Below are positions 1 to 64,000 of a DNA stretch of 64,000 nucleotides, piece after piece. This stretch comes from an uncultured Roseibium sp. Lineage in GTDB: Bacteria > Pseudomonadota > Alphaproteobacteria > Rhizobiales > Stappiaceae. Under the pieces are notes generated by a model. The model worked only from the letters and a program-made list of their open reading frames with translations, was not told the DNA's origin and made no database searches. The stretch is taken from positions 1-64,000 of the forward strand of contig NZ_CANMNP010000020.1 in assembly GCF_947499295.1 (NCBI RefSeq). The letters run 5' to 3'. A program made the translations under genes and the position numbers. Every line of letters starts with the position of its first letter. The stretch's first letter is position 1.

Positions 1-110
1 GGTCATTCTTATTCACTTCACGCTAAAGCGGGCTCGTCTGAAGACGAGGGGTTTCCTCCAAGGCGTGGATACTAAATGCGGCAAGCTGTCCCAGCGCTGC
101 AAAACTGAGG

Positions 111-629
111 TTATTGCACTGCCACAACAGGTGTCCTGACCCCGACCCGCTGGAACAGATCCTGGATGTCATGATTGGCCATGCGGATGCAGCCGTAAGA
201 TACCGCGCGCCCGATGGAACCGGGGCGATTGGTTCCATGTATAGCGTAATTTCCGTTTGAGAGCGTCATCGCCGCAACACCCATCGGATTGTTTGACGCC
301 CCTCCCCTGATCACAGCGGGCAGATGAGGAAAGTCCCTGCGAACTTCAGGAGAAGGCGACCAGTCCGGCTTGACATACTTGGCCGTGATATGTGCCAACC
401 CTGTCCAGGCTTTCCTACTTTTTCCAACGGCCACCTTGTAGCGGATCGCCCGATTTCCCCGCAGCACCAAGTAGAGGCGCTTTTCGGAATTTTTGATGAC
501 GATCGTTCCAGGCTGGAACCTGTGATCGGAAAATCCGACAAGTTCTGCAGCACTCAAAGGCGATGAGTTCGACATCACGACCAAAGCCAAGGCCGAAAGC
601 AAAAAGCTGAAAAGACAGGTGCGACGCAT
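111..629 (-). CDS. L,D-transpeptidase (YkuD family)
   Basis: Periplasmic L,D-transpeptidase of about 172 residues, expected to make 3-3 peptidoglycan cross-links or attach proteins to peptidoglycan. The family signature is visible near the C-terminus: an HGT motif (His about 131) followed by SYGCIRM with the catalytic Cys at about 147. The N-terminus (MRRTCLFSFLL, then a hydrophobic run to about residue 28) is a signal peptide. I chose the ATG at 629 because it follows a GGGG stretch; a TTG two codons upstream is the alternative. There is no LysM or peptidoglycan-binding domain, so this is the minimal catalytic form. It is transcribed away from the yceI-like gene. Confidence 0.93.
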   Translation of the reverse strand: MRRTCLFSFLLSALALVVMSNSSPLSAAELVGFSDHRFQPGTIVIKNSEKRLYLVLRGNRAIRYKVAVGKSRKAWTGLAHITAKYVKPDWSPSPEVRRDFPHLPAVIRGGASNNPMGVAAMTLSNGNYAIHGTNRPGSIGRAVSYGCIRMANHDIQDLFQRVGVRTPVVAVQ

Positions 630-924
630 TACCAACCCCGTGTTTTCAGAGAAGATACCGCGTCATCAGTGCTGGAAGAATACCGCGCGCGCCACTTTCT
701 TACCGAAAGGTTAATGCCTTTTGTGGCCGATTTTGCGCGCGCTACCAGCCAATTCAGTCGCTGCATTGTGACTTCAAAGTCAAGTGACTTAGCGCACAAT
801 ACCGAACGGTAGGAAATGACTAGATTGATGGAGTGGTTCTCTGAGGAACCATTTGCCGTCGGACCTCGCGGAGCCTGGTCTCGCGAACTCTCTCGTACCC
901 ATGAGCTGAACAGGGACAATATCG

Positions 925-1536
925 ATGACGTTTCTACACTCGACAATTTCAAATTTCGCGCGGAAAACCGCCAAGTTTCTTGCCGTCGCCGCGTGTGCGG
1001 GCGGTCTTCTTTCAGCCTCGCTTCCAGCCTATGCAGGGCCTCTTACAGGAACTTACACCCTCTCACCTTCTCAAATTGAAACCGGATTTTCCGTCCGCGT
1101 TCTCGGTCGCGGTCCCGTAACCGGCGCCTTCACCAAGGTCTCCGGGAAAATGGTACTCGATCAAAAACGGCCTGAGAAAAGCCGTGTCGAGGTGACGGTG
1201 GACCTGAGTAGCGTGACAACCAATAACAACAAGGTGACCGGCTTCTTGAAAAGCTCGGCGATGTTCGATGTCGCCAAACACCCAATCGCAAAGTTTCAAA
1301 GCACCCGTGTCAGAATTACCGGCCAGAACACTGCCGAAGTTGATGGCGTCCTGGTCATGCGCGGCAAACAAAAACGTACGACGCTTTCGGTGACGATCAA
1401 TCCAAACTCCAAGGGCCGGGTTGCTTTCGAAGTCTCAGGAGCTTTCTTTCGGAGCTTATACGGAATGGACGCCGGGCTTCCCATTTACGCAGACAGGGTG
1501 AACCTCAATATCAAGGGAACTGGTCGCCGCAGTTGA
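925..1536 (+). CDS. YceI family periplasmic protein
   Basis: Secreted lipocalin-like YceI protein of 203 residues. Family knowledge: YceI barrels bind long isoprenoid or other amphiphilic ligands; the ligand here is unknown. The N-terminus has a basic start, a hydrophobic core and an AYA cleavage site near residue 38. The mature part opens with GTYTLSPSQIETGFSVR, which corresponds to the W/Y-x-[IL]-D-x-x-H/T-S strand of the family, followed by alternating beta strands and the conserved segment around FDVAKHP. The ATG at 925 has AGGGA about 10 bases upstream. The gene stands alone and is followed by a hairpin at 1557-1592. Confidence 0.9.
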   Translation: MTFLHSTISNFARKTAKFLAVAACAGGLLSASLPAYAGPLTGTYTLSPSQIETGFSVRVLGRGPVTGAFTKVSGKMVLDQKRPEKSRVEVTVDLSSVTTNNNKVTGFLKSSAMFDVAKHPIAKFQSTRVRITGQNTAEVDGVLVMRGKQKRTTLSVTINPNSKGRVAFEVSGAFFRSLYGMDAGLPIYADRVNLNIKGTGRRS

Positions 1537-1556
1537 TGACATCTCGTATCCAATGA

Positions 1557-1592
1557 AAGAGGCACGCTAGCTGGCAAAGCTGCGTGCCTCTT
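1557..1592 (+). terminator. Terminator-like hairpin after yceI-type gene
   Basis: An 11-bp perfect stem (1557-1567 with 1582-1592), with AGCT/AGCT able to extend it inside, lies between two convergent genes. The T-run is weak on the + side (CATTTG), so it may act on both strands or only protect 3' ends. Confidence 0.55.
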
Positions 1593-1619
1593 CATTTGCC
1601 GGGTTCAAGTCTTGTCCCG

Positions 1620-2024
1620 TTACCATCCGAACTGGAAGGTCGTTCCTGTCTGACCATGCCCGTTTTGAACAACGTGGCCATTTGTGTTTCGACCGAATTG
1701 AAACAAACCGTAGGCATTGCTGTTGCCGTTCTGTTTGAGAGATCCGTTGTGGCCGTTTCCTTCCTGGAAAACTATGCCCTGATTGCCGAAGCCGTTTTGT
1801 AGAATACCGGCCGTATTGCCAATACCATTCTGCTTGATTCCGCCCTGTTTGCTCAGATCGTTGGCGATCGCTGCTGCCACAAGACCAGCTCGCATTAGTG
1901 TCTGCTGCTCACCATTTTGCGGATTAAGTGTGATGGAGAAGCCTCCCCCGGCAAGAACAGGGCTTGCTGCGATACCACTGAACAAAGCAGCTGCGGCGAT
2001 AGTACGGACAATGTTGCGGGTCAT
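1620..2024 (-). CDS. Curlin-repeat protein (major or minor fibre subunit)
   Basis: Secreted curlin-like protein of 134 residues with a signal peptide (about 1-25, ending VLA). Residues 26-60 are a non-repeat N-terminal segment. From residue 61 the chain is a Gly/Asn/Gln-rich repeat in which glutamines recur at 65, 76, 87, 98, 109, 120 and 131, i.e. exactly every 11 residues, mostly inside QNG or QFG. This is the strand-turn-strand ladder of curli amyloid subunits. It is the last gene of a three-gene cluster with a CsgH-like chaperone and a second curlin. An AGGAAA ribosome site precedes the ATG. No csgG, csgE or csgF is in the window, so export must rely on genes elsewhere. Whether it is the CsgA- or CsgB-like partner cannot be decided. 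Confidence 0.85.
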   Translation of the reverse strand: MTRNIVRTIAAAALFSGIAASPVLAGGGFSITLNPQNGEQQTLMRAGLVAAAIANDLSKQGGIKQNGIGNTAGILQNGFGNQGIVFQEGNGHNGSLKQNGNSNAYGLFQFGRNTNGHVVQNGHGQTGTTFQFGW

Positions 2025-2051
2025 GAGTAAATTTCCTGAATTTGAAGGATG

Positions 2052-2444
2052 TCAGATGCGGTCGCCGATGCGGGTTTCGCAGTCAAAGGTCTCGCTGCCG
2101 ATCTGGTATTGAAAGCGTGCATCGTAGACGCCGTCATTGCCAAGCATGACACGGCCTGTTTCAGCGCGGCCATCCGGCCCGATTTCAAAGGCGCCACCCT
2201 GACTGGTGGAAGTCGTACCTCCAGAACCACCACCCCTTATGGTCAAGCGATACTGGCCGGTTTCCCCGGGAAGACCTGTTGCGATGCCGGTCAGCATTAC
2301 GGAGTTTCCACCAGTCTCTGTGTCGATCCCGCAAGCTGTGCGATTGGCATTTTCATATGCTTGCGACGCGTCAGTTGCGTAGTGAACACCGCCAATACCG
2401 GCGATCAGGACTGCAAGGCTCAAGGCTTTAAGGTTGGATTTCAT
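2052..2444 (-). CDS. csgH: CsgH-like curli assembly chaperone
   Basis: Periplasmic protein of 130 residues with an N-terminal hydrophobic signal and a small beta-sandwich-like mature domain. CsgH is the alphaproteobacterial counterpart of CsgC, which keeps curlin subunits from polymerising in the periplasm. I assign it from its size, two lone cysteines (RTACGID and FDCETR), the segment GQYRLTIRGGGSGG followed by a Ser/Thr-rich linker, and above all its place between two curlin genes. The ATG is preceded by AGGAGGACATC, the strongest ribosome site in the cluster, which suggests high translation. The name rests on context plus family resemblance. Confidence 0.72.
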   Translation of the reverse strand: MKSNLKALSLAVLIAGIGGVHYATDASQAYENANRTACGIDTETGGNSVMLTGIATGLPGETGQYRLTIRGGGSGGTTSTSQGGAFEIGPDGRAETGRVMLGNDGVYDARFQYQIGSETFDCETRIGDRI

Positions 2445-2516
2445 GATGTCCTCCTGTTGGCTCTTTCGGCGGCCGGATCAACCGGCCAACCAAAAGTGTC
2501 GGGAAGTATTCGGGCA

Positions 2517-2951
2517 TTACGGGCAGGTCTGAACGAAGGCCGCGACATTACCGGAACCGGCCTGCTTGACGGATGCATCACAGCCATGACCAACCTGTAC
2601 ACCCGCGGCAATATTGCCGTTCCCATCCTGCGTCATCACTGCGTTATGGTCTGTGCCGAACTGACCAACACCAGCAGAGTTGCCAAAGCCGTTCTGCCAG
2701 GTATCGGCGAAGTTGTGGGCCCCTGTCTGGCCGATTGCAGTGGTGTTGTGATTGCCAAACTGGTTGTTGATGGTTTCGTTGGCATGACCGTCCTGAAAAA
2801 TGCCGATCAGGTTGTTGAAACCATTCTGATTGCCGCCGGCAACATGGCCGAACCCAAACTGTTCGATATTTATGCCGTTTGCGTTGGCCGGCAGAACTGC
2901 GGTGGAAAGAAAAACCGCTGCAGTGGCGCTGAGAACAACTTTGCGAAACAT
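2517..2951 (-). CDS. Curlin-repeat protein with C-terminal cysteine pair
   Basis: Secreted curlin-like subunit of 144 residues with a signal peptide to about residue 25. Almost the entire mature chain is repeat: glutamines fall at 31, 42, 53, 64, 75, 86, 97, 108, 119, 130 and 141, eleven positions at an exact 11-residue pitch, each pair of arms forming one predicted strand-turn-strand rung. Unlike typical curlins it has two cysteines, C124 and C143, in the last two rungs, which could form a disulfide cap. It is the first gene of the cluster; AGAGGAAG precedes the ATG. It is likely a partner of the curlin at 1620-2024. Confidence 0.86.
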   Translation of the reverse strand: MFRKVVLSATAAVFLSTAVLPANANGINIEQFGFGHVAGGNQNGFNNLIGIFQDGHANETINNQFGNHNTTAIGQTGAHNFADTWQNGFGNSAGVGQFGTDHNAVMTQDGNGNIAAGVQVGHGCDASVKQAGSGNVAAFVQTCP

Positions 2952-3266
2952 CTGGACTTCCTCTCGTCGGTGCGGCCTCGCCGCGTGTTGAAGACAATCG
3001 GAAAGTAGAATGCAGGCACGGAACTCGCGCTGAATGTGGCGTTCAGATTGGGTTCATGGTGGTGTTCAAATTCGGGCAGCCTTGAATTTGGCTCCGCCCT
3101 GCGCTGGCACTCTTAAGGTGCTAAACCCGGTTCATCCATAAGACAATGCAGGAATTTGAATTTGGTCTGATGGTTCCAATCAAGGAAGTCAGCTTGAAAT
3201 TGGCTTGTTCCAAAAAGGCCGGCAGCTACATCAGCCTTTGGGGCGTGGGGGTATCTGTCCTGCTGC
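2952..3266. other. Intergenic region upstream of curli cluster
   Basis: About 315 bases between the 3' end of the livJ-type gene and the first curlin, both on the minus strand. It must hold the curli promoter. Apart from a weak minus-strand hairpin (3214-3219 pairing with 3234-3239, followed by T5 on that strand) that may end livJ transcription, I see no clear motif. Confidence 0.4.
3212..3239 (-). terminator. Possible terminator of livJ-type gene
   Basis: On the minus strand AAAGGC pairs with GCCTTT across a 14-base loop and runs into TTTTT. The stem is only six pairs, so this is tentative. Confidence 0.35.
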
Positions 3267-4376
3267 CTATCTGGATCGGGGCTGTGGAGCGCCGTTTTGC
3301 CATTCATACCAGACATAGGCCGGTACGTTGGCGTCGCCGTTTTCATCAAAACGGACAGTTCCCAGAACGGTCTCGAACGCTCCATTTTCAAGTGAGCCGG
3401 CAACCGCCTCGAACGTCGGGTTGTCAGCCTGTTCCATTGCCTGTGCCCAGGCTTGAAGGGCCGCATAGGTTGTCAGGGCATAGCGATCTGCAGATAGACC
3501 GGCTTCTTCCAGATCGGCGACCACATCTTTGGATGCCTCAACCTCCCTTGGTATTTCGGGATAGGTAAGCAGTGTCCCTTCCCCAGCTGGACCAGCGACC
3601 GACCAGAATTCTTCGGTCATGAGGGCATCGCCACCGATCAACTGAGCATCAAGACCCTGGCGGGCCATCTCGAGCCCGATCAGACCGGCCTCGGGATGAT
3701 AACCACCGAGATAGACTACATCGACATTCTCCAAACTCAGCTGGGTAACGAGATTGCGGTAATTGTCCTCGCCGGCATCGAAACCCAGGGCAATGCTCTC
3801 CGTAACGCCACGATCATTCATGACGGCTTTCACCGCATCAGTCAGGCCTTTGCCATAGGCTGTCTTGTCATGAAGAATAGCAATGCGACTGGAGGCAAAC
3901 TCGGAGGCCAGCAATTGGCCTGCAACAACGGCTTGTGCATCGTCACGAGGCGCGAGCCTGAAAATGCCGGTGTCTGGCCCTCCGTCGGTAAACCTCGGTA
4001 AAGTGGTCGCCGGGGAGATTTGGATTATTCCCGCATCTGCATAGACTGCACTCGCTGCGATTGATGCGCCGAAACAAAAATGACCGGCCACGAAAACCGC
4101 GCCCTTACCAATGAGCTGGTTGGCAACTGCGACAGCTTTTTCATCGTTGCAGCCGTCATCAGCGACTTCCAGCACCAGCTTTTCCCCTCGAACGCCGCCA
4201 GCTGCGTTGATATCAGCAACGGCCTGCGCTGCTCCTGCCTGCATCTGTGCACCAAAGGCCCCGAACTGTCCGTCCATCGGACCAGCGATTGCAACGGTTA
4301 CATCTGCAATAGACGGGTTGGAAATTAGACTACAGGCAACAACTCCGAGGCTTGCAACAAGCTGCTGATAAGTCAT
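3267..4376 (-). CDS. Branched-chain amino-acid type ABC substrate-binding protein
   Basis: Periplasmic binding protein of 369 residues in the LivJ/LivK (type I periplasmic fold) family. It has a signal peptide (hydrophobic core near 8-20) and the typical start of the mature domain, VTVAIAGPMDGQFGAFGAQM, then GAAQAVADINAAGG and AVFVAGHFCFGASIAAS, the hinge and ligand loops of this family. The ligand may be a branched-chain amino acid or another amide; the sequence does not fix it. No permease or ATPase gene is nearby, so it is an orphan that must work with a transporter encoded elsewhere. Confidence 0.9.
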   Translation of the reverse strand: MTYQQLVASLGVVACSLISNPSIADVTVAIAGPMDGQFGAFGAQMQAGAAQAVADINAAGGVRGEKLVLEVADDGCNDEKAVAVANQLIGKGAVFVAGHFCFGASIAASAVYADAGIIQISPATTLPRFTDGGPDTGIFRLAPRDDAQAVVAGQLLASEFASSRIAILHDKTAYGKGLTDAVKAVMNDRGVTESIALGFDAGEDNYRNLVTQLSLENVDVVYLGGYHPEAGLIGLEMARQGLDAQLIGGDALMTEEFWSVAGPAGEGTLLTYPEIPREVEASKDVVADLEEAGLSADRYALTTYAALQAWAQAMEQADNPTFEAVAGSLENGAFETVLGTVRFDENGDANVPAYVWYEWQNGAPQPRSR

Positions 4377-4623
4377 GTGTCATCCCAACGATCCGGTTTT
4401 GAATATTCTATCCGTAACGCCATGACGCAGGGAGCTCAATCGGGAGGTGCTGAATTTGACACTCCCGCTAAGGTCTGAATTGGCAATTTGGCGAAAAGGA
4501 AATGCGGTTGACGCTCTAGGCAGGGGTTTTGAAGAAGCATAGACTTTAACCTCCAGGGCCATATGTTTCGATTCCCAATCCATGGCCTCAAGGAGAGACG
4601 TCATTACACCTTCTTCCTCCGAT
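4377..4623. other. Divergent promoter region livJ-type / flavin reductase
   Basis: About 250 bases between two divergent genes. It should contain both promoters; I see no convincing palindrome or -35/-10 pair. Confidence 0.3.
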
Positions 4624-5130
4624 ATGAGCGACCAGGCCGATCTCACGCTGGACAAGCAGAGTTTTCGCGAAGCCATGAGCCGTATCGCAGCCGCGGTACA
4701 CGTCGTAACAACGGATGGCGCAGGCGGGCGCATGGGAGCAACCGTTTCTGCCGCCTGTTCAGTCAGTGATGAACCGCCCAGCATATTGATCTGCCTGAAC
4801 AGGCAGACCCGCATCCATGGCGCTCTATTGAAGAACAGATGCTTTTGCCTCAACACGCTTAGCGATGATCACGAGCACATCTCGGACGTCTTTGCCGGAC
4901 GTGACAAACTGGAGATGCCGGATCGGTTCGCCAGAGGTGACTGGACCAACCTTGCCACCGGGTGTCCTGCCCTCGACAGCGCGCGTCTCAGCGTCGACTG
5001 CGAAGTATTCTCGGTAACCGAAATGGGAACACACTCGATTATCGTCGGAACGGTTGCGGATCTGCGGATGACCGACCCCGGTAAATCTCTTCTGTATGTA
5101 CGCAGAGGCTACAAAAGCCTAGACACCTGA
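4624..5130 (+). CDS. Flavin reductase family protein (FMN-binding split barrel)
   Basis: About 168 residues, matching the usual length of stand-alone flavin reductases that supply reduced FMN to two-component monooxygenases. The segments MSRIAAAVHVVTT, GATVSAACSVSDEPPSILICLN and CFCLNTLSDDHE correspond to the conserved flavin-binding beta strands of the HpaC/RutF-like family. I prefer the ATG at 4624 because the family begins near SDQADLTLDKQSFREAM; an ATG at 4582 would add 14 residues. No oxygenase partner is adjacent; the next gene is a peptidase 56 bases downstream in the same direction and may be co-transcribed. Confidence 0.87.
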   Translation: MSDQADLTLDKQSFREAMSRIAAAVHVVTTDGAGGRMGATVSAACSVSDEPPSILICLNRQTRIHGALLKNRCFCLNTLSDDHEHISDVFAGRDKLEMPDRFARGDWTNLATGCPALDSARLSVDCEVFSVTEMGTHSIIVGTVADLRMTDPGKSLLYVRRGYKSLDT

Positions 5131-5186
5131 AATCATTGGGATCAAACTCTTTTTTTGACCCATCATATCACAGGGACAGTCTCCCA

Positions 5187-6191
5187 ATGGCCGGCATGCG
5201 CAATCTGATCACCGATGTTCCGGGTCTGAAAGTTGGAAATGCTTCGGACCAGGAACTCAAATCCGGGGCAACCGTGCTGGTGCCGGACGAACCGGCCGTG
5301 ACGTCGGTCGCAATACACGGCGGCGCTCCGGGAACGCGGGAAATCGCATTGCTGGAACCCGAACAGACTGTCGAGAAGATCGACGCGATCGTTCTTGCGG
5401 GCGGCTCCGCGTTCGGGCTGGACGCAGGTGCGGGTGTTCAGGGCCGTCTCGCGGAGCTGGGATATGGCTTTGAAATCGGCCCGGTTCGTGTCCCGATCGT
5501 ACCAACGGCAATCCTGTTTGACCTGTTAAATGGCGGCGACAAGAGCTGGGGGCAGGCAGCGCCGTACAGAGATCTCGGCCGATCTGCACTGGACGACATT
5601 TCGTATGATTTCGTTCTCGGCTCCGTCGGTGCGGGCACTGGTGCCACGACAGCCAATCTCAAGGGCGGACTCGGATCGGCTTCGCACAAACTCGACAATG
5701 GCGTCACCATCGGTGCGATTGTTGCGGTGAATGCACTTGGCCGCGCAACCATTGGCGACAGCCCCCATTTCTGGGCAGCTCCATTTGAAGTCGGTCACGA
5801 GTTCGGCGGCAAAGGAATGGCTCACCCCATGCCGGACGACAGCACGACCGTACGAACGAAACTTGATGCCCTGAAGGCTGGTGCCAACACGACAATTGCG
5901 GCCGTGGCAACGGACGCGATCCTCACGAAGGGCGAAGCCAAACGGCTCGCTGTGATGGCGCATGACGGACTGGCGCGCGCGCTCTGGCCCGCGCATACGC
6001 CTCTGGACGGAGATTTGGTTTTCGCAATGTCGACAGGGCAGCAGCGATTGGAAAACGGCCTGGAAGATATGGTGCAACTCGGTGCGGCAGCTGCATCCTG
6101 TCTGGCCCGTGCGATTGCAAGAGGTATCTACAACGCGACCCCGGCCTCAGACGATCCGGTCCCGACCTGGCAACAGCGTTTTGGCGGCTAG
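5187..6191 (+). CDS. P1 family peptidase (DmpA-like, Ntn-type)
   Basis: Protein of 334 residues in the P1/DmpA peptidase family (MEROPS S58-like), self-processing aminopeptidases or amidases that act on D-amino-acid, beta-amino-acid or related amides. Family landmarks are NLITDVPGLKVGNA at the start, HGGAPGTREIALLEP, the Gly-rich GSAFGLDAGAGVQ, and SVGAGTGATTANLKGGLG followed by TIGAIVAVNALG. I start at the ATG at 5187 (AGGGA upstream); an in-frame TTG at 5136 would add 17 unconserved residues. It is probably co-transcribed with the flavin reductase. The substrate is not predictable. Confidence 0.9.
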   Translation: MAGMRNLITDVPGLKVGNASDQELKSGATVLVPDEPAVTSVAIHGGAPGTREIALLEPEQTVEKIDAIVLAGGSAFGLDAGAGVQGRLAELGYGFEIGPVRVPIVPTAILFDLLNGGDKSWGQAAPYRDLGRSALDDISYDFVLGSVGAGTGATTANLKGGLGSASHKLDNGVTIGAIVAVNALGRATIGDSPHFWAAPFEVGHEFGGKGMAHPMPDDSTTVRTKLDALKAGANTTIAAVATDAILTKGEAKRLAVMAHDGLARALWPAHTPLDGDLVFAMSTGQQRLENGLEDMVQLGAAAASCLARAIARGIYNATPASDDPVPTWQQRFGG

Positions 6192-6262
6192 CCTACAAAT
6201 CCAGTTTACCTTTGCGCCCGTAGGACATTGTGCAAGCAGCAACAAGCACAAGGCGCCGACAC

Positions 6263-6781
6263 ATGATCCAAAGCTGGAAAAGACTGGTATTCGTTTTTCT
6301 TGTTTCACTGCTAGCGACCTCTGCTCCGGTCCTCGCCAAACCACTGGTTCTGGAAGAATTCTTCCGGGGCAAAACGGTCGGAGAAGGTGTTTTTGAAAGC
6401 AAGATTGCCGGCGTCTATCGCCCCTTCAAGGTCTATTTGACCGGGACCTGGAACCCGCGCACATTTACTCTTCGCCTTCGCGAAGACTTCGTTTACGAAG
6501 ACGGTGAACGCGATACCAAAACCTGGTTTTTCCAGAAAGTCTCTGAGGACCGGTATATTGGCCAACGCGCCGATGTGCTGAGCCCAACAAATGTCGTCAC
6601 CAATGAAGACGGGTCACTTCGGTTTTCATACATTGCCGAACTTGAAACCGAAAATGGCCCCATCAAACTCCGCTTTGACGATACGCTGACCCAGACCGAC
6701 AAGCGCACGGTTCGCAACACCGCAAAGGTGATGAAAGCGGGCATTACAATCGGCACGGTTGATCTCACCTTTAAACGATAG
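6263..6781 (+). CDS. DUF3833 family secreted protein
   Basis: About 172 residues with an N-terminal signal (MIQSWKRLVFVFLVSLLAT, cleavage near VLA-K). The mature chain (LEEFFRGKTVGEGVF, then alternating strands with DFVYEDGERDTKTW) matches the DUF3833 family, a small lipocalin-like envelope domain of unknown role. The start at 6263 gives the cleaner signal peptide; an upstream in-frame start at 6230 would add eleven polar residues. It lies between the P1 peptidase and a lytic transglycosylase. Confidence 0.8.
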   Translation: MIQSWKRLVFVFLVSLLATSAPVLAKPLVLEEFFRGKTVGEGVFESKIAGVYRPFKVYLTGTWNPRTFTLRLREDFVYEDGERDTKTWFFQKVSEDRYIGQRADVLSPTNVVTNEDGSLRFSYIAELETENGPIKLRFDDTLTQTDKRTVRNTAKVMKAGITIGTVDLTFKR

Positions 6782-6868
6782 CGCTCCCGGATCTTGAGCA
6801 GGCCTTCTTGATCGAGAGGTACACTTGAGGCTTAAATTGGCGATCAGTTTTTGAAACCGGGGCTTCAA

Positions 6869-8359
6869 ATGAAACTGTCCAGCAGACTTGTCCGCATCTA
6901 CAAACATGCGTTCTTGGTTATATTCATCGCCGTATCGAGTGCTTTCTTCTTTTCAGAACGGGGATATAGCGCAGATACGGAACTCGCTGAAAACCTGGAA
7001 GAAGTTCTGCGTCAACCTTTCGAAGGCGACTTTGACGATCTTATTGAGCGGGGATACCTGCGTGTACTTGTACCGTTCTCCAAAACGGGCTTCTTTATCG
7101 ACAAGGGTGTGAAACGCGGCAGTTCGGCCGATCTAATGATCGAGTTCGAAAAACACCTGGCAACGACCCATGGCGACAAGGTCAAGGACTTCGAAATTGT
7201 TCTGATCCCCACACAACGGGCAAACTTGTTTAAGGACCTGTCCGATGCCCGCGGTGATATTGCGCTTGGCAATCTGACGATAACTGAAGACAGGGAAAAG
7301 CTTGTCACCTTTTCGGCTCCGCTTCTCAAGGGCGTGCAAGAAGTGCCGGTCACAGCTGACAGCGTCCCTGAGATCCTTTCAGTCGACGAACTGTCTGGGA
7401 AAACAATCTATGTCCGCAAATCGGCTTCCTATTCGCGAAGCCTCGACGCGCTGAACCGAAAACTTGCCCGTGAAGGCAAAAAAACGATGGACCTCGTCTA
7501 TTCGGACGAGCGCTTGGAAGACGAGGATCTGATGGAGATGGTCGCCGCCGGCGGCATTCCCATGGTGATCGTCGACCGGCACAAGGCAGAACTCTGGCTC
7601 GACGTGCTGGATGGGCTCAAGCTACATCCTGAGGCTGCCGTCCGAAAGGATGGGGAAATCGCAATCGCTGTTCGAAAGAACGCCCCGGCCCTGCTGCAGG
7701 AAATCGACGGTTTTGTTCCCACCGTCAAGAAAGGCACATTGCTGGGAAACATCATTTTCAAACGGTATTTGCAGGAAGCGACTTACCTTAAGGAAATGCG
7801 CAAAGCGGACTATGATGAAAAGCTGGCCAGGTTCCGCGCCTTTTTCCAGAAATATGGGAAGGAATACGAAATCGACTGGTTGCTGATTGCTGCGCAGAGC
7901 TATCAGGAATCAAAATTCGACCCGGCAGCAAGAAGCGGCGCGGGTGCGGTTGGCCTGATGCAGATCAAGCCCGCGACCGCTGAAGGAAACCCTATCAATA
8001 TCCGCGGCATCGCTTCCGACACGGAAAAAAACGTGCATGCCGGCGTCAAGTACCTACGGTATCTGGCAGATTCCTATTTTCCGAAACTTGCACCAGATCC
8101 GGCAAGCCAGACCTTTTTTGCGCTGGCGGCCTACAACGCCGGACCGAGCCGCTTCGCAAATTTGCGGGAGAAAGCCAAAATGCAGGGCTACGACCCGGAC
8201 AAGTGGTTCGGCAATGTAGAGTGGATCGTTGCCTCTGAAATCGGCCGGCAGCCTGTCGATTATGTCGGCAACATCTATCAGTACTATGTTGTCTTTTTTA
8301 ATGAGTACGAACGCCGCAAATCCGAGGCAGAACTCAAATCAAGCAAATCGGCGCAATAA
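6869..8359 (+). CDS. mltF: MltF-like membrane-bound lytic murein transglycosylase
   Basis: Protein of 496 residues with MltF architecture: an N-terminal signal/anchor (about 1-35), a family 3 solute-binding domain (about 55-290) and a C-terminal SLT goose-lysozyme domain (about 320-450). The catalytic Glu is E347 in SYQESKFDP, followed by GLMQIKPATA and the AYNAGPSR motif. The enzyme cuts the MurNAc-GlcNAc bond with anhydro product formation; in MltF the solute-binding domain senses peptidoglycan peptides and controls the catalytic site. I use the ATG at 6869 rather than a TTG six codons upstream. It faces an oxidoreductase gene tail to tail. Confidence 0.92.
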   Translation: MKLSSRLVRIYKHAFLVIFIAVSSAFFFSERGYSADTELAENLEEVLRQPFEGDFDDLIERGYLRVLVPFSKTGFFIDKGVKRGSSADLMIEFEKHLATTHGDKVKDFEIVLIPTQRANLFKDLSDARGDIALGNLTITEDREKLVTFSAPLLKGVQEVPVTADSVPEILSVDELSGKTIYVRKSASYSRSLDALNRKLAREGKKTMDLVYSDERLEDEDLMEMVAAGGIPMVIVDRHKAELWLDVLDGLKLHPEAAVRKDGEIAIAVRKNAPALLQEIDGFVPTVKKGTLLGNIIFKRYLQEATYLKEMRKADYDEKLARFRAFFQKYGKEYEIDWLLIAAQSYQESKFDPAARSGAGAVGLMQIKPATAEGNPINIRGIASDTEKNVHAGVKYLRYLADSYFPKLAPDPASQTFFALAAYNAGPSRFANLREKAKMQGYDPDKWFGNVEWIVASEIGRQPVDYVGNIYQYYVVFFNEYERRKSEAELKSSKSAQ

Positions 8360-8389
8360 CAATTTGACGGTAGATCGGTAAGGGTGTTC

Positions 8390-8971
8390 TCAAGCAGCTT
8401 TACGACCGAGCTCTGCCGCGCGTTCAATCATCTTCGCGCGGCTTTCATCTGTCGATCCCTTGATCTGGGAAAACATATGATAACCCTTGGGCTTCAAGCC
8501 GCAGAAGCCCAGAATTTGTTTCTCCGTCTGTTTGCGGGAACCTGAACCATAGACCCAACGGTAGAACCAGTTAGGTGTGTCCGAGGTCACCAGCACTTGC
8601 GAAGTGCGCCCGGCCAAGAGCTTTTCCGGCAAAGCCTTGCCTTTGACATACTGAAAAGCCTTTCCGGGCAACAACACCCGGTCGAACAGTCCCTTCAGTT
8701 TCGCAGGATGACCGCCCCACCACAGCGGATGCGCGACCACAATGTGCTGGCACCAGACGATATCTTGCCAGACCGCCTCAAGATCGGGTTCAAGCGGCGG
8801 CGTCTTTGCGAAATTTGACGTGCCCAGATCTGGATTGAAGGTCATCTTGGACAGGTACCTCAACCGGATTTCATGCCCACCTGCTTCCGCTTCTTTGGCA
8901 TATGCACCAGCGAGCGAACCACAAAACGACCCAAACTCGGGGTGTCCGTCCAATACAAGAATTCGTGTCAT
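8390..8971 (-). CDS. NAD(P)H dehydrogenase (quinone)-like flavodoxin-fold oxidoreductase
   Basis: About 193 residues of the flavodoxin-2 fold (NQO/MdaB/KefF-like). It starts MTRILVLDGHPEFGSF, the FMN phosphate-binding loop, and contains HIVVAHPLWWGGHPAKLKGLFDRV, the hallmark of two-electron quinone reductases. The reading frame stays open upstream to 9046, but homologues begin at this methionine. It is divergent from a TetR gene, and both share an intergenic region with two copies of a TGACCGYGGTCA palindrome, so it is likely repressed by that regulator and induced by quinones or other electrophiles (inference). Confidence 0.9.
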   Translation of the reverse strand: MTRILVLDGHPEFGSFCGSLAGAYAKEAEAGGHEIRLRYLSKMTFNPDLGTSNFAKTPPLEPDLEAVWQDIVWCQHIVVAHPLWWGGHPAKLKGLFDRVLLPGKAFQYVKGKALPEKLLAGRTSQVLVTSDTPNWFYRWVYGSGSRKQTEKQILGFCGLKPKGYHMFSQIKGSTDESRAKMIERAAELGRKAA

Positions 8972-9011
8972 GACCAAATCCAATTGAGAGATACGTGAAT
9001 TGTACAAAAAT

Positions 9012-9023
9012 TGACCGTGGTCA
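9012..9023. promoter_or_regulatory. TetR operator candidate 1 (TGACCGTGGTCA)
   Basis: A near-perfect 12-bp palindrome between the divergent oxidoreductase and TetR genes. It is embedded in TTGACCGTGGTCATTTT, and the same core recurs 51 bases downstream. Confidence 0.7.
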
Positions 9024-9062
9024 TTTTTTGACATCGTTAGATTCACAGGTCAAGGTATTTTT

Positions 9063-9074
9063 TGACCGCGGTCA
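9063..9074. promoter_or_regulatory. TetR operator candidate 2 (TGACCGCGGTCA)
   Basis: A perfect 12-bp palindrome 16 bases before the TetR start codon. It differs from candidate 1 only at the central base, and the flanks TTTG...TTTT are shared. This position would block TetR transcription, giving autoregulation. Confidence 0.75.
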
Positions 9075-9089
9075 TTTTATTGAGGGTTC

Positions 9090-9704
9090 ATGACACGCAA
9101 ACCACAACAGCGCAGCATTGCGACCAAGGCCCGTGTTCTGGACGCCGCTCGGGATTTGAGCAAAAAACATGGACTGGAGCAGGTAACAGCAGAAGCTGTT
9201 GCACAAGAAGCAAGTGTCGCGAAGGGTACCGTCTTCTCTCACTTCGGCGATATGGACGGCCTGTTGTCGCATGTTCTTTTGGATCGCTTGAAAGCGCTCT
9301 CGGCGCAGAAAAACGAACAGGAACCGGATCGAGAGATTTCGGACCCGGTCGGTTTACTGATGCAACGCATCATGGCCCTGATCACAGTCATCACGGACAG
9401 CCCGACCATTCTTCGATTGTTTTTGGACAATATTGGCGTGACCAAGCCAAATTGCGCGGCAGAGTTTGTTGAAACTCTCGACACACTTGATGCCGATCTG
9501 GTGACATTTCTGAAGCTCTGGCAGCAAACAGCAACCATGGAGCCGAAACTGCGCACCGACAGGACACCGGAGGAAATGACCGATGGACTCATCGCTTTTA
9601 TGATCCATGGTGCGATCTTGTTGAAAAGTCACCAGATTACGGACCTGGCTTCCCTGGAGGGGCGGCTTCGCCGTCACGTTGAAGCCTTCCTGCTTCAAAG
9701 CTGA
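9090..9704 (+). CDS. TetR/AcrR family transcriptional regulator
   Basis: Protein of 204 residues. The N-terminal helix-turn-helix is clear: RVLDAARDLSKKHGLEQVTAEAVAQEA, then SVAKGTVFSHFGDMDGLLSHVL (residues about 12-60), as in TetR repressors. The C-terminal ligand domain is all helical and not specific. The ATG at 9090 follows TGAGGG. It is divergent from a flavodoxin-fold NAD(P)H oxidoreductase, with two matching palindromes between them; it most likely represses that gene and itself. Confidence 0.93.
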   Translation: MTRKPQQRSIATKARVLDAARDLSKKHGLEQVTAEAVAQEASVAKGTVFSHFGDMDGLLSHVLLDRLKALSAQKNEQEPDREISDPVGLLMQRIMALITVITDSPTILRLFLDNIGVTKPNCAAEFVETLDTLDADLVTFLKLWQQTATMEPKLRTDRTPEEMTDGLIAFMIHGAILLKSHQITDLASLEGRLRRHVEAFLLQS

Positions 9705-9755
9705 GCGAACTGGTTTTGGTGCTTGATCTTCGGTGCAGTTGAGGCGTGCCGAGAT

Positions 9756-10229
9756 TTAGGCCGGCAGATCACCAGGCCAGGTCACCACATGGTTTTCATA
9801 GTCTTCCAGTGCCATGCCGTCTTCCGGAACAGTGCGGCCCCTTGCTGAGACACCCGCCTCGTGCACCGTCTCCGAAGTGCCTGAAACAAGGGGATGCCAC
9901 CAATAAAGGTCCTCTCCTTCTGAAACGAGCCGATAGGCACAAGTGGGCGGCAGCCAGGTGAGCGTCTTGACTTCAGTCGGTGTCAATTGAATGCAATCGG
10001 GAACAGTCGCCGCTCTGTTTTCGTAGTCCTTGCAACGGCAGGTCTCGCCATCAAGCAAGGTACAGGCAACCCGGGTCCAGACAATGTCGCCCGTGTCCCA
10101 GTCTTCCAATTTGTTCAGGCAGCACCGTGCGCAGCCATCGCAAAGAGATTCCCATTCGCGCTTGCTCATGTCCTCGAGCGACTTGGTCTTCCAGAATGGC
10201 AATTTGCCCTGATCACGATTGGATGTCAT
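9756..10229 (-). CDS. YcgN family cysteine cluster protein (UPF0260)
   Basis: Cytoplasmic protein of 157 residues in the UPF0260/YcgN family. It carries the cysteine cluster [14 protein letters not shown] near residue 30 together with [26 protein letters not shown] and PPTCAYRLV, eight or more cysteines suggesting an Fe-S or zinc site. The C-terminal region has the conserved ENHVVTWPG. The biochemical role of the family is not established. It stands alone, divergent from the penicillin-binding protein gene. Confidence 0.92.
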
Positions 10230-10385
10230 TTGGTTCCCGCCCCATTGCCCAGACGACTGCCGGGGCCGCGTGCGCCTAACATGCTAGCCTCCACTCGGCA
10301 AGCATTGCGGTTTTAGCGGTATTTATCCGCAAGCTTTTTCAATGAATGATCAATAAAAACGGAGCATTCTTTCATCATGCCCATC

Positions 10386-10414
10386 ACCGGTTTTCACGAG
10401 GACAAAAAACCGGT
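10386..10414. repeat. Inverted repeat upstream of PBP1-type gene
   Basis: ACCGGTTTT (10386-10394) pairs perfectly with AAAACCGGT (10406-10414) over an 11-base loop, 40 bases before the penicillin-binding protein start. No T-run follows on either strand, so it is more likely an operator or mRNA leader hairpin than a terminator. Confidence 0.45.
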
Positions 10415-10454
10415 AATTTGAAATGATCAGTTTGACCCGGAGATTCAGGGCCGC

Positions 10455-12653
10455 GTGACGGACAAGCCGCACCCACAGGAAACCGAAGTTACGAAGCCGC
10501 CGAGAAAGCGTCACCGTATCCGCAGGTTTTTTCTTGCAATCGATGCCATCGTCGACACCGCGTTGTGGCGCAGCGGTGCCGCGGTCCGGCGAACGGTTGA
10601 AGGCTATGATGCGTTCTTGCGCCGCTTTCGCGCCAAGGGAATCTGGCGCGGTCTGGCAGAGCTTTCATCCGACGGGTTGACCTTCGGCTTGATAGGATTC
10701 ATCGTGGTCCTGGCATTTGCGCAGCCGGCCTTCGAAGCAACCCGCTACGCAGACTGGAAGACAACGGACGACTTTGCCGTGACCTTCCTGGATCGCTTCG
10801 GCAATGAAATTGGCCGCCGCGGGATCGTGCTTAATGACAGCGTGCCCCTGGAGGAAATTCCAGATTCCCTCGTCAAGGCAACGCTATCGACAGAAGACCG
10901 GCGCTTCTTTTTCCACTTCGGCATCGATTTTGTCGGCACCTTCAGAGCCATGGTCGAAAACGCCCGTGCAGGCGGCGTCGTCCAGGGCGGCTCGACACTG
11001 ACACAGCAGCTTGCCAAGAACCTGTTCCTGACCAATGAGCGCAGTCTGAGCCGCAAGATCAAGGAAGCCTATCTGGCGCTCTGGCTCGAGGCGAACCTTA
11101 CCAAGCAGGAAATTCTGAAACTCTATCTTGACCGGGCCTATATGGGCGGTGGCGTGTTCGGCGTAACCGCAGCTGCCGAGTTTTATTTTAACAAGAACGT
11201 GCGGGAACTGACGCTTGCTGAAAGCGCGATGCTGGCTGGCCTTTACAAGGCACCCGGCAAATACGCCCCTCACATAAATCTGCCTGCGGCTCGAGCACGC
11301 GCGAATGAAGTTCTTACCAACATGGTTCAGGCATCGCTTTTGACCGAAGGTCAGGTGATCGGTGCAAGGCGCAACCCGGCTCTGGCTGTCGATCGCTCAC
11401 AGGACCAATTGCCGGAGTATTTCCTCGACTGGGCACTGGAAGAGGTCAAGAAGCTTGCGCGTCGTAATCCGGCGCTTGCTCGCGATCGCATCGTGACGGT
11501 ACGCACCACTCTTGACCCGGCCCTGCAACGCCAGGCAGATCTCGCGGTGGAAACCATTCTCAGGGAAAACGGCAAACTGCGCGATGCCAGCGAAGCTGCC
11601 CTGGTATCGATGATCCCAGACGGCGCTGTCGTGGCCATGGTTGGCGGCAGGTCATATGGCGAGAGCCAGTTCAACAGAGCAGTCAACGCCCTGCGACAAC
11701 CAGGGTCATCCTTCAAGCCGTTCGTCTATATGACGGCCTTCATGAACGGCTATGAGCCGACCAGCATCGTGCCGGACCGCCCGGTCTGGATCGGCAACTG
11801 GTCGCCCAAAAATTACAACAGAAGCTATAGGGGACCGGTCAGCCTGAAACTGGCACTGACAAAATCGATCAACACCATTCCGGTGCGGTTGTCGCTCGAT
11901 TTCGGCCGTGAGAAGATTATCGAAACCGCTTACGCCATGGGGCTGACACACGAGCTCGAGAACTCAATTTCGTTACCGATCGGTTCATCTGAGGTCTCCG
12001 TCGTCGACATGGCCGCGTCCTACGCAACCTTTGCCAATGGCGGCTTCAAGGCACCTGCCTATGCAATACTTGAAGTCAAGAACAGCGACGGTGTCGTTCT
12101 TTATCAGCGCGAACGCGACGAACCGGAAACCATCCGCGTGCTACCGGAGGACAAGGTTCATCAGATGAACGATATCCTGGTCAATGTGGTTGAAGCGGGC
12201 ACGGCCCGCAGAGCCAGGATCGATGGGGTTGTCGCCGCAGGCAAAACGGGCACCACCAACGCATACCGCGACGCCTGGTTTGTCGGCTATACAGGCAATT
12301 TCGCAACTGCTGTCTGGTACGGAAATGACGACTTTTCGTCCACGCGGCGCGTGACGGGCGGCAGCCTGCCAGCCATGACTTGGCAGCTTTACAACGACTA
12401 TGCCCACAAAGGGATTGAACTTGCCCGAATGCCCGGGGTCGAAGCCGAAAACCTGCCGCGGCTCGCCAGGTCACAGCCCGCAAAACTTGCTGCAACACAA
12501 GTCGTCACCTCTCAGCCGCGGGTATTGAAGCGGCGCACACAGCAGCTTCTTGAGCAAATCGGCGCTGACATGCGAACGCTCCTGGAACAAAAAAGCGCCA
12601 AGGCAGCAGTGCCTGAAAACTCCAACCCCACCGATGTCGCGGCGGCTCAATGA
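10455..12653 (+). CDS. Class A penicillin-binding protein 1A-type (transglycosylase/transpeptidase)
   Basis: Bifunctional peptidoglycan synthase of 732 residues. A basic cytoplasmic N-terminus is followed by one membrane helix (about 73-91), a GT51 glycosyltransferase domain (about 105-290) with EDRRFFFHFGIDF and GGSTLTQQLAKNLFL, and a transpeptidase domain with the SxxK nucleophile S418 (GSSFKP), an SIN motif in LTKSINTIPV and KTGTTN starting at K597. The start is GTG. The Gln/Ala-rich C-terminal tail is typical of alphaproteobacterial PBP1 proteins. Its stop overlaps the DUF1214 start by four bases, so the three genes 10455-13926 form an operon. Confidence 0.94.
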   Translation: MTDKPHPQETEVTKPPRKRHRIRRFFLAIDAIVDTALWRSGAAVRRTVEGYDAFLRRFRAKGIWRGLAELSSDGLTFGLIGFIVVLAFAQPAFEATRYADWKTTDDFAVTFLDRFGNEIGRRGIVLNDSVPLEEIPDSLVKATLSTEDRRFFFHFGIDFVGTFRAMVENARAGGVVQGGSTLTQQLAKNLFLTNERSLSRKIKEAYLALWLEANLTKQEILKLYLDRAYMGGGVFGVTAAAEFYFNKNVRELTLAESAMLAGLYKAPGKYAPHINLPAARARANEVLTNMVQASLLTEGQVIGARRNPALAVDRSQDQLPEYFLDWALEEVKKLARRNPALARDRIVTVRTTLDPALQRQADLAVETILRENGKLRDASEAALVSMIPDGAVVAMVGGRSYGESQFNRAVNALRQPGSSFKPFVYMTAFMNGYEPTSIVPDRPVWIGNWSPKNYNRSYRGPVSLKLALTKSINTIPVRLSLDFGREKIIETAYAMGLTHELENSISLPIGSSEVSVVDMAASYATFANGGFKAPAYAILEVKNSDGVVLYQRERDEPETIRVLPEDKVHQMNDILVNVVEAGTARRARIDGVVAAGKTGTTNAYRDAWFVGYTGNFATAVWYGNDDFSSTRRVTGGSLPAMTWQLYNDYAHKGIELARMPGVEAENLPRLARSQPAKLAATQVVTSQPRVLKRRTQQLLEQIGADMRTLLEQKSAKAAVPENSNPTDVAAAQ

Positions 12654-13369
12654 CTGATCAGTCCGTGTCGCACGCAACACGCGGCCCTGATCAAGGCCGG
12701 GCCGACGGGTCTTCTTTTAGTGAGTCCGCCTGGTACGGGGAAAAACTGCCCCGTGCGATCCGGCCCTATCGAAGCCATCCCGTGCGTACACTGGCGACCA
12801 TTGCGTTGGTCGTGGTTCTGGCCTCGCTTCTGGGCATCAGCACGGCCTATTTGCTGATAGAGCGGGAACAACCCCTCAATGCGGTGACCATCGGGCCTTG
12901 GCACGCCTACCCCAAAGCCGGCACGGCAGACGCCGACCCTTATTCTGTTGCCATCTACACACGTGGAGCCGTCATTCCCCTCGCCAATGGTGAAGGCCTC
13001 GCACTTGTGGCACGTGAAGACAGCGCAGGACAGCAACTCGACCCGACCTGTATCTACAGGATTGCGGGACAAACACCCTCAGCACGTCTTTGGACATTGA
13101 CCGCGCTGGACGGCAATGGACACTTGGTTGAAACCCTGCCGGGTCGCGGAAACCTCGTGAGTTCGGATCTGTTGCGGGCTCAGGATGGGTCTTTCCAGAT
13201 AACCGCTGCCCGCAATCCGCACTCAGGTAACTGGCTGCCGCTCGCGGCCGCCGCAAAAGCCAGTGACGGTCTGCGGTTTGTGCTCAGATTGTATGACGCA
13301 CCAGTCACCACGGGTGCCGCACTGGATGGCGTCAGCGTGCCGCTGATCGAAAGGACTGGGTGTCCGTGA
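12650..13369 (+). CDS. DUF1214 domain membrane-anchored protein
   Basis: Protein of 239 residues with a cytoplasmic N-terminus, one membrane helix (about 46-68) and a periplasmic DUF1214 domain. Its conserved blocks ARLWTLTALDGNGHLVE, NPHSGNWLPL and LRFVLRLYDAP are seen. In many bacteria DUF1214 is fused behind DUF1254; here the two are separate proteins, with DUF1214 first. The ATGA overlap with the upstream penicillin-binding protein gene and the ten-base overlap with the next gene imply translational coupling. Function unknown; the context suggests envelope work. Confidence 0.85.
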   Translation: MTDQSVSHATRGPDQGRADGSSFSESAWYGEKLPRAIRPYRSHPVRTLATIALVVVLASLLGISTAYLLIEREQPLNAVTIGPWHAYPKAGTADADPYSVAIYTRGAVIPLANGEGLALVAREDSAGQQLDPTCIYRIAGQTPSARLWTLTALDGNGHLVETLPGRGNLVSSDLLRAQDGSFQITAARNPHSGNWLPLAAAAKASDGLRFVLRLYDAPVTTGAALDGVSVPLIERTGCP

Positions 13370-13926
13370 CGCTTTCCCCGCGCTTCAATCTCACCGTTGG
13401 GCTGCTGGCGATATTCTGTCTGGCAGCGATCATCCACATTCTCGTGGTGCTCAGCATTCCGCACAATGTGCAGCACAGTGCCTACGACAATGTGGCCGCC
13501 TATGGTCCTGACCGCCAGTTCAATCTGCTACCTGACATTCGACCGGGCGAAGAAGCCTTGCCGGATCTGGATCCGGCCATGAAGCACGCAACCTGCCGCT
13601 TTCAGCTGGACAACGGTCCGGTTCTGTTTGACGCCAGCATCCCGGTTTCCTTTTGGTCGATTGGCCTTTTCAACGCGGCCGGGGAAGCCGTTTACAGCCT
13701 CAACAACCGCACAGCAGGCGCTGAACGTCTGTCGATGCTGGTCCTGACCACCGAACAGCTTTCCATCTTGCGCGAGAACCCACCGGAAAACCTTGAAGAC
13801 CTGATTGTGATAGAAACGGAAGAGCCCATCAGCGGGTTCGCACTCCTGCGTGCCTATGTGCCTCACGGTTCGCGGGCCACGGACGTGGACCAGGCTCTCA
13901 AGGCTGCGAATTGTACCGGGATTTGA
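13360..13926 (+). CDS. DUF1254 domain membrane-anchored protein
   Basis: Protein of 188 residues with an N-terminal membrane helix (about 10-32) and a periplasmic DUF1254-type domain (IPVSFWSIGLFNAAGEAVYSL region). It begins with GTG inside the 3' end of the DUF1214 gene (a second GTG two codons later is possible). The pair DUF1214/DUF1254 after a class A penicillin-binding protein suggests a role in wall synthesis or its control, but nothing is shown. Confidence 0.82.
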   Translation: MSVTLSPRFNLTVGLLAIFCLAAIIHILVVLSIPHNVQHSAYDNVAAYGPDRQFNLLPDIRPGEEALPDLDPAMKHATCRFQLDNGPVLFDASIPVSFWSIGLFNAAGEAVYSLNNRTAGAERLSMLVLTTEQLSILRENPPENLEDLIVIETEEPISGFALLRAYVPHGSRATDVDQALKAANCTGI

Positions 13927-14047
13927 TCAGCTATCTCATCTACTGGGCGTGCTGTTTGCCAGGCTGTCATGGCGACATTTGAAAGTCGAGAACCGGACCT
14001 CGCACCCTACAAGAAGGTCACTGCACAGGGACGGAAACAAGACTGCG

Positions 14048-14908
14048 CTATTTTTGTACCGGAGCGCGCTCTGTGCCCCATCCGGTAAAGATCCGCGATC
14101 GTTTCACCGTTTCATCCTGGGCACGGCGTTTGCTCAAGTCGCAGCCGCTTTCCGCAATCCTGACTTGCCCTTCCAGTTCACGGATGGCGTTGTTCACTTT
14201 CCAGACGCGATCCCGGGTGGGTGTCTCGATCTCCAGTCCGTCGAGGGCTTTCTTGTAGGCGATGATGCGGTAACGCAGCGCCTGTCCAACCCATTTGATC
14301 ATGACACGGTTTTCCCACACTCGCGCCTTGGCACCCTCATAGGTTTCTTCCGTGGTAACTGGCTTGCTCTTCAGAACCCGAAGTCGTTCATTGTCGGCTT
14401 TTTGCACTCTCAAGGCGACTTCGCAGAACGGCATCACAAGTTCCGCATCGCCCTTGGCATCAGATGCGATCTTGTCATATCGGGCATCTGAAGACTGAAA
14501 CTTGTCGGAGCGCAGGTAAATCAAATAGAGATCCGGCGGAACACGGCCTTCTGTCTCAGGCAGAATTCTTGTTCGGGAAAGCTCCACCATGGTACCGCCG
14601 ATCCAGTCCTTGGTCCAAGGTGGCCGGATCAGTGTCCAGCCGCGTTTGCGCAGCAGCTTTTCATCATTGGTGTAGTTGAATTTGGAAACCGGATCGCCTC
14701 GCAGCCTGGCGGCTTCGTTGCCGACCGCTGGCATCAGGTCGTCATGCACAACCGAAGGTCTGGCGCGATCAAAGTCTCCGGTCGGGCGCGTGCATCCGGC
14801 AAGCATGGCCGCAAGCAGCAAGGTGGCCATAAAGGCCTTTTGCTGTGTCCCTCGCCTCCTTGCCAAAGATGGCGTGGAGCCGGACTGAGCCGCTTCACCA
14901 ATGCCCAT
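14048..14908 (-). CDS. Putative lipoprotein of unknown function
   Basis: I do not recognise the family. The protein has a basic start and a lipobox (LLAAMLAGC), so it should be lipidated. The mature part is charged and mostly helical, with KRGWTLIRPPWTKDW, a long helix near AKARVWENRVMIKWVGQALRYR and a second helix VWKVNNAIRELEGQVRIAESGC. The frame is open far upstream (to 15235) but is not gene-like there. Possible starts are ATG 14908, TTG 14866 (MARRRGTQQK, a good n-region) and ATG 14830, just before the lipobox. It is divergent from the DUF2336 gene. Confidence 0.6.
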   Translation of the reverse strand: MGIGEAAQSGSTPSLARRRGTQQKAFMATLLLAAMLAGCTRPTGDFDRARPSVVHDDLMPAVGNEAARLRGDPVSKFNYTNDEKLLRKRGWTLIRPPWTKDWIGGTMVELSRTRILPETEGRVPPDLYLIYLRSDKFQSSDARYDKIASDAKGDAELVMPFCEVALRVQKADNERLRVLKSKPVTTEETYEGAKARVWENRVMIKWVGQALRYRIIAYKKALDGLEIETPTRDRVWKVNNAIRELEGQVRIAESGCDLSKRRAQDETVKRSRIFTGWGTERAPVQK

Positions 14909-15376
14909 CGGGCGTTTCTCCAAACCACGAAACCAGAATTCGGTATCACTGCGGCTGGAGAGGCATGGACCGTCAGTCCTTGTCGGAACCAGCTGGTCCG
15001 GCCGCTTTACCGATGGTCGTGATTCGTGCGGCAAGATCAAGGTCGTGACGCTCGTAACGGACACCTGGGAAGAGGATAACCTCACCAAATGTCTCACAAC
15101 GTGCCGAGCTGCATTGATTGGAGCGCTGACCCACACGTGAAGTGGGCCTGTGCGCGGATGCGAAGTCCAACAAAGTGCCCATCGTCTCCTCCTTCGGTTC
15201 CAGTTGCCAAAAGTCGGTGTATTACCGACCGACAACGGTCAAACGGGCGACGCATTACTTCCTGCAGTCTCATTAAGAAGCCGTCAGGGTTAACAGGATG
15301 CTAACGCTTTTCGTGCAATTTGAAGGACACTAGTTCTTCCGGTCGTCCGGACTTTTGTATTTTGTAGTCGGGTGTC
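14909..15376. other. Long intergenic region lipoprotein / DUF2336
   Basis: About 470 bases between divergent genes with no convincing coding content. A short hairpin GTCGGT...ACCGAC lies around 15211-15227 and TCCGG...CCGGA around 15338-15351. No promoter could be assigned. Confidence 0.3.
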
Positions 15377-16528
15377 ATGCGCCAAAACCAACGTTTCAAT
15401 CAGACTAAACCGTTTCCCTCTTTTGGCCGAAAACCGATTGCAGGCTCTGCTTGTGACGGTGGCGTGTTGCTTGCTGCGACAGAACTCTTTGTTGCCAGAA
15501 GTCACCATGATATTGAAGAACAAGAGATTTTTTCGGAACTGGCTCGCAATCTGATATCTGCGACAAGCTCGGAAGACCGCCGAAGAATTGCCTCGCTACT
15601 TGCGCCGCACACCGAAACGCCAGACGATCTTTTGCAGCACTTGGCCCGTCACAACGACCACCTGACCGCCTATCCGGCGCTTCGTTACAGTGCTCGCCTT
15701 TCTGTGGATCTCCTTCACGAGACCGCCGTCTCAGGCCCCGACACACTGAGACAGGCAATCGCAAACCGTGCTTCGCTGCCCGAATCGATTGTCACCTCTT
15801 TATGCGAAAACGCTGGTTCGAGTGTTGTCAGGATCCTGCTCGATCGGAGCGACGTTCTTCTCACTCAGCGGCAAAAGTCTGTCCTGAACAGCCGGCAGGA
15901 CATCGTTGCAGACCTGAGTGCGGAAATGGCTCACCACGACGCTCTGAACCCCGATGGTCTGATGGGGCAGTTTTTGCAACTGCCGACGAAACTGAAATCA
16001 AAGGCAATTGCCGCTGCTGAAATGACCAGCCTCGTCAGTCAGGCTCAAGCACCGCGAAGGTCCCGAGACATCCGCACAGACGCGGCACGGCTTCAACTTT
16101 GCGATGCTCTGGTGACAGAAGCACTGAGTCAGAACAGATCACGCTTTGCGAATTTGCTTTCACAAGGACTTGGCTTGCCCCTCGCCACCTGTGATCTTCT
16201 GCTGCAAACCGATCAGGCGGACGGCTTGGCAGTCGCCTTGAAAGCCCTTGGAACAAACAAGTCTCAGTTGGCGACCGTACTGATCCGCATGTACGGTGAA
16301 GCTACCTCCCTGGAGACCATTCGCCTGCTGCTGCGATTGCATCAAACAATCAGTTCAGGCGCTTCGGAAGTGCTGGTTGGCCAGTGGACATTGGGTGATC
16401 GGTTAGAAATTACCGGTGACCCCCGGCACGCTGCTCTCTATGAGGCCGGCAAGAAACGCCAAACTGTTGGTCAAAAGGAATTGCCGAACCTGGAAAAAGG
16501 GTTGGAACAAAAAAGTTCCGGAAACTAG
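15377..16528 (+). CDS. DUF2336 domain protein
   Basis: Cytoplasmic all-helical protein of 383 residues in the DUF2336 family, known mainly from alphaproteobacteria. The core is a set of HEAT-like helices (SELARNLISATSSEDRRRIASLL, YSARLSVDLLHETA, RQAIANRASLPESIVTSLCEN), a pattern of about 20-residue helical units. Such repeats usually bind proteins. The N-terminal 45 residues are unconserved-looking. The ATG at 15377 is the first in frame. It converges with DUF1491; the two stops overlap by four bases (16525-16528). Function unknown. Confidence 0.82.
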   Translation: MRQNQRFNQTKPFPSFGRKPIAGSACDGGVLLAATELFVARSHHDIEEQEIFSELARNLISATSSEDRRRIASLLAPHTETPDDLLQHLARHNDHLTAYPALRYSARLSVDLLHETAVSGPDTLRQAIANRASLPESIVTSLCENAGSSVVRILLDRSDVLLTQRQKSVLNSRQDIVADLSAEMAHHDALNPDGLMGQFLQLPTKLKSKAIAAAEMTSLVSQAQAPRRSRDIRTDAARLQLCDALVTEALSQNRSRFANLLSQGLGLPLATCDLLLQTDQADGLAVALKALGTNKSQLATVLIRMYGEATSLETIRLLLRLHQTISSGASEVLVGQWTLGDRLEITGDPRHAALYEAGKKRQTVGQKELPNLEKGLEQKSSGN

Positions 16529-16911
16529 ATCCGAAAGAAGCTGTCCGCCGGATTGGGCTCGTTCTGACCTTCCTCTGCCAGCGGCAATTCAACCTTTCCC
16601 TCTCGCGCTTCGATATCGACCAGCCAGTAGTCCGGATCCATGCGCGCTTCACTCTTAAGCCGGGCGTCAATCGTCTCGCGGTCCGTTTTTTCAAATCGCC
16701 GCTCAAACAGCCTGGTTTCTGGACGTTCATCGAACATGGATTGCGGTGCAGGCGCATAAAAGTCAAAACTGCCATCGAGGCGGTCCACACAGATGAAGAC
16801 CGCACCGGCTTCAGGTGCTCCCCGCTTTGAGACGGCCGCAAAGCCCCCCTCTCCGAAGATCTGGCGAACGAGAGCACTGACAAAGAAGTCGGAGGTAACG
16901 CGCATCTGCAT
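16525..16911 (-). CDS. DUF1491 family protein
   Basis: Small soluble protein of 128 residues. It begins MRVTSDFFVSALVRQIFGEGGFAAVSKRG, continues AGAVFICVDRLDGSFDFYAPAP and ends with DPDYWLVDIE, all typical of DUF1491, a conserved alphaproteobacterial family of unknown function. It is the third gene of a minus-strand cluster with a peptidoglycan-binding protein and a degenerate histidine kinase; the gap to the former is 59 bases. Confidence 0.88.
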   Translation of the reverse strand: MQMRVTSDFFVSALVRQIFGEGGFAAVSKRGAPEAGAVFICVDRLDGSFDFYAPAPQSMFDERPETRLFERRFEKTDRETIDARLKSEARMDPDYWLVDIEAREGKVELPLAEEGQNEPNPADSFFRI

Positions 16912-16970
16912 AAGCGGGATCCAATCGTGAAGAAGGTTCCCTGTCTTAGCAGATTTGTCACCCGGGTAAA

Positions 16971-17735
16971 TCAGCCGGCAAGTGCGCGTCCGCTAATCAT
17001 TTCGAGCCGTTCGATCACTTTTGCCCCGGGTTCTCCGGTGATTGGCAAGCCACGATCAAGTTCGAAACGCTTGATCGCCGTTGTGGTGTTGAGGCCCATG
17101 AGCCCGTCGGCTTTGAGAGGTCCATAGCCAAGGTCGGAAAGCGCTTTTTGCACCTTCAACAACTTCGGGTCGGCGTCGATTCCCGGACCTGTCGATAGTT
17201 CAGGAGCGCTGGCAAGGGTTCCGGAAAATCCGGGTTTCTTCCGTGGCACGGGTATCTGGGCTTCAAGCGGCGTATCCCCATGCATGAGGACAAGTGCAAG
17301 AAGGGCTTCGTTTGCCTGTCCGGTTTCAACCTGTCCCACCTTACGCTCATAGGATCGGATTGCACGTTCTGTCGCCGGGCCGTTTATTCCGTCCAACGGT
17401 CCTTCATAGAGCCCGATCTTGCGCAACGAAATTTGAACATCAAGCACCAGAGTGGAAATTTCCTGGATCTTGAGATCTCCGGTCCGACCGTCCGGTTCCG
17501 GCAATTGCATGTCGTCCGGAAGGTCCCGTGTCGCAAAGAATGGAGCCGGATGACGTCCCGGTTGTAGACCGAGAGCATTTGCCACGATCAGACACGCAGT
17601 CAATCCCATGACCACTGTCCCGCCTGCCGCAACAGGGTTGTCCAGGGCGACATGACCGGCTCTTGCCATGATCGAATCGTTTTCCTTTAACTCCGACGCC
17701 TTCCGAGGCTTTGCAGATTTTGCGTTTCGAGCCAT
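16971..17735 (-). CDS. Membrane-anchored protein with two peptidoglycan-binding domains
   Basis: Protein of 254 residues: a Lys/Arg-rich cytoplasmic N-terminus (NAKSAKPRKASELK), one membrane helix (about 38-56), then two PG_binding_1 domains. The first (about 95-150) has VQISLRKIGLYEGPLDGINGP and the second (about 190-250) KVQKALSDLGYGPLKADGLMG, each followed by the TxxAI/AIRSYE helix. A Pro-rich linker separates them. Nine bases separate it from the upstream sensor-like gene, so the two are co-expressed. It probably links a membrane complex to the cell wall. Confidence 0.88.
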   Translation of the reverse strand: MARNAKSAKPRKASELKENDSIMARAGHVALDNPVAAGGTVVMGLTACLIVANALGLQPGRHPAPFFATRDLPDDMQLPEPDGRTGDLKIQEISTLVLDVQISLRKIGLYEGPLDGINGPATERAIRSYERKVGQVETGQANEALLALVLMHGDTPLEAQIPVPRKKPGFSGTLASAPELSTGPGIDADPKLLKVQKALSDLGYGPLKADGLMGLNTTTAIKRFELDRGLPITGEPGAKVIERLEMISGRALAG

Positions 17736-17744
17736 ATCCGCCTC

Positions 17745-19499
17745 CTAAGCCGTCTTGGCCATTGGCCGCGTTTGGGCCTGATCAGCATCGGTTGAAACAT
17801 CCTTGAAAGGCGCGGTACGGGCCGGCAGACGAATGCAAACACTTTCGCCATGCCCCAGCATCGTTTGAACCTTCAGACAGGCATTGGTGCGTTCAAGAAG
17901 ATCTGCGGCAAAAGTCAGGACCGGTTTGCTGCCTTCGGAGCTCCATTGCAGGCTCGATTTCCGGTCCTTGACGGAAAACAGCAGCTCAAACCCGGCAAGA
18001 CTGCAGTTTGCCTCCAACAGAATTTTTGCGCCAGAACCACTTGTCGCAATCATATCCAGCAACACGAAACACATTGCCTTGCGCACCAGCGTTCCATCGA
18101 CAAACACAAGCGGTAGGTTTTGACCACAGCTGGTTTCAATTTGCACACCCTGGCGATCTGCTGCCGGTCCGACCCTTTCAAGGCAGAACTCCAATGCTGA
18201 AACGATGTCGGTCTTGGCAAAGACCGGTTCGAGGTCTCCTTGCTGCCCTACTATCAGGTCGGAGAGTTCAGCCAGTGAGGAAAGGCCGACTTGACCGGAT
18301 CTCCTAATGTCTCTTGCTGCGTCTTCAACTCGGCGTTGGTCGAATGCAAGATCGATGTTTTCCAGGTCCGCTGCGCGAGACAACACATTTTCAAGGGCTG
18401 TCCGAGCACCCCGGCCAGCCGTCTCTTGCATTTGCGCTGAAATACGCTCGAGCCTGGTATTCATCTCTTCGGGGAGAGTTTGCGAAAGTGCTTCAATCGG
18501 CATCTCGTCCGCCGCGCGCAGGCTCAGTAGAAGCGAGCCCTGTCCCTCGACGCTCAGATCTGCTTCCTGAATTGGAGGCCGCAGTTTGAGCGACAGTTTG
18601 CGATACTCCGCCTGCCCTGTTTCTCCCGGACTGGAGGCACCGACGCGCAAGCGAACATCAAACGATGCCACCTCACTATCGTTACGAGCCTCGGAAAGCT
18701 TGGTCAGATAGAGTGGCCTGTCGGCTACATGAAGTCTGGAAAACAGCCAGCTGTCAGAATTGAAGCCTGACGTGATGCCAAGCAGTTCTTTAACCGGCCC
18801 GCCCATGACTGAAAGCCCTCCGTCGGGCTTCAGTTCGCAAAAGACCTCTGACACCGACTGATTGATCAGCTGACGCCGCCCCTCGGAGGCCTTCATCAAA
18901 GACCTGGCATGCTTCCGGTCCGTCGAAATACGGATTGCGAGCAGTCCAACATACAAAATTGCCGCAACACCTGCCAGAAGCGTGACACCAGCTGGCAATG
19001 GAGCAATCCCCGCCAGCGTTCCAGGAGCAACAGAGACAGCAATCATCAAGCCCGCGCAAAGCAAGGTCACGGCATACGTTGTTTTGCGGCTTGTCGAAAA
19101 CGCGGCTTCAACGGGCGGAACGAGCAGCCAGAGAAACGCAAATGATGTGCTACCGCCTGTCAAAACACAGATGGCAGCGACAAATCCGGCAAACAAACTG
19201 GCGGACAAGCCGATCGTCCGGTCAAGCGTTCCCGAACGAGACAAGTAAAGAGCAAGCGGCCATTGGCTGAGCAACCAGGACAACATCAACGTCACAACGA
19301 CGTGGGGAGGTCCAGCAAGTGCCAGATGCAGTGGCAGGACAACGAGAGCGGACGTTCCTGCAACTGTGGCACTGATGAGAAAAGATCGGTGCAAGGGAGC
19401 CAAAAAAACATCGGTGGCCGCGGAGGGATGAATCATACCTTCCAGACGGGTCGTCCAATGCCCCCAAAAAACATTCAGCAAATTCAGAAGGTTACGCAC
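17745..19499 (-). CDS. Membrane sensor protein resembling a histidine kinase, degenerate
   Basis: Protein of 584 residues. The N-terminal third has about six membrane helices (between residues 38 and 195), followed by a PAS-like segment (about 210-330), a helical dimerisation-like region (about 345-425) and a region with the fold order of a HATPase_c domain ending GHGESVCIRLPA. The H-box histidine is absent: no H-E/D-x-x-x-P is found in the helical region. The N-box has no Asn (it reads FVLLDMIATSG), and no DxGxG box is present. It is therefore probably not an active kinase. It is co-transcribed with a peptidoglycan-binding protein. Confidence 0.8.
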   Translation of the reverse strand: MRNLLNLLNVFWGHWTTRLEGMIHPSAATDVFLAPLHRSFLISATVAGTSALVVLPLHLALAGPPHVVVTLMLSWLLSQWPLALYLSRSGTLDRTIGLSASLFAGFVAAICVLTGGSTSFAFLWLLVPPVEAAFSTSRKTTYAVTLLCAGLMIAVSVAPGTLAGIAPLPAGVTLLAGVAAILYVGLLAIRISTDRKHARSLMKASEGRRQLINQSVSEVFCELKPDGGLSVMGGPVKELLGITSGFNSDSWLFSRLHVADRPLYLTKLSEARNDSEVASFDVRLRVGASSPGETGQAEYRKLSLKLRPPIQEADLSVEGQGSLLLSLRAADEMPIEALSQTLPEEMNTRLERISAQMQETAGRGARTALENVLSRAADLENIDLAFDQRRVEDAARDIRRSGQVGLSSLAELSDLIVGQQGDLEPVFAKTDIVSALEFCLERVGPAADRQGVQIETSCGQNLPLVFVDGTLVRKAMCFVLLDMIATSGSGAKILLEANCSLAGFELLFSVKDRKSSLQWSSEGSKPVLTFAADLLERTNACLKVQTMLGHGESVCIRLPARTAPFKDVSTDADQAQTRPMAKTA

Positions 19500-19824
19500 T
19501 CTTTACTACCATAAACCAGACACGGACCTAATCACCCGCAACGCTTGTAGGACCATTGTCGGCTGGAGCACTTAAGGAACGATAAAGGATGAATTCATAT
19601 CGCCCAAAATTTTCGAAAAAACCGCTGCAATCAGCACCTTGTGCCGGAAAAGATAAAAATTGAATCAAATTCTCAGAAAAGTCGACTTAAATGCCTGTTT
19701 TATTTTATGAAAATTGCCCCTTCCGATTCAACTGGACATTCTCAAGTCGTTGCTAAGGTGACCTCATAACAAGCACGTCGGCAGCAAAAATGACGTGTAA
19801 ATCGAACAAACTATGGGTAGCGAC
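19500..19824. other. AT-rich intergenic region sensor / DUF5330
   Basis: About 320 bases between divergent genes, clearly more AT-rich than the flanking genes. It should hold both promoters; no palindrome or confident -35/-10 box was found. Confidence 0.3.
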
Positions 19825-20265
19825 ATGTTCTTTTTGATGAGAACAGCCTTCTGGCTCACCTTGGTGCTGGTCCTGATTCCTCTCGGATCAGATGAAGACA
19901 GTACGCCGGTGGAGACTGTAAATCCTGTTTCGGCCTATCTGGCGGCGCAGGCGACCGTTTCCGACATCGGCAGCTTTTGCAGCCGAAATCCGGATGCGTG
20001 TGAAACCGGTGGCGAAGCTCTCTCGGCTATTGGAAGCCGTGCGCGCGATGGTGCGCGCATTGTCTACCAGTTTCTGGACCAGCAGATGGCGAATGAACCT
20101 GGCCAGGAACCCATCGTTACAGGTTCGACCACCACTACGAGTATAAAAACACAGCAGCAGTCAGCAGTGGCGACTGCGACAGCTCAACCGGTGTTCGATG
20201 CCTTGACGCGCCTGGACACAGAAATTGGGCCGGTGCCGCGTCCCAAGCCCCGCTCAGGCGCCTGA
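19825..20265 (+). CDS. DUF5330 domain protein
   Basis: About 146 residues. It opens MFFLMRTAFWLTLVLVLIPLG, a single membrane helix that is the signature of DUF5330, followed by a periplasmic region with two cysteines (FCSRNPDACETG) and a Thr/Gln-rich low-complexity tail ending in RPKPRSGA. The family is conserved in Rhizobiales and often lies near sufE; its function is unknown. I prefer the ATG at 19825 to the ATG four codons earlier because the family begins MFFL. It is followed by a series of stem-loops. Confidence 0.83.
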   Translation: MFFLMRTAFWLTLVLVLIPLGSDEDSTPVETVNPVSAYLAAQATVSDIGSFCSRNPDACETGGEALSAIGSRARDGARIVYQFLDQQMANEPGQEPIVTGSTTTTSIKTQQQSAVATATAQPVFDALTRLDTEIGPVPRPKPRSGA

Positions 20266-20277
20266 CCTTGAATGAAT

Positions 20278-20440
20278 AGCTGTTTCGTATTCTCCTGGCT
20301 TACTAAATCTCGAAAACAGCTGACTGCCCCCGCTTGAGCGATGCCTCTCCAATCGGCATCGCAAATACGGCTTTACTTCAGCAGCCCTGTGCTGCTGCGC
20401 CGCAGATGAATAGCTGCCCATTTCATCTGCGGCGATTTTT
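20278..20440 (+). ncRNA. Candidate structured small RNA or 3'-UTR RNA
   Basis: Four consecutive stem-loops fill the space between DUF5330 and sufE. They are AGCTGTTTCG with CGAAAACAGCT (20278-20287/20311-20321, one bulge), GCGATGCC with GGCATCGC (20338-20345/20355-20362), CAGCAGC with GCTGCTG (20379-20385/20391-20397), and a 13-bp terminator stem. Nothing codes there convincingly: the sufE frame stays open through the region, but its codons look random. It may be an independent sRNA, a processed 3' UTR of the DUF5330 mRNA, or a leader of sufE. Confidence 0.42.
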
Positions 20441-20446
20441 CTTTTT
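20398..20446 (+). terminator. Strong intrinsic terminator
   Basis: A perfect 13-bp stem (20398-20410 with 20422-20434) with an 11-base loop, followed by ATTTTTCTTTTTT. It ends the DUF5330 transcript or the RNA described at 20278-20440. Confidence 0.88.
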
Positions 20447-20591
20447 TGCCGATCATGCTCTGCAATTTTCAATCATGCATTTGCGCCTAGTCGAGATCAT
20501 TCAACAGCAATTGGGACAGCCTAAAACTCCGGTTTGTACTTTCCGTCACAAAGGCTATATGACACGGGAAAGACCAACAAAGACCGGTGCC

Positions 20592-21023
20592 ATGACCACA
20601 AGTTTCAGCGAAATTCTGGAATCCTTCGACTTTCTGGACGACTGGGAAGACCGCTACAAATATCTGATCGATCTGGGGAAGGAGCTTCCGGAGCTCACCG
20701 ACGCTGAACGCACTGACCGGTTCAAGGTTCGCGGCTGCGTATCACAGGTCTGGCTCATCACTGCAATTGAAAAAGATGAAGCAGGAACGCCGGTTTTGAC
20801 CTTCCAGGGCGACAGCGACGCGTTGATTGTGCAAGGGCTTGTCGCGGTGGTAACCGCACTCTTTAACGGCAAAACCGCGCAGGAAATCCTGAACACGGAT
20901 GTCGAGGGGGTTTTTGCGCAGCTTGGGCTGCAAGAGCATTTGACCCCGCAGCGCTCCAACGGATTGAAATCAATGGTTGGCCGCATCCGTTCCGATGCTG
21001 AGCAGGCACTTACCGCCGCTTAG
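20592..21023 (+). CDS. sufE: SufE family cysteine desulfurase activator
   Basis: Protein of 143 residues that accepts sulfane sulfur from SufS and stimulates Fe-S cluster assembly. The family motifs are FDFLDDWEDRYKYLIDLGKELPEL, the active Cys in FKVRGCVSQVWL (about Cys 52), GDSDALIVQGLVAVV and LTPQRSNGLKSMV. The frame is open from 20334, but the upstream part overlaps the terminator stem and is not SufE-like; ATG 20559 is another possible start. No sufS, sufB, sufC or sufD is adjacent, as is common for this SufE in Rhizobiales. Confidence 0.93.
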   Translation: MTTSFSEILESFDFLDDWEDRYKYLIDLGKELPELTDAERTDRFKVRGCVSQVWLITAIEKDEAGTPVLTFQGDSDALIVQGLVAVVTALFNGKTAQEILNTDVEGVFAQLGLQEHLTPQRSNGLKSMVGRIRSDAEQALTAA

Positions 21024-21069
21024 GGATCACTATCTGCGGATTGATCTATTTCCTCAAAACCGGATTGAC

Positions 21070-21098
21070 AAAAAAAGAGCTGCCACAAGGGCAGCTCT
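21070..21098 (-). terminator. Terminator of mucR
   Basis: A 9-bp stem AGAGCTGCC/GGCAGCTCT (21076-21084 with 21090-21098) with a 5-base loop. On the minus strand it runs into TTTTTT (21070-21075). It lies 29 bases after the mucR stop. Confidence 0.88.
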
Positions 21099-21126
21099 AC
21101 TTTGATCGGCAGAAAGCCAGATCGAA

Positions 21127-21543
21127 TTATTTAGAGCGTTTGCGCTGCTGGCCAAGACCCATTTTCTTTGCAAGTTCTGAGCGTGCAGCTGCATAATTCG
21201 GCGCAACCATCGGGTAGTCGGCGCCCAGGTCCCACTTTTCCCGATACTCTTCCGGGGTCATGTTGTAGTGGGTGCGAAGGTGTCTCTTGAGAGACTTGAA
21301 CTTCTTGCCATCTTCCAGGCAGATGATGTAATCCGGCATCACCGACTTCTTGATCGGCACTGCGGGCTTCAGCGGCTCGGGCTCTGGTTCGTTCGACGCG
21401 GTCGCAGTTTTCTGCAAGGCACCGTATACTTCGTTGATCAGGCCCGGCAGATCTGTGGAAGCAACCGTGTTGTTGCTCACATAAGCCGATACGATGTCTG
21501 CTGTAAGATCAATGAGATTTGCATCCACCGGACTATCAGTCAT
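21127..21543 (-). CDS. mucR: MucR/Ros family zinc-finger transcriptional regulator
   Basis: Protein of 138 residues. It has an N-terminal helical oligomerisation region (about 8-46), a Pro/Glu linker and a C-terminal prokaryotic zinc finger [22 protein letters not shown] with [12 protein letters not shown] after it. The zinc ligands are C75, D78, H88 and H92: the second position is Asp rather than Cys, a known variant in MucR homologues. MucR proteins are H-NS-like silencers binding AT-rich DNA and often control exopolysaccharide, motility and host-interaction genes. A single-gene unit with its own terminator. Confidence 0.95.
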
Positions 21544-21862
21544 TTTTCACCCGTTCTCTACTGATTTCAAATTTTACTGCGTTATAAACCTACAAAAGAA
21601 AGCGACGTAAGTGTCTTGGGAATATCAGTTACTTACGAACTTAGAAATCGGGAACGATTCTACTTTGCAGGTGATTGTCACCGCCTTATATCGCCGGAGT
21701 CCTGATCAGACAACCCCACAAAACAAATAAAAGTCGGCTAAAGGCAATAAAAATAAAATTCTACAAATATTGACCGTTTCCTATGCACCTAGTTTCACAA
21801 TGGTCCAAAAGTATAGTCGAGTGCACTGACTTTGATCAGCTAATATCACAACACAAACACAC
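21544..21862. other. AT-rich intergenic region mucR / mrpG
   Basis: About 320 bases between two minus-strand genes, strongly AT-rich around 21720-21780. It should contain the mucR promoter; MucR typically binds such DNA in its own promoter, so autoregulation is likely but not shown. No terminator for the mrp operon is evident. Confidence 0.35.
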
Positions 21863-22207
21863 TTATCCCTTTGGCCGCATGATTTCGGCCAATGCATCCA
21901 CTTTTGTATCGGCACAGGGGCGATATCCCGCCGCGTACGCAGCTTTGGCCAACAAGTGGGCAGAAATAGGGGCAGTCAACAAGAAGAACACAACACCGGC
22001 AATGGCACGGGTCACAACAGCCAGGTCGCCAGCGTCAACTGCAAGCGCGAGCAGCATTACGCCCGAGCCGAGCGTCCCCGCTTTTGAGGCTGCATGAGTA
22101 CGCATGTAAACGTCTTTCAGGCGCAAAAGACCAATTGACGCGACTAGAGCGAAGGATGCGCCGATGATCAGCATCAGCCCGGTCACAATTTCCACAACAG
22201 CAGTCAT
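21863..22207 (-). CDS. mrpG: Mrp Na+/H+ antiporter subunit G
   Basis: Protein of 114 residues with three membrane helices: [23 protein letters not shown], then [16 protein letters not shown] and [20 protein letters not shown]. This is the PhaG/MnhG family. It is the last gene of the seven-gene operon and overlaps mrpF by four bases. It is part of the membrane complex that exchanges Na+ (or K+) for protons. Confidence 0.94.
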
Positions 22208-22560
22208 CGTCCTGCCTTCCTGCGCTCAATGCTCTCTTCGACTTCTTCCATGATGGTCTCATCACCTGCCAGACCTCGGTTCAAAACGAAACGCGCAAAG
22301 GCGACAGTTGCCAGAAATCCGACGAGGCCAAGCGTGATGGCAATGTCGATATAAAGATAATAGCCCGTCAAAACGCCCATAGCAGCGATGAAGCCGATGC
22401 CGACCGCAACAAGCATGTCCAGAGCGACCACACGATCCGGCAGGCTTGGGCCCTTGACCGTGCGGATAACAATCACAACGAAGGAAATTGTCAGCAATAC
22501 CAGCGCGATGTGCACCGAGACCCCTAAAAATTGCGACGAGAAGTTTTCAAGCGGGCTCAT
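22204..22560 (-). CDS. mrpF: Mrp Na+/H+ antiporter subunit F
   Basis: Protein of 118 residues with three membrane helices. It carries the conserved [17 protein letters not shown] loop of MrpF/PhaF and the segment [25 protein letters not shown]. The charged C-terminal tail ([14 protein letters not shown]) is longer than in some homologues. Four-base overlaps on both sides indicate translational coupling. Confidence 0.94.
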
Positions 22561-23033
22561 CTGAACACCTCCAGAATCTTGCGCTCGAAGCCATTTTTGA
22601 TGTCATCGATGGTGGCCTGTGGATCCGGAACGTCGATGCAGTGAACATAAAGCACTTTCCTGTCGTCAGAAACGTCGACAGAGAGGGTGCCTGGCGTCAG
22701 CGTAATGAGGTTCGCCAGCATTGTGATCTCAAAATCGCGATCGACTGTCAGCGGCAATGCGATGATGCCTGGCTGCAATTCGATACGCGGGCGCAATACG
22801 ATCGTGGCGACCCGCCAGGCGGACAGAACCAGTTCCGATACAAACAACAAAGCCAGGCCGAACCCTTTGACGATTTTTTCAAAATATCCGGCAGTTCCAA
22901 CCTGTTCGCGAATGAGATAGAGCGCGCCAAACCCGAGGATGAATCCGAAGATCAGATTGATCTCAGAAAAGCTTCCCGAAACGGCACCCCACGCAAGCGC
23001 GAGCAGGATGTTTATGAGAAAGAGACCAGTCAT
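22557..23033 (-). CDS. mrpE: Mrp Na+/H+ antiporter subunit E
   Basis: Protein of 158 residues. Two N-terminal helices ([15 protein letters not shown] and [17 protein letters not shown]) are followed by a cytoplasmic domain with the conserved stretch [21 protein letters not shown] typical of PhaE/MnhE. It overlaps mrpD and mrpF by four bases each. Confidence 0.94.
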
Positions 23034-24619
23034 CCCTCACCTCCAAAGACTGAGCGCACATAGCCGAGCGGATCGACGACACCACTTGCGCCTTGTGTCG
23101 ATAGTTCCAGCATCCATTCGGGCTGCAAACCGAAATAAATGATGAGCGCGGTCAAAATTCCCAGCGGCAGCCAAACAGCCGCGCCAGTCAACTGAGACGT
23201 ATCGGTGACAACCGACTGTGCGGTTTGACCATCGGGCGTCCCTTCCGGCCCGCCACGCCAGAATGCATAGATCCAAACGCGGCCCATGGCGAGCGTCGTC
23301 AGGAAACCACTGATCAGGATTGCTGCGCCAAGCCAGACCCTATCGTCCTGGAAGGCAGCATCGACCAAAATCACTTTTGGCCAGAAGCCGGAAAAAGGCG
23401 GCAATCCGGAAACGGCAAAGACAAGAACAAGAAACACACCCGCAAAGGTCACGTTTTTCTGGTAGAGGCCGCCAAGTTTGCGCAGATCATAAGACCCTCC
23501 CAAGAGGTTCATGATGCCCGATGCCATATATAGGGCCGTCATGACGATGATCGAATGGACTGCGTAAAAGATCGCTCCGGAGACAGCCAGAACAGACCCA
23601 ACCGCAACCCCGGCAAGCATGGAGCCGATCCCGGCGATCACAAGATAGCCCAGCAAGCGGCGGACCTCACTTTGCGCAAGCGCTCCAATTGCACCCGTTA
23701 GAAGCGTCACAATCGCGACCCATCCGATAACATCCGACATGAAGATGCGCGACTCTGGCAGGATCAGCACAAAAATGCGGATCAACGCGTAGACCCCTAC
23801 CTTTGTCAGAAGACCAGCAAAGACGGCCGAAACCACAATGTTCGGCGTGTGGTACGAGGCCGGAAGCCAGAAGTTGACCGGAAAGGCGGCCGCCTTCATT
23901 GCAAAGGCAAGGAAGTAGAGCGCTGCAACCGTCGCAAGAGTACCCGATGCCGGGTTCTCCAGCTCAGCCACCTTGATGGCGATATCGGCCATATTCAGCG
24001 TGCCGAAGATCCCGTAGAGCAGACCTGTCGCGATCAGGAAAAGGTTTGTGCCAACAAGATTGAGAACACCATATTTGACGGCACCATCAAGCTGGATCCG
24101 GTCATTTCCGAGGATGAGAAGTCCGTATGAGGAAATCAGCAGAACCTCGAACCAGACATACAGGTTGAATATGTCAGCGGTCAGGAAAGCGCCGCTGACA
24201 CCAGTCATCAACAGCAAGAGGAAAGGATAAAACCCGTAACGACGGCCGGTACTGTCAACGGTGGACGCTCCATAAACACCTGCGCAAAAAGCGACAATCG
24301 CACCGATGAGCGTCAGTGTCGCCCCCAACGCATCGGCGGTCAGCGCAATACCGAACGGTGGCAGCCAGCTGCCCATGACCATGGTTATAACCCCATGATC
24401 CAGCACTCTTATCAAAAGCCCGAGCGAGGCAAGCACCAGCAAACCAAGCAGCGCAATGCCCATCTTTGCCTGAATGTCTGTGTTCTTGCGCAACATCAGG
24501 CAAACAGCACCACCCAGCATGGTGATCAGGATCGGCGCGATCACCAACCAGTCGCCCGACGCTATGGGCGCTGTTGCCATGGCTTCTGAATAGTCAACGG
24601 AAACGGATGAACCAGCCAT
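23030..24619 (-). CDS. mrpD: Mrp Na+/H+ antiporter subunit D
   Basis: Membrane protein of 529 residues homologous to NuoM/NuoN of complex I, with about 14 helices. The proton-channel motifs are visible: LYVWFEVLLISSYGLL with the key Glu of helix 5, and FAMKAAAFPVNFWLPASYHTPN with the Lys-Pro region of helix 7. It is essential for cation exchange in the Mrp complex. Five bases separate it from mrpC; the four-base overlap with mrpE couples them. Confidence 0.95.
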   Translation of the reverse strand: MAGSSVSVDYSEAMATAPIASGDWLVIAPILITMLGGAVCLMLRKNTDIQAKMGIALLGLLVLASLGLLIRVLDHGVITMVMGSWLPPFGIALTADALGATLTLIGAIVAFCAGVYGASTVDSTGRRYGFYPFLLLLMTGVSGAFLTADIFNLYVWFEVLLISSYGLLILGNDRIQLDGAVKYGVLNLVGTNLFLIATGLLYGIFGTLNMADIAIKVAELENPASGTLATVAALYFLAFAMKAAAFPVNFWLPASYHTPNIVVSAVFAGLLTKVGVYALIRIFVLILPESRIFMSDVIGWVAIVTLLTGAIGALAQSEVRRLLGYLVIAGIGSMLAGVAVGSVLAVSGAIFYAVHSIIVMTALYMASGIMNLLGGSYDLRKLGGLYQKNVTFAGVFLVLVFAVSGLPPFSGFWPKVILVDAAFQDDRVWLGAAILISGFLTTLAMGRVWIYAFWRGGPEGTPDGQTAQSVVTDTSQLTGAAVWLPLGILTALIIYFGLQPEWMLELSTQGASGVVDPLGYVRSVFGGEG

Positions 24620-24624
24620 AAAGC

Positions 24625-25002
24625 TCAGTACCCTTGCGGCGGAGTTTGATCATTTTCAGGTTCGGCGACTCGCATCCGGTTCACTTCATCCGTACCCAGT
24701 TCCTGGTAGGCACGAAACGCCAGCACCAGAAGGAATGCAAAGAACGAAAAGGAAATAACGATCGCGGTCAGCACGAGTGCCTGCGGAAGCGGATTTGCAG
24801 TGGCAATTTCCGGCACATAGAGATGCTCCGGAATGAGGGGCGGAACCTCGCGGGTCAGCCGTCCGTTGGTGAAAATGAGCATGTTGACCGCATTGCCCAA
24901 AATCGCAATACCGAGCAACATGCGCACCAGTTGCTTGGACAGCATCAGATAAACGGCCACCGCAAAAAACAGCCCAATCAGGATCGAAACACCGGTCTCC
25001 AT
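24625..25002 (-). CDS. mrpC: Mrp Na+/H+ antiporter subunit C
   Basis: Protein of 125 residues homologous to NuoK, with three helices. It contains GIAILGNAVNMLIFTNGRL and ALVLTAIVISFSFFAFLLVLAF, the conserved quinone-subunit-like core. The C-terminal tail is polar. It touches mrpB by a single base (25002). Confidence 0.94.
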   Translation of the reverse strand: METGVSILIGLFFAVAVYLMLSKQLVRMLLGIAILGNAVNMLIFTNGRLTREVPPLIPEHLYVPEIATANPLPQALVLTAIVISFSFFAFLLVLAFRAYQELGTDEVNRMRVAEPENDQTPPQGY

Positions 25003-25424
25003 CAGTCGGTCTCCCTTTCTTCCAGAGCAAGGGCAATTGAACCGATTGCGCCAACGACAACCAGATAGACGCCGATGTCGAAGACAAGCGGTGTGGACAA
25101 GGGAATCTCAACCCCAAAGAGATCGAAGATCAGCCATTGACTGGTCATGAAGGCCTGGTTCTTGAAAAACGAAAGGGTTCCCGCCAATGCCCCGATAAAG
25201 AGACCAAAACCTGCCACTCCCATCGGATGAAACACAATGGCCCTGCGCACGGAAGCAACACCGCAAGCGATACCGTAGATCGCCAATGCGGAAGCTGCGA
25301 TCAGCCCGCCGATGAACCCGCCCCCCGGCTCGTTGTGGCCGCGCAGAAGCACAAAGATCGAAAACAGAACCATGAGCGCGGCAAGGTATGGTGCAATGGT
25401 GCGGAAAATAATCGTGCGCATCAT
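25002..25424 (-). CDS. mrpB: Mrp Na+/H+ antiporter subunit B
   Basis: Protein of 140 residues with four helices. The typical MnhB/PhaB core [27 protein letters not shown] is present. In some rhizobia this subunit is fused to subunit A (PhaAB); here it is a separate gene overlapping mrpA by four bases. Confidence 0.95.
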
Positions 25425-27805
25425 CGTGCCTCCGCTTTCCGGGTCTGCACAACATCCGGGTCACTCCCGTCGGACGTTGCTTCTGGCTTGGTTCGCACGC
25501 GGATCAGAGCAAGCACACAAAGCCCGGCAAGCACCACCACGGCAATCTCTCCGAGCGTATCAACACCGCGGAAATCCACCAGGATCACGTTCACGATGTT
25601 GCGCCCATGCGCGATCGAACGGCTGTACTCGGTAAAGAACTCGGACAGCCGACTGTCGAACGGCTGCTGGGTGATGGCAAGCAAGGTCAGCGTCAGACCC
25701 AGCCCCACCGCAGCAGCGATAACACCCGTACCGAGAGCAGCCGGAGCCGTGCGATGATCGCGCGGTGAAAGATTGAGCCGCGTCATGACCAGAGCAAGGA
25801 TGACAACGGACAGTGTCTCCACCATGAATTGGGTAAATGACAGATCGGGTGCGCCAAACATCATGAAGATCAATGCAACTGCAAAGCCCTGGATGCCGAG
25901 CGAGACGATTGCAGTCAGGCGTGTCTTGGCTATCAGCACCGCGATCAGTCCAAGGATGGCGATGAAGAAAATGCCCCATTCGTAGAAGCGATACTCCGGC
26001 ATTTTCGGCATGGCCGGCAAGCTGTTGGTTAGGTATCCGGGCAAAAGCACTGCCAAGGCCGTGAACCCGAATGTCAGCATCATGTAAGTGTGCATTTTTC
26101 CGGTTTGCAGGCGACGTGTTATCCACGCCGAGAGACCAACAATACCCGAAACGAACTGGTCAAATCCTTTGTCGGGGCCCCAACCGATCGCGGCAAGGAC
26201 ACTTGCGATGAAAGAGCGCAAACGGTCAAGCTGTGTGAACAGGGCAATACCGAGCCCTATCGTTATCACGGACAGGATCAGCGGCGCGTTGATCTTGGTG
26301 GGCCACAGGTGAAGATCTATACTTTTGAATTCACCAAGCAGGGACGAGAGGGTCGGGCCAACAAACAGCACGCCGGTAGTGTGCGCAATCAACGCCAATC
26401 CGAGACCTGTCACAGACAAGAAAACAGGTCCGGCGAAGAGAAGGATAGGCCCTTCATGAGCATGTTTCGGGGTGTCGACCTTTGGCCCAAAGAATGGCTT
26501 GATGGCAACGGCAGCCGCAATCACAAGCATTAGCGAATTGCCGATTACGGCAGTCACAGTGATCGGTAGCCCCAGTTCCAGCCAGCCCCAGGTTCCGTAG
26601 TAAAGCACTTCCTTTGCAATGAAGCCGATAAACGGGGGCAAGCCGGCCATGGAAAGGGCCGCGAGACAAGCCGCCACAAAGGTTATCGGCATCGCGGAGC
26701 GCAACCCGCCAAGTTTGGTGATATCTCGCGTTCCAGCTTCATGATCGATGGTGCCGGCCACCATGAAAAGCGCGCCTTTGAACAGCGAATGCGCAAGCAG
26801 ATAGAGCACCGCTCCTTCAAGGGCTTTTTCGTGGCTTGTCCCAGTCAACATGACGAGAAGTCCGAGCGAGGCAACGGTCGTATAGGCCAGCATCAGCTTC
26901 AGGTCCGTCATGCGGACAGCCAGGATTGTGCCAACCAGAAGCGTAATGCCGCCGAAGAGCGGCAGAACCGTCGTCCAAAGTGCGGTATCTCCAAGCAATG
27001 GATGAACCCGCATCAGCAGGTAGACACCTGCCTTGACCATTGTGGCGGAGTGCAGATAGGCCGAAACCGGTGTCGGCGCTTCCATGGCATTGGGTAGCCA
27101 GAAATGGAACGGGAACTGCGCCGACTTGGTAAACGCCCCTCCGAGAACCAGCAGGAAAATCGGGACGTACAGACCGCTGTCCTTGATGATGTCGGGGGAC
27201 GACAGGAGTACCGACATCTCGATTTCGCCGGTCGCATTGATGATCAAAATAAAGCCTGCCAGGAGCACAAGTCCGCCCCCGCCGGTCACCACAAGCGCTT
27301 GAACTGCCGCACGTCGGGACGCCGCTCGCAAGTGATCGAACCCAATCAGGAGGAACGATGTGATTGACGTCAGCTCCCAGAAAATAAACAGCGAAATCAG
27401 ATTGTTGCACAGCACCAGCCCGAGCATCGCGCCCATGAACATGAACAGGAAGGAAAAGAAACGCCCTTGCTGAGGGTGGCCTTTCAGATAGCCGCCCGCG
27501 TACAGGATGATGAATGTTCCGATACCGGAAATCAGCAGGGCGAAAAGTGTCGACAACCCGTCAACATAGACCGAAAAATTCACTCCGTAGCTGGGTGCCC
27601 AAGCCATCGAAGCGACAAAGGTCTGACCTTCGGAAACGGGCCCAATGAACCCGGCAAAGTGCAGAAAAATCATTCCCGGAACAATTGCCAGCGGCCATGC
27701 GGCATTGTGTTTGAACCAGCGTGTCAGGATCGGGGCAACCACGGCGGCCGCAAATGGCGCCAGAACGGCGTAAAGTGTGGTGTCGTCGATCGCTGCTGGC
27801 GTCAT
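25421..27805 (-). CDS. mrpA: Mrp Na+/H+ antiporter subunit A
   Basis: Membrane protein of 794 residues, the largest subunit and a NuoL homologue with about 20 helices. Landmarks are [19 protein letters not shown] (helix 5 Glu), [33 protein letters not shown] (helix 7 Lys and the conserved loop), [14 protein letters not shown], and a C-terminal extension (about 600-790) with [23 protein letters not shown], the DUF4040/MbhE-like part. First gene of the operon mrpABCDEFG, needed for sodium, pH or salt tolerance. The ribosome site is weak. Confidence 0.96.
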
Positions 27806-28206
27806 GGTGATCTTTCGTCACAAACTAAATCGGCGGGACATATGACTTCGAATCAATTCCCATTCCGCAAGATAATAGCGGTCAGGAAGAGTTATGACAT
27901 GTCTTAGGCAAGCGATACTGTGTTTCAAGCGCTCCTGATACGATTTTCACGTGTTTAGAGGCGCATTTTCAGTTTGGCTGCCAATCAAGCTGGTAGTTCT
28001 ACCGTAAGTGCCAGCCTGAGAGACCAGCTGCTTGAGCCAAAGTGACAGATCACAAGACGGGAATTCATGGTGGCCGGTGCCGATGACCGGAGCCAATTCT
28101 CCATCCGCCAGTCCGAAGCGCGCAAGAAACTTTTCAGACCACTTGATTTCGACGGCTGGATACCGTTCAGTTTTAAATTGCCACCAGAATTCTGAGCGAG
28201 GCAACA
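27806..28206. other. Divergent intergenic region mrpA / GGDEF gene
   Basis: About 400 bases holding the mrp operon promoter and that of the GGDEF gene. An open frame on the minus strand from 28282 reads through part of it, but it has no ribosome site and overlaps the GGDEF start. No clear promoter box was found. Confidence 0.3.
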
Positions 28207-29184
28207 ATGACGCTAGACGACAACAAAGGTCTTTCGTCGGCAACGGATATGATCCGACCGTCCAGCCTCGACTTTGAAACACTTTTAAAACTCAGCAACG
28301 ATGCTCTGATTGTCCTGTCATCAGACGGCACCCCAACCTTCATATCCCCCGCCGCTGAGCGGCTTTTTGGCTGGAGTACCGAAAAACTCTCTGCGCAACT
28401 GCGTGACCTTGTGTATGTCGAAGCATCAAACAGTGATGCGGAACTGCTCCACCAGATCCTGTCGGGTACCGCAGAATTTGCGGCCACATTGCCTCTTGCC
28501 GATCTGCAACTCCGCACTGCCTTCGGTCCGCTTGTCTGGACGGAAGTCAGCAGCCACATTCTTCGGGATGAGAGCGGCGCACCAGAAGCCTATGCCGTTT
28601 ATTTCAGAAACATCGCCCGGCAGAAAGAACTGGAAAGCCAACTCGAGGCCGCTTCCCAGACCGACCCGCTGACAGGACTGTTCAACCGTCGCGCATTTGA
28701 AGACAGTCTCAAGCGAGAATGGGCTATAGCGTTACGCGAACAGACCCACACCAGTCTCATCAAGGTTTCTCTCGACAGGTTTGACGCAATTGCGGAACAC
28801 TATGGTTCGAACGCCGCCGAGACTTGCCTGGCGCAAGTTGCCAAAACCCTGAAAGAGACGGCTCGAAGGCCTGCCGATGTCGCAGCGCGCACCGCAACGT
28901 CTGAGTTTTCCCTGCTACTGCCACGAACACACGAGATGGGTGTTGAGACGATCAGCGCCTATATCCATCAGGCGATCCAGGATCTTGGCATTCCAAATGC
29001 CGACAACAAGGCGGGCAATGGCATCGTTACCGCATCGGTGGGCGCCGCTTGTACGGTTCCCGAACAGACCGGAATTTCTGAGAATTCTGAATTCATTCTG
29101 GCCGCAGCCGAAAGCTGCGTTTTCCAGGCTCGCCAAGAAGGCGGAAACCGCGTCAAGACGGTGATGAATTATCTAACGAAATAG
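28207..29184 (+). CDS. PAS-GGDEF protein with degenerate catalytic motif
   Basis: Cytoplasmic protein of 325 residues: a PAS domain (about 20-145; DALIVLSSDGTPTFISPAAERLFGW and the PAC end YFRNIARQKELESQL) and a GGDEF-family domain (about 150-325; DPLTGLFNRRAFED is intact). The active-site GG[DE]EF is replaced by ATSEF at 230-234, so diguanylate cyclase activity is not expected. The inhibitory I-site RxxD (R221-P-A-D224) stands exactly five residues before it, which suggests c-di-GMP binding is retained. It is probably a c-di-GMP receptor. GAGG precedes the ATG. It is followed by msrB. Confidence 0.88.
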   Translation: MTLDDNKGLSSATDMIRPSSLDFETLLKLSNDALIVLSSDGTPTFISPAAERLFGWSTEKLSAQLRDLVYVEASNSDAELLHQILSGTAEFAATLPLADLQLRTAFGPLVWTEVSSHILRDESGAPEAYAVYFRNIARQKELESQLEAASQTDPLTGLFNRRAFEDSLKREWAIALREQTHTSLIKVSLDRFDAIAEHYGSNAAETCLAQVAKTLKETARRPADVAARTATSEFSLLLPRTHEMGVETISAYIHQAIQDLGIPNADNKAGNGIVTASVGAACTVPEQTGISENSEFILAAAESCVFQARQEGGNRVKTVMNYLTK

Positions 29185-29268
29185 TGTCGCTTAGCAATCC
29201 GCAGATGACTTGCCGAGGCCATGTTCGGCCCCTATTTTCGTGGCAAAGGTAACGGTGGGAAACGGGAA

Positions 29269-29733
29269 ATGAGCGACAGTACTACGCGACAGAATGTACC
29301 GAAGGTGAGAAAAACCACCGCGGAATGGATGGACCAGCTGACGCCGGAACAGTTTTATGTCACGCGGCAATCCGGGACGGAACGCCCGTTCACCGGACCT
29401 AATTGGGATAACAAGCTGATCGGCCGGTACGACTGCATTTGCTGCGATGCCCCGCTATTCATGTCGGATACCAAATTTGATGCCGGTTGCGGATGGCCTA
29501 GCTTCTTCCAAGCCGTTCACACAGACGCAATTCGTGAGCTTGAAGACCGCTCCCACGGCATGGTCCGAACGGAAATCCGTTGTGCGCAATGTGATGCTCA
29601 CCTCGGTCACGTCTTCCCAGATGGCCCGCCTCCAACAGGTTTGAGATACTGCCTGAATGGACATGCCATGAACTTCATCCATGGCGGCAGGCCGCCCTCG
29701 ACCGTTTCCGAAGAAGAGACTGAAAACAGCTGA
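29269..29733 (+). CDS. msrB: Peptide-methionine (R)-S-oxide reductase
   Basis: Cytoplasmic repair enzyme of 154 residues that reduces methionine-R-sulfoxide in proteins. Zinc ligands are the CxxC pairs in YDCICCDAP and [13 protein letters not shown]; the catalytic Cys is C128 in [20 protein letters not shown] is the substrate pocket motif. The ATG at 29269 after GGGAAACGGGAA is preferred over an ATG 16 codons earlier. Alone or with the upstream GGDEF gene (85-base gap). Confidence 0.95.
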
Positions 29734-29777
29734 CAGGTTCCGGCAGTCACCTTCAAATTCCCTTCTGTAAATGCAAT

Positions 29778-29796
29778 CGGGCGCCTTTAGCGCCCG
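29778..29796. terminator. Hairpin between convergent msrB and MAPEG genes
   Basis: CGGGCGC pairs with GCGCCCG across a 5-base loop between two convergent stops. No T-run follows on either strand, so the terminator role is only probable. Confidence 0.45.
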
Positions 29797-29803
29797 GCAT
29801 TCG

Positions 29804-30187
29804 TCAGCCGACCACTGCCAGCCCCATGATCACAGTGCCCGCAAGTCCGGCGGTATAGGCGATTGACCTCAGAAAAGGGATACCGCTGACGTAAAGGGGT
29901 ACATAAGCGAGGCGTGCGAAGAAAAAGAGGCTCGCCCCCAAAGTCGCCTGCTCAATATTCGCCCCGGGAACGATCAGCGACAAAACCCCAAGCACCAGAA
30001 AAAAGGGCAGATTTTCCTTCAGGTTGGCGAGGGCGCGATCCGCCCTGCGCGCAAATTTTCCGCGATCCGGCATTGCGTCCCGACCGCCAACGATTTGCGA
30101 AAAGGTGACATAGGGCAGCAGAAACAATGCACTGAAATAGATCTGTACCAGGTAAAGCAGGAGAACAGCCAAGATCCATGTCGTCAT
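29804..30187 (-). CDS. MAPEG family membrane protein
   Basis: Protein of 127 residues with four membrane helices, in the MAPEG family (membrane-associated eicosanoid/glutathione metabolism proteins). It shows the family pattern ANLKENLPFFLVLGVL and FFFARLAYVPLYVSGIPFLRSIAYTAG. Bacterial members may be glutathione-dependent or structural; activity is unknown. GGAGG six bases before the ATG at 30187 fixes this start; the frame is open to 30256. Divergent from an XRE regulator. Confidence 0.9.
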   Translation of the reverse strand: MTTWILAVLLLYLVQIYFSALFLLPYVTFSQIVGGRDAMPDRGKFARRADRALANLKENLPFFLVLGVLSLIVPGANIEQATLGASLFFFARLAYVPLYVSGIPFLRSIAYTAGLAGTVIMGLAVVG

Positions 30188-30320
30188 TCCGACCTCCAGA
30201 GTTCGTGTGTTGCGCGGGATCCTTGGCAAACCTAAGTTTTCTTCGATCCGCAGCAATTCCCTTGGAGGGAATATTCAGGATCAACCGAACTATGGCGCTC
30301 ACTACCCGGCGGTTTCATCA

Positions 30321-31133
30321 ATGAATGTGCAAAGTCTGGCTTTCGGCAATTCACTCAAATCCCTGCGTCGTGAACGTGGTCTGTCACAGCAGGCATTTGC
30401 CGGACGGATAGGCTCCACGCAGCGTCATGTCTCTTTTCTTGAAACCGGACGCGCACAGCCCAGTCGCTATATGATCCAGCGGATCGAGCGAGAGCTTGCC
30501 CTGCCCGTTGGACGCAGTCAGATCCTCTATGAAACCGCCGGCTTTTCGAGCCCTTACAAATGCCGTGCAGAAGATTCGCCGGATGTCTTGGAAGCACTCG
30601 ATCTCATTGAAACCCGTCTTCTTGCAAATTGGCCGTTTCCGGCCTTTGTCCTGGACAAGCGCTGGACCATCCTGCGCTTCAACACCCCTGGAAAACTATT
30701 TCTGGGTGGCCTGACGGACCTACAGAACCAGCCTGCCAATCTGTTCAAGATCTTTCTGTCATCCTCCTTTCGGGAAAGAATCCTGAATTGGGAGGAAGCA
30801 GCGCCGATCTTCGCCGCCAGGCTCTACCGTGAAGCTGCAGAGGATCCCGCACTTGCAGATCTGCTTGAAGAGGCTCATGCCAGCGGTATCCTTGAAGGTC
30901 TGGACGAAACCTTTCGCGAAGATGTCCCGGTTTTTGTACCTGTGGAGTTCATGGGGCCGGATGGAAGCCGACTTCGTGTGACATCTTTGCTGGGTCAACT
31001 TGCATCGGTTCAGGATGCAGTCATTGAAGGCATGACCATCGAGATGATGGTTCCGATGGACACCGAAACTCAAAACTGCCTGCTGGCAGCTGCTACACCG
31101 ACTGCGGTTGCTGGAACAGCGGCAGCAGAATGA
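30321..31133 (+). CDS. XRE family regulator with MmyB-like ligand-binding domain
   Basis: Protein of 270 residues. The N-terminal helix-turn-helix (about 5-65) reads GNSLKSLRRERGLSQQAFAGRIGSTQRHVSFLETGRAQPSR. The C-terminal domain resembles the MmyB-like ligand-binding domain (PAS-like), with FPAFVLDKRWTILRFN and VPVEFMGPDGSRLRVTSLLG. Actinobacterial members bind fatty acids or similar ligands. The start at ATG 30321 fits the domain; the frame is open from 30207. Divergent from the MAPEG gene, which is a plausible target. Confidence 0.88.
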   Translation: MNVQSLAFGNSLKSLRRERGLSQQAFAGRIGSTQRHVSFLETGRAQPSRYMIQRIERELALPVGRSQILYETAGFSSPYKCRAEDSPDVLEALDLIETRLLANWPFPAFVLDKRWTILRFNTPGKLFLGGLTDLQNQPANLFKIFLSSSFRERILNWEEAAPIFAARLYREAAEDPALADLLEEAHASGILEGLDETFREDVPVFVPVEFMGPDGSRLRVTSLLGQLASVQDAVIEGMTIEMMVPMDTETQNCLLAAATPTAVAGTAAAE

Positions 31134-31155
31134 ACAACAAGAGAGTTTAAGATTG

Positions 31156-32067
31156 ATGCAGCGACTAATTGCTTCTTTCGCATTCGTGCTGATTTCAGTG
31201 GGACTTGTCGCTGCTCCAGTGAGTGCCAGCACGGTATCGGCCTTGCCCGAGACCGTCTGGAACGGACAACAGACAAGACCCGACCGTGGATTGCCGGATG
31301 GTGAATTCGCACTTCACACGACACCTGAGGGCCAATCAGTTGCAGCGTGGTATGGAGCCCCCACCGATCGATATCGTCACAACATCTTGGGCGACGCTAT
31401 CGAAGCCGGGGCATTGCACGTCGCATTTCGGGATGGACGGAAATTTTCTCTCATCCTTCCAAGATCGCAGGTTTTCGAGGACCGTACTCCCCGGATTGTC
31501 GACCTGGACGGAGATGGTCACCCCGAGATCATCACCATCAAGTCGTTTCAAGACGCAGGTGGCAGCATCGCGATTTTCGGAAATCGCGGCAGCGCACTTG
31601 TTGAGCTTGCCAGCAACGAACCGATCGGCCGCAGCAACAGGTGGCTGAACATTGCCGGCATTGCAGATTACGCCGGGGCTGGGTCAAAACAGATTGCCTA
31701 CGTCGAGACACCCCATATCGGCGGAACGCTCTATGTGCTTGAATGGCGGGGCAAGGAACTCATGCCGATTGCATCACTTCCAGGTTTTTCCAACCACAAG
31801 ATCGGATCGCGGCATCAGGACCTCTCCGCGGACATCTCTTGGACTGGAGACAGTCGTCCGGAACTGGTCGTGCCTTCTGACAATCTGCGACAGCTGCGCG
31901 TCGTGGGTCTTACAGACGGACACCTGAAAGAAATCAAGAAAATAGAGCTTTCTGCACCCGTCCTTAGGCGCATTGTACCAGCGGAAAACTCGGGTTCAGG
32001 CTGTGTTGGGTTCAAACTGGAATCCGGTGAGAATGTCACCTTGTGCCCGCCAAGTCAGCCCGGGTGA
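31156..32067 (+). CDS. Secreted FG-GAP/VCBS-like repeat protein
   Basis: About 303 residues with a signal peptide (LIASFAFVLISVGLVAAPVSAS). The mature chain looks like a beta-propeller with one clear calcium-type FG-GAP element, PRIVDLDGDGHPEIITIKS, and a weaker one, ISWTGDSRPELVVPSD. Repeats between them are degenerate. Function unknown, probably periplasmic. It begins 22 bases after the XRE stop and may be co-transcribed with that gene; the first ATG in frame overlaps the XRE gene. Confidence 0.75.
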   Translation: MQRLIASFAFVLISVGLVAAPVSASTVSALPETVWNGQQTRPDRGLPDGEFALHTTPEGQSVAAWYGAPTDRYRHNILGDAIEAGALHVAFRDGRKFSLILPRSQVFEDRTPRIVDLDGDGHPEIITIKSFQDAGGSIAIFGNRGSALVELASNEPIGRSNRWLNIAGIADYAGAGSKQIAYVETPHIGGTLYVLEWRGKELMPIASLPGFSNHKIGSRHQDLSADISWTGDSRPELVVPSDNLRQLRVVGLTDGHLKEIKKIELSAPVLRRIVPAENSGSGCVGFKLESGENVTLCPPSQPG

Positions 32068-32095
32068 TGCCTCCCCCCCCTGCTCCATCAATTCA

Positions 32096-32512
32096 TCACG
32101 CAGTATCTTGTTGAGCTGCGAGAATGCGCCCGATATTCACTTCTATCCAATCGGCAAAGTCGCGTACTTTTAGTGCCACTTCTTGCCCGATAGGGGTTAG
32201 GCTGTAGTCGACATGCGGCGGTACGACGGGATGGGAGTAACGGTTGACGAAACCATCCGCTTCAAGCGTCTGCAATGTCTGCGCCAGCATCTTTTCGCTG
32301 ACGCCTCCCACTTTGCGCCTGAGCTCGGAAAACCGGTGCTCCTGATCCAACAGCGCAATCAGCACCAAAACACCCCAGCGGCTTGTCAGGTGTTTCAGGA
32401 TTTCGCGCGAAGGGCAGTTTTGATTGAAAAGCTCCCCTTGCCGCAGCATCGCTGACAAGGGTTTTGACGTTCCGGCATCCGCCAAAGGTGCGCTATCTGA
32501 CTGGTCTGTCAT
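32096..32512 (-). CDS. HxlR family helix-turn-helix regulator (YtfH-like)
   Basis: Protein of 138 residues with the winged-helix signature of HxlR proteins: CPSREILKHLTSRWGVLVLIALLDQEHRFSELRR, then VSEKMLAQTLQTLEADGFVNR and VDYSLTPIGQEV. The Cys at the start of the first motif is often the redox or electrophile sensor in this family. The ATG at 32512 has GGGAAG before it; a TTG four codons upstream is possible. It is divergent from a QorB-like gene, as in E. coli ytfH-qorB, with a palindrome between them. Confidence 0.92.
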   Translation of the reverse strand: MTDQSDSAPLADAGTSKPLSAMLRQGELFNQNCPSREILKHLTSRWGVLVLIALLDQEHRFSELRRKVGGVSEKMLAQTLQTLEADGFVNRYSHPVVPPHVDYSLTPIGQEVALKVRDFADWIEVNIGRILAAQQDTA

Positions 32513-32559
32513 GTTTCTTCCCAAGTCTTAGCCCCGGTTTGAACGGCTTCAAAACTAAC

Positions 32560-32583
32560 CTTTTTGTATGTACTAACAAAAAG
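32560..32583. promoter_or_regulatory. HxlR operator candidate
   Basis: CTTTTTGT (32560-32567) and ACAAAAAG (32576-32583) are perfect inverted arms around an 8-base spacer ATGTACTA. They lie midway between the divergent HxlR and qorB genes, and the outer flanks are also partly symmetric (CTAAC...GTAAG). Confidence 0.7.
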
Positions 32584-32645
32584 TAAGCACTGCGTCTACA
32601 TGGAAGGCATCCGAACCAACACCGATCGTTTGAAGGAGAAACACA

Positions 32646-33512
32646 ATGATCGCAGTCACGGGCGCCAATGGCCAATTGGGACGTCTTGTCCTGAGACATC
32701 TTACAAGCCAAACCAGCAAACAAGTTCGCGCGTTGGTTCGAACACCGGCGAAAGGACAAGACCTTGCCTCGGACCAAGTCTCGGTAGTGAGGGGAGACTA
32801 TGACGATCCGGCCAGTCTTGCCGCCGCACTCTCGGGAGTTGAACGTCTTCTGGTGATTTCAGGATCCGAAGTGGGTAAACGGGTTCCTCAACATGCTGCA
32901 ATCATCGATGCTGCAAAGGCAGCTGGAGTGCATTTCATTGCATATACAAGCTTGTTGAACGTCCCCAAATCCAGTTTGATTTTGGGTGCTGAACACATTG
33001 AAACGGAAAAGCTGCTTGCAGAGAGCGGCATCGCTCACGCCATCTTGCGCAACGGCTGGTATCTTGAAAACTTCGCCGGCACTCTTGCCGCGGCACTTGC
33101 CCACGGAGCCGTCACAGGTGCGAGTGGTGACGGCAAGTTTTCTGCTGCCGGGCGGGAGGATTATGCCGAAGCTGCTGCCAGAGTGGTTGCCGGCACGGAT
33201 CTCTCGACACGTTCGTTTGATCTTGGTGGAACACCTGCGTTCACCCGTCACGAGTTCGCCGAAGAGCTCTCCCGACTGTCCGGGCGCGCCATTGCGTATA
33301 ACAATCTGGACGAAACGACTTACGCCGAAATGCTTGTCCAGGCTGGCTTGCCGGATGGGCTTGCCAAAGCATTGGCTGACGCGGATCGCGGCGCTGAGGC
33401 CGGCGAACTTGAAACTGCCTCAAGAGACCTTGAAAAGCTTATCGGTCGCCCCGCCAAAACACTGCGGAGCTTTATCGAAGAAACCTTGGCCGCGTCCGAA
33501 AGTACAGTCTGA
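32646..33512 (+). CDS. qorB: NmrA-like NAD(P)H quinone oxidoreductase (QorB type)
   Basis: Protein of 288 residues, an atypical short-chain dehydrogenase. It has the dinucleotide motif VTGANGQLGRLVLRHL at the N-terminus and the conserved RALVRTPAKGQDL, FIAYTSLLN and AHAILRNGWYLENF of E. coli QorB (quinone oxidoreductase 2). It lacks the classic YxxxK, as expected for this group. AAGGAG precedes the ATG. Regulation by the divergent HxlR protein is likely, since the pair is conserved across bacteria. It probably detoxifies quinones. Confidence 0.92.
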   Translation: MIAVTGANGQLGRLVLRHLTSQTSKQVRALVRTPAKGQDLASDQVSVVRGDYDDPASLAAALSGVERLLVISGSEVGKRVPQHAAIIDAAKAAGVHFIAYTSLLNVPKSSLILGAEHIETEKLLAESGIAHAILRNGWYLENFAGTLAAALAHGAVTGASGDGKFSAAGREDYAEAAARVVAGTDLSTRSFDLGGTPAFTRHEFAEELSRLSGRAIAYNNLDETTYAEMLVQAGLPDGLAKALADADRGAEAGELETASRDLEKLIGRPAKTLRSFIEETLAASESTV

Positions 33513-33749
33513 TCCGGCTGAAAGGGGCTTTCCGATCGGGAGGCCCCTTGTTGGCAATTTGAAAGACATTCCGCAATACGTTGGCAACGAGGCGGCTGCC
33601 ACTCTTTCTGGCAGCGCTTTACCGGCCTCAACGACTAGCTCTCCCAAGCCATTCATTCAAATTTCTGACCGATTTCATGAGCAAATTGAATTGGATTGTG
33701 CTGTGCAAAGCTGGTAGCCCGGAACTTCATCATCGGAGCCCTTGTCACA

Positions 33750-34988
33750 GTGACCAGCTCAGCGACCCCTGATACCTATTCTCAGGACGGGCCATACGCC
33801 TGGTTCCGGCTGGCGATCTGTATTCTGCTTGGAACTCTTGGCGGAGCCGGAATGTGGGCGGTCGTTATCGTGCTGCCCGCCGTTCAGAACGATTTCGGTA
33901 TCGACCGGGCCGATGCGGCCCTGCCCTACACCGCAACCATGCTTGGATTTGCTGCCGGCAACTACATTCTCGGCAGGTTTGTTGACCGGTATGGGATCGT
34001 GTTCCCGGTCATCGTCTCTGCCCTTTTCTTAAGTTCCGGCTTCGCTCTGGCCGCACTTGCGCCGAATGTGTGGCTTTTCACAGTCGCCCAAGGCCTCTTG
34101 ATCGGCCTTGGAACCTCGGCAACCTTTGGTCCCTTGATCGCGGATATCTCGCACTGGTTCTTAAAGCGGCGCGGTTTTGCTGTCGGGTGCGCTGCCTGCG
34201 GCAATTACCTGGCTGGCGTTCTTTGGCCCTCGATCATTCAATGGAGCCTTGGATTTACTGACTGGCGGGACACCTACCTGCTCATCGCCGCAATCTGCAT
34301 TTCGACCATGGTGCCATTGGCATTCATCCTGCGGCGTCCCCCGCCTGAAAATGCATTGTCGGCAGCACCTGTACATGCCCGCTTCGGTGGGCAGACGACA
34401 GGCTTGTCGCCAGCAGCTCTCCAGACGCTGTTGGTGATTGCCGGAATAGCTTGCTGTGTCGCCATGTCGATGCCGCAGGTTCACATCGTGGCTTATTGCG
34501 TGGATCTGGGTTATGGCGTTGCACCCGGCGCAGACATGATCGCGTTGATGACAGGTGCAGGTGTGCTCAGCCGATTGGCTTCAGGCCTCATCGCCGACAA
34601 AATAGGTGGCATCAAAACACTTTTGCTCGGCTCTGTCGGACAGTGTCTCTCACTGTTTTTGTTCATACCTTTTGACGGCCTTGCCTCGCTCTATCTCGTA
34701 TCTCTGATCTTCGGACTTTCACAAGGAGGCATCGTACCGAGCTATGCCGTCATCGTGCGCGAATACCTGCCGGCAAGAGAAGCGGGCCAACGTGTCGGCC
34801 TCGTGGTCATGTCGACCATCCTGGGTATGGCCCTTGGCGGCTGGCTCTCGGGCCTGATCTACGATTTGACCGGATCTTATGAAGCCGCATTCCTGAACGG
34901 TATTGCCTGGAACCTCTTGAACATGGCCATCGCCATTTTCATCCTGTTCAGCGGTCGCCGCCGGTCTTCGCTCGCAGCAGGACAATAA
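33750..34988 (+). CDS. MFS transporter
   Basis: Major facilitator protein of about 412 residues with 12 predicted helices. It has the family loop GRFVDRYGIVFPVIVSALFL between helices 2 and 3 and its repeat GLIADKIGGIKTLLLGS in the second half. It resembles the monocarboxylate/oxalate-type exporters (GTSATFGPLIADISHWFLKRRGFAVG), but the substrate is unknown. I choose GTG 33750, which has GGAG upstream; the frame starts with a TTG at 33696. Its last 41 bases overlap the 3' end of the convergent btuC-type gene. Confidence 0.87.
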   Translation: MTSSATPDTYSQDGPYAWFRLAICILLGTLGGAGMWAVVIVLPAVQNDFGIDRADAALPYTATMLGFAAGNYILGRFVDRYGIVFPVIVSALFLSSGFALAALAPNVWLFTVAQGLLIGLGTSATFGPLIADISHWFLKRRGFAVGCAACGNYLAGVLWPSIIQWSLGFTDWRDTYLLIAAICISTMVPLAFILRRPPPENALSAAPVHARFGGQTTGLSPAALQTLLVIAGIACCVAMSMPQVHIVAYCVDLGYGVAPGADMIALMTGAGVLSRLASGLIADKIGGIKTLLLGSVGQCLSLFLFIPFDGLASLYLVSLIFGLSQGGIVPSYAVIVREYLPAREAGQRVGLVVMSTILGMALGGWLSGLIYDLTGSYEAAFLNGIAWNLLNMAIAIFILFSGRRRSSLAAGQ

Positions 34989-36036
34989 AGAACACGCCGC
35001 CGATCAGACCGGTCACAATCCCGATGGGCATATCCTCCGGGGCCATCAAGGTGCGTGCTGCAACATCTGCCCAGATCAGGAAAATCGCTCCAAGAAGCAA
35101 TGACGCAGGCAAGACACGCGTATAACTGCCCCCAACCAGGAACCGCGCAATATGCGGGATCATCAGACCGACAAATCCGATGATCCCGGAAAATGCAACC
35201 ATGACACCCGTTATTAGTGCGCCGACGACAAACACGGTGAAACGGAAACGTGTCACCGGGATACCGAGCGTTGCCGCAGTCTCGTCGCCGATGGTCATGG
35301 CGTTGAGATCCGCAGCCCTGAGCATGAGATACGGAACCGTCACGAGCAGAATGCCAAGCGGAAACAGGAGATGGAGCCATTGGGCCAGCCCAAGACCTCC
35401 CAGCATCCAGAAGACAACTGTATGCGTCGCTTTCGGGTCTCCGAGAAAAATCAGCACATTGGCAAGCGACATGATGATGAAGGAGACGGCCACTCCGGCA
35501 AGCACAAGCTTGTCGGCGCTGGTAGCAACCGCAAAACGCGTGACGCCGAGCACCACGAGCGTTGCAACAAGTGCACCGGCAAACGCCATCAGCGGAACGG
35601 TTAGCAATCCAAGGAAAAGGCCAGTGTGAAGCAAGGCCAGGATCGCGCCAGCGGCACCGCCCGATGATATCCCGAGAAGATGCGGGTCAGCGAGCGGATT
35701 GCGTGTCACGGACTGCAGCGCAGCGCCGACCACGGCCAGCCCAGCGCCGACAAAACCCGCAAGCAGAACCCTTGGAAACCGGATTTCCCAGACAATTGCT
35801 TCCCGGCCGCTCGACCATGTCACGTCAAACAGACCTGGAACCAACTTGTTCGCAATAACACCAAGCACTGTTCCGGCCGGAACCGGAACGGCTCCAACTG
35901 AAACCGCGACAATCATCGAGAGGCAAAGGGCCGCAATGCCAACCAGAACCAGACCGAGAAAACGCCAGCTTTTTCTGCGGCCCGGTTCCTTTGTCGCCTC
36001 ATTCAAGGATTGGCTATGGTGCGGTCGTTGTAGCAA
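34948..36036 (-). CDS. btuC: FecCD/BtuC-type ABC transporter permease (cobalamin)
   Basis: Membrane protein of 362 residues with about ten helices in the FecCD family. Typical segments are EIRFPRVLLAGFVGAGLAVVGAALQSVTRNPLADPHLLGISSGGAAGA and GFVGLMIPHIARFLVGG. It is the last gene of an operon headed by a cobalamin riboswitch, so cobalamin or another corrinoid is the likely cargo rather than a ferric siderophore. The start is a TTG at 36036, four bases after the upstream stop. The 3' end overlaps the convergent MFS gene by 41 bases. Confidence 0.9.
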   Translation of the reverse strand: MLQRPHHSQSLNEATKEPGRRKSWRFLGLVLVGIAALCLSMIVAVSVGAVPVPAGTVLGVIANKLVPGLFDVTWSSGREAIVWEIRFPRVLLAGFVGAGLAVVGAALQSVTRNPLADPHLLGISSGGAAGAILALLHTGLFLGLLTVPLMAFAGALVATLVVLGVTRFAVATSADKLVLAGVAVSFIIMSLANVLIFLGDPKATHTVVFWMLGGLGLAQWLHLLFPLGILLVTVPYLMLRAADLNAMTIGDETAATLGIPVTRFRFTVFVVGALITGVMVAFSGIIGFVGLMIPHIARFLVGGSYTRVLPASLLLGAIFLIWADVAARTLMAPEDMPIGIVTGLIGGVFFIVLLRAKTGGDR

Positions 36037-36039
36037 GGA

Positions 36040-36975
36040 TCACTCGCCCCAAAATGCGTTGGCGAGCTTCTTCACGGCCCTGATGTTGCGCGGACCCGGT
36101 GTCGCCTCAACATATTCCAAGGTCACGAACCGGTCATTCTTGACCGCTTCAATTCCGGCCAGCGCGGGATTGTTTTTCATGAAATCGCGCTTCTCTTCAG
36201 CCGTGACTTTACCGTAGTTGACGATGACAACCATTTCAGGGTCGGCCTCGACGACTGCCTCCCAGTCGACCGTTGCCCAGCTTTTTTCGAAGCTGTCCAG
36301 AACATTGATGCCCCCAGCAGCTTCAATCAGCGCGGTCGGCATGGCATATCGCCCAGCCGTAAAGGGTTTATCCTCGCCACTGTCATAAACGAAAACGCGA
36401 AGCGGTTTATCGCCGGCTTTCAATTTGGAGGTAAATGCGTCCAGTTCGGCCTTGTAGCCGGCCACCAGATCATAGGCTGCATCTTCCACGTCGAAAATTT
36501 TACCGAGATTGATAAGGTCGTTGTACATGTCTCCCATGGAGACCTTTGGTTTTTCGCCAATGTGGATACAAGATTCCGTCAGTTCGTAGACTTTGATGCC
36601 GAAGGGCTCCAGCGTCTCGGGCGTGACCTCACCACCAACCTTCATGCCGTAGTTCCAGCCTGCGAAATAAAAATCTGCATCTGCTCCAATCAACACTTCT
36701 TTGGTCGGATACTTGGCGGAAAGCTCGGGCAGTTCGGCAACGCCTTCGCGCATTTCCTCATCCAGCGTTTTCCAGCCCGAGATACCGGTGTAACCGACCA
36801 TCCGATCACGTAGACCAAGAGCCAGCATCATTTCCGTCAGGTTCACGTCGTTGGAAACCGCCGCTTTCGGCGGCTCGGAGAACACAACCTCCCGGTCACA
36901 GCTGCGCACTGAGGTTTCAGCAAATGCAGACCCTGCCAAGACAGTCAGGACGAGACTAAGTGCAATACGTTTCAT
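36040..36975 (-). CDS. btuF: Cobalamin-type ABC substrate-binding protein (BtuF-like)
   Basis: Periplasmic protein of 311 residues in the FecB/BtuF family (type III binding fold). Signal peptide MKRIALSLVLTVLAGSAFA; the N-terminal lobe has LTEMMLALGLRDRMVGYTG and the C-terminal lobe ALIEAAGGINVLDSFEKSWATVDWEAVVEADPEMVVIVNYG. Four cysteines may form disulfides. The riboswitch upstream of the operon makes a corrinoid the most likely ligand. The frame is open to 37050, but homologues begin at the signal peptide (36975). Confidence 0.88.
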   Translation of the reverse strand: MKRIALSLVLTVLAGSAFAETSVRSCDREVVFSEPPKAAVSNDVNLTEMMLALGLRDRMVGYTGISGWKTLDEEMREGVAELPELSAKYPTKEVLIGADADFYFAGWNYGMKVGGEVTPETLEPFGIKVYELTESCIHIGEKPKVSMGDMYNDLINLGKIFDVEDAAYDLVAGYKAELDAFTSKLKAGDKPLRVFVYDSGEDKPFTAGRYAMPTALIEAAGGINVLDSFEKSWATVDWEAVVEADPEMVVIVNYGKVTAEEKRDFMKNNPALAGIEAVKNDRFVTLEYVEATPGPRNIRAVKKLANAFWGE

Positions 36976-36991
36976 GTTACGAATTCCATAT

Positions 36992-37765
36992 TCAAAGGTG
37001 AAAAGTGAGGTGTTGCTCGTGGCTTTGACTAAGCCGCTCCTGTCGGACAAAGACAGAGTATGCTTGTTCGATATGCGTTGGCGTCAGAACCTCTTCCGGA
37101 GTTCCAAAACCAAGTGATCTACCTTTGTGCAAAAGCAGCACCTGATCGCACACGCGACCTGCCAGGTTGAGATCATGCAGACTGGTGACGATCGTGATGT
37201 TGAGGCTGCTGATCAGCGTCACGATTTCCAGTTGATGTCGAATATCAAGGTGATTGGTAGGCTCATCGAGAATGAGCAGCCGTGGTTTTTGAGCCAGGGC
37301 GCGGGCCACCATGACACGCTGACGTTCGCCGCCCGAAAGGGTCCCGAGAGAACGTGCAGACAAGTCGTTGAGGCCCATACGCTCCAGGGCCTCATCGACA
37401 ATTTCGGTATCCCGCCTACCGCCTCTGGCAAACCCTGAGCCGTGTGGGCGGCGACCGAGTTCAACAATCTCACGAACGGAAAGTGCGAAATCTCCGGGTT
37501 GCTCTTGCAGGACCGCGGCAACTTTTTGTGCCGTTTCCCTTGTCGACATGGACCAGATGTCCTCACCGTCGAGACGAACGGTCCCGGTAACCGGCCTATG
37601 GAACCGATAGAGCAGCCGAAGTAGAGTGGATTTTCCAGCACCGTTGGCACCGGCAACTCCCAACACCTTGCCGGCGGGAACGTCAAAACTGACGCCGTTC
37701 AAAAGTGCATGCCCCCTGCCCGGTGACCATCCAACATTCTGAACACTGAGAACTGTGCCACTCAT
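36992..37765 (-). CDS. btuD: ABC transporter ATPase (BtuD/FecE-like)
   Basis: Protein of 257 residues with a complete nucleotide-binding domain: Walker A GANGAGKSTLL (about 38-48), Q-loop near VAAVLQEQPG, signature LSGGERQRVMVARAL, Walker B LLILDEPTNHLD and switch His in TIVTSLHDLNLA. It energises uptake through the FecCD-type permease. It overlaps the DUF1636 gene by four bases; the next gene follows after 16 bases. Confidence 0.93.
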   Translation of the reverse strand: MSGTVLSVQNVGWSPGRGHALLNGVSFDVPAGKVLGVAGANGAGKSTLLRLLYRFHRPVTGTVRLDGEDIWSMSTRETAQKVAAVLQEQPGDFALSVREIVELGRRPHGSGFARGGRRDTEIVDEALERMGLNDLSARSLGTLSGGERQRVMVARALAQKPRLLILDEPTNHLDIRHQLEIVTLISSLNITIVTSLHDLNLAGRVCDQVLLLHKGRSLGFGTPEEVLTPTHIEQAYSVFVRQERLSQSHEQHLTFHL

Positions 37766-38169
37766 GAGACTGCAGTCTCCTCAGCCCGGGTCACGATCAT
37801 CGCAGATGGAATGCGCGCAAGCGTGGTTTTGCGAAGTTTGCCCGGCCGTACTGTGGAAGAGCACCAACCATCTGTGAGGTCCTGATACTGCCGCGCGAAG
37901 GCAATAAGGTCCTCAATATCGGTCTCTGGGTCTATGTCGCCAACCAAATAGGTTGCCTTGCCATTGGCCCGATAAGCGACCGTACAGGGCCTGTCGCACC
38001 CGGCCATGCATGCAATGCCCGACACTTCAAAGTCGTCACCTACTATCGGTGTCGCAAGACGCATTGCGTCCTGAAGTTTCTTGATCAGCTCAAGACCCGG
38101 CCGGCAGTTGGTGCCCTTGTAGCGGCAGGACGTGCAGACAAAGATCTTGTGTTTGTCATCTTGCATCAT
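37762..38169 (-). CDS. DUF1636 family metal-binding-like protein
   Basis: Cytoplasmic protein of 135 residues with cysteine clusters CTSCRYKGTNCRPG near the N-terminus and CMAGCDRPCTVAYRA in the middle, a pattern like thin-fold ferredoxins (2Fe-2S). DUF1636 genes are often found with cobalamin-related or metal-uptake genes. Here it sits between the riboswitch and the ABC importer, so it may act in corrinoid handling or reduction (inference). The four-base overlap with the ATPase couples them. Confidence 0.85.
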   Translation of the reverse strand: MMQDDKHKIFVCTSCRYKGTNCRPGLELIKKLQDAMRLATPIVGDDFEVSGIACMAGCDRPCTVAYRANGKATYLVGDIDPETDIEDLIAFARQYQDLTDGWCSSTVRPGKLRKTTLARIPSAMIVTRAEETAVS

Positions 38170-38413
38170 CGTTCTCCGCCAGACCTTCCCCGAAACTGTC
38201 TAATTCGTCCCGATCCCGGGTTCGCAAAGGCACTTGCGAAGCACAGTCAGGTAAAATCACTTGTAATGTTATTACATTACGATTCAGTTTTCTGGCAAGC
38301 CCTGCGGGACGATCGTTCGGCCGCATGGCTCGCGCGGCACGTTCACTTAAGGGGTCGGCAGCCTTCAAGAAGGCAGGATCAAAGGAATTGGCAGTCGTGT
38401 TGCTCCGGTTCAT
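38156..38413 (-). CDS. Small hypothetical protein downstream of cobalamin riboswitch
   Basis: Open frame of 85 codons whose ATG has an excellent ribosome site (GGAGGG, four bases before ATG). It overlaps the DUF1636 gene by 14 bases, as in a coupled operon. The protein is basic in its first half (LSERAARAMRPNDRPAGLARKLNR) and acidic at the end, with one cysteine and no membrane helix. I do not recognise a family. It could be a genuine small protein or a coupling leader whose product is irrelevant. Confidence 0.45.
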   Translation of the reverse strand: MNRSNTTANSFDPAFLKAADPLSERAARAMRPNDRPAGLARKLNRNVITLQVILPDCASQVPLRTRDRDELDSFGEGLAENDDAR

Positions 38414-38489
38414 ATCGCCCTCCGCGATGGCGCGGGGCGTTCAAGAACCGAATGTCAATTTGTGTCAGCAAAGATAGCCGATATGCCAT
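38379..38489 (-). CDS. Possible 36-residue leader peptide after riboswitch
   Basis: The first ATG downstream of the riboswitch with a strong ribosome site (GGAGGAG, eight bases before ATG) opens a 36-codon frame that ends inside the next small ORF (35-base overlap, different frame). A small hairpin CCGGG...CCCGG directly abuts that ribosome site, as would be expected for translational control by the riboswitch. No similarity recognised. Confidence 0.3.
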   Translation of the reverse strand: MAYRLSLLTQIDIRFLNAPRHRGGRYEPEQHDCQFL

Positions 38490-38535
38490 GCCACTCGCTC
38501 CTCCGGGACACCCCGCCCGGGTTGAAGTTGAAATT

Positions 38536-38722
38536 GCAATGGCAGGTCTCCTGACTTACGGGTCATCGCTTGCCTGATCCTTCCCGGGAAACCCAGTGGC
38601 GCTTTCAGGTTTGCTCGCCGTTCACAGTTGCGGGGGCAGTCACGGATTTGGTGCCTTCTGGCTACGCCTCACCGTGTTCCCTTTTAATCCCGATCCGGCC
38701 TCGGATTCGGAAACCATCAAAA
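38536..38722 (-). promoter_or_regulatory. Cobalamin (B12) riboswitch
   Basis: Read on the minus strand the element contains, in order, GATGGTTTCC (38718-38709), TTAAAAGGGAACACGGTGAG, CCGTGACTGCCCCCGCAACTG, GCCACTGGG, GGGAAGGATCAGGC and the B12 box AAGTCAGGAGACCTGCC (about 38541-38557). These are the conserved parts of the AdoCbl riboswitch family. It is oriented toward DUF1636-btuD-btuF-btuC. No terminator follows it; a hairpin touching a GGAGGAG site at about 38495-38515 suggests translational control. High corrinoid should switch the importer operon off. Confidence 0.95.
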
Positions 38723-39283
38723 AAACTGAGTGCCGCAAATCGCTGGTTGAGTCAATCAGGCCTTTCACCTTTGGGGGAAATACTTGGACACCCTAGTTCC
38801 GAGCTCTTGCCGGCAGAGCAATCGATCAGGACACCGAAACTGCCCAATGAAAATTGCAAAGTTCAAATGAGGCGATAGTTCCAGCTCGGGGACCCTTCAG
38901 CCTGCAGATTATCCCGTTCTTTTCTCGCAAAACGATCCGCGTGACATGTTGATGTTTTTCGGCATGAGATTGTCCCTCGTTTGTTGCAGCGGATGCGGCA
39001 TGAAGAATTTAAGCTTGATAAGAATACTCCATTGGAACCCGGTGAGCGCCGTGCCTCTACCTGAAAATTATCAACTGGTCCGTGATCAAAGCCACATGTG
39101 TTGCACCCCTTAATATCTGCGCCTTGAGACCAGTGCGCCGCGTTGCAGCCCTCGCGCTGGGGCAACGTGACCGAGTGACGGGTTGCCGCAGGGCATGGCG
39201 CCGCAGGCAGGCCATTTTCAATTGTAGCCGATAAGTAAAATTCCATATTCAGCAGCAAGAGCTGACAGCTTGAAAGGTGTCAC
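38723..39283. other. Intergenic region riboswitch / cydA
   Basis: About 560 bases between divergent units, containing the promoter of the B12 operon on one strand and of cydAB on the other. I found no perfect FNR box (TTGAT-N4-ATCAA). A minus-strand open frame (39258-38863) has cysteine-rich, random-looking composition and no ribosome site, so it is not called as a gene. Confidence 0.35.
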
Positions 39284-40657
39284 ATGGAAGAGCTGCTATT
39301 GAGCCGGATCCAGTTTGCCGCGAATATCTCGTTTCACATCCTGTTTCCGACGATCACCATCGCCCTTGGTTGGGTATTGCTGTTTTTCAAACTTCGTTTC
39401 AATGCAACCGGTGACGATCGCTGGATGGCGGCCTACCGGTTCTGGGTGAAAGTATTCGCGTTGTCCTTCGGCCTCGGCGTCGTTAGTGGCATCACGATGA
39501 GTTTTCAGTTCGGTACCAACTGGCCCGGTTTCATGGAAACCGTCGGCAATGTTGCCGGACCTCTCCTGGCCTATGAAGTCTTGACTGCTTTTTTTCTGGA
39601 AGCGGCATTTCTCGGCATCATGTTGTTTGGGTCGCGCCGAGTTCCAAACTGGCTTCATACGCTGGCGACCTTCCTCGTCGCATTCGGCACCACAGTCAGT
39701 GCGTTCTGGATCCTGGTGCTGAATTCCTGGATGCACACCCCGACCGGATTTGAGATGAGAGACGGTGTGGTTCACGCAACTGACTGGATCGCGATCGTCT
39801 TCAATCCATCGATGCCATACCGTCTGACGCATATGCTGTTGGCGAGTGGCCTGACCGTGGCATTCCTGATCACGGGGGTATCCGCCTATCGACGTCTGAT
39901 CGGGGACACGTCGAAGGGAGTGCGGCTCGCTTTCAAAACCGGTATTTGGATGGCGGCCATTCTTATCCCGGTTCAGATCTATGCGGGAGACCTCCATGGC
40001 CTGAATACGCTTGAGCATCAGCCACAAAAGGTTGCGGCGATGGAAGGCAACTGGACCACAGGACCAAATGTCCCGTTGCTGCTGTTCGCCCTGCCTGATG
40101 AAGAGGCGCGGGAAAACCGGTTCGAACTCGCCATCCCGAACGGCGCGTCTTTGATCCTGAAACACGACCCGCAAGGTGTTGTTCCAGGACTGAACGATTT
40201 TTATGCCGAAGATGGCACGCCGTTGCACCCGCCGGTTGCGCCGGTCTTTTGGTCCTTCCGCGTTATGGTCGGAACCGGCATGTTGATGCTGTTGGCAAGC
40301 TGGGGAACGCTGATTGCGCTGCGCCGCAGCGGCGGCATCGATAAACTCAATCCCTGGATACTGCGCGGTCTCGTGGCCATGACCTTCTCGGGCTGGATTG
40401 CCACACTGGCCGGTTGGTACACGACGGAGATCGGGCGGCAACCCTGGTTGGTTCAGGGGGTTCTGACAACAAAAGCGGCGGTTGCCGATGTGCCCGCAGG
40501 CATGGTCGCTTCGACCCTTGCTGCCTATCTCGTTGTCTACGCTGTTTTGCTCGCCGCCTATATGACGGTGATTTTCCGGCTCGCCCGAAAAACCACGAAC
40601 ACCGACGCCCGCCCCCATTCTGGAGCGGCGCAGGTCTCGCTTGTGCCGGCGGAGTAA
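39284..40657 (+). CDS. cydA: Cytochrome bd-type quinol oxidase subunit I (CioA type)
   Basis: Membrane protein of 457 residues. Heme ligands are H18 (ISFHILFPT, b595), the His in RLTHMLLASG (b558) and the Met in SFRVMVGTGM. GRQPW is the conserved quinol-oxidase motif. The Q-loop is short, as in the cyanide-insensitive CioA branch found in many proteobacteria. The enzyme oxidises ubiquinol and reduces O2 to water with high affinity or under respiratory stress. AAAGGTG precedes the ATG. Operon with cydB; no cydX or cydDC is nearby. Confidence 0.95.
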   Translation: MEELLLSRIQFAANISFHILFPTITIALGWVLLFFKLRFNATGDDRWMAAYRFWVKVFALSFGLGVVSGITMSFQFGTNWPGFMETVGNVAGPLLAYEVLTAFFLEAAFLGIMLFGSRRVPNWLHTLATFLVAFGTTVSAFWILVLNSWMHTPTGFEMRDGVVHATDWIAIVFNPSMPYRLTHMLLASGLTVAFLITGVSAYRRLIGDTSKGVRLAFKTGIWMAAILIPVQIYAGDLHGLNTLEHQPQKVAAMEGNWTTGPNVPLLLFALPDEEARENRFELAIPNGASLILKHDPQGVVPGLNDFYAEDGTPLHPPVAPVFWSFRVMVGTGMLMLLASWGTLIALRRSGGIDKLNPWILRGLVAMTFSGWIATLAGWYTTEIGRQPWLVQGVLTTKAAVADVPAGMVASTLAAYLVVYAVLLAAYMTVIFRLARKTTNTDARPHSGAAQVSLVPAE

Positions 40658-40662
40658 TCAAG

Positions 40663-41673
40663 ATGACCCTATTCGGAGATCCTGCAATCTGGCTCCCGCT
40701 GGCATTTGCCGCGCTGATGGGCCTATCGATCCTGGTCTATGTCATTCTTGACGGCTTTGACCTTGGAGTCGGTATCTTGTTCTCCTTTGCCACTGACGCA
40801 GAAAAGGACAGAATGGTCGCCGCTATCGGACCATTCTGGGATGCCAATGAAACTTGGCTGGTTCTGGCCGTAGGATTGCTGCTTGTTGCCTTTCCCGCCG
40901 CACACGGAACCATATTGACCGCGCTCTATCTGCCAGTTGCAGTCATGCTGATTGGCTTAATTCTGAGGGGCGTTGCGTTTGAGTTTCGAGCCAAGACCAC
41001 CGGCTCACAAAAAGCTCGCTGGAACCTCGCCTTCTTCTTGGGCTCCCTGTCCGCTTCCCTTTCGCAGGGCTATATGCTCGGCATCTACATTATGGGCCTG
41101 GAACAGACCGCAACGACCGTTGCATTCGGATTGCTGACCGCTGTCTGCCTGACCGGGGGTTACGGATTGATCGGCGCAAGTTGGCTGATCATCAAAACCG
41201 AGGGCAGATTGCAGACAAAGGCCGTCAACTGGGCGCGCCGAAGTCTCTGGGGTGTGATCCTGGGACTGGGCGCCGTTTCCTTGGCAAGTCCACTTGTCAG
41301 CAGCAGGATATTCGAGAAATGGTTCTCCTTTCCTTCCATCATCCTGCTGGCGCCGTTGCCGCTCATGTCCGCGCTTCTCCTGTTTGTATTATGGACTGCG
41401 TTGAAGCACTTGCCCGACAGCAAGGACAGATGGAGTTGGGTGCCCTTCTGCATAACGGCGACCCTGTTCGCGCTTGCCTTTTCAGGGCTCGCATACTCGT
41501 TCTACCCTTACGTGGTTCCGGAAAAACTGACCCTTTACGAGAGTGCCAGCGCCCCGGAGAGCCTCTTCATCATTTTGCTCGGAGCGATATTCGTGCTGCC
41601 TGTGATCATCGGCTACACGATCCTCGCCTATACGGTGTTCCGCGGCAAGGCGACGGAGCTGACTTACGATTGA
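40663..41673 (+). CDS. cydB: Cytochrome bd-type quinol oxidase subunit II
   Basis: Membrane protein of 336 residues with the subunit II signatures ILVYVILDGFDLGVGILF and PFWDANETWLVLAVG at the N-terminus and LSQGYMLGIYIMG further on. The ATG at 40663 is preceded by GGCGGAG and lies five bases after the cydA stop; the frame is open from 40414 inside cydA but is not gene-like there. Confidence 0.95.
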   Translation: MTLFGDPAIWLPLAFAALMGLSILVYVILDGFDLGVGILFSFATDAEKDRMVAAIGPFWDANETWLVLAVGLLLVAFPAAHGTILTALYLPVAVMLIGLILRGVAFEFRAKTTGSQKARWNLAFFLGSLSASLSQGYMLGIYIMGLEQTATTVAFGLLTAVCLTGGYGLIGASWLIIKTEGRLQTKAVNWARRSLWGVILGLGAVSLASPLVSSRIFEKWFSFPSIILLAPLPLMSALLLFVLWTALKHLPDSKDRWSWVPFCITATLFALAFSGLAYSFYPYVVPEKLTLYESASAPESLFIILLGAIFVLPVIIGYTILAYTVFRGKATELTYD

Positions 41674-41823
41674 TCCAATGAATACGCAGACAGCGGGACT
41701 GGCAAAGGTCTTTGCAGTTTTGACAGTGTTCTGCACGAGCAGGGCCGGGATCACGCGGGAAACAATGTGATTTTCAACAGCGTCGACCTTGCCTTCATCA
41801 CGGAAAAAACCTACCTCGGGACA

Positions 41824-43908
41824 ATGAAACAGGATGCTTTTCCCCCGCGCGCCGAAGCGCGCCCTGAAACCCTCGTGACACACGGGATTTCCCGCCAGGA
41901 TGACTATGGCTGGCTTCGAGCCGACAACTGGCAAGAAGTCATGCGAGATCCGTCCGTGCTTGATGCCGACATTCGTGCCTATCTGGAAGCTGAAAACGCC
42001 TTTCAGGAAAGCCAGATGGCCACCACAAAGGAGCTGCAGGAAACGCTCTTTGGGGAAATGCGTGGCCGGATCAAGGAAGATGACAGTTCCGTCCCCTCGC
42101 CCGACGGTCCTTATGCCTATGGTCTGAAATACGAGACCGGTGGGCAGCAGCCCATCTTTTTCCGCACACTTCGCGACGGCGGCAAGGAAACCATATTGCT
42201 GCACGGCGATAAGGAAGCTGAGGGCAAGGCCTATTTCAAGATCGGCGTAGCCAGCCAATCGCCCGATCACAAACTTCTTGCATGGGCCTACGATGACAAG
42301 GGCTCGGAATATTATTCAATGCAGCTCCGCGATATCGAGAGCGGCAAGGACCTTGACTATCGCATCGAGGACACCGGTGGCGGCGGCGTCTTTTGCGCGG
42401 ACAGCAAATTTGTCTTCTATATCCGGTTGGATGACAATCACCGGCCCTCCAAACTATTCCGACATGAAATCGGCACCGATCCGGCCAAAGATGTCCTGGT
42501 ATATGAAGAGAAAGACAGCGGTTTCTTCATGGGTGTCGGCAAGACCCAGTCCGGCGACACGATCGTTATTGACATCCATGACCATGAAACGTCCGAAGTC
42601 TGGATGATCCCGGCAAACAGCCCGGAAACACCACCTGTCCTGATTGCGCCCCGCGATACGGGTGTCGAATATTCCGTCGATGACCATGGCGACACGCTCT
42701 ATATCCTGACAAACCTGGGAGACGCGGAAGACTTCAAGATCGTAACCGCTCCCAAGGCGACGCCGGGCCGCGAATTCTGGACAGATCTTGTTCCGCACAA
42801 GCCAGGCTGTCTGGTGCTGTCTCACTGTGTCTACAAGACCTTCATGACTCGTCTGGAACGAGAAGACGGCCTTCCGCGCATTGTCGTCCGCCGATTGACC
42901 GACAACATCGAACATTCGATCGCATTCGACGAAGAAGCCTATTCATTGGGCGCAGGCGGCGGATACGAATTCGACACGACCACAATACGCTTCACCTATT
43001 CTTCCATGACCACACCTTCTCAGACCTTCGACTACAACGTCGAAACCCGGGAGCGGGTCTTGCGCAAGGAACAGGAAGTGCCGTCCGGCCATACCGCTTC
43101 TGACTACGTGACAAGACGGCTGATGGCTCCAGCTGCAGATGGAGAAACGGTTCCCGTCTCAATTTTGTATCGCAAGGACACTATACTTGACGGTTCAGCC
43201 CCCCTGCTCCTTTACGGCTACGGCTCCTACGGCATCAGCATACCGGCAAGTTTCAACACGAATTGTCTTTCGCTGGTTGATCGCGGCTTCGTCTATGCCA
43301 TCGCGCACATGCGCGGCGGCAAGGAAAAAGGGTTCCGCTGGTACAAGGACGGCCGCCGGGAGAAGAAAAAGAACACCTTCACGGATTTTATCGCGGCGGC
43401 GGATCACCTCGTTGCGGAGAAGTTCTCGTCCCATGACCGCATCATTGCCCACGGTGGATCGGCTGGCGGCATGCTGATGGGGGCCGTTGCCAACCTGGCA
43501 CCCGAGAAATTCGGCGGCATCATTGCCGAGGTGCCGTTTGTCGACGTGCTGGCAACGATGCTCGACGACACGCTGCCGCTCACTCCACCGGAATGGCCGG
43601 AATGGGGCAACCCGATCACGGACAAGGCAGCCTACGAATACATCGCCTCCTATTCTCCCTATGACAATGTTGCGGCGAAAGACTATCCAGCAATCCTCGC
43701 GGTGGCCGGTCTCACCGATCCGCGCGTCACCTATTGGGAGCCCGCAAAATGGGTTGCCAAATTGCGCGCCGTTAAGACCGACAACAGGCTCTTGATGCTC
43801 AAAACCAATATGGAGGCAGGCCATGGAGGGGCTTCAGGTCGCTTTGACCGCCTCAAGGAAGTTGCACTGGTTCAGGCCTTTGCCCTCATGGTGGCCGGAA
43901 AGGCCTAA
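41824..43908 (+). CDS. ptrB: Oligopeptidase B (S9 family serine peptidase)
   Basis: Protein of 694 residues: an N-terminal seven-bladed propeller (about 60-400) and a C-terminal alpha/beta hydrolase domain. Catalytic residues are S546 in AHGGSAGGMLMG, D632 in VAGLTDPRV and H667 in MEAGHGGASGRF. YGSYGISIPASFN and HMRGGKEKGFRWYKDG are family motifs. It cleaves peptides up to about 30 residues after Arg or Lys in the cytoplasm. ATG 41824 fits homologues; an in-frame GTG at 41767 is less likely. Ends before a strong terminator. Confidence 0.95.
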   Translation: MKQDAFPPRAEARPETLVTHGISRQDDYGWLRADNWQEVMRDPSVLDADIRAYLEAENAFQESQMATTKELQETLFGEMRGRIKEDDSSVPSPDGPYAYGLKYETGGQQPIFFRTLRDGGKETILLHGDKEAEGKAYFKIGVASQSPDHKLLAWAYDDKGSEYYSMQLRDIESGKDLDYRIEDTGGGGVFCADSKFVFYIRLDDNHRPSKLFRHEIGTDPAKDVLVYEEKDSGFFMGVGKTQSGDTIVIDIHDHETSEVWMIPANSPETPPVLIAPRDTGVEYSVDDHGDTLYILTNLGDAEDFKIVTAPKATPGREFWTDLVPHKPGCLVLSHCVYKTFMTRLEREDGLPRIVVRRLTDNIEHSIAFDEEAYSLGAGGGYEFDTTTIRFTYSSMTTPSQTFDYNVETRERVLRKEQEVPSGHTASDYVTRRLMAPAADGETVPVSILYRKDTILDGSAPLLLYGYGSYGISIPASFNTNCLSLVDRGFVYAIAHMRGGKEKGFRWYKDGRREKKKNTFTDFIAAADHLVAEKFSSHDRIIAHGGSAGGMLMGAVANLAPEKFGGIIAEVPFVDVLATMLDDTLPLTPPEWPEWGNPITDKAAYEYIASYSPYDNVAAKDYPAILAVAGLTDPRVTYWEPAKWVAKLRAVKTDNRLLMLKTNMEAGHGGASGRFDRLKEVALVQAFALMVAGKA

Positions 43909-43942
43909 GCACGCTTCCAGAAAAGCACGTTCTTTGAAATTC

Positions 43943-43977
43943 AAAAACGCCCGGCCCGCAAGGTCGGGCGTTTTTTT
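43943..43977 (+). terminator. Terminator of oligopeptidase B gene
   Basis: AACGCCCG pairs with CGGGCGTT around a short inner stem (GCC...GGT), followed by T7. It lies 35 bases after the stop. Confidence 0.9.
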
Positions 43978-44138
43978 GCTTCAACCGTTTTGGCGGGTTG
44001 AAACGCGTCTCTTCTCAGCAGTCGCCGCGACCGCTGGACTGGCGGGGATCGTCGGCAGCGATTGCGGCTGAGGGAGCCTGGATTTTTCCATCACGAAAAG
44101 TTTAAATGAACACCGGACACACATGCCGGTCCGGTGTT
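43978..44138 (+). terminator. Second terminator with no gene before it
   Basis: The stem AACACCGGAC/GTCCGGTGTT (44109-44118 with 44129-44138) with TTCTTTT after it is a good intrinsic terminator. The 130 bases between it and the previous terminator contain no ORF but have small stems (TTCAACC/GGTTGAA at 43980-44002; CCGC/GCGG near 44030). They may be the body of a short RNA. Confidence 0.5.
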
Positions 44139-44204
44139 TCTTTTGTCCTGAAATGACTTAGGTTGTTTCGATAATCAGACCAAACAACAGTTGATGGGGA
44201 TGTC

Positions 44205-45797
44205 ATGACAAAGTCATTACGCAGAACTGGCCGATTCTCAGCCAGTTTAACGCTCGCCGCTGCCCTGCTTTCTTCCGTTTCTCTTGCAAGTGCTGCAGAG
44301 CTTAAGTGGTCATCACCGACCGACCCTCAGACCATGGATCCTCACGCGGTCAACTCCGCGCCTGTGCTTGGGTTCTTGAACAATGTTTATGAAGGTCTGG
44401 TCCGTCGTGACAAGGATATGGCAATCGAGGGATCTCTTGCTGAAAGCTGGGAACCGCTCGGCGGCGACGGCTGGCGCTTCAACTTGCGCAAGGACGTCAA
44501 GTTTCATGACGGCGCAGACCTCACCGCGGAAGACGTTCTCTTTTCCTATGAGCGCGCTTCTTCCGAAGAGGCCGACACCAGTTCCTGGTTCGCACCGGTC
44601 AAGGAAGTCAAGATCGTCGACGACCACACCATCGACTTTCTGACGCACGCCCCGAACCCGATATTCCCCGACTCAATTGCGAATTTCATGATCCTGGACA
44701 AAGGTTGGGCAGAGGCCAATGGCGCTGAACGTCCAGCCAAGGACAGCGAGACCTTTGCAACACTGAATGCAAACGGCACCGGCCCATTCAAGCTGACGTC
44801 TCGTGAGCCCGGTGTTCAGACAGTACTTGAGCCCAACGAAGGCTGGTGGGACGAGAAGAAACACAACCTCACCAAGGCAACTTTCATCCCGATCGCCAAT
44901 CCGGCGACCGCCGTTGCCGGTCTTTTGAGCGGACAGGTTGATCTGATCAACCCGGTGCCCGTTCAGGACGTCGGACGGGTCGAGGGCCAGGACGGTCTGA
45001 CACTTCACCAGGGCATTGAAGCCAGGGTGATCATGCTCGGTTTCGCACACGGCCATGATGCCTTGAAGTACTCGGACGAGACTTCCGACAAGAACCCGTT
45101 TCAGGATGTGAAGGTCAGGGAAGCGGTTCAAAAGGCAATCAGCGCAGAAGCGCTTGTCGACAAGATCATGCGCGGCAATGCCGAGGTTGCCAGCCAGCTG
45201 GTCAGCACCCAAATGAAAGGCTTCAGCGACGCGGCAAGCGAGCGCATCGGATATGATCCGGACGGCGCCAAGGCGCTTCTGAACGAAGCCGGTTATCCAG
45301 ACGGATTCTCTTTTGGACTGATGTGCCCGAATGACCGCTACATCAATGATGAAGCACTTTGCAAGGCTATGGCGGCGATGCTGACACAGGCCGGCATGAA
45401 GGCCGACCTCAAGGCGATGCCCGTTCGAAACTACTGGCCGGAGCTGCGGGCCGGCAATTTCGATATGTATCTTCTGGGATGGTCGCCCGGAACGTTCGAT
45501 GCAGAACATCCGGTCCGTTTCCTTGTCACCACGAAGAATGATGAGAAGAAACTCGGCAGCTGGAACTTCGGTGGTTACTCCAACGAGCGCGTTGATGAAC
45601 TACTCCCTCAGATTCAGAAGGAAATCGATGCAGAAAAGCGGCAGGCAATGCTGGATGAAGTGGCCACGATCATCCGCGACGATGTTGTCTATGTCCCGCT
45701 TCATGTACAGCCCCTGCTCTGGGGATCGAAATCCAATATCGACCTGACCCAGCGTGCCGACAACTTCCTCATGCTGCGTTGGATCAACGTGAACTAA
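44205..45797 (+). CDS. Dipeptide/oligopeptide-type ABC substrate-binding protein
   Basis: Periplasmic binding protein of 530 residues in the DppA/OppA family (type II, cluster C). It has a signal peptide (LTLAAALLSSVSLASA-A) and the conserved landmarks DPQTMDPHAVNS, LRKDVKFHDGADLTAEDVLFSYER and NGTGPFKLTSREPG, with the hinge region SGQVDLINPVPVQDVGRV. The ligand could be peptides, nickel or glutathione; not predictable. There is no permease or ATPase next to it, and terminators flank it, so it is an orphan single-gene unit. Confidence 0.93.
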   Translation: MTKSLRRTGRFSASLTLAAALLSSVSLASAAELKWSSPTDPQTMDPHAVNSAPVLGFLNNVYEGLVRRDKDMAIEGSLAESWEPLGGDGWRFNLRKDVKFHDGADLTAEDVLFSYERASSEEADTSSWFAPVKEVKIVDDHTIDFLTHAPNPIFPDSIANFMILDKGWAEANGAERPAKDSETFATLNANGTGPFKLTSREPGVQTVLEPNEGWWDEKKHNLTKATFIPIANPATAVAGLLSGQVDLINPVPVQDVGRVEGQDGLTLHQGIEARVIMLGFAHGHDALKYSDETSDKNPFQDVKVREAVQKAISAEALVDKIMRGNAEVASQLVSTQMKGFSDAASERIGYDPDGAKALLNEAGYPDGFSFGLMCPNDRYINDEALCKAMAAMLTQAGMKADLKAMPVRNYWPELRAGNFDMYLLGWSPGTFDAEHPVRFLVTTKNDEKKLGSWNFGGYSNERVDELLPQIQKEIDAEKRQAMLDEVATIIRDDVVYVPLHVQPLLWGSKSNIDLTQRADNFLMLRWINVN

Positions 45798-45820
45798 GTT
45801 TACAGGACACTCCAATCCAG

Positions 45821-45849
45821 AAAGCCGGTGCAATGCACCGGCTTTTTTT
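45821..45849 (+). terminator. Terminator of the peptide-binding protein gene
   Basis: An 11-bp stem AAAGCCGGTGC/GCACCGGCTTT with a 3-base loop and a T-run (TTTTTTTG), 23 bases after the stop. Confidence 0.93.
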
Positions 45850-46079
45850 GTTCCTCTAATTTTTGGAAGTCTAAATTGCAGCTAAGGGGGCGCAGCTACA
45901 GATCCTTTGCAAAAATTTCACCTAAACACATAAATGTATTTAATACGAAAACCAAAATATTACATCGATTTCATGAATAACAATTAATATTGAATAGTAG
46001 AAAAAACCTCCCCACGTCAAAAGCGCGCAATCAAATCGGTTTTATTTTGATCAATGCAGCATTTCTGGAGAGGAAAACT
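45850..46079. other. AT-rich promoter region of the orphan 349-residue gene
   Basis: About 230 bases that are much richer in A and T than the surroundings (45910-46010 especially), ending in TCTGGAGAGGAAAACT, a strong ribosome site. Such AT-rich upstream DNA is typical of silenced or horizontally acquired genes. Confidence 0.4.
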
Positions 46080-47129
46080 ATGACTACTCATATCGGATCA
46101 CGTAATACCGCTCTGTTTGACATGACAACGCTGCTGGACAAGCAGCTCGATGCTTTGAAGTCGACAACAAGCCAGAAAGAAGCTGGGGGTCCGCCCGGCA
46201 CAAATATTCAGACGGACACAACAGAGACAGAGGTCACCGGGCCAGGACAGCCGGACTACGCCCTCCCCTTTTTGAACCTCGACCCCTATGCCTTCAGCGG
46301 GAAAGACAACCTGCCGGTCGGCGACTTGCAGGAAGGAGCACAGGGCGGGATCACCTCGGAAGTCCAGTCCGCGAATGGTGCCGGAGAGCAGCAGCTCGGC
46401 TTCGGCCTTGAAATGATGAACCACACGTTCCGCACCTCGGACGGAACACTGGACATCATGACCCTTGCTGAGGAGCGGGCGACCGAAATCAAGTCCGGTT
46501 TCTACAATGGCCAGGAGATTGCCGTTGAATACCAGAGCGGGCTGATGCATGCGTTCGAAGGGAACTTCTACGACAACCAGTTCAGACAGCTCTATATCGA
46601 AATGGCCTCCGAGGTTGGTACCACAATTCAGGCAGAAACCTTTGATGAGCACGGCAACCAGGTTCTGACAGCCTTTGGCCAGGAACAGATGTTAGAGGTT
46701 TATGGCGAAGCGTTCGACTACGGGATCGCAGAATTCGAAATGATTTTCGAACTCGCTATCGACATTCAGTTGATCGATTTCGGCCGGTACGAGATGTCAC
46801 TTTCGGTCATGTTCGAAGGCGAAATCGTCTACCTGAACGGCGCGGAGCGCGCCTATTTTTTCGAGTATGAAACGCCATTCCCGTTCTACTTCTCCAGCCT
46901 TGACGAGATTGAAATCGGTTCGCTTCCACAGGGCTTTTATGATGAAATCGCCCGTTTTACAGCTGGCATGGGTGACGCCTGGGATGCAGTCGGAACGGTC
47001 AGTGACCACTTGGAATCGGTTTTGCTGCAGCTGCAGGAAGATGGGCACTATCAGCAGTGGGATGACATGGGTCAGGGCCTGGAAAATCCGTTCAATTTCA
47101 ACCTGCCCAACGTAGATCCGTTCGCATAA
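46080..47129 (+). CDS. Hypothetical acidic protein, family not recognised
   Basis: 349 residues, acidic, with no signal peptide or membrane helix. The first 80 residues are low complexity (SQKEAGGPPGTN, TDTTETEVTGPGQP); the rest is rich in aromatic and acidic residues with strand-like stretches (EFEMIFELAIDIQLIDFGRY, YFFEYETPFPFYFSSLDEIE) and a short Asn/Phe/Pro tail (NPFNFNLPNVDPFA). GGAGAGG before the ATG at 46080 fixes the start. It is a single-gene unit with its own terminator and AT-rich promoter. I cannot assign a function; export by a type I or other signal-less route is conceivable. Confidence 0.75.
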   Translation: MTTHIGSRNTALFDMTTLLDKQLDALKSTTSQKEAGGPPGTNIQTDTTETEVTGPGQPDYALPFLNLDPYAFSGKDNLPVGDLQEGAQGGITSEVQSANGAGEQQLGFGLEMMNHTFRTSDGTLDIMTLAEERATEIKSGFYNGQEIAVEYQSGLMHAFEGNFYDNQFRQLYIEMASEVGTTIQAETFDEHGNQVLTAFGQEQMLEVYGEAFDYGIAEFEMIFELAIDIQLIDFGRYEMSLSVMFEGEIVYLNGAERAYFFEYETPFPFYFSSLDEIEIGSLPQGFYDEIARFTAGMGDAWDAVGTVSDHLESVLLQLQEDGHYQQWDDMGQGLENPFNFNLPNVDPFA

Positions 47130-47190
47130 CAGATCACCTCGGCACTTGCAGGTGCAGCTCTTAAACTTTCGGGGAACAGATTGACCGATT

Positions 47191-47228
47191 GCCCTTCACT
47201 CTTGTGAGTGAAGGGCTTCGTCTTTCGT
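47191..47228 (+). terminator. Terminator after the orphan 349-residue gene
   Basis: GCCCTTCACTC pairs perfectly with GAGTGAAGGGC (47191-47201 with 47206-47216), loop TTGT, followed by TTCGTCTTT. Confidence 0.8.
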
Positions 47229-47328
47229 GACTTGATTTTGAGCCAGTCTTCGGCTCAATTGAACCTTGTTGCAAATCAGTCTTTTGATGCCCGAATGGGC
47301 CGATTCCGACATATCACTGGAGCCTGCC

Positions 47329-47712
47329 ATGTCCCGCAAAGTCCGCCGTTTTCAGAGCGCTGTTAGCGCATCCAAAACCGGTCTGCGCGCAACGGTCATT
47401 GCTGCAGCTTTCAGTCTTGCCGCATGTCAAAACCAGTTCCAGACACCTTCGGACCTGCTTTTTGCACCGACGTTTTCCAAGGACCTCGGCAACATTCCTT
47501 ACACCTACAACACACCTTACGACTGCCGTTCGTTCACGGGCAGTGGCTGGAAAGGCATTGCCAGCGGGCGCGTGATCAATTTTGACAGGCGCTATCAGAT
47601 CTCACAGGCCGGTTGCTTTAAAACAGAGCAGGAATGCCAAGCCTGGCTGTTTTACATGCGTGACTATATCGACGTTCCACGTTTCATGCGCTGCAACACC
47701 TACACGGCTTGA
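47329..47712 (+). CDS. Small cysteine-containing lipoprotein
   Basis: 127 residues. A basic start (MSRKVRRFQSAV) and hydrophobic core end in a lipobox SLAAC, so the mature protein is lipidated. It then has four more cysteines (YDCRSF, AGCFKTEQECQAWLFYM, MRCNTY), probably two disulfides in the periplasm. The compact C-terminal part is typical of small uncharacterised alphaproteobacterial lipoproteins. GGAG precedes the ATG at 47329. Its 3' end overlaps the convergent LysR gene by 13 bases. Confidence 0.75.
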   Translation: MSRKVRRFQSAVSASKTGLRATVIAAAFSLAACQNQFQTPSDLLFAPTFSKDLGNIPYTYNTPYDCRSFTGSGWKGIASGRVINFDRRYQISQAGCFKTEQECQAWLFYMRDYIDVPRFMRCNTYTA

Positions 47713-48626
47713 TTGACCCCGCTTTCCGGCAATGCTCCCTGAAAAATGGGCCGCTCTGCCATATAGGTTTCCATATGGTCACGCAGGCATTTCGCTCTGG
47801 CACTTAAAAGGCGGCCTGTGGGCCAGACTGCGTAAGCCTCACGCGTCTGTCCACACCAGCGCGGCAACACGAACTTCATCCGGCCTGCCAGGATATTCCC
47901 CGACGTTTCGGAGACCGGCAGCAGTGCAATGCCGTGCCCGTCCGCTGAGAACTGACAAGCCAGTCCGATATCGTCCACCGCAACATTTGCTGCTGGGTAC
48001 CGGACAGCTTCTTCTCCCGTATCCAGGTTCCGGAGTTGCCACTGAGGCAGCGATGGTACCCAGATCAGCTTGTGTGATTGCAGGTCTTCAGGTCGCTCCG
48101 GAACACCTGCTTCGGCCAGATAGTCCGGAGAGGCGACCAGCATAGTTGCAACGCGCCCGACGTGTTTCTGATAGAGACGCAGATCCGTCTGAGGTCCGAA
48201 CCGGAGCGCCAGATCAATTCGATTTTCCAGAAGGTCCTGGTTTTCATTGCTCAGTTGAAGTGTGAGCTGAATATCAGGATAGGCCTTCAAGAATGCTGAC
48301 CACATTGGCTCCAGCATACCGACGGAGATATTCGTTGGTGCGGCCACACGCAGCCGCCCCCTCATTTCGGTCAAATCCGCACTCAATCCCCGCAATGAAG
48401 CCTCCGCCTGCTGGAGGAGATCGGCGAATGCCTCGTAATATACTTCGCCTTCGGATGTCAGCGAGAACTTGCGAGCCGACCGGTGAACGAGCTGCGCACC
48501 TATCTCTTCTTCCAATTTGCGCAATCGCCGCGTCACGGTCGCCGGTGGCACACTCAGCTGTTTGGCTGCGGCGGACAGGCTGCGATTCTGGGCGATGCGA
48601 ATAAAAAGCGCGAGATCGTCAAGCAT
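47700..48626 (-). CDS. LysR family transcriptional regulator
   Basis: Protein of 308 residues. The N-terminal helix-turn-helix (LFIRIAQNRSLSAAAKQLSVPPATVTRRLRKLEEEIG) is followed by a LysR substrate-binding domain with RLRVAAPTNISVGML and GIALLPVSETSG. Divergent from the monooxygenase/DUF2798/RidA operon, which it probably controls. The C-terminal end overlaps the convergent lipoprotein gene by 13 bases. Confidence 0.94.
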   Translation of the reverse strand: MLDDLALFIRIAQNRSLSAAAKQLSVPPATVTRRLRKLEEEIGAQLVHRSARKFSLTSEGEVYYEAFADLLQQAEASLRGLSADLTEMRGRLRVAAPTNISVGMLEPMWSAFLKAYPDIQLTLQLSNENQDLLENRIDLALRFGPQTDLRLYQKHVGRVATMLVASPDYLAEAGVPERPEDLQSHKLIWVPSLPQWQLRNLDTGEEAVRYPAANVAVDDIGLACQFSADGHGIALLPVSETSGNILAGRMKFVLPRWCGQTREAYAVWPTGRLLSARAKCLRDHMETYMAERPIFQGALPESGVNQAV

Positions 48627-48655
48627 GATTTCATTTTTGAAAATTGAACTCTCGC

Positions 48656-48690
48656 ATATCGATATAGATTCTGAAATTCGAAATCAATAC
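48656..48690. promoter_or_regulatory. Candidate LysR binding region
   Basis: Between the LysR gene and its divergent neighbour lies the 10-bp palindrome ATATCGATAT (48656-48665), followed by TTCTGAAATTCGAA, a partial palindrome. Position fits a LysR site; the sequence evidence is modest. Confidence 0.35.
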
Positions 48691-48728
48691 ATCTTCAGCG
48701 TCCACACCAATCAGCAATGGAGAGTGCA

Positions 48729-49040
48729 ATGTCGAATTACTTTGTGAGCGCAGGTATCGAGCTTCAAGGCGGCGCTGATCTGAAAGAAGCAGAAAACGGA
48801 CTGCGGCTTCTGGCGGAACAGACCCAGAGCGAACCCGGATGCATTCTGTTTGAAATCCGTCAGAACCTCAAACAACCGCAAAAGTTCACCCTGTGGGAAT
48901 GCTGGACGAACCGGCAGGCGCTTCTGGACCATTTTGAAATGCCACACACAAAGACCTATCTGGCGCGGAATCTGACGGAAGTGAGCTATATCGAAGAGCT
49001 TGGTGAAATCGGTTCGAATGCTCGAACGGATACGGCTTGA
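48729..49040 (+). CDS. Antibiotic biosynthesis monooxygenase (ABM) domain protein
   Basis: Small protein of 103 residues of the ferredoxin-like ABM/YgiN fold: NYFVSAGIELQGG, EPGCILFEIRQN, KFTLWECWTNRQALLDHFEMPHTKTYL. YgiN-type members are quinol monooxygenases; others degrade small reactive compounds. The upstream ATG at 48717 contains the ribosome site GGAGAG of the ATG at 48729, so I use the latter. First gene of a three-gene operon. Confidence 0.9.
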   Translation: MSNYFVSAGIELQGGADLKEAENGLRLLAEQTQSEPGCILFEIRQNLKQPQKFTLWECWTNRQALLDHFEMPHTKTYLARNLTEVSYIEELGEIGSNARTDTA

Positions 49041-49046
49041 ATTCAG

Positions 49047-49307
49047 ATGAGACATCGGTTTATCGCAGCAATCCTGATGTCATTCGGCCTTTCGCTACTC
49101 ATGTCCTGCTGGGTGACCCTCATCAATCTTGGGTGGACGGACGGGTTCGTCGGTCAATGGATGGCAGCCTTTCGGCTCGCCTGGCCACCGGCCGCCATCC
49201 TTGCATTCCTTCTCGGTCCACCCGTTCAAAGACTGACCGGCTATTTCGAATACCGTCTAACTAAATTCAAAGGATCGGAAAATGACACTGACCCGCAAAA
49301 ATTTTGA
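49047..49307 (+). CDS. DUF2798 membrane protein
   Basis: 86 residues with two membrane helices (FIAAILMSFGLSLLMSCWVTLI and AWPPAAILAFLLGPPVQRLT). This is the DUF2798 pattern, with the conserved W-x4-A-x3-AWP segment. Function unknown. It begins 7 bases after the ABM stop and overlaps the RidA gene by 26 bases. Confidence 0.85.
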   Translation: MRHRFIAAILMSFGLSLLMSCWVTLINLGWTDGFVGQWMAAFRLAWPPAAILAFLLGPPVQRLTGYFEYRLTKFKGSENDTDPQKF

Positions 49308-49656
49308 AGAACTTGGCCTGCCGGTTGGCCCCTACACGCACGTTGTCAAACATGGGGACACGCTTTTCACTTCTGGTTTTACGGCATTCGGCACTGAACG
49401 GCGGACGGGCTCGGCGAGCGAACAGACCCATGCCGTGCTTGAACAACTGGAGTTTATCGCAGCACAATTTGGCAGAACTCTTGCCGACCTCATCAAGGTT
49501 ACAGTGTTCATGACCGATCCGGCTGACATTCCGGGCATACGAAATGCGCTGTCGACCGGATATAAGGATGCCGTTCCGGCAAGCTCGCTTGTGATGGTTT
49601 CAGGATTATTTGCACCGGAACTGAAGGTGGAAATCGAAGCGATAATTGCCGTTTAG
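49282..49656 (+). CDS. RidA family protein
   Basis: 124 residues of the RidA/YjgF fold: YTHVVKHGDTLFTSGFTAFG, ASEQTHAVLEQLEFIAAQFGRTLADLIKVTVFMTD and SSLVMVSGLFAPELKVEIEAIIAV. The Arg that binds the substrate carboxylate in classic RidA (normally R105 in the ...R-x-x-V motif) is not obvious: the corresponding stretch reads VPASSLVMV. It may therefore not be a canonical imine deaminase. The 26-base overlap with DUF2798 suggests coupling. Confidence 0.9.
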   Translation: MTLTRKNFEELGLPVGPYTHVVKHGDTLFTSGFTAFGTERRTGSASEQTHAVLEQLEFIAAQFGRTLADLIKVTVFMTDPADIPGIRNALSTGYKDAVPASSLVMVSGLFAPELKVEIEAIIAV

Positions 49657-49676
49657 CACCGCCCGAGACCATTGTT

Positions 49677-50171
49677 TCAGAGTTCAGAAAGGTCTTTCCT
49701 GAAAAAGATCGTTTCTTCGATCGGTGTCGAATAATACGCAGGCACTTCAACAAAGCCTGCAGCTTTGTAGAGCTTGATGGCGCCGGACATGGACGGCAGC
49801 GTATCCAGCAGCATTTCGCTGTATCCAGCCGAAACGGCGGCATCAAGCACGCGGTCGACCAGACCCGCTCCGACGCCGTGTCCCCGCCCCTTCGGCAAGA
49901 CATAGAGCCTTTTCATTTCACAAGCGCCATCGTCATTAAAGGCCCTCAGGCCGACACAGCCAAGGATCGCGCTCGCCTCGTCCTTTGCCACGAACAGGGC
50001 ACCTTTCGGTGGTGCATATTTACCGGGCATACCGGCAAGTTCTTCTTCAAACCCCTGATAGGACAAGTCGATGCCGAGCCAGTCTACATAAGCTCGAAAG
50101 AGATCCTTGACGGTGTTCAGGTCCTGCGCATCCGCCACGGGAGATATTGTAATACTGCTTTGCACTGTCAT
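49677..50171 (-). CDS. GNAT family N-acetyltransferase
   Basis: About 164 residues with the acetyl-CoA loop VLPKGRGHGVGAGLVDRVL and the GNAT C-terminal half MSGAIKLYKAAGFVEVPAYY. The substrate is unknown. The frame continues to a TTG at 50210 that overlaps the stop of the upstream cytochrome gene (TTGA), so an N-terminally longer form starting there is possible and would imply coupling. I keep the ATG at 50171. Confidence 0.87.
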   Translation of the reverse strand: MTVQSSITISPVADAQDLNTVKDLFRAYVDWLGIDLSYQGFEEELAGMPGKYAPPKGALFVAKDEASAILGCVGLRAFNDDGACEMKRLYVLPKGRGHGVGAGLVDRVLDAAVSAGYSEMLLDTLPSMSGAIKLYKAAGFVEVPAYYSTPIEETIFFRKDLSEL

Positions 50172-50206
50172 GAGATTGGCTGAAGACGTCCGCTTGATGG
50201 TATTGA

Positions 50207-51139
50207 TCAATTTGCAGGTTCAGCGACGGTCGGAATTGCTTTCAGATAGGCGGCAATCGCGTTTCTGTCGCTCGCTGGAAGGCGGGCCATATTTTCCTGC
50301 ACATGGACCATTTCACCGCCAACCGAATCATATTCCGGCGTGAAGCCGCTCTCCAGATAGTAAGCAATGTCAGCTGCACTCCAGCTGCCAAAACCTCCTT
50401 GCGTTGGCGTGATATCCGGAATTCGCCCTTCCCCGGTGGGAGCCGGTGCACCACCAAGCCAATCTGACAAAACGAGGCCGCCGGCGAAGTCGCGCGGGGT
50501 GTGGCATTCACCACAATGGCCCGGTCCTTCAACGAGGTAGCGGCCCCGTTCCCATTGCTCGGCATCAATTTCGCCGTCGCCACTCGGTTGTGAAATGACT
50601 GGCGCCGGGTCCAGAAACATACGCTTCCATAGTCCGAGACCCCGGCGAATGTTGAAGGGAAAGCCGAGCTCGTGCGATGCAGCTTTGCCCTCGACGGAAG
50701 GGACCGTTGCCATGAAGGCGTAAAGATCACCAAGGTCTTCCGGTGTCATCCGGGCGTAGGAAGTATACGGAAAGGCCGGATAGAAATTCTGTCCGTCAGG
50801 CGACGTCCCGTGCGTCATTGCATTTGCAAAATCTATCAGAGACCAGCCGCCGATACCGTCAGCCTTGCTCGACGAAATATTGGGAGCAACGAACACTCCA
50901 AAAGGTGTTTCAAGCCGCAGACCGCCACCGAGGTTCAGGAGATCGTCTCCCTTTGCTCCCTTCTCGGCATGACAGGAGGCACAGCCACCTGCCCAGAAAA
51001 CAAGCTCGCCTTTCGCGGGGTCGCCTTCTTTCAGCGCGGATGCTTCTTCCGCACTCATCCGTGTGGGAGCGGAGAGGCCCCAACCGATGGCGGCAGCAAT
51101 CCCCGCCAGAACAACAAGTACAAGGATTGCCTTTTTCAT
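50207..51139 (-). CDS. Diheme cytochrome c
   Basis: Protein of 310 residues: an N-terminal membrane anchor (about 4-22) and two cytochrome c domains with heme motifs CASCH (C53-H57) and CGECH (C209-H213). Methionines (for example AMTHGTSPDG, FYPAF and VHVQENMARLP) supply sixth ligands. It resembles the cytochrome subunits of membrane-bound dehydrogenases. It is co-directed with the cytochrome c' gene, 47 bases upstream, so both may feed electrons to a terminal oxidase. Confidence 0.9.
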   Translation of the reverse strand: MKKAILVLVVLAGIAAAIGWGLSAPTRMSAEEASALKEGDPAKGELVFWAGGCASCHAEKGAKGDDLLNLGGGLRLETPFGVFVAPNISSSKADGIGGWSLIDFANAMTHGTSPDGQNFYPAFPYTSYARMTPEDLGDLYAFMATVPSVEGKAASHELGFPFNIRRGLGLWKRMFLDPAPVISQPSGDGEIDAEQWERGRYLVEGPGHCGECHTPRDFAGGLVLSDWLGGAPAPTGEGRIPDITPTQGGFGSWSAADIAYYLESGFTPEYDSVGGEMVHVQENMARLPASDRNAIAAYLKAIPTVAEPAN

Positions 51140-51186
51140 CGGGCCTCTCCCGAAAAGACCAAAAAGAATCTCCGGATCGCGTCCGG

Positions 51187-51648
51187 TCAGTTCTTCTTAC
51201 GGTACGTCTCGTGGCAAGATTTGCAAGTCGCTAAAACCGGCCCCATGGCTCCCTTGAATGCATCAAGATCTGCTGGGCCGTCTTTTCCTGAAGCCGCAGC
51301 TGCCTTTTCAGTCGCAGCCTGGAACTTTGCGAGCTCGGCCGCAAACCCTTCCGGGTTTTCCCAGATCGCCGCTGCAGCACCCGTATCGCCCTGATCAGAG
51401 CCTGCGGGATAATAATCGCCGAATGTCAGAGAAGCGGCTCTTACGGTGGCAATTGCTGCTTTTCCAGCAGCGGGAACATAGTCGATTTCAGCCTTCATCA
51501 TGCCACCACCCAGACCGGCAGCAGCACCGACGGACGACATGATTGCCTTGCGGGTTTCAATGGGGTCATCGGATGCCTGCGCGGCGATACTGACCACACC
51601 AAGACCCAAAACCAATCCGGCCACGGCCATTTTCCTGACAATGCGCAT
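51187..51648 (-). CDS. Cytochrome c' / c556-like
   Basis: Periplasmic protein of 153 residues with a signal peptide (MAVAGLVLGLGVVSIAAQA). The mature part is a four-helix bundle, and the heme motif CKSCH lies near the C-terminus (C142 on), as in the cytochrome c'/c556 family. Members bind NO or transfer electrons. First gene of the cytochrome cluster. Confidence 0.92.
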   Translation of the reverse strand: MRIVRKMAVAGLVLGLGVVSIAAQASDDPIETRKAIMSSVGAAAGLGGGMMKAEIDYVPAAGKAAIATVRAASLTFGDYYPAGSDQGDTGAAAAIWENPEGFAAELAKFQAATEKAAAASGKDGPADLDAFKGAMGPVLATCKSCHETYRKKN

Positions 51649-51793
51649 ATTTCTCTCCCTCTCGCGTCACGAGTTCGATGGCATTTCACACCGTGCAGAG
51701 TACAGCGCAAGATTGGAGCACTATCAAAATCACGCTCCCGTGATCTCCGCCCAAATTTGTAACAAAGTGTCGCTCCTTGCACGACACAACAAA

Positions 51794-51819
51794 AAACCCC
51801 GGTCGTGAGACCGGGGTTT
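51794..51819 (-). terminator. Terminator of the superoxide dismutase gene
   Basis: A perfect 11-bp stem AAACCCCGGTC/GACCGGGGTTT with loop GTGA. On the minus strand it runs into TTTTTT, 25 bases after the stop of the dismutase gene. Confidence 0.92.
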
Positions 51820-51843
51820 CGTGTTCACGCCGATACGACGATG

Positions 51844-52446
51844 TTATTTGGTGGCAGCTTCGTAGAGCTCCAGGACGTAATCCCAGTCAATCATGCTGTC
51901 GACAAAGGCTTCCAGGTATTTCGGACGCGCATTGCGGTAGTCGATGTAATAGGAGTGTTCCCAAACGTCGCAGCCGAGGATTGGCGTTGCACCGTGAACC
52001 AGCGGGTTCTCGCCGTTGGGTGTCTTCATGATCTCAAGCTTGCCGTCTTTCACGGCAACCCATGCCCAACCGGAGCCAAACTGGCCGATGCCGGCAGCAA
52101 TGAAATCAGCACGGAACTTGTCGAAACCGCCCAAATCACTGTCAATTGCGAAAGCAAGCGCCCCCGGCAAAGACGAACCTCCGCCGTTTTTCTTCATCCA
52201 CTTCCAGAAATGGATGTGGTTGTAGTGCTGACCAGCGTTGTTGAAGAGAGGTGCGTTCTTGCCGTAGCTCTCCTTCACAATGTCTTCAAGAGACTTGCCT
52301 TCCAGACCACTGCCGGCAAGCAGCTCATTGCCCTTGGTTACGTAGGCCTGGTGGTGTTTGTCATGATGAAATTCCAGGGTTTCAGCAGACATGTAAGGTG
52401 CCAGGGCATCATATGCATATGGCAAGTCGGGCAATTCGAATGACAT
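51844..52446 (-). CDS. sodB: Fe/Mn superoxide dismutase
   Basis: Protein of 200 residues without signal peptide. Metal ligands are the His in LEFHHDKHHQAYV, the His in NNAGQHYNHIHFW and the DxWEH of DVWEHSYYIDYRNARPKYLEAF. Residue patterns (GSGWAWV, NNAGQHYNH) fit the iron-type or cambialistic branch. It converts superoxide to peroxide and oxygen in the cytoplasm. It has its own terminator. Confidence 0.95.
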   Translation of the reverse strand: MSFELPDLPYAYDALAPYMSAETLEFHHDKHHQAYVTKGNELLAGSGLEGKSLEDIVKESYGKNAPLFNNAGQHYNHIHFWKWMKKNGGGSSLPGALAFAIDSDLGGFDKFRADFIAAGIGQFGSGWAWVAVKDGKLEIMKTPNGENPLVHGATPILGCDVWEHSYYIDYRNARPKYLEAFVDSMIDWDYVLELYEAATK

Positions 52447-52714
52447 GACAAACTCCTCAAAAGGTCAGTGACCGGCGGTCCGGGCGAGCGCCAGAAGAAC
52501 CGCTTCGAGCGGCAAAATAGGATTGCAACGGGCTGTCGGCAAGCATGTAAGGCAAAATAAAAAAAAATATTCTTGTTTTTTTATTCTGCCATCACGCCAG
52601 ATCAAGGGATTTCAGAAAAATGTCTTTATGTGATCCGCAGCACGGCAAGTGTTACTGAGTTTGATATGGTCATGAAAGCTAATAGACCGGAGGCCAAACA
52701 AAAAGGAAAGAGTT
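52447..52714. other. AT-rich region upstream of sodB and small ORF
   Basis: About 270 bases between the sodB start and the small cysteine-rich ORF, AT-rich around 52553-52585. It contains the sodB promoter on the minus strand; no box was recognised. Confidence 0.3.
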
Positions 52715-52900
52715 ATGTCTTTAAAAAACACTTACTCGATTGCCCTTATTGTTTCGGCGACAATCGTAATTGCTGCATTGTTCCCAAAATATACTGAAAA
52801 AAGCGACTGGAGCTCGCTTGATCAATGCTACAACAACTATAAAAGCTGCTGCAATCAGGAACAGAGCCAGCGTCCGGAATTCTGCACGCTCCATGGCTGA
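52715..52900 (+). CDS. Small cysteine-rich membrane or secreted protein
   Basis: 61 residues with an N-terminal hydrophobic segment (YSIALIVSATIVIAALF) followed by a polar part with four cysteines (QCYNNYKSCCNQ, EFCTL), which could form disulfides in the periplasm. AAGGAAAG lies six bases before the ATG. The reading frame is short, so its reality rests on this ribosome site and the sensible signal-like start. No family recognised. Confidence 0.5.
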   Translation: MSLKNTYSIALIVSATIVIAALFPKYTEKSDWSSLDQCYNNYKSCCNQEQSQRPEFCTLHG

Positions 52901-53171
52901 GCAACATTCAGTCTGCCGGACTTTTCAAAAACCAGTTTCCTGAAGTGCTGCCGATCGCCATATGGGCCGATTTCAGTGCTTGAGGTGCCTTGAACGGCTT
53001 CCGTCTGCAGGCACTGCAAGCGGGCACGTTCCAATCACCAAACAAATCAATCAACCCTTAAGTTGACTGATTTGCTATCAGCTGATAATTCATCCATATG
53101 GTTGAATGAATGCCCCGTTCGCGGTTTCCTGAATGTCGGGCCACCCGTCGGACTACGGCAAGGAGGCGATA

Positions 53172-53552
53172 GTGGAATTTGAAAACGTAAACTGGATTGC
53201 AGTTGGTGCGGGCACGGTCGTTGCTTTTTTGTTCGGATGGCTGGTCTATTCTCCCCTGCTCTTCGCAAGACCCTGGGCCCAAGGTTCAGGTGTCGAACTC
53301 AACAAGGACAGCAAGCCACCAATGGGCGCTATGCTGCTCCAGATAATCGGGTTGTTCTTTTTGGCGACCGTGATTGGAATAACCGCAACATTCGATGCGC
53401 TTGTCGCTGCGATTCTCGCCATTTTGGCTGCAGCCGCTTTGACCATCTCCAACGGCGCTTTCTGCAAAAAAAGCAATGCTGCTCTTGCCATAGATGCCGG
53501 CTACATTGCGGGAGCCGGAGTCCTGATGATCCTTGCGCAGGCTCTTCTGTAG
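53172..53552 (+). CDS. DUF1761 membrane protein
   Basis: 126 residues with four predicted helices. The pattern VNWIAVGAGTVVAFLFGWLVYSPLLFARPW is typical of DUF1761, followed by LQIIGLFFLATVIGIT and AILAILAAAALTISNGAF. The GTG at 53172 follows an ideal AAGGAGG site; the frame is open to 53133. Function unknown. Stands alone. Confidence 0.85.
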   Translation: MEFENVNWIAVGAGTVVAFLFGWLVYSPLLFARPWAQGSGVELNKDSKPPMGAMLLQIIGLFFLATVIGITATFDALVAAILAILAAAALTISNGAFCKKSNAALAIDAGYIAGAGVLMILAQALL

Positions 53553-53755
53553 TACAAGCTAGTCCGCATACGCGAAGCAGCAGAAGTCTTCTTTCAAACT
53601 GCTATTGGAGAAATCGGGCCCTGACAGTCCGGCATTTTAGCCTGGGTCCCGATCCGGCTTCAGACCTGGCGAAGCAATCGAAATGCGCTTGAAATTCCAT
53701 CGGCATGAATGACATGGCAAATCGAACGTGGCAATGTCCCTTCCATTCGCGCTAA

Positions 53756-54982
53756 ATGGTGCTGACTGGAATTACCGGAAGCCGCGATACTGGAATGAAA
53801 GCCCTCTCCCGCGATCCGGCCACACTCGCAATCGGCGGTCTTTGCGCGCTCGCCGCAGCCATGGGTATTGGCCGGTTCGTCTACACGCCAATCTTGCCTT
53901 TCATGACAGAAGGCCTGATTCTGCCGGCAGATGAAGCTGGTCTGATCGCCGCCGCGAATTTTCTCGGTTATCTCTCCGGGGCACTTGCCGGCGCGTCGCG
54001 GTTTTTGTCGGGCAGTCCGCGTATGTGGTTCCTTGGCGGATTGCTTGTCAGCGCGCTGACAAGTGCGGCAATGGCTCTGACAACAGCACTTTTTGCATAT
54101 TTGGCAATCCGCTTTCTGAGCGGTATAGCCAGTGCATTTGTACTCGTTTTTTCAACGACTCTGATCCTTGAACGCCTGAACAATGCTGGCCGCGGAGGTC
54201 TCTCCGCCTTGCATTTTGCAGGCGTCGGCTGCGGCATTGCCTTCTCTGCAATGCTGGTCGCCGCCCTTGCGCATACAGGCACTGATTGGCGTGGCCTGTG
54301 GTTGGCGAGTAGCGCGGCGACTTTCGTTTTACTGGTACTGGCGGCAATCCTTGTGCCGGGAAAAAACACATCCACCCCTAAGCCATCCCAAGAGATCCCT
54401 GCAAACGCAAAAAATAGCACGGTAACTACAATAAGTTATCTGGAGCCAGGTCTTGTTCGGTTGATCATTGCCTATGGATTGTTTGGTTTCGGCTATGTGA
54501 TTACCGCGACATTTGTCTCCACGATTGCGCGAACGACACCTGCACTGCAGCCCGCCGAACCTTTTGTGTGGCTTGCCGTCGGCCTATTTGCTGTGCCGTC
54601 GATCTATATCTGGAACAAGGTTGCCCATTCTCTGGGTGCAAGGCGTGCTTTTGCATTGGCCAGTATCATCGAAGCAGCCGGTGTCGCCCTCACAGTGATT
54701 GGTCAAAACCCATCTGTCTTCCTGTTGGGTGCAGCCCTGCTTGGGGGCACGTTCATGGGCATGACCGCACTTGGTCTGATGGAAGGGCGGCGCCTGGCAA
54801 GTGCGGGTGGGCCAGAAGCGATCCGCAGGATGTTGGCCATCCTGACCGCAAGTTTTGGAATTGGCCAGGTAATAGGCCCGTGGTTTGCAGGTTACCTGCA
54901 TAACCTCACCGGTTCATTCGATGGCGCTTCGCTGGCAGCAGCGGCGGCTCTGCTTGTCGCAGCTGCGCTTGCCGTCAGGTAG
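53756..54982 (+). CDS. MFS transporter, YbfB/YjiJ type
   Basis: 408 residues with 12 predicted helices. The N-terminal signature AAAMGIGRFVYTPILPFMTEGLILPADEAGLIAAANFLGYLSGAL marks the YbfB/YjiJ (DUF1228) family of major facilitators; the half-repeat begins near LIIAYGLFGFGYVITATF. Substrate unknown. Start could be the ATG at 53756 or at 53795. The gap to the branched-chain aminotransferase is only about 50 bases, convergent. Confidence 0.87.
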   Translation: MVLTGITGSRDTGMKALSRDPATLAIGGLCALAAAMGIGRFVYTPILPFMTEGLILPADEAGLIAAANFLGYLSGALAGASRFLSGSPRMWFLGGLLVSALTSAAMALTTALFAYLAIRFLSGIASAFVLVFSTTLILERLNNAGRGGLSALHFAGVGCGIAFSAMLVAALAHTGTDWRGLWLASSAATFVLLVLAAILVPGKNTSTPKPSQEIPANAKNSTVTTISYLEPGLVRLIIAYGLFGFGYVITATFVSTIARTTPALQPAEPFVWLAVGLFAVPSIYIWNKVAHSLGARRAFALASIIEAAGVALTVIGQNPSVFLLGAALLGGTFMGMTALGLMEGRRLASAGGPEAIRRMLAILTASFGIGQVIGPWFAGYLHNLTGSFDGASLAAAAALLVAAALAVR

Positions 54983-55033
54983 CCGCATATTTCCTGAGCT
55001 TCAGCTCTGGACACATTGAAATGCATCTGGCGA

Positions 55034-55891
55034 TCAGGAATGCGAGAAGTCCCAATAAAGGTCGCGCGCACGCGATGCAATTGGGCCGGGCTGAAGATCT
55101 CTCTCCTCGATGCGCTTTACCGGAGTGACCTTGTTGTAATTCCCTGTCGAAAAGATCTCATCGGCTTCGAGAAAATCCTGGTAGCCCATTGTGCGCTCGA
55201 ACACATCATAGCCAGCAGATCTGAGCAGCTGAATGATACGCTGGCGTGTGATTCCGTTCAAAAAAGTCCCGTTGGGAGCCGGTGTGTGAACCTTGCCGTC
55301 CTTTGCCATGAAAATGTTGGCGGACGTCAATTCAGCGACATTGCCGAGCATGTCCCGTACCACAGCATTGTCGAAGCCGCGCTCCTTGGCCTCAACCATG
55401 GCTCTGGCATTATTGGGATAAAGGCACCCGGCCTTCGCATTGACCGGCATGCATTCCATTGTCGGCCGTCTATATGGTGACAGCGTGATGCTCATCGCGG
55501 TGTCCCGGGGTGCCATCGGCGCATCAAACAGACAAAGGCAAAAACGAGTGCTGTCCGGATCCCCGGTGATCACACCCGGCCCATCATTTTCCGACCAATA
55601 CATCGGCTTCACATAGATCTGCTGATCGCCTTTGAACTTGGCGCAGCCTTCCTTGGTAAGCTCCACCATTTCACCGACTTTCATGGTCGGCTTTATACCG
55701 AGCGCAAGCGCAGAATCGTTGACGCGCAAGCAGTGCAGATCAATGTCGGGCATGACGCCATCGAAGAAACGGGCTCCGTCAAAAACACTTGACCCCAACC
55801 AGGAGGCATGGGTTCGCGGCCCCATGATAGGCGGATTGCCCGCGTGCCAAGTCCCGTCGATCCAGGTCCATGTGTCACTCCACCCGCTCAT
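55034..55891 (-). CDS. ilvE: Branched-chain amino acid aminotransferase (class IV)
   Basis: 285 residues of fold type IV PLP enzymes. The PLP lysine is K153 in NAKAGCLYPN, the Glu that holds the pyridine is E187 in VAELTSANIF, and the substrate loop begins WLGSSVFDGARFF. It interconverts Val, Leu or Ile and 2-oxo acids; D-amino-acid transaminase activity cannot be excluded from sequence alone. A single gene. Confidence 0.91.
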   Translation of the reverse strand: MSGWSDTWTWIDGTWHAGNPPIMGPRTHASWLGSSVFDGARFFDGVMPDIDLHCLRVNDSALALGIKPTMKVGEMVELTKEGCAKFKGDQQIYVKPMYWSENDGPGVITGDPDSTRFCLCLFDAPMAPRDTAMSITLSPYRRPTMECMPVNAKAGCLYPNNARAMVEAKERGFDNAVVRDMLGNVAELTSANIFMAKDGKVHTPAPNGTFLNGITRQRIIQLLRSAGYDVFERTMGYQDFLEADEIFSTGNYNKVTPVKRIEERDLQPGPIASRARDLYWDFSHS

Positions 55892-56193
55892 GCTTCCTCC
55901 AGTTTTTTCCTGTAGCCGACTGTCCTAGGGACCGACACAACACCGGGCACATCCCAAGGTCAATAGCTTACCGCATGCTTGAAAAAAGTTGCTTTAATTT
56001 TTCCTGAAATGGACGCAACTTGAGACAATTTACTCCATTCTTTAGTCAAAAACGGGAAATTTCTTCCTTCTGGTTGCTTTTCAGGAACTTGGACAGAATT
56101 GGAGACTGCCGCCACGCCATCGTGGTTGAGATGTTGACATCGAGATAGATATGTTCTCTATTTGTTCACATTCTTTAGAAAGAGGCCTGGGAC
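55892..56193. other. Divergent region aminotransferase / VOC gene
   Basis: About 300 bases, AT-rich in the middle. It holds a good candidate promoter for the VOC gene, described separately; no further element was identified. Confidence 0.35.
56134..56162 (+). promoter_or_regulatory. Candidate sigma70-type promoter of VOC gene
   Basis: TTGACA (56134-56139) and TCTATT (56157-56162) are separated by 17 bases, giving a start site near 56169, about 25 bases before the VOC start codon. The region between has ATAGA...TCTAT symmetry that may be an operator. Confidence 0.55.
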
Positions 56194-56625
56194 ATGGAAC
56201 AGCGTATTTCAATGACAACTCTTGCAGTTCCCGATGTTGGAGCTGCCCGCAAATTCTTTGAAAGCGGCCTCGGCTGGAAAGTCAACGCCGCCCCCTCGCC
56301 TGAGGTCGTTTTCTTTCAGGTTATCGGAGGCGTGTTTGCGCTTTATTCGCGTGAAGCGCTGGCCAAGGAAATTGACCGACCGGTCACCGACAATCCGACC
56401 GGTGCGATCACCCTTGCCTGGAACGCTCGCTCCGAAAACGACGTCGAGGAGATGTTTGCCAAAGCAGTCAAGGCCGGGGCAAAACCGATAAAGACGCCCG
56501 AAAAAGCCTTCTGGGGCGGATACAGCTCCTATGTCGAAGTGCCCGGCGGTCACCTGTTGGAAATTGCGCACAATCCCTTCTGGACAATAACCCCGGAAGG
56601 AGCGGTAGAACTTCCAACATCGTAA
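56194..56625 (+). CDS. VOC (glyoxalase/bleomycin resistance) family protein
   Basis: 143 residues with two beta-alpha-beta-beta-beta units: SMTTLAVPDVGAARKFFESGLGWKVN and AFWGGYSSYVEVPGGHLLEIAHNPFW. Metal ligands are not certain: the first strand has Thr-Leu rather than His, the last has an E in LEIAHNP. Bacterial members may be dioxygenases, isomerases or binding proteins. Co-directed with the haloacid dehalogenase gene, 106 bases apart. Confidence 0.88.
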   Translation: MEQRISMTTLAVPDVGAARKFFESGLGWKVNAAPSPEVVFFQVIGGVFALYSREALAKEIDRPVTDNPTGAITLAWNARSENDVEEMFAKAVKAGAKPIKTPEKAFWGGYSSYVEVPGGHLLEIAHNPFWTITPEGAVELPTS

Positions 56626-56731
56626 TCCGGCTTGAGCCTATGCCACTTTTGTCGCATATCAGCGTGCTTGACGCACGGTCCGCCAGAGGCTTCTCTGCCG
56701 CGGTTCATTTTAAGGCGATGGAGATCCGGGT

Positions 56732-57394
56732 ATGGCACATGCCGCTTTTGTGTTTGACGCTTATGGCACCCTATTTGACGTGCATGCAGCTGTGCGTAAA
56801 CACGCATCGAAACTCGGCCCAGACGCGCAAAAACTCTCGTCTCTGTGGCGTGAAAAGCAACTCGAATACTCCTGGGTTCGCGCTCTCATGGGTCAGTACA
56901 AAGACTTCTGGGAGCTGACACAACAGGGACTGGATACGGCTTTTGCGCTTGTTCCCTCGGCAGACCAATCACTTCGGGACGACTTGTTGAGCGCTTATTG
57001 GGAATTGGACTGTTATCCTGAGGTTCCCCAGGTTTTAACCGATCTGAAAGCGACAGGAGCAAAGATCGCTATCCTTTCGAATGGGTCACCTGCAATGCTG
57101 GAGGCAGCTGCGAAGGCCTCCGGACTGAGCGATCTGTTCGACGAGATCTTTTCGGTCGACGATCTGAAGACATTCAAGACCGACCCGCAGGTTTATGAAA
57201 TGGTCACGACCCAATTCAGGATCTATCCTGAAGAGGTTTCCTTTCAGTCGTCCAACCGATGGGATATTGCCGGTGCAACTGCATTCGGCTTTCGCACGGT
57301 CTGGATGAACCGGACAGGCATGCCGGACGAATATCAGGACCTTGCCCCGAAGGCCGTGCTTGCGGACCTGACAGGCTTGATCGCCCTGGGCTAA
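56732..57394 (+). CDS. Haloacid dehalogenase type II (HAD superfamily)
   Basis: 220 residues of the (S)-2-haloacid dehalogenase family. The nucleophile is D9 in FVFDAYGTLFDV; other motifs are LSNGSP, FKTDPQVY and SSNRWDIAGATAFGF, all as in L-DEX. It hydrolyses 2-haloacids such as 2-chloropropionate, or a natural analogue, in the cytoplasm. GGAG precedes the ATG. It ends before a hairpin with a short T-run. Confidence 0.93.
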   Translation: MAHAAFVFDAYGTLFDVHAAVRKHASKLGPDAQKLSSLWREKQLEYSWVRALMGQYKDFWELTQQGLDTAFALVPSADQSLRDDLLSAYWELDCYPEVPQVLTDLKATGAKIAILSNGSPAMLEAAAKASGLSDLFDEIFSVDDLKTFKTDPQVYEMVTTQFRIYPEEVSFQSSNRWDIAGATAFGFRTVWMNRTGMPDEYQDLAPKAVLADLTGLIALG

Positions 57395-57415
57395 GTTGCT
57401 GCTGAACGAGACCAC

Positions 57416-57441
57416 CGGCAGGGTTTCCCTGCCGATGATTT
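57416..57441 (+). terminator. Terminator of the haloacid dehalogenase gene
   Basis: CGGCAGGG pairs with CCCTGCCG across a 3-base loop, followed by ATGATTTTA. It also separates the gene from the convergent outer membrane protein gene. Confidence 0.75.
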
Positions 57442-57462
57442 TACCTGATTGGTTTTCCTTGA

Positions 57463-58203
57463 TCAAAACGAGCGCGACAAGCCGATCATGAACCTATGAT
57501 TGCCGGATGTGCGCTTGACGCTCGTGCCGCCGTAATTTGCCTTGTCGTCGACAATGCCTGTCACACTGTAGTCGGCGCGAAGTCTCCATTTGTCCTTCAC
57601 GGCAACCTCAAGACCGGCTCCCAGCACAGGGCCGAGGGATACGGAGGAGCGTTCCTTGCCATTGGCTTCAAGGCTGTGTTCCGTTGCAGCCAGACCGACG
57701 CTGACATAAGGCATGAAATTTCGGATTGGCAGCCCCGCCCTCGCCTTGGCACTGGCAGTCCACTTTGCGCCGGTTTTGACATTGCCCAAAACTGAATGCC
57801 GGGTTGTCTCGCGCCCGCCGAGATAAGTGGCACTGCCCTCAACACCAAGCACAAATCGAGACACATGCCAGTTGTAACCTCCAAAAAGGCCAAAGGCAGC
57901 ATCCAGTCGTGAAACGTCCTTCGTTCGCCGATTTGCCTTGACCTCCGTCACCGTTTGAGACGGCCCTGCCTCAAACCCCAAATAGGGTCCCGCCCAAATA
58001 GACGTGGGGGCTGGAATGGGATCGAAACCAGGTGCCTCGAAGTCTCCGAGATCGGCCGCCCTGGCTCCCGAGACGAGCAGGATCAGCACAACACACAAAA
58101 TGACAGGCTCTATCAGCCAGTGACAGCGTAGTTTCCGCAGGACCGGGGAACGCCGCAGTTTGGCCGGAACAAAAAAAACATAATTGGCAAAAGAACTTAC
58201 CAT
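57463..58203 (-). CDS. Outer membrane beta-barrel protein (Omp25/31-like)
   Basis: 246 residues: a long signal peptide (about 49 residues, ending SGARA) and an 8-stranded barrel of the outer membrane beta-barrel family, opening with IWAGPYLGFEAGPS and ending with the C-terminal Phe (IGLSRSF) typical of barrel insertion. It resembles Omp25/31 and the heme-binding or porin-like small barrels of Rhizobiales. Divergent from the DUF2975 pair; the region between has repeated AT-rich boxes. Confidence 0.87.
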   Translation of the reverse strand: MVSSFANYVFFVPAKLRRSPVLRKLRCHWLIEPVILCVVLILLVSGARAADLGDFEAPGFDPIPAPTSIWAGPYLGFEAGPSQTVTEVKANRRTKDVSRLDAAFGLFGGYNWHVSRFVLGVEGSATYLGGRETTRHSVLGNVKTGAKWTASAKARAGLPIRNFMPYVSVGLAATEHSLEANGKERSSVSLGPVLGAGLEVAVKDKWRLRADYSVTGIVDDKANYGGTSVKRTSGNHRFMIGLSRSF

Positions 58204-58266
58204 CGAGGATCTCGCTTGAGTTTTGAGTCTTACCTCGCTTCACAACTTTCATAAATTAATGTGAAA

Positions 58267-58325
58267 CGATAATTTTAAAATTGATAGCGATAATTTTTTT
58301 GTCAATAGCAATATCAAAATTATTG
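58267..58325. promoter_or_regulatory. Repeated CGATAATTTT boxes upstream of DUF2975 genes
   Basis: CGATAATTTT occurs at 58267-58276 and again at 58288-58297, exactly 21 bases (two helical turns) apart. A near-identical inverted copy, AAAATTATTG, lies at 58316-58325. This array sits between the divergent barrel gene and the DUF2975/XRE operon and could be the operator of the small XRE protein. Confidence 0.55.
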
Positions 58326-58384
58326 CATTTCGCTGGCTTGCGCTGTAGACACACCACCAAGTGAGTTACCTATCGGAGCAACCA

Positions 58385-58966
58385 ATGAACGATCAGGAAT
58401 GGGCAGAGAGAGAAATACGGCTAACGAGAATCCGAAGGCTGTCCGCGTTCATGAAATGGACGGTGACTCTGGTTCTTGCCCTTATGGTATTGCTTGGCGC
58501 GGTAATTCTTTTTGAAGTTGCCATGCCAAGCAATCTGTTGATCGACCCGAATGAAACGATCGACATTGCAGAAGTCGAACGCAAGATTGGTGACATTCCA
58601 TACGGCCAACGTTTGGGAATCGCTGCGCTTCTTTGGGTAGCGATCGCCTGCCTTTCCCTGTCGATCTGGAATATTCGACAGGTTTTCAAACGTTTCCAGA
58701 TGATGGAATTTTTCTCTCCCAAGACGCTTGCCAACGTCATTTCCATTGGTGTCTGGCTGATCATCTTTGCTGTTTTTGACCTGATCAGCGATCCGATTGG
58801 TTCGGTGATCCTGACCTACGATCTGCCTCCTGGTGAACGCTCTATGGAAGTCTCGCTCGATGGCGCGGAAATTTTCTGCTTCATCCTGGGCGCGCTCATG
58901 CTTCTCTTTGGCTGGATCCTGCGCGAAGCAGCCCTGATCGCCGACGAGAACCGGCAGTTCGTCTGA
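58385..58966 (+). CDS. DUF2975 membrane protein, copy 1
   Basis: 193 residues with four predicted helices (around 25-45, 80-100, 115-140 and 160-185). The C-terminal block EIFCFILGALMLLFGWILREAALIADENRQ is the DUF2975 signature. The ATG at 58385 follows GGAG; the frame is open from 58361. The next gene is a clear tandem paralogue. Function unknown; in Bacillus, DUF2975 proteins pair with small XRE regulators. Confidence 0.86.
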   Translation: MNDQEWAEREIRLTRIRRLSAFMKWTVTLVLALMVLLGAVILFEVAMPSNLLIDPNETIDIAEVERKIGDIPYGQRLGIAALLWVAIACLSLSIWNIRQVFKRFQMMEFFSPKTLANVISIGVWLIIFAVFDLISDPIGSVILTYDLPPGERSMEVSLDGAEIFCFILGALMLLFGWILREAALIADENRQFV

Positions 58967-58988
58967 TGCGGGACTGGAGATCAATCAG

Positions 58989-59570
58989 ATGATGCGAATG
59001 GAAGCGGTTGGCGGGTCTTCACGCCAGCGACGTATTCGGTTCCTTGCAAGGTCCTTGAAATGGGGTGTATCGATCTGTGTGCTGGGGTTGGTGATTATCG
59101 CTCTTGTGAGTGTGCTCTCCATCCTTGTTCCCTCGTTCGCAGCTCAGATAGGTCAGGCTGCCATTTCAATCGATGAGACAGAACGTTTGCTTGCCGACAT
59201 GCCAGTTGGAATGCGCGCAGCTCTGGCGACACTCGTCCTTGTCACACTCACACTTGTGTCCGGCGCGCTCTGGAGTTTGCGAAACCTGTGTCAGCAGTTT
59301 CAAAAAATGGATTTCTTTTCCCTGAAGACTTCAGAAGCCATTGTAGTCCTCGGTATCTGGCTTATCTCCTACGCCGTTTTTGATGTGGCCAGTGAACCAG
59401 TTACCTGGCTCATCCTCGGGCTGGACTTTGCAGGTGGCGAAAGGATTATTGACGTCGCCGTTGATGGTGAGGAAATATTTTGCATGATTCTCGGAGCACT
59501 CCTGCTCCTCTTCGGATGGATCATGCGCGAGGCCGCTCTGCTTGCAGAAGAAAACAGACAAATAATATAG
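58989..59570 (+). CDS. DUF2975 membrane protein, copy 2
   Basis: 193 residues, a tandem duplicate of the preceding gene with the same helix pattern and an almost identical end (EIFCMILGALLLLFGWIMREAALLAEENRQ). The N-terminal halves have diverged more. It begins 22 bases after the first copy and is followed 23 bases later by a small XRE regulator, so the three form an operon. Confidence 0.86.
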   Translation: MMRMEAVGGSSRQRRIRFLARSLKWGVSICVLGLVIIALVSVLSILVPSFAAQIGQAAISIDETERLLADMPVGMRAALATLVLVTLTLVSGALWSLRNLCQQFQKMDFFSLKTSEAIVVLGIWLISYAVFDVASEPVTWLILGLDFAGGERIIDVAVDGEEIFCMILGALLLLFGWIMREAALLAEENRQII

Positions 59571-59593
59571 CAACGGTGCACCGGGAACCCATC

Positions 59594-59809
59594 ATGCCAA
59601 TCATCATTGAACTGGATGTCATGCTCGCCCGTCGCAAGATGCGTTCAAAAGAGTTGGCCGAGCGCATCGGAATCACGGAACAGAATGTCTCGCTGCTCAA
59701 ATCCGGCAAGGTGAAGGGCGTGCGGTTTGAAACGCTTGAAAAGATCTGCGAAGTGCTGGACTGCCAACCAGGCGATATTCTGATCTATGAGCCAGAGCCT
59801 GATAGCTGA
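59594..59809 (+). CDS. Small XRE-family helix-turn-helix regulator (YozG-like)
   Basis: 71 residues, the short Cro/CI-type regulator that accompanies DUF2975 in many bacteria. It reads MPIIIELDVMLARRKMRSKELAERIGITEQNVSLLKSGKVKGVRFETLEKICEVLDCQPGD, a complete helix-turn-helix with the DUF2975-partner ending ILIYEPEP. Predicted to regulate its own operon, possibly through the repeated CGATAATTTT boxes. The frame is open from 59480 inside the previous gene. Confidence 0.92.
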   Translation: MPIIIELDVMLARRKMRSKELAERIGITEQNVSLLKSGKVKGVRFETLEKICEVLDCQPGDILIYEPEPDS

Positions 59810-59898
59810 ACCTGCACGCATCGTGAGCAAACACCTCAATACAAGGCTCTCCTGCCCCACTCCCGTTTGAGCAGCAAAGCCTTTATCCATCGAGGTCG

Positions 59899-62064
59899 CT
59901 ATTCGGCGGCTTCCGCCGACCCGTACCCCAGCTGCTCATTCAGCTTGCCGATCAGTCCAACTGCGGCTTCGGCGATAACCGTTCCCGGCGGAAAGATCGC
60001 GGCGGCTCCGGCTTCATACAAGGCGTCATAATCTTGCGGCGGGACAACACCACCAACCACGATAATGATGTCTTCCCGGCCCTCTTGTGCGAGCGCAGAT
60101 TTCAGGGCTGGGACCAGCGTCAGGTGACCTGCTGCGAGCGATGAAACGCCGACCACATGGACGTCATTTTCAACAGCCTGACGGGCGGCCTCTTCCGGTG
60201 TTTGGAACAAGGGGCCGATATCAACGTCAAAGCCAAGGTCGGCGAAGGCCGAAGCGATCACCTTCTGGCCGCGATCGTGGCCGTCCTGGCCCATTTTTGC
60301 GACCAGAATACGCGGACGGCGGCCATCATTGTCCTCGAAGGCTTCAACAAGCTTTTGCACCTTGTCCATGGTTCCGGACATCTCGCCTGCCTCCCTTTTG
60401 TAGACCCCGGCAATAGACTTGATTTCAGCCTTGTGTCTGTCAAAGACCTTTTCCATGGCGAGCGAGATTTCGCCAACCGTCGCCATCGCGCGCGCAGCCT
60501 TGACGGAAAGGTCGAGCAGATTGCCATCACCAGTTTTCGCACACGTGGTGAGAGCTTCAAGAGCGGCCTGTGTCTCCGTCTCGTTCCGTTCTTCACGCAA
60601 ACGTCTCAGTTTGTCGATTTGAGCGGCCCTGACCTGAGCATTGTCCACTTTCAGAACATCGATCGGCGGTTCGTTTTCGGGCTTGAACTTGTTGACACCG
60701 ACGACCGTCTGAGTACCGCTGTCGATACGTGCCTGTGTCTTGGCAGCGGCCTCCTCTATGCGTAACTTCGGAATACCCTTTTCGATTGCCTTCGCCATGC
60801 CTCCGAGCTGTTCCACTTCCCGGATATGAGCCATTGCCTTCTCGGCCAGATCGGCGGTCAGTTTTTCAACATAAAAGGAACCGCCCCAAGGGTCGATCAC
60901 CTTGGTCGTTCCGCTTTCCTGTTGCAGGAACAACTGTGTGTTGCGGGCAATCCGTGCCGAAAAATCTGTCGGCAGGGCCAGGGCTTCATCCAGTGCGTTT
61001 GTGTGCAGGGACTGCGTATGCCCTTGCGTTGCCGCCATGGCTTCAACACACGTGCGAACCACATTGTTAAACACATCCTGAGCGGTCAGGGACCATCCTG
61101 ACGTTTGCGAATGAGTGCGCAGGGACAAAGACTTCGGGTTTTTGGGTTGGAAGTTTTCTTCCATCAATGTCGCCCAGATCAGGCGCGCAGCCCTGAGCTT
61201 GGCAACTTCCATGAAGAAGTTCATTCCAATCGCCCAGAAGAATGACAACCTCGGTGCGAACCGGTCAATATCCATTCCCGCGGCCACACCGGCACGGGCA
61301 TATTCGATGCCGTCGGCAATCGTATAAGCGAGCTCCAGGTCTGCGGTCGCACCGGCCTCCTGCATATGATAGCCGGAGATGGAGATAGAGTTGAACCGCG
61401 GCATATTCTGCGACGTGTAACTGAAGATATCCGAGATGATCCGCATCGAATGCTGCGGGGGATAGATATAGGTGTTGCGGACCATGAACTCCTTCAGAAT
61501 GTCGTTCTGAATGGTTCCTGAAAGATCCTGTTGCGCGACACCCTGCTCTTCAGCCGCAACAATATACAGGGCCAGAACTGGCAGAACTGCACCATTCATG
61601 GTCATGGAGACGCTCATCTTGTCCAGCGGTATGCCGGAAAAGAGTGTCCGCATGTCATAAATGGAATCGATGGCCACACCGGCCATGCCGACATCGCCCG
61701 ATACCCGGGGGTGGTCGCTGTCATATCCCCTGTGGGTGGCGAGATCGAACGCAACCGACAGTCCTTTTTGACCGGCTGCCAGATTGCGCCTGTAAAACGC
61801 GTTCGAATCCTCCGCCGTTGAAAAGCCCGCGTATTGGCGCACGGTCCAGGGCTGCTGGACATACATCGTCGGATATGGGCCGCGCAGATACGGTGCCAAA
61901 CCCGGCCAGGTATCAATGTGCCTGAGACCCTTGGTGTCGTCCGCCTCGAACACAGAAGGTACGTCGATGTCTTCCGGCGTCCTCCAAGCCATTCGATCGG
62001 CTTTTCCGACATTCGGCAGTACGTTGCGGAACGGTTTGTCGGAATAATTCGGGATCCTGCTCAT
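59899..62064 (-). CDS. mutB: Methylmalonyl-CoA mutase large (catalytic) subunit
   Basis: 721 residues. The N-terminal TIM barrel binds the substrate ([51 protein letters not shown]) and the C-terminal Rossmann domain binds AdoCbl through H596 in [12 protein letters not shown] (the DxHxxG motif), then [10 protein letters not shown] and [11 protein letters not shown]. The enzyme interconverts (R)-methylmalonyl-CoA and succinyl-CoA in propionate and branched-chain amino-acid catabolism or in polyhydroxyalkanoate-related pathways. Its ATG overlaps the small-subunit stop by four bases. No meaB is in the window. Confidence 0.96.
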
Positions 62065-64000
62065 CCCCGGACCTCCAGATCTGTCAGCGCGGTGTCTGCA
62101 GCCGTATTGAGCCGCTTGTGCGCGGTCTCAAGCAACGAAAGCAGATCGCAGCCAGCGTAAAGGTATGTGTCAATGCCAGCTTCAGTATAGCTCTTTTCCC
62201 GCTCGCCAGGCTTGCCGGCCAGGTAAAGATGGCTCGCGCCGGCCTCCTTGAGCTCAAGAGCGACGGCTATTGCCTCTGTCTCATAAACCGCATCCGATGA
62301 CACCAGACACGCCAGCGGTGTGCCGCTTTGCTTGAAAGCAGCAATCAGCTGATCTCGCGTTTCAAACATTTGCGGACCAACGGCCTCTATTCCCCCGGCT
62401 GCAAAGGCGTTCACGGACCAGGTCGCCCGTGCCGTAAACTGTGCAAGGCTTCCAAGGCTCGCCAAGAAGATTTTCGGTGGGGACGCGTTCTGTGCTTCGT
62501 AGTCTTCTGCAACTGAGCGCAGGCGTTCAAAGGGCTCTGCGATCCGTCCTGTGTCCAGTGTTCTGAGGGACGTGTCGCGTGGCACAAGATCGAGACGCAT
62601 TCCAAGCTTGCGAAGAGAGTGCCCCTGCAACGCGAGGGCTTTCAGGGCATTCAGCCTTTCACCGTTTCCAGGTTCCGGCAGATCTCCCGGAGGTGCCTCC
62701 AAGTCGCTAATGTCTTGAGGTTTTGTCTGAAGAACCTCAACGGCTTTTTCTGACAGGTCCGGAAACTCGCTGACCCCGGTAACCGGCCTCTTTCGCCGCG
62801 CAACTTTCGCCTGCAAATCGGTTCTTGCAGCCTCAATCTGGTCGTGCACCAAACCGGATCGTATTGCGTTGACAAGGCCGCCAGCGGCCTCGATTTCCTG
62901 GAAAAGCTTCCAGGCCACTTCGCAAAGACTGTCGGTTCTGCCTTCAATCGCACCTGAACCAGCTGATGGGTCCATGACCTTTGAAAGACTGCTCTCCTCA
63001 AGCAAAATCGACTGGGTGTTGCGAGCAATTCTGCGCGCAAATGCATCGGGCAAACCAACTGCGAGCGTGTGCGGCAGCACACAAATACTGTCCGCTCCAC
63101 CGACGCCGGCTGCAAAGGTTGCAACAGTGTTTCTCAGCAAATTGACCCAAGGGTCTCTTTGCGTGAGCATTCTGAAAGACGTGCTCATGTGCAGCTGCAT
63201 AGAACTTTGCGGCAACCCAGCACCATCCAGAACGCAGGCCCACAGAGCGCGGACGGCGCGAGCTTTCGCAATGGTCCCGAATTGATCAGCTTCTGCAATC
63301 AAGCTCATTGAGATGCGGTCCGACCAGTTCTCCGGCGGGAGATGCGTGTCTTCCAGCATTCGAAGGTGTGCAGCCGCGGACGCCAGAACAAGTGCCAGCT
63401 CTTGTGCAGGTGTTGCCCCGGCTTCGTGCCAAACACGGCCATCGGCCTTCATCAGGCGAACCGGGCTGCCCAACCCATGCGCAGCCCCGACAGCATCACG
63501 AAAATGCCGAAAGACATGTTCCATATCTTCAAGCGCAACACCGTTCTCTGCAATCCAGCTGTAGGGATCGAACCCTGCTGTGATGTTCACGGTCGCTGGA
63601 TCGAGTCCTTGCTTCTCAAGATGGGCGAACAGCGCTGCAAGAACCGGCATGTTCTCACGGCCTGCGTCGAACCTGAGACTGATCAGGTCCAATTGAACGT
63701 CTTTCAGCAGCGTTTCAATGGAAGCGAGATCTTCCACTTGAATGCCGCTACCATAAGAGCTCGATGCCCCGAAGAAAATGAGATCAAGGCCGCTCGCGCC
63801 ACCGTTGAGGTCATCAAGGATCTGCAGATTGGCCTCGGAAGGATCGGGGATGTCTATCCTTTGGACAACGCTCCAGTCAGCATCACCCGCGCGCAACAGC
63901 TTCGAAGCCGTATCAGAGCGCCGAGGATAAAGCGGCGCCGTATCGAAGCCATCCTCAGTTTGCCCAAACAGCCGGTCTCTCGACTGGCCCTTCAGTGCCT
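62061..64000 (-). CDS. mutA: Methylmalonyl-CoA mutase small subunit, 5' end beyond window
   Basis: The non-catalytic subunit of the heterodimer. The visible 611-residue stretch starts at a TTG (63896), but the frame stays open to the window edge and the upstream codons read [20 protein letters not shown], which matches the substrate-recognition region near the N-terminus of MutA, so the gene extends past 64000 and its true start is not seen. Motifs: [77 protein letters not shown]. It stabilises the large subunit. Confidence 0.93.

Follow-up and report, generated by a model that had tools for sequence, protein, structure and literature searches.

A probable two-input control region with a cobalamin riboswitch, a leader ORF and a putative internal Zur-repressed promoter upstream of a DUF1636-importer operon in Roseibium

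Riboswitch and importer genes at the locus

The window analyzed here is a stretch of 64,000 nucleotides from an uncultured Roseibium sp. (contig NZ_CANMNP010000020.1). On its minus strand, a cobalamin riboswitch is followed by a 36-codon leader ORF, an 85-codon ORF (hereafter the small ORF), a DUF1636 gene and the genes of an ABC importer. The features are summarized in Table 1.

Table 1 Features of the control region and the downstream operon in the window.
Feature	Position	Strand	Basis
Cobalamin riboswitch aptamer (RF00174)	38524..38733	-	cmscan
P13 expression-platform hairpin, CCGGG-CGGGGTGT-CCCGG	38503..38520	-	covariation
SD1, GGAGGAG, abuts P13	38498..38504	-	sequence; kept in alignment
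Leader ORF, 36 codons	38379..38489	-	frame open in 20/20 loci
Conserved CGGTTC..CCGCGccaTCGCGGAGGGCGATATGAACCG, able to form a fold enclosing SD2 and the start of the small ORF	38406..38450	-	fold
SD2, GGAGGG	38418..38423	-	sequence
Small ORF, 85 codons; coding core around ERAARAMRPN	38156..38413	-	codon-position diversity; homologues in genus
Putative -35 of P2, TTGCCA	38293..38298	-	TTG at -18 of the box
Zur box, GTAATGTAATAACATTAC; holds putative -10 TGTAAT (38276-38271)	38263..38280	-	published-motif match
DUF1636 gene	37762..38169	-	PF07845, E 7.3e-30
ABC importer ATPase	36992..37765	-	PF00005, E 1.2e-35
Periplasmic substrate-binding protein	36040..37050	-	PF01497, E 1.4e-23
FecCD/BtuC-type permease	34948..36036	-	PF01032, E 1.3e-86

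The original prediction had placed a cobalamin riboswitch on the minus strand, and cmscan confirmed it. The match to RF00174 covered the full length of the model (positions 1-189 of 189) and scored 126.8 bits (E 1.8e-31) against a gathering threshold of 31.5. Cobalamin binding and switching of expression by this element are thus far predicted. The three other cobalamin riboswitches of the same genome (L002, L003 and L004) precede cobU, nrdH and cbtB, gene names that were assigned by eye.

We aligned 24 regions located 3' of a riboswitch and containing the small ORF. One of them (L016) was dropped as near-identical to L014, leaving 23 loci for the tests. The hairpin CCGGG/CCCGG, predicted to adjoin GGAGGAG, was found again in this alignment, with 38520-38516 pairing with 38507-38503. 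Its inner pair was G-C in 12, A-U in 9, G-U in 1 and A-G in 1 of the 23 loci; this covariation indicates that the hairpin is a conserved helix and not a chance pairing. We take it to be the usual P13 of cobalamin riboswitches. The loop sequence GCGGGG is, by eye, complementary to the aptamer loop GCCCCCGC (L5), so that a P13/L13 platform adjoining a Shine-Dalgarno sequence (SD1) could form a kissing interaction with L5. Extracts of a study of Mycobacterium tuberculosis ppe2 use the P13 label for a cobalamin riboswitch platform and describe an L5-L13 kissing loop (PMC11260477). Single-sequence and consensus folds favored a long-range alternative, in which the P13 5' arm pairs with CCCCGCG near SD2. 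This alternative may also form; its sole variable pair (GC 11, AU 6, GU 1 and other 5 of 23 loci) sits in a column already constrained by P13.

DUF1636 was found in 33 of the 45 genomes of the genus, including the genome of the window. The three following genes had been named btuDFC. The name holds for the fold families (ABC_tran, Peripla_BP_2 and FecCD) and is weak as a substrate label: the NCBIfam equivalog scores of BtuF, BtuC and BtuD were 26.4, 204.3 and 129.4 bits against cut-offs of 234, 334 and 281, so that an assignment as BtuFCD by sequence was rejected. We also compared the importer with a locus on pSymB of Sinorhizobium meliloti, which we take to be cbtJKL from its position and the order of its genes, as the record is not annotated in this stretch. 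Protein identity was 27.5-41%, and an assignment as CbtJKL by sequence was likewise rejected. The substrate is probably either a corrinoid or cobalt. The DUF1636 family has been linked to thioredoxin-like ferredoxins, according to the accessible part of PMC4520260.

Conservation of the leader ORF and the small ORF

Both small ORFs, each with its predicted Shine-Dalgarno sequence, lie where the original prediction had put them, and the overlaps of 35 nt between the two ORFs and of 14 nt between the small ORF and the DUF1636 gene are as claimed. The two proteins had been described as unrecognised, in agreement with a Pfam scan that gave no family at E ≤ 10 for either ORF and an NCBIfam scan that gave none at E ≤ 1 for the 85-codon ORF. 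The codon counts below were made after L014 was also removed, leaving 22 sequences for the small ORF and 19 for the leader. The leader was tested in 20 loci, as L006, L007 and L025 deviate from the common leader start.

The leader start codon ATG and its SD were kept at the same place in all 20 loci. The leader frame was open through SD2 and the small-ORF start in 20/20 loci, compared with 3/20 and 7/20 for the other two frames. The diversity at codon positions 1, 2 and 3 was.343,.306 and.304 (19 sequences). The three positions vary alike, indicating that there is no amino-acid-level selection on the leader; it was rejected as a conserved peptide at this level. The leader looks like a conserved frame instead of a conserved peptide, a translated conduit comparable to that of M. 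tuberculosis ppe2. A GTG/ATG located five bases before the leader ATG was also considered as the true start. We discarded this candidate: only 3 nt separate it from the SD, and in 13 of the 20 loci a stop closes its frame 54 nt short of the small-ORF start.

In the small ORF, the core around ERAARAMRPN showed diversities of.257,.189 and.574 at codon positions 1, 2 and 3 (22 sequences). Pairwise comparison of codons gave 880 synonymous and 690 non-synonymous differences, exchanges between CGN and AGR arginine codons among them. Synonymous bias, which the original prediction had proposed to look for in both frames together with kept starts, ribosome sites and open frames, was thus found in this core only. 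On the 3' side of the Zur box described below, the C-terminal sequence is not conserved. Nevertheless, 18 of 19 loci kept the frame open for 104-131 nt beyond the box and the 19th (G037) continued in frame into DUF1636, while the other two frames met a stop within 52 nt in 7/19 and 15/19 loci. The strong variation at third codon positions in the core and the frame kept open to DUF1636 in relatives mark the 85-codon ORF as a genuine gene, as judged by comparison of sequences. If both ORFs were untranslated, all conservation in the region would reflect regulatory RNA and DNA. The leader without a codon signature and the variable C-terminal part of the small ORF are in line with such a reading; the synonymous excess with its arginine swaps in the core and the open frame past the box speak against it, and we regard it as the least probable explanation considered here.

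The overlap between the small ORF and DUF1636 was 4 or 11 nt in 19 of the 24 loci, counted to the DUF1636 start codon chosen by our script; counting to the first ATG instead gives 14 nt in the window. The other five loci comprise the G037 fusion, one gap (L025), two loci in which the DUF1636 start was not settled (L006 and L007) and one without DUF1636 (L053). In the G037 fusion (L009), the small ORF and DUF1636 form a natural fusion of 224 codons. At L053 (G032), the riboswitch, leader, small ORF (67 codons) and Zur box are kept, DUF1636 was not found, and an ABC ATPase gene follows.

We searched 397 genomes of the order for the small ORF. Matches were found in 24 genomes at E ≤ 0.01; only six matches, all of the same genus, were strong, and the other 18 were partial with E ≥ 6e-5. 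A widespread family was therefore rejected at this scale, there being no convincing match outside the genus, and by sequence the small ORF is a gene found only in this genus. The arrangement is not general within the genus either: eight of its riboswitch-DUF1636 loci lack the small ORF.

The conserved stretch around SD2 and the small-ORF start (Table 1) was examined as an RNA fold. The fold of 38400-38460 was better than that of shuffled sequences (z = -3.73). The pairs around SD2 hardly vary, so covariation cannot confirm the fold there, and two folds compete for this region.

Leaders are also present at other riboswitches. Of 21 other riboswitch loci, 18 have, within 110 nt, a start codon accompanied by an SD-like stretch and opening an ORF that is at least 25 codons long and separate from DUF1636; the S. 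meliloti pSymB locus is one of them. At L221 the leader reads straight into DUF1636, and L199 and L028 show none. The leader layout is thus common and resembles that of ppe2. At L125 and L081, the leader stops well short of the next gene. The leaders of L200-L203 (sister genus g4), MTRN(D/E)SIFRPSR.F.RSLP.LA.ERAG.RHGA, faintly resemble the small ORF (LSERAARAM) and may be its ancestral form. The leaders of L195, L196, L015, L018, L020 and L022 have a GGGP(N/D) stretch in common, which looks like the ribosome site of the next gene read in the leader frame, an overlapping design without the small ORF.

Zur box and putative promoter within the small ORF

The small-ORF codons for NVITL spell GTAATGTAATAACATTAC, the most conserved element of the region and one absent from the original prediction. 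This sequence matches, at 18/18 positions, the Agrobacterium-group Zur box quoted in the accessible text of PMC2706843. Five Zur motifs of Paracoccus denitrificans, taken from extracts of PMC5387054, differed from the first 15 bases of the box at 0, 1, 1, 3 and 4 positions. Zur may bind to 38263-38280 in view of these matches.

Among the 45 genomes of the genus, the box was found with at most two mismatches at 77 sites in 41 genomes. The backwards sequence, used as a control, gave two matches in total. By base composition, assuming 58% G+C, 0.00003 exact and 0.06 two-mismatch matches are expected by chance per 6.4 Mb. When the 77 sites were crossed with 150 listed riboswitches, at least 26 of the 45 genomes carried the box 238-289 nt 3' of a cobalamin riboswitch, as against about 0.03 predicted by a simple formula, and 19 had no box beside a riboswitch among the matches listed. 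In the window, 244 nt separate the aptamer from the box on its 3' side, which is within the riboswitch transcript. Within 600 nt of the three other riboswitches of the same genome, no box was found; the best match had 8 mismatches.

Fifty-one sites were not beside a listed riboswitch. Forty of these precede, or lie at the start of, genes for COG0523 proteins (25), ZinT (12), ZnuA (2) and zur-znuC (1), indicating that 40/51 sites are at zinc-uptake or zinc-chaperone genes of the same genus. The COG0523 copy of the window's own genome (L101) scored 589.7 bits with the ZigA model, just below the cut-off of 600. At L122, a zur-like gene (Zur model 109.5 bits, cut-off 167) is followed by znuC (296 bits, cut-off 306), and in G043 a site with one mismatch precedes zur-znuC. 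The genome of the window has a zur-like gene beside znuCB, which scored 88.3 bits with the Zur model, below the cut-off of 167. This znuCB-zur operon had no close box, the best match in G000 C1 216000-224000 having 7 mismatches.

Codon usage within the small ORF also separated the box from the coding core. Codons 47, 48 and 50 (GTA, ATA and TTA) were fixed in 22/22 sequences. Codon 39 had diversities of.55,.17 and.09, its terminal T being almost fixed and its first base variable. This is the opposite of the pattern left by protein selection, and places the box and the TTG positions outside the coding logic. Part of the small-ORF conservation, namely NVITL and the preceding TTG, is thus probably at the DNA level, reflecting a Zur box and a promoter, and such conservation would give the operon a second, zinc-linked input. 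The original model alone, in which the riboswitch gates the leader peptide and small protein and the palindrome is kept merely as NVITL codons, agrees with the protein-level selection on the 85-codon core and with the conserved frames and overlaps. We consider it very unlikely, since 39 other copies of the palindrome stand before COG0523, ZinT or ZnuA genes, G013 and G044 have it with no match to the small ORF, and it contains the three invariant codons given above. In G013 and G044, the riboswitch is followed by a short leader, a Zur box with two mismatches and then an ATPase gene, and no DUF1636 match was found.

The eight riboswitch-DUF1636 loci of the genus without the small ORF also had no Zur box in between, the best match within 600 nt having 7 or 8 mismatches. 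These loci are L005 (G026), L013 (G036), L015 (G039), L018 (G023), L020 (G007), L022 (G033), L026 (G029) and L028 (G031); a second locus of G036 carries both the small ORF and the box. Outside the genus, the box was found at ≤ 4 mismatches in none of 35 DUF1636 loci, a set from which L194 was set aside as belonging to the same genus, and in none of 20 in a second set. A cobalamin riboswitch was present at 18 of 19 scanned loci of the first set and at 15 of 20 of the second. With none at the DUF1636 loci examined outside the genus, the box seems to have arisen within this lineage, where it mostly, though not in every case, accompanies the small ORF.

In 20 of the 23 riboswitch loci, a TTG precedes the box by 18 bases. 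In the window, the sequence reads TTGCCA-16 nt-TGTAAT, with TGTAAT inside the box. This likely represents an internal promoter in the small ORF, the putative P2. A consensus promoter scan of the window locus reported none; the scan demands A at position 2 of the -10, which TGTAAT does not have. The position of TTG relative to the box is not common to the COG0523 promoters. Alternatively, Zur at the box could block RNA polymerase arriving from the riboswitch promoter, acting as a roadblock and not as the repressor of an internal promoter, a reading that would give AND logic (on only if B12 and zinc are both low) and no bypass. The place of the box inside the riboswitch transcript, the imperfect -10 and the negative scan would suit a roadblock. 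The -35-like TTG at exactly -18 in 20/23 loci, at codon positions that protein selection would not keep, argues for the promoter, and we think a roadblock unlikely.

Proposed two-input control and related systems

On these observations, we consider it probable that the region is under two-input control, one input acting through a leader gated by the B12 riboswitch, the other through an internal promoter that Zur represses and that would circumvent the riboswitch in zinc starvation. For the first input, the riboswitch would control access to SD1 through the P13/kissing-loop platform. When B12 is scarce, SD1 would be open and the leader translated, followed by the small ORF and then DUF1636; when B12 is plentiful, SD1 would be shut and the chain silent. 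The leader frame runs through the small-ORF start, and the small ORF into DUF1636, suggesting that translation is passed along and that the chain is shut without translation of the leader. The original prediction of a riboswitch-gated leader peptide coupling the small protein and the importer therefore stands in its frames and overlaps, and not in its leader as a conserved protein.

For the second input, the putative P2 lies inside the small ORF with its -10 within the Zur box. Zinc-loaded Zur would repress P2 and, when zinc is scarce, would leave the box. The mRNA from P2 would not contain the riboswitch; it would start about 95 nt before DUF1636 and carry the SD of DUF1636 itself. The importer could thereby run in zinc-starved cells even with plentiful B12. 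It is conceivable, though doubtful, that P2 overrides B12 feedback so that zinc starvation turns on a cobalt (or corrinoid) importer and DUF1636, with cobalt replacing zinc. In that case, one DNA stretch would serve as protein, promoter, metal-sensor site and translational relay.

Each part of this arrangement is known. In M. tuberculosis ppe2, a B12 riboswitch is found with a translated uORF, and downstream expression depends on translation of this leader, as far as the accessible text goes (PMC11260477). As in those extracts, the P13/L13 platform here would govern the SD of a leader ORF, and this ORF overlaps the start of the next gene. Unlike ppe2, the window has two overlapping frames, one after the other, ahead of DUF1636, the second of which contains a Zur box. 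A ppe2-type dependence of DUF1636 on leader translation is, by analogy, putative in the window.

Zur binding has been shown in the P. denitrificans Zur regulon, where, according to the extracts, the box precedes COG0523 and zinc transport genes (PMC5387054). The same type of box precedes such genes in this genus. In contrast to that regulon, the box in the window is inside a coding sequence and 3' of a riboswitch; the word "riboswitch" is absent from the text of PMC5387054.

The pSymB stretch taken as cbtJKL resembles the window in having a cobalamin riboswitch and a short leader ORF. It differs in the protein identity given above and in having no DUF1636 match at E ≤ 1e-3 within 20 kb. CbtJKL of S. 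meliloti, like the system in the window, is an importer of the BtuF/FecCD type, and parts of two reports indicate that this BtuF-like system can carry cobalt (PMC7689651, PMC12239276). In Pseudomonas aeruginosa, extracts of PMC13083405 describe Zur-controlled cobalt uptake, in which zinc-limited cells take up cobalt, which can replace zinc. This makes cobalt, by analogy, the more attractive guess for the importer substrate in the window. Unlike in the window, a riboswitch is not part of that account, the word being absent from the text of PMC13083405, and no relative of the window's genes was seen named in the extracts. We found no report of a Zur box in a B12-riboswitch operon, and hence of the present combination, in the accessible part of the open-licence literature. 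If the two-input reading is true, B12 feedback through RNA and zinc control through Zur, normally described apart, would be joined on one importer, which would provide a direct genetic handle on bacterial cobalt import as a zinc substitute. A conserved small ORF can also be a partly disguised promoter, the most conserved "amino acids" here being a putative DNA-binding site.

The other 11 of the 51 sites away from listed riboswitches are at genes for GTP cyclohydrolase I (3), alkaline phosphatases (4), family-5 solute-binding proteins (3) and gcrA (1). The ZinT, ZnuA and cyclohydrolase genes were all called by Pfam, and L072, L126 and L128 by eye. The box-like sites L072, L103, L128, L129, L079, L133, L134, L112, L126 and L130 precede genes for PhoA/PhoX-type alkaline phosphatases, GTP cyclohydrolase I and family-5 solute-binding proteins, which are possible further zinc-sparing targets in the genus.
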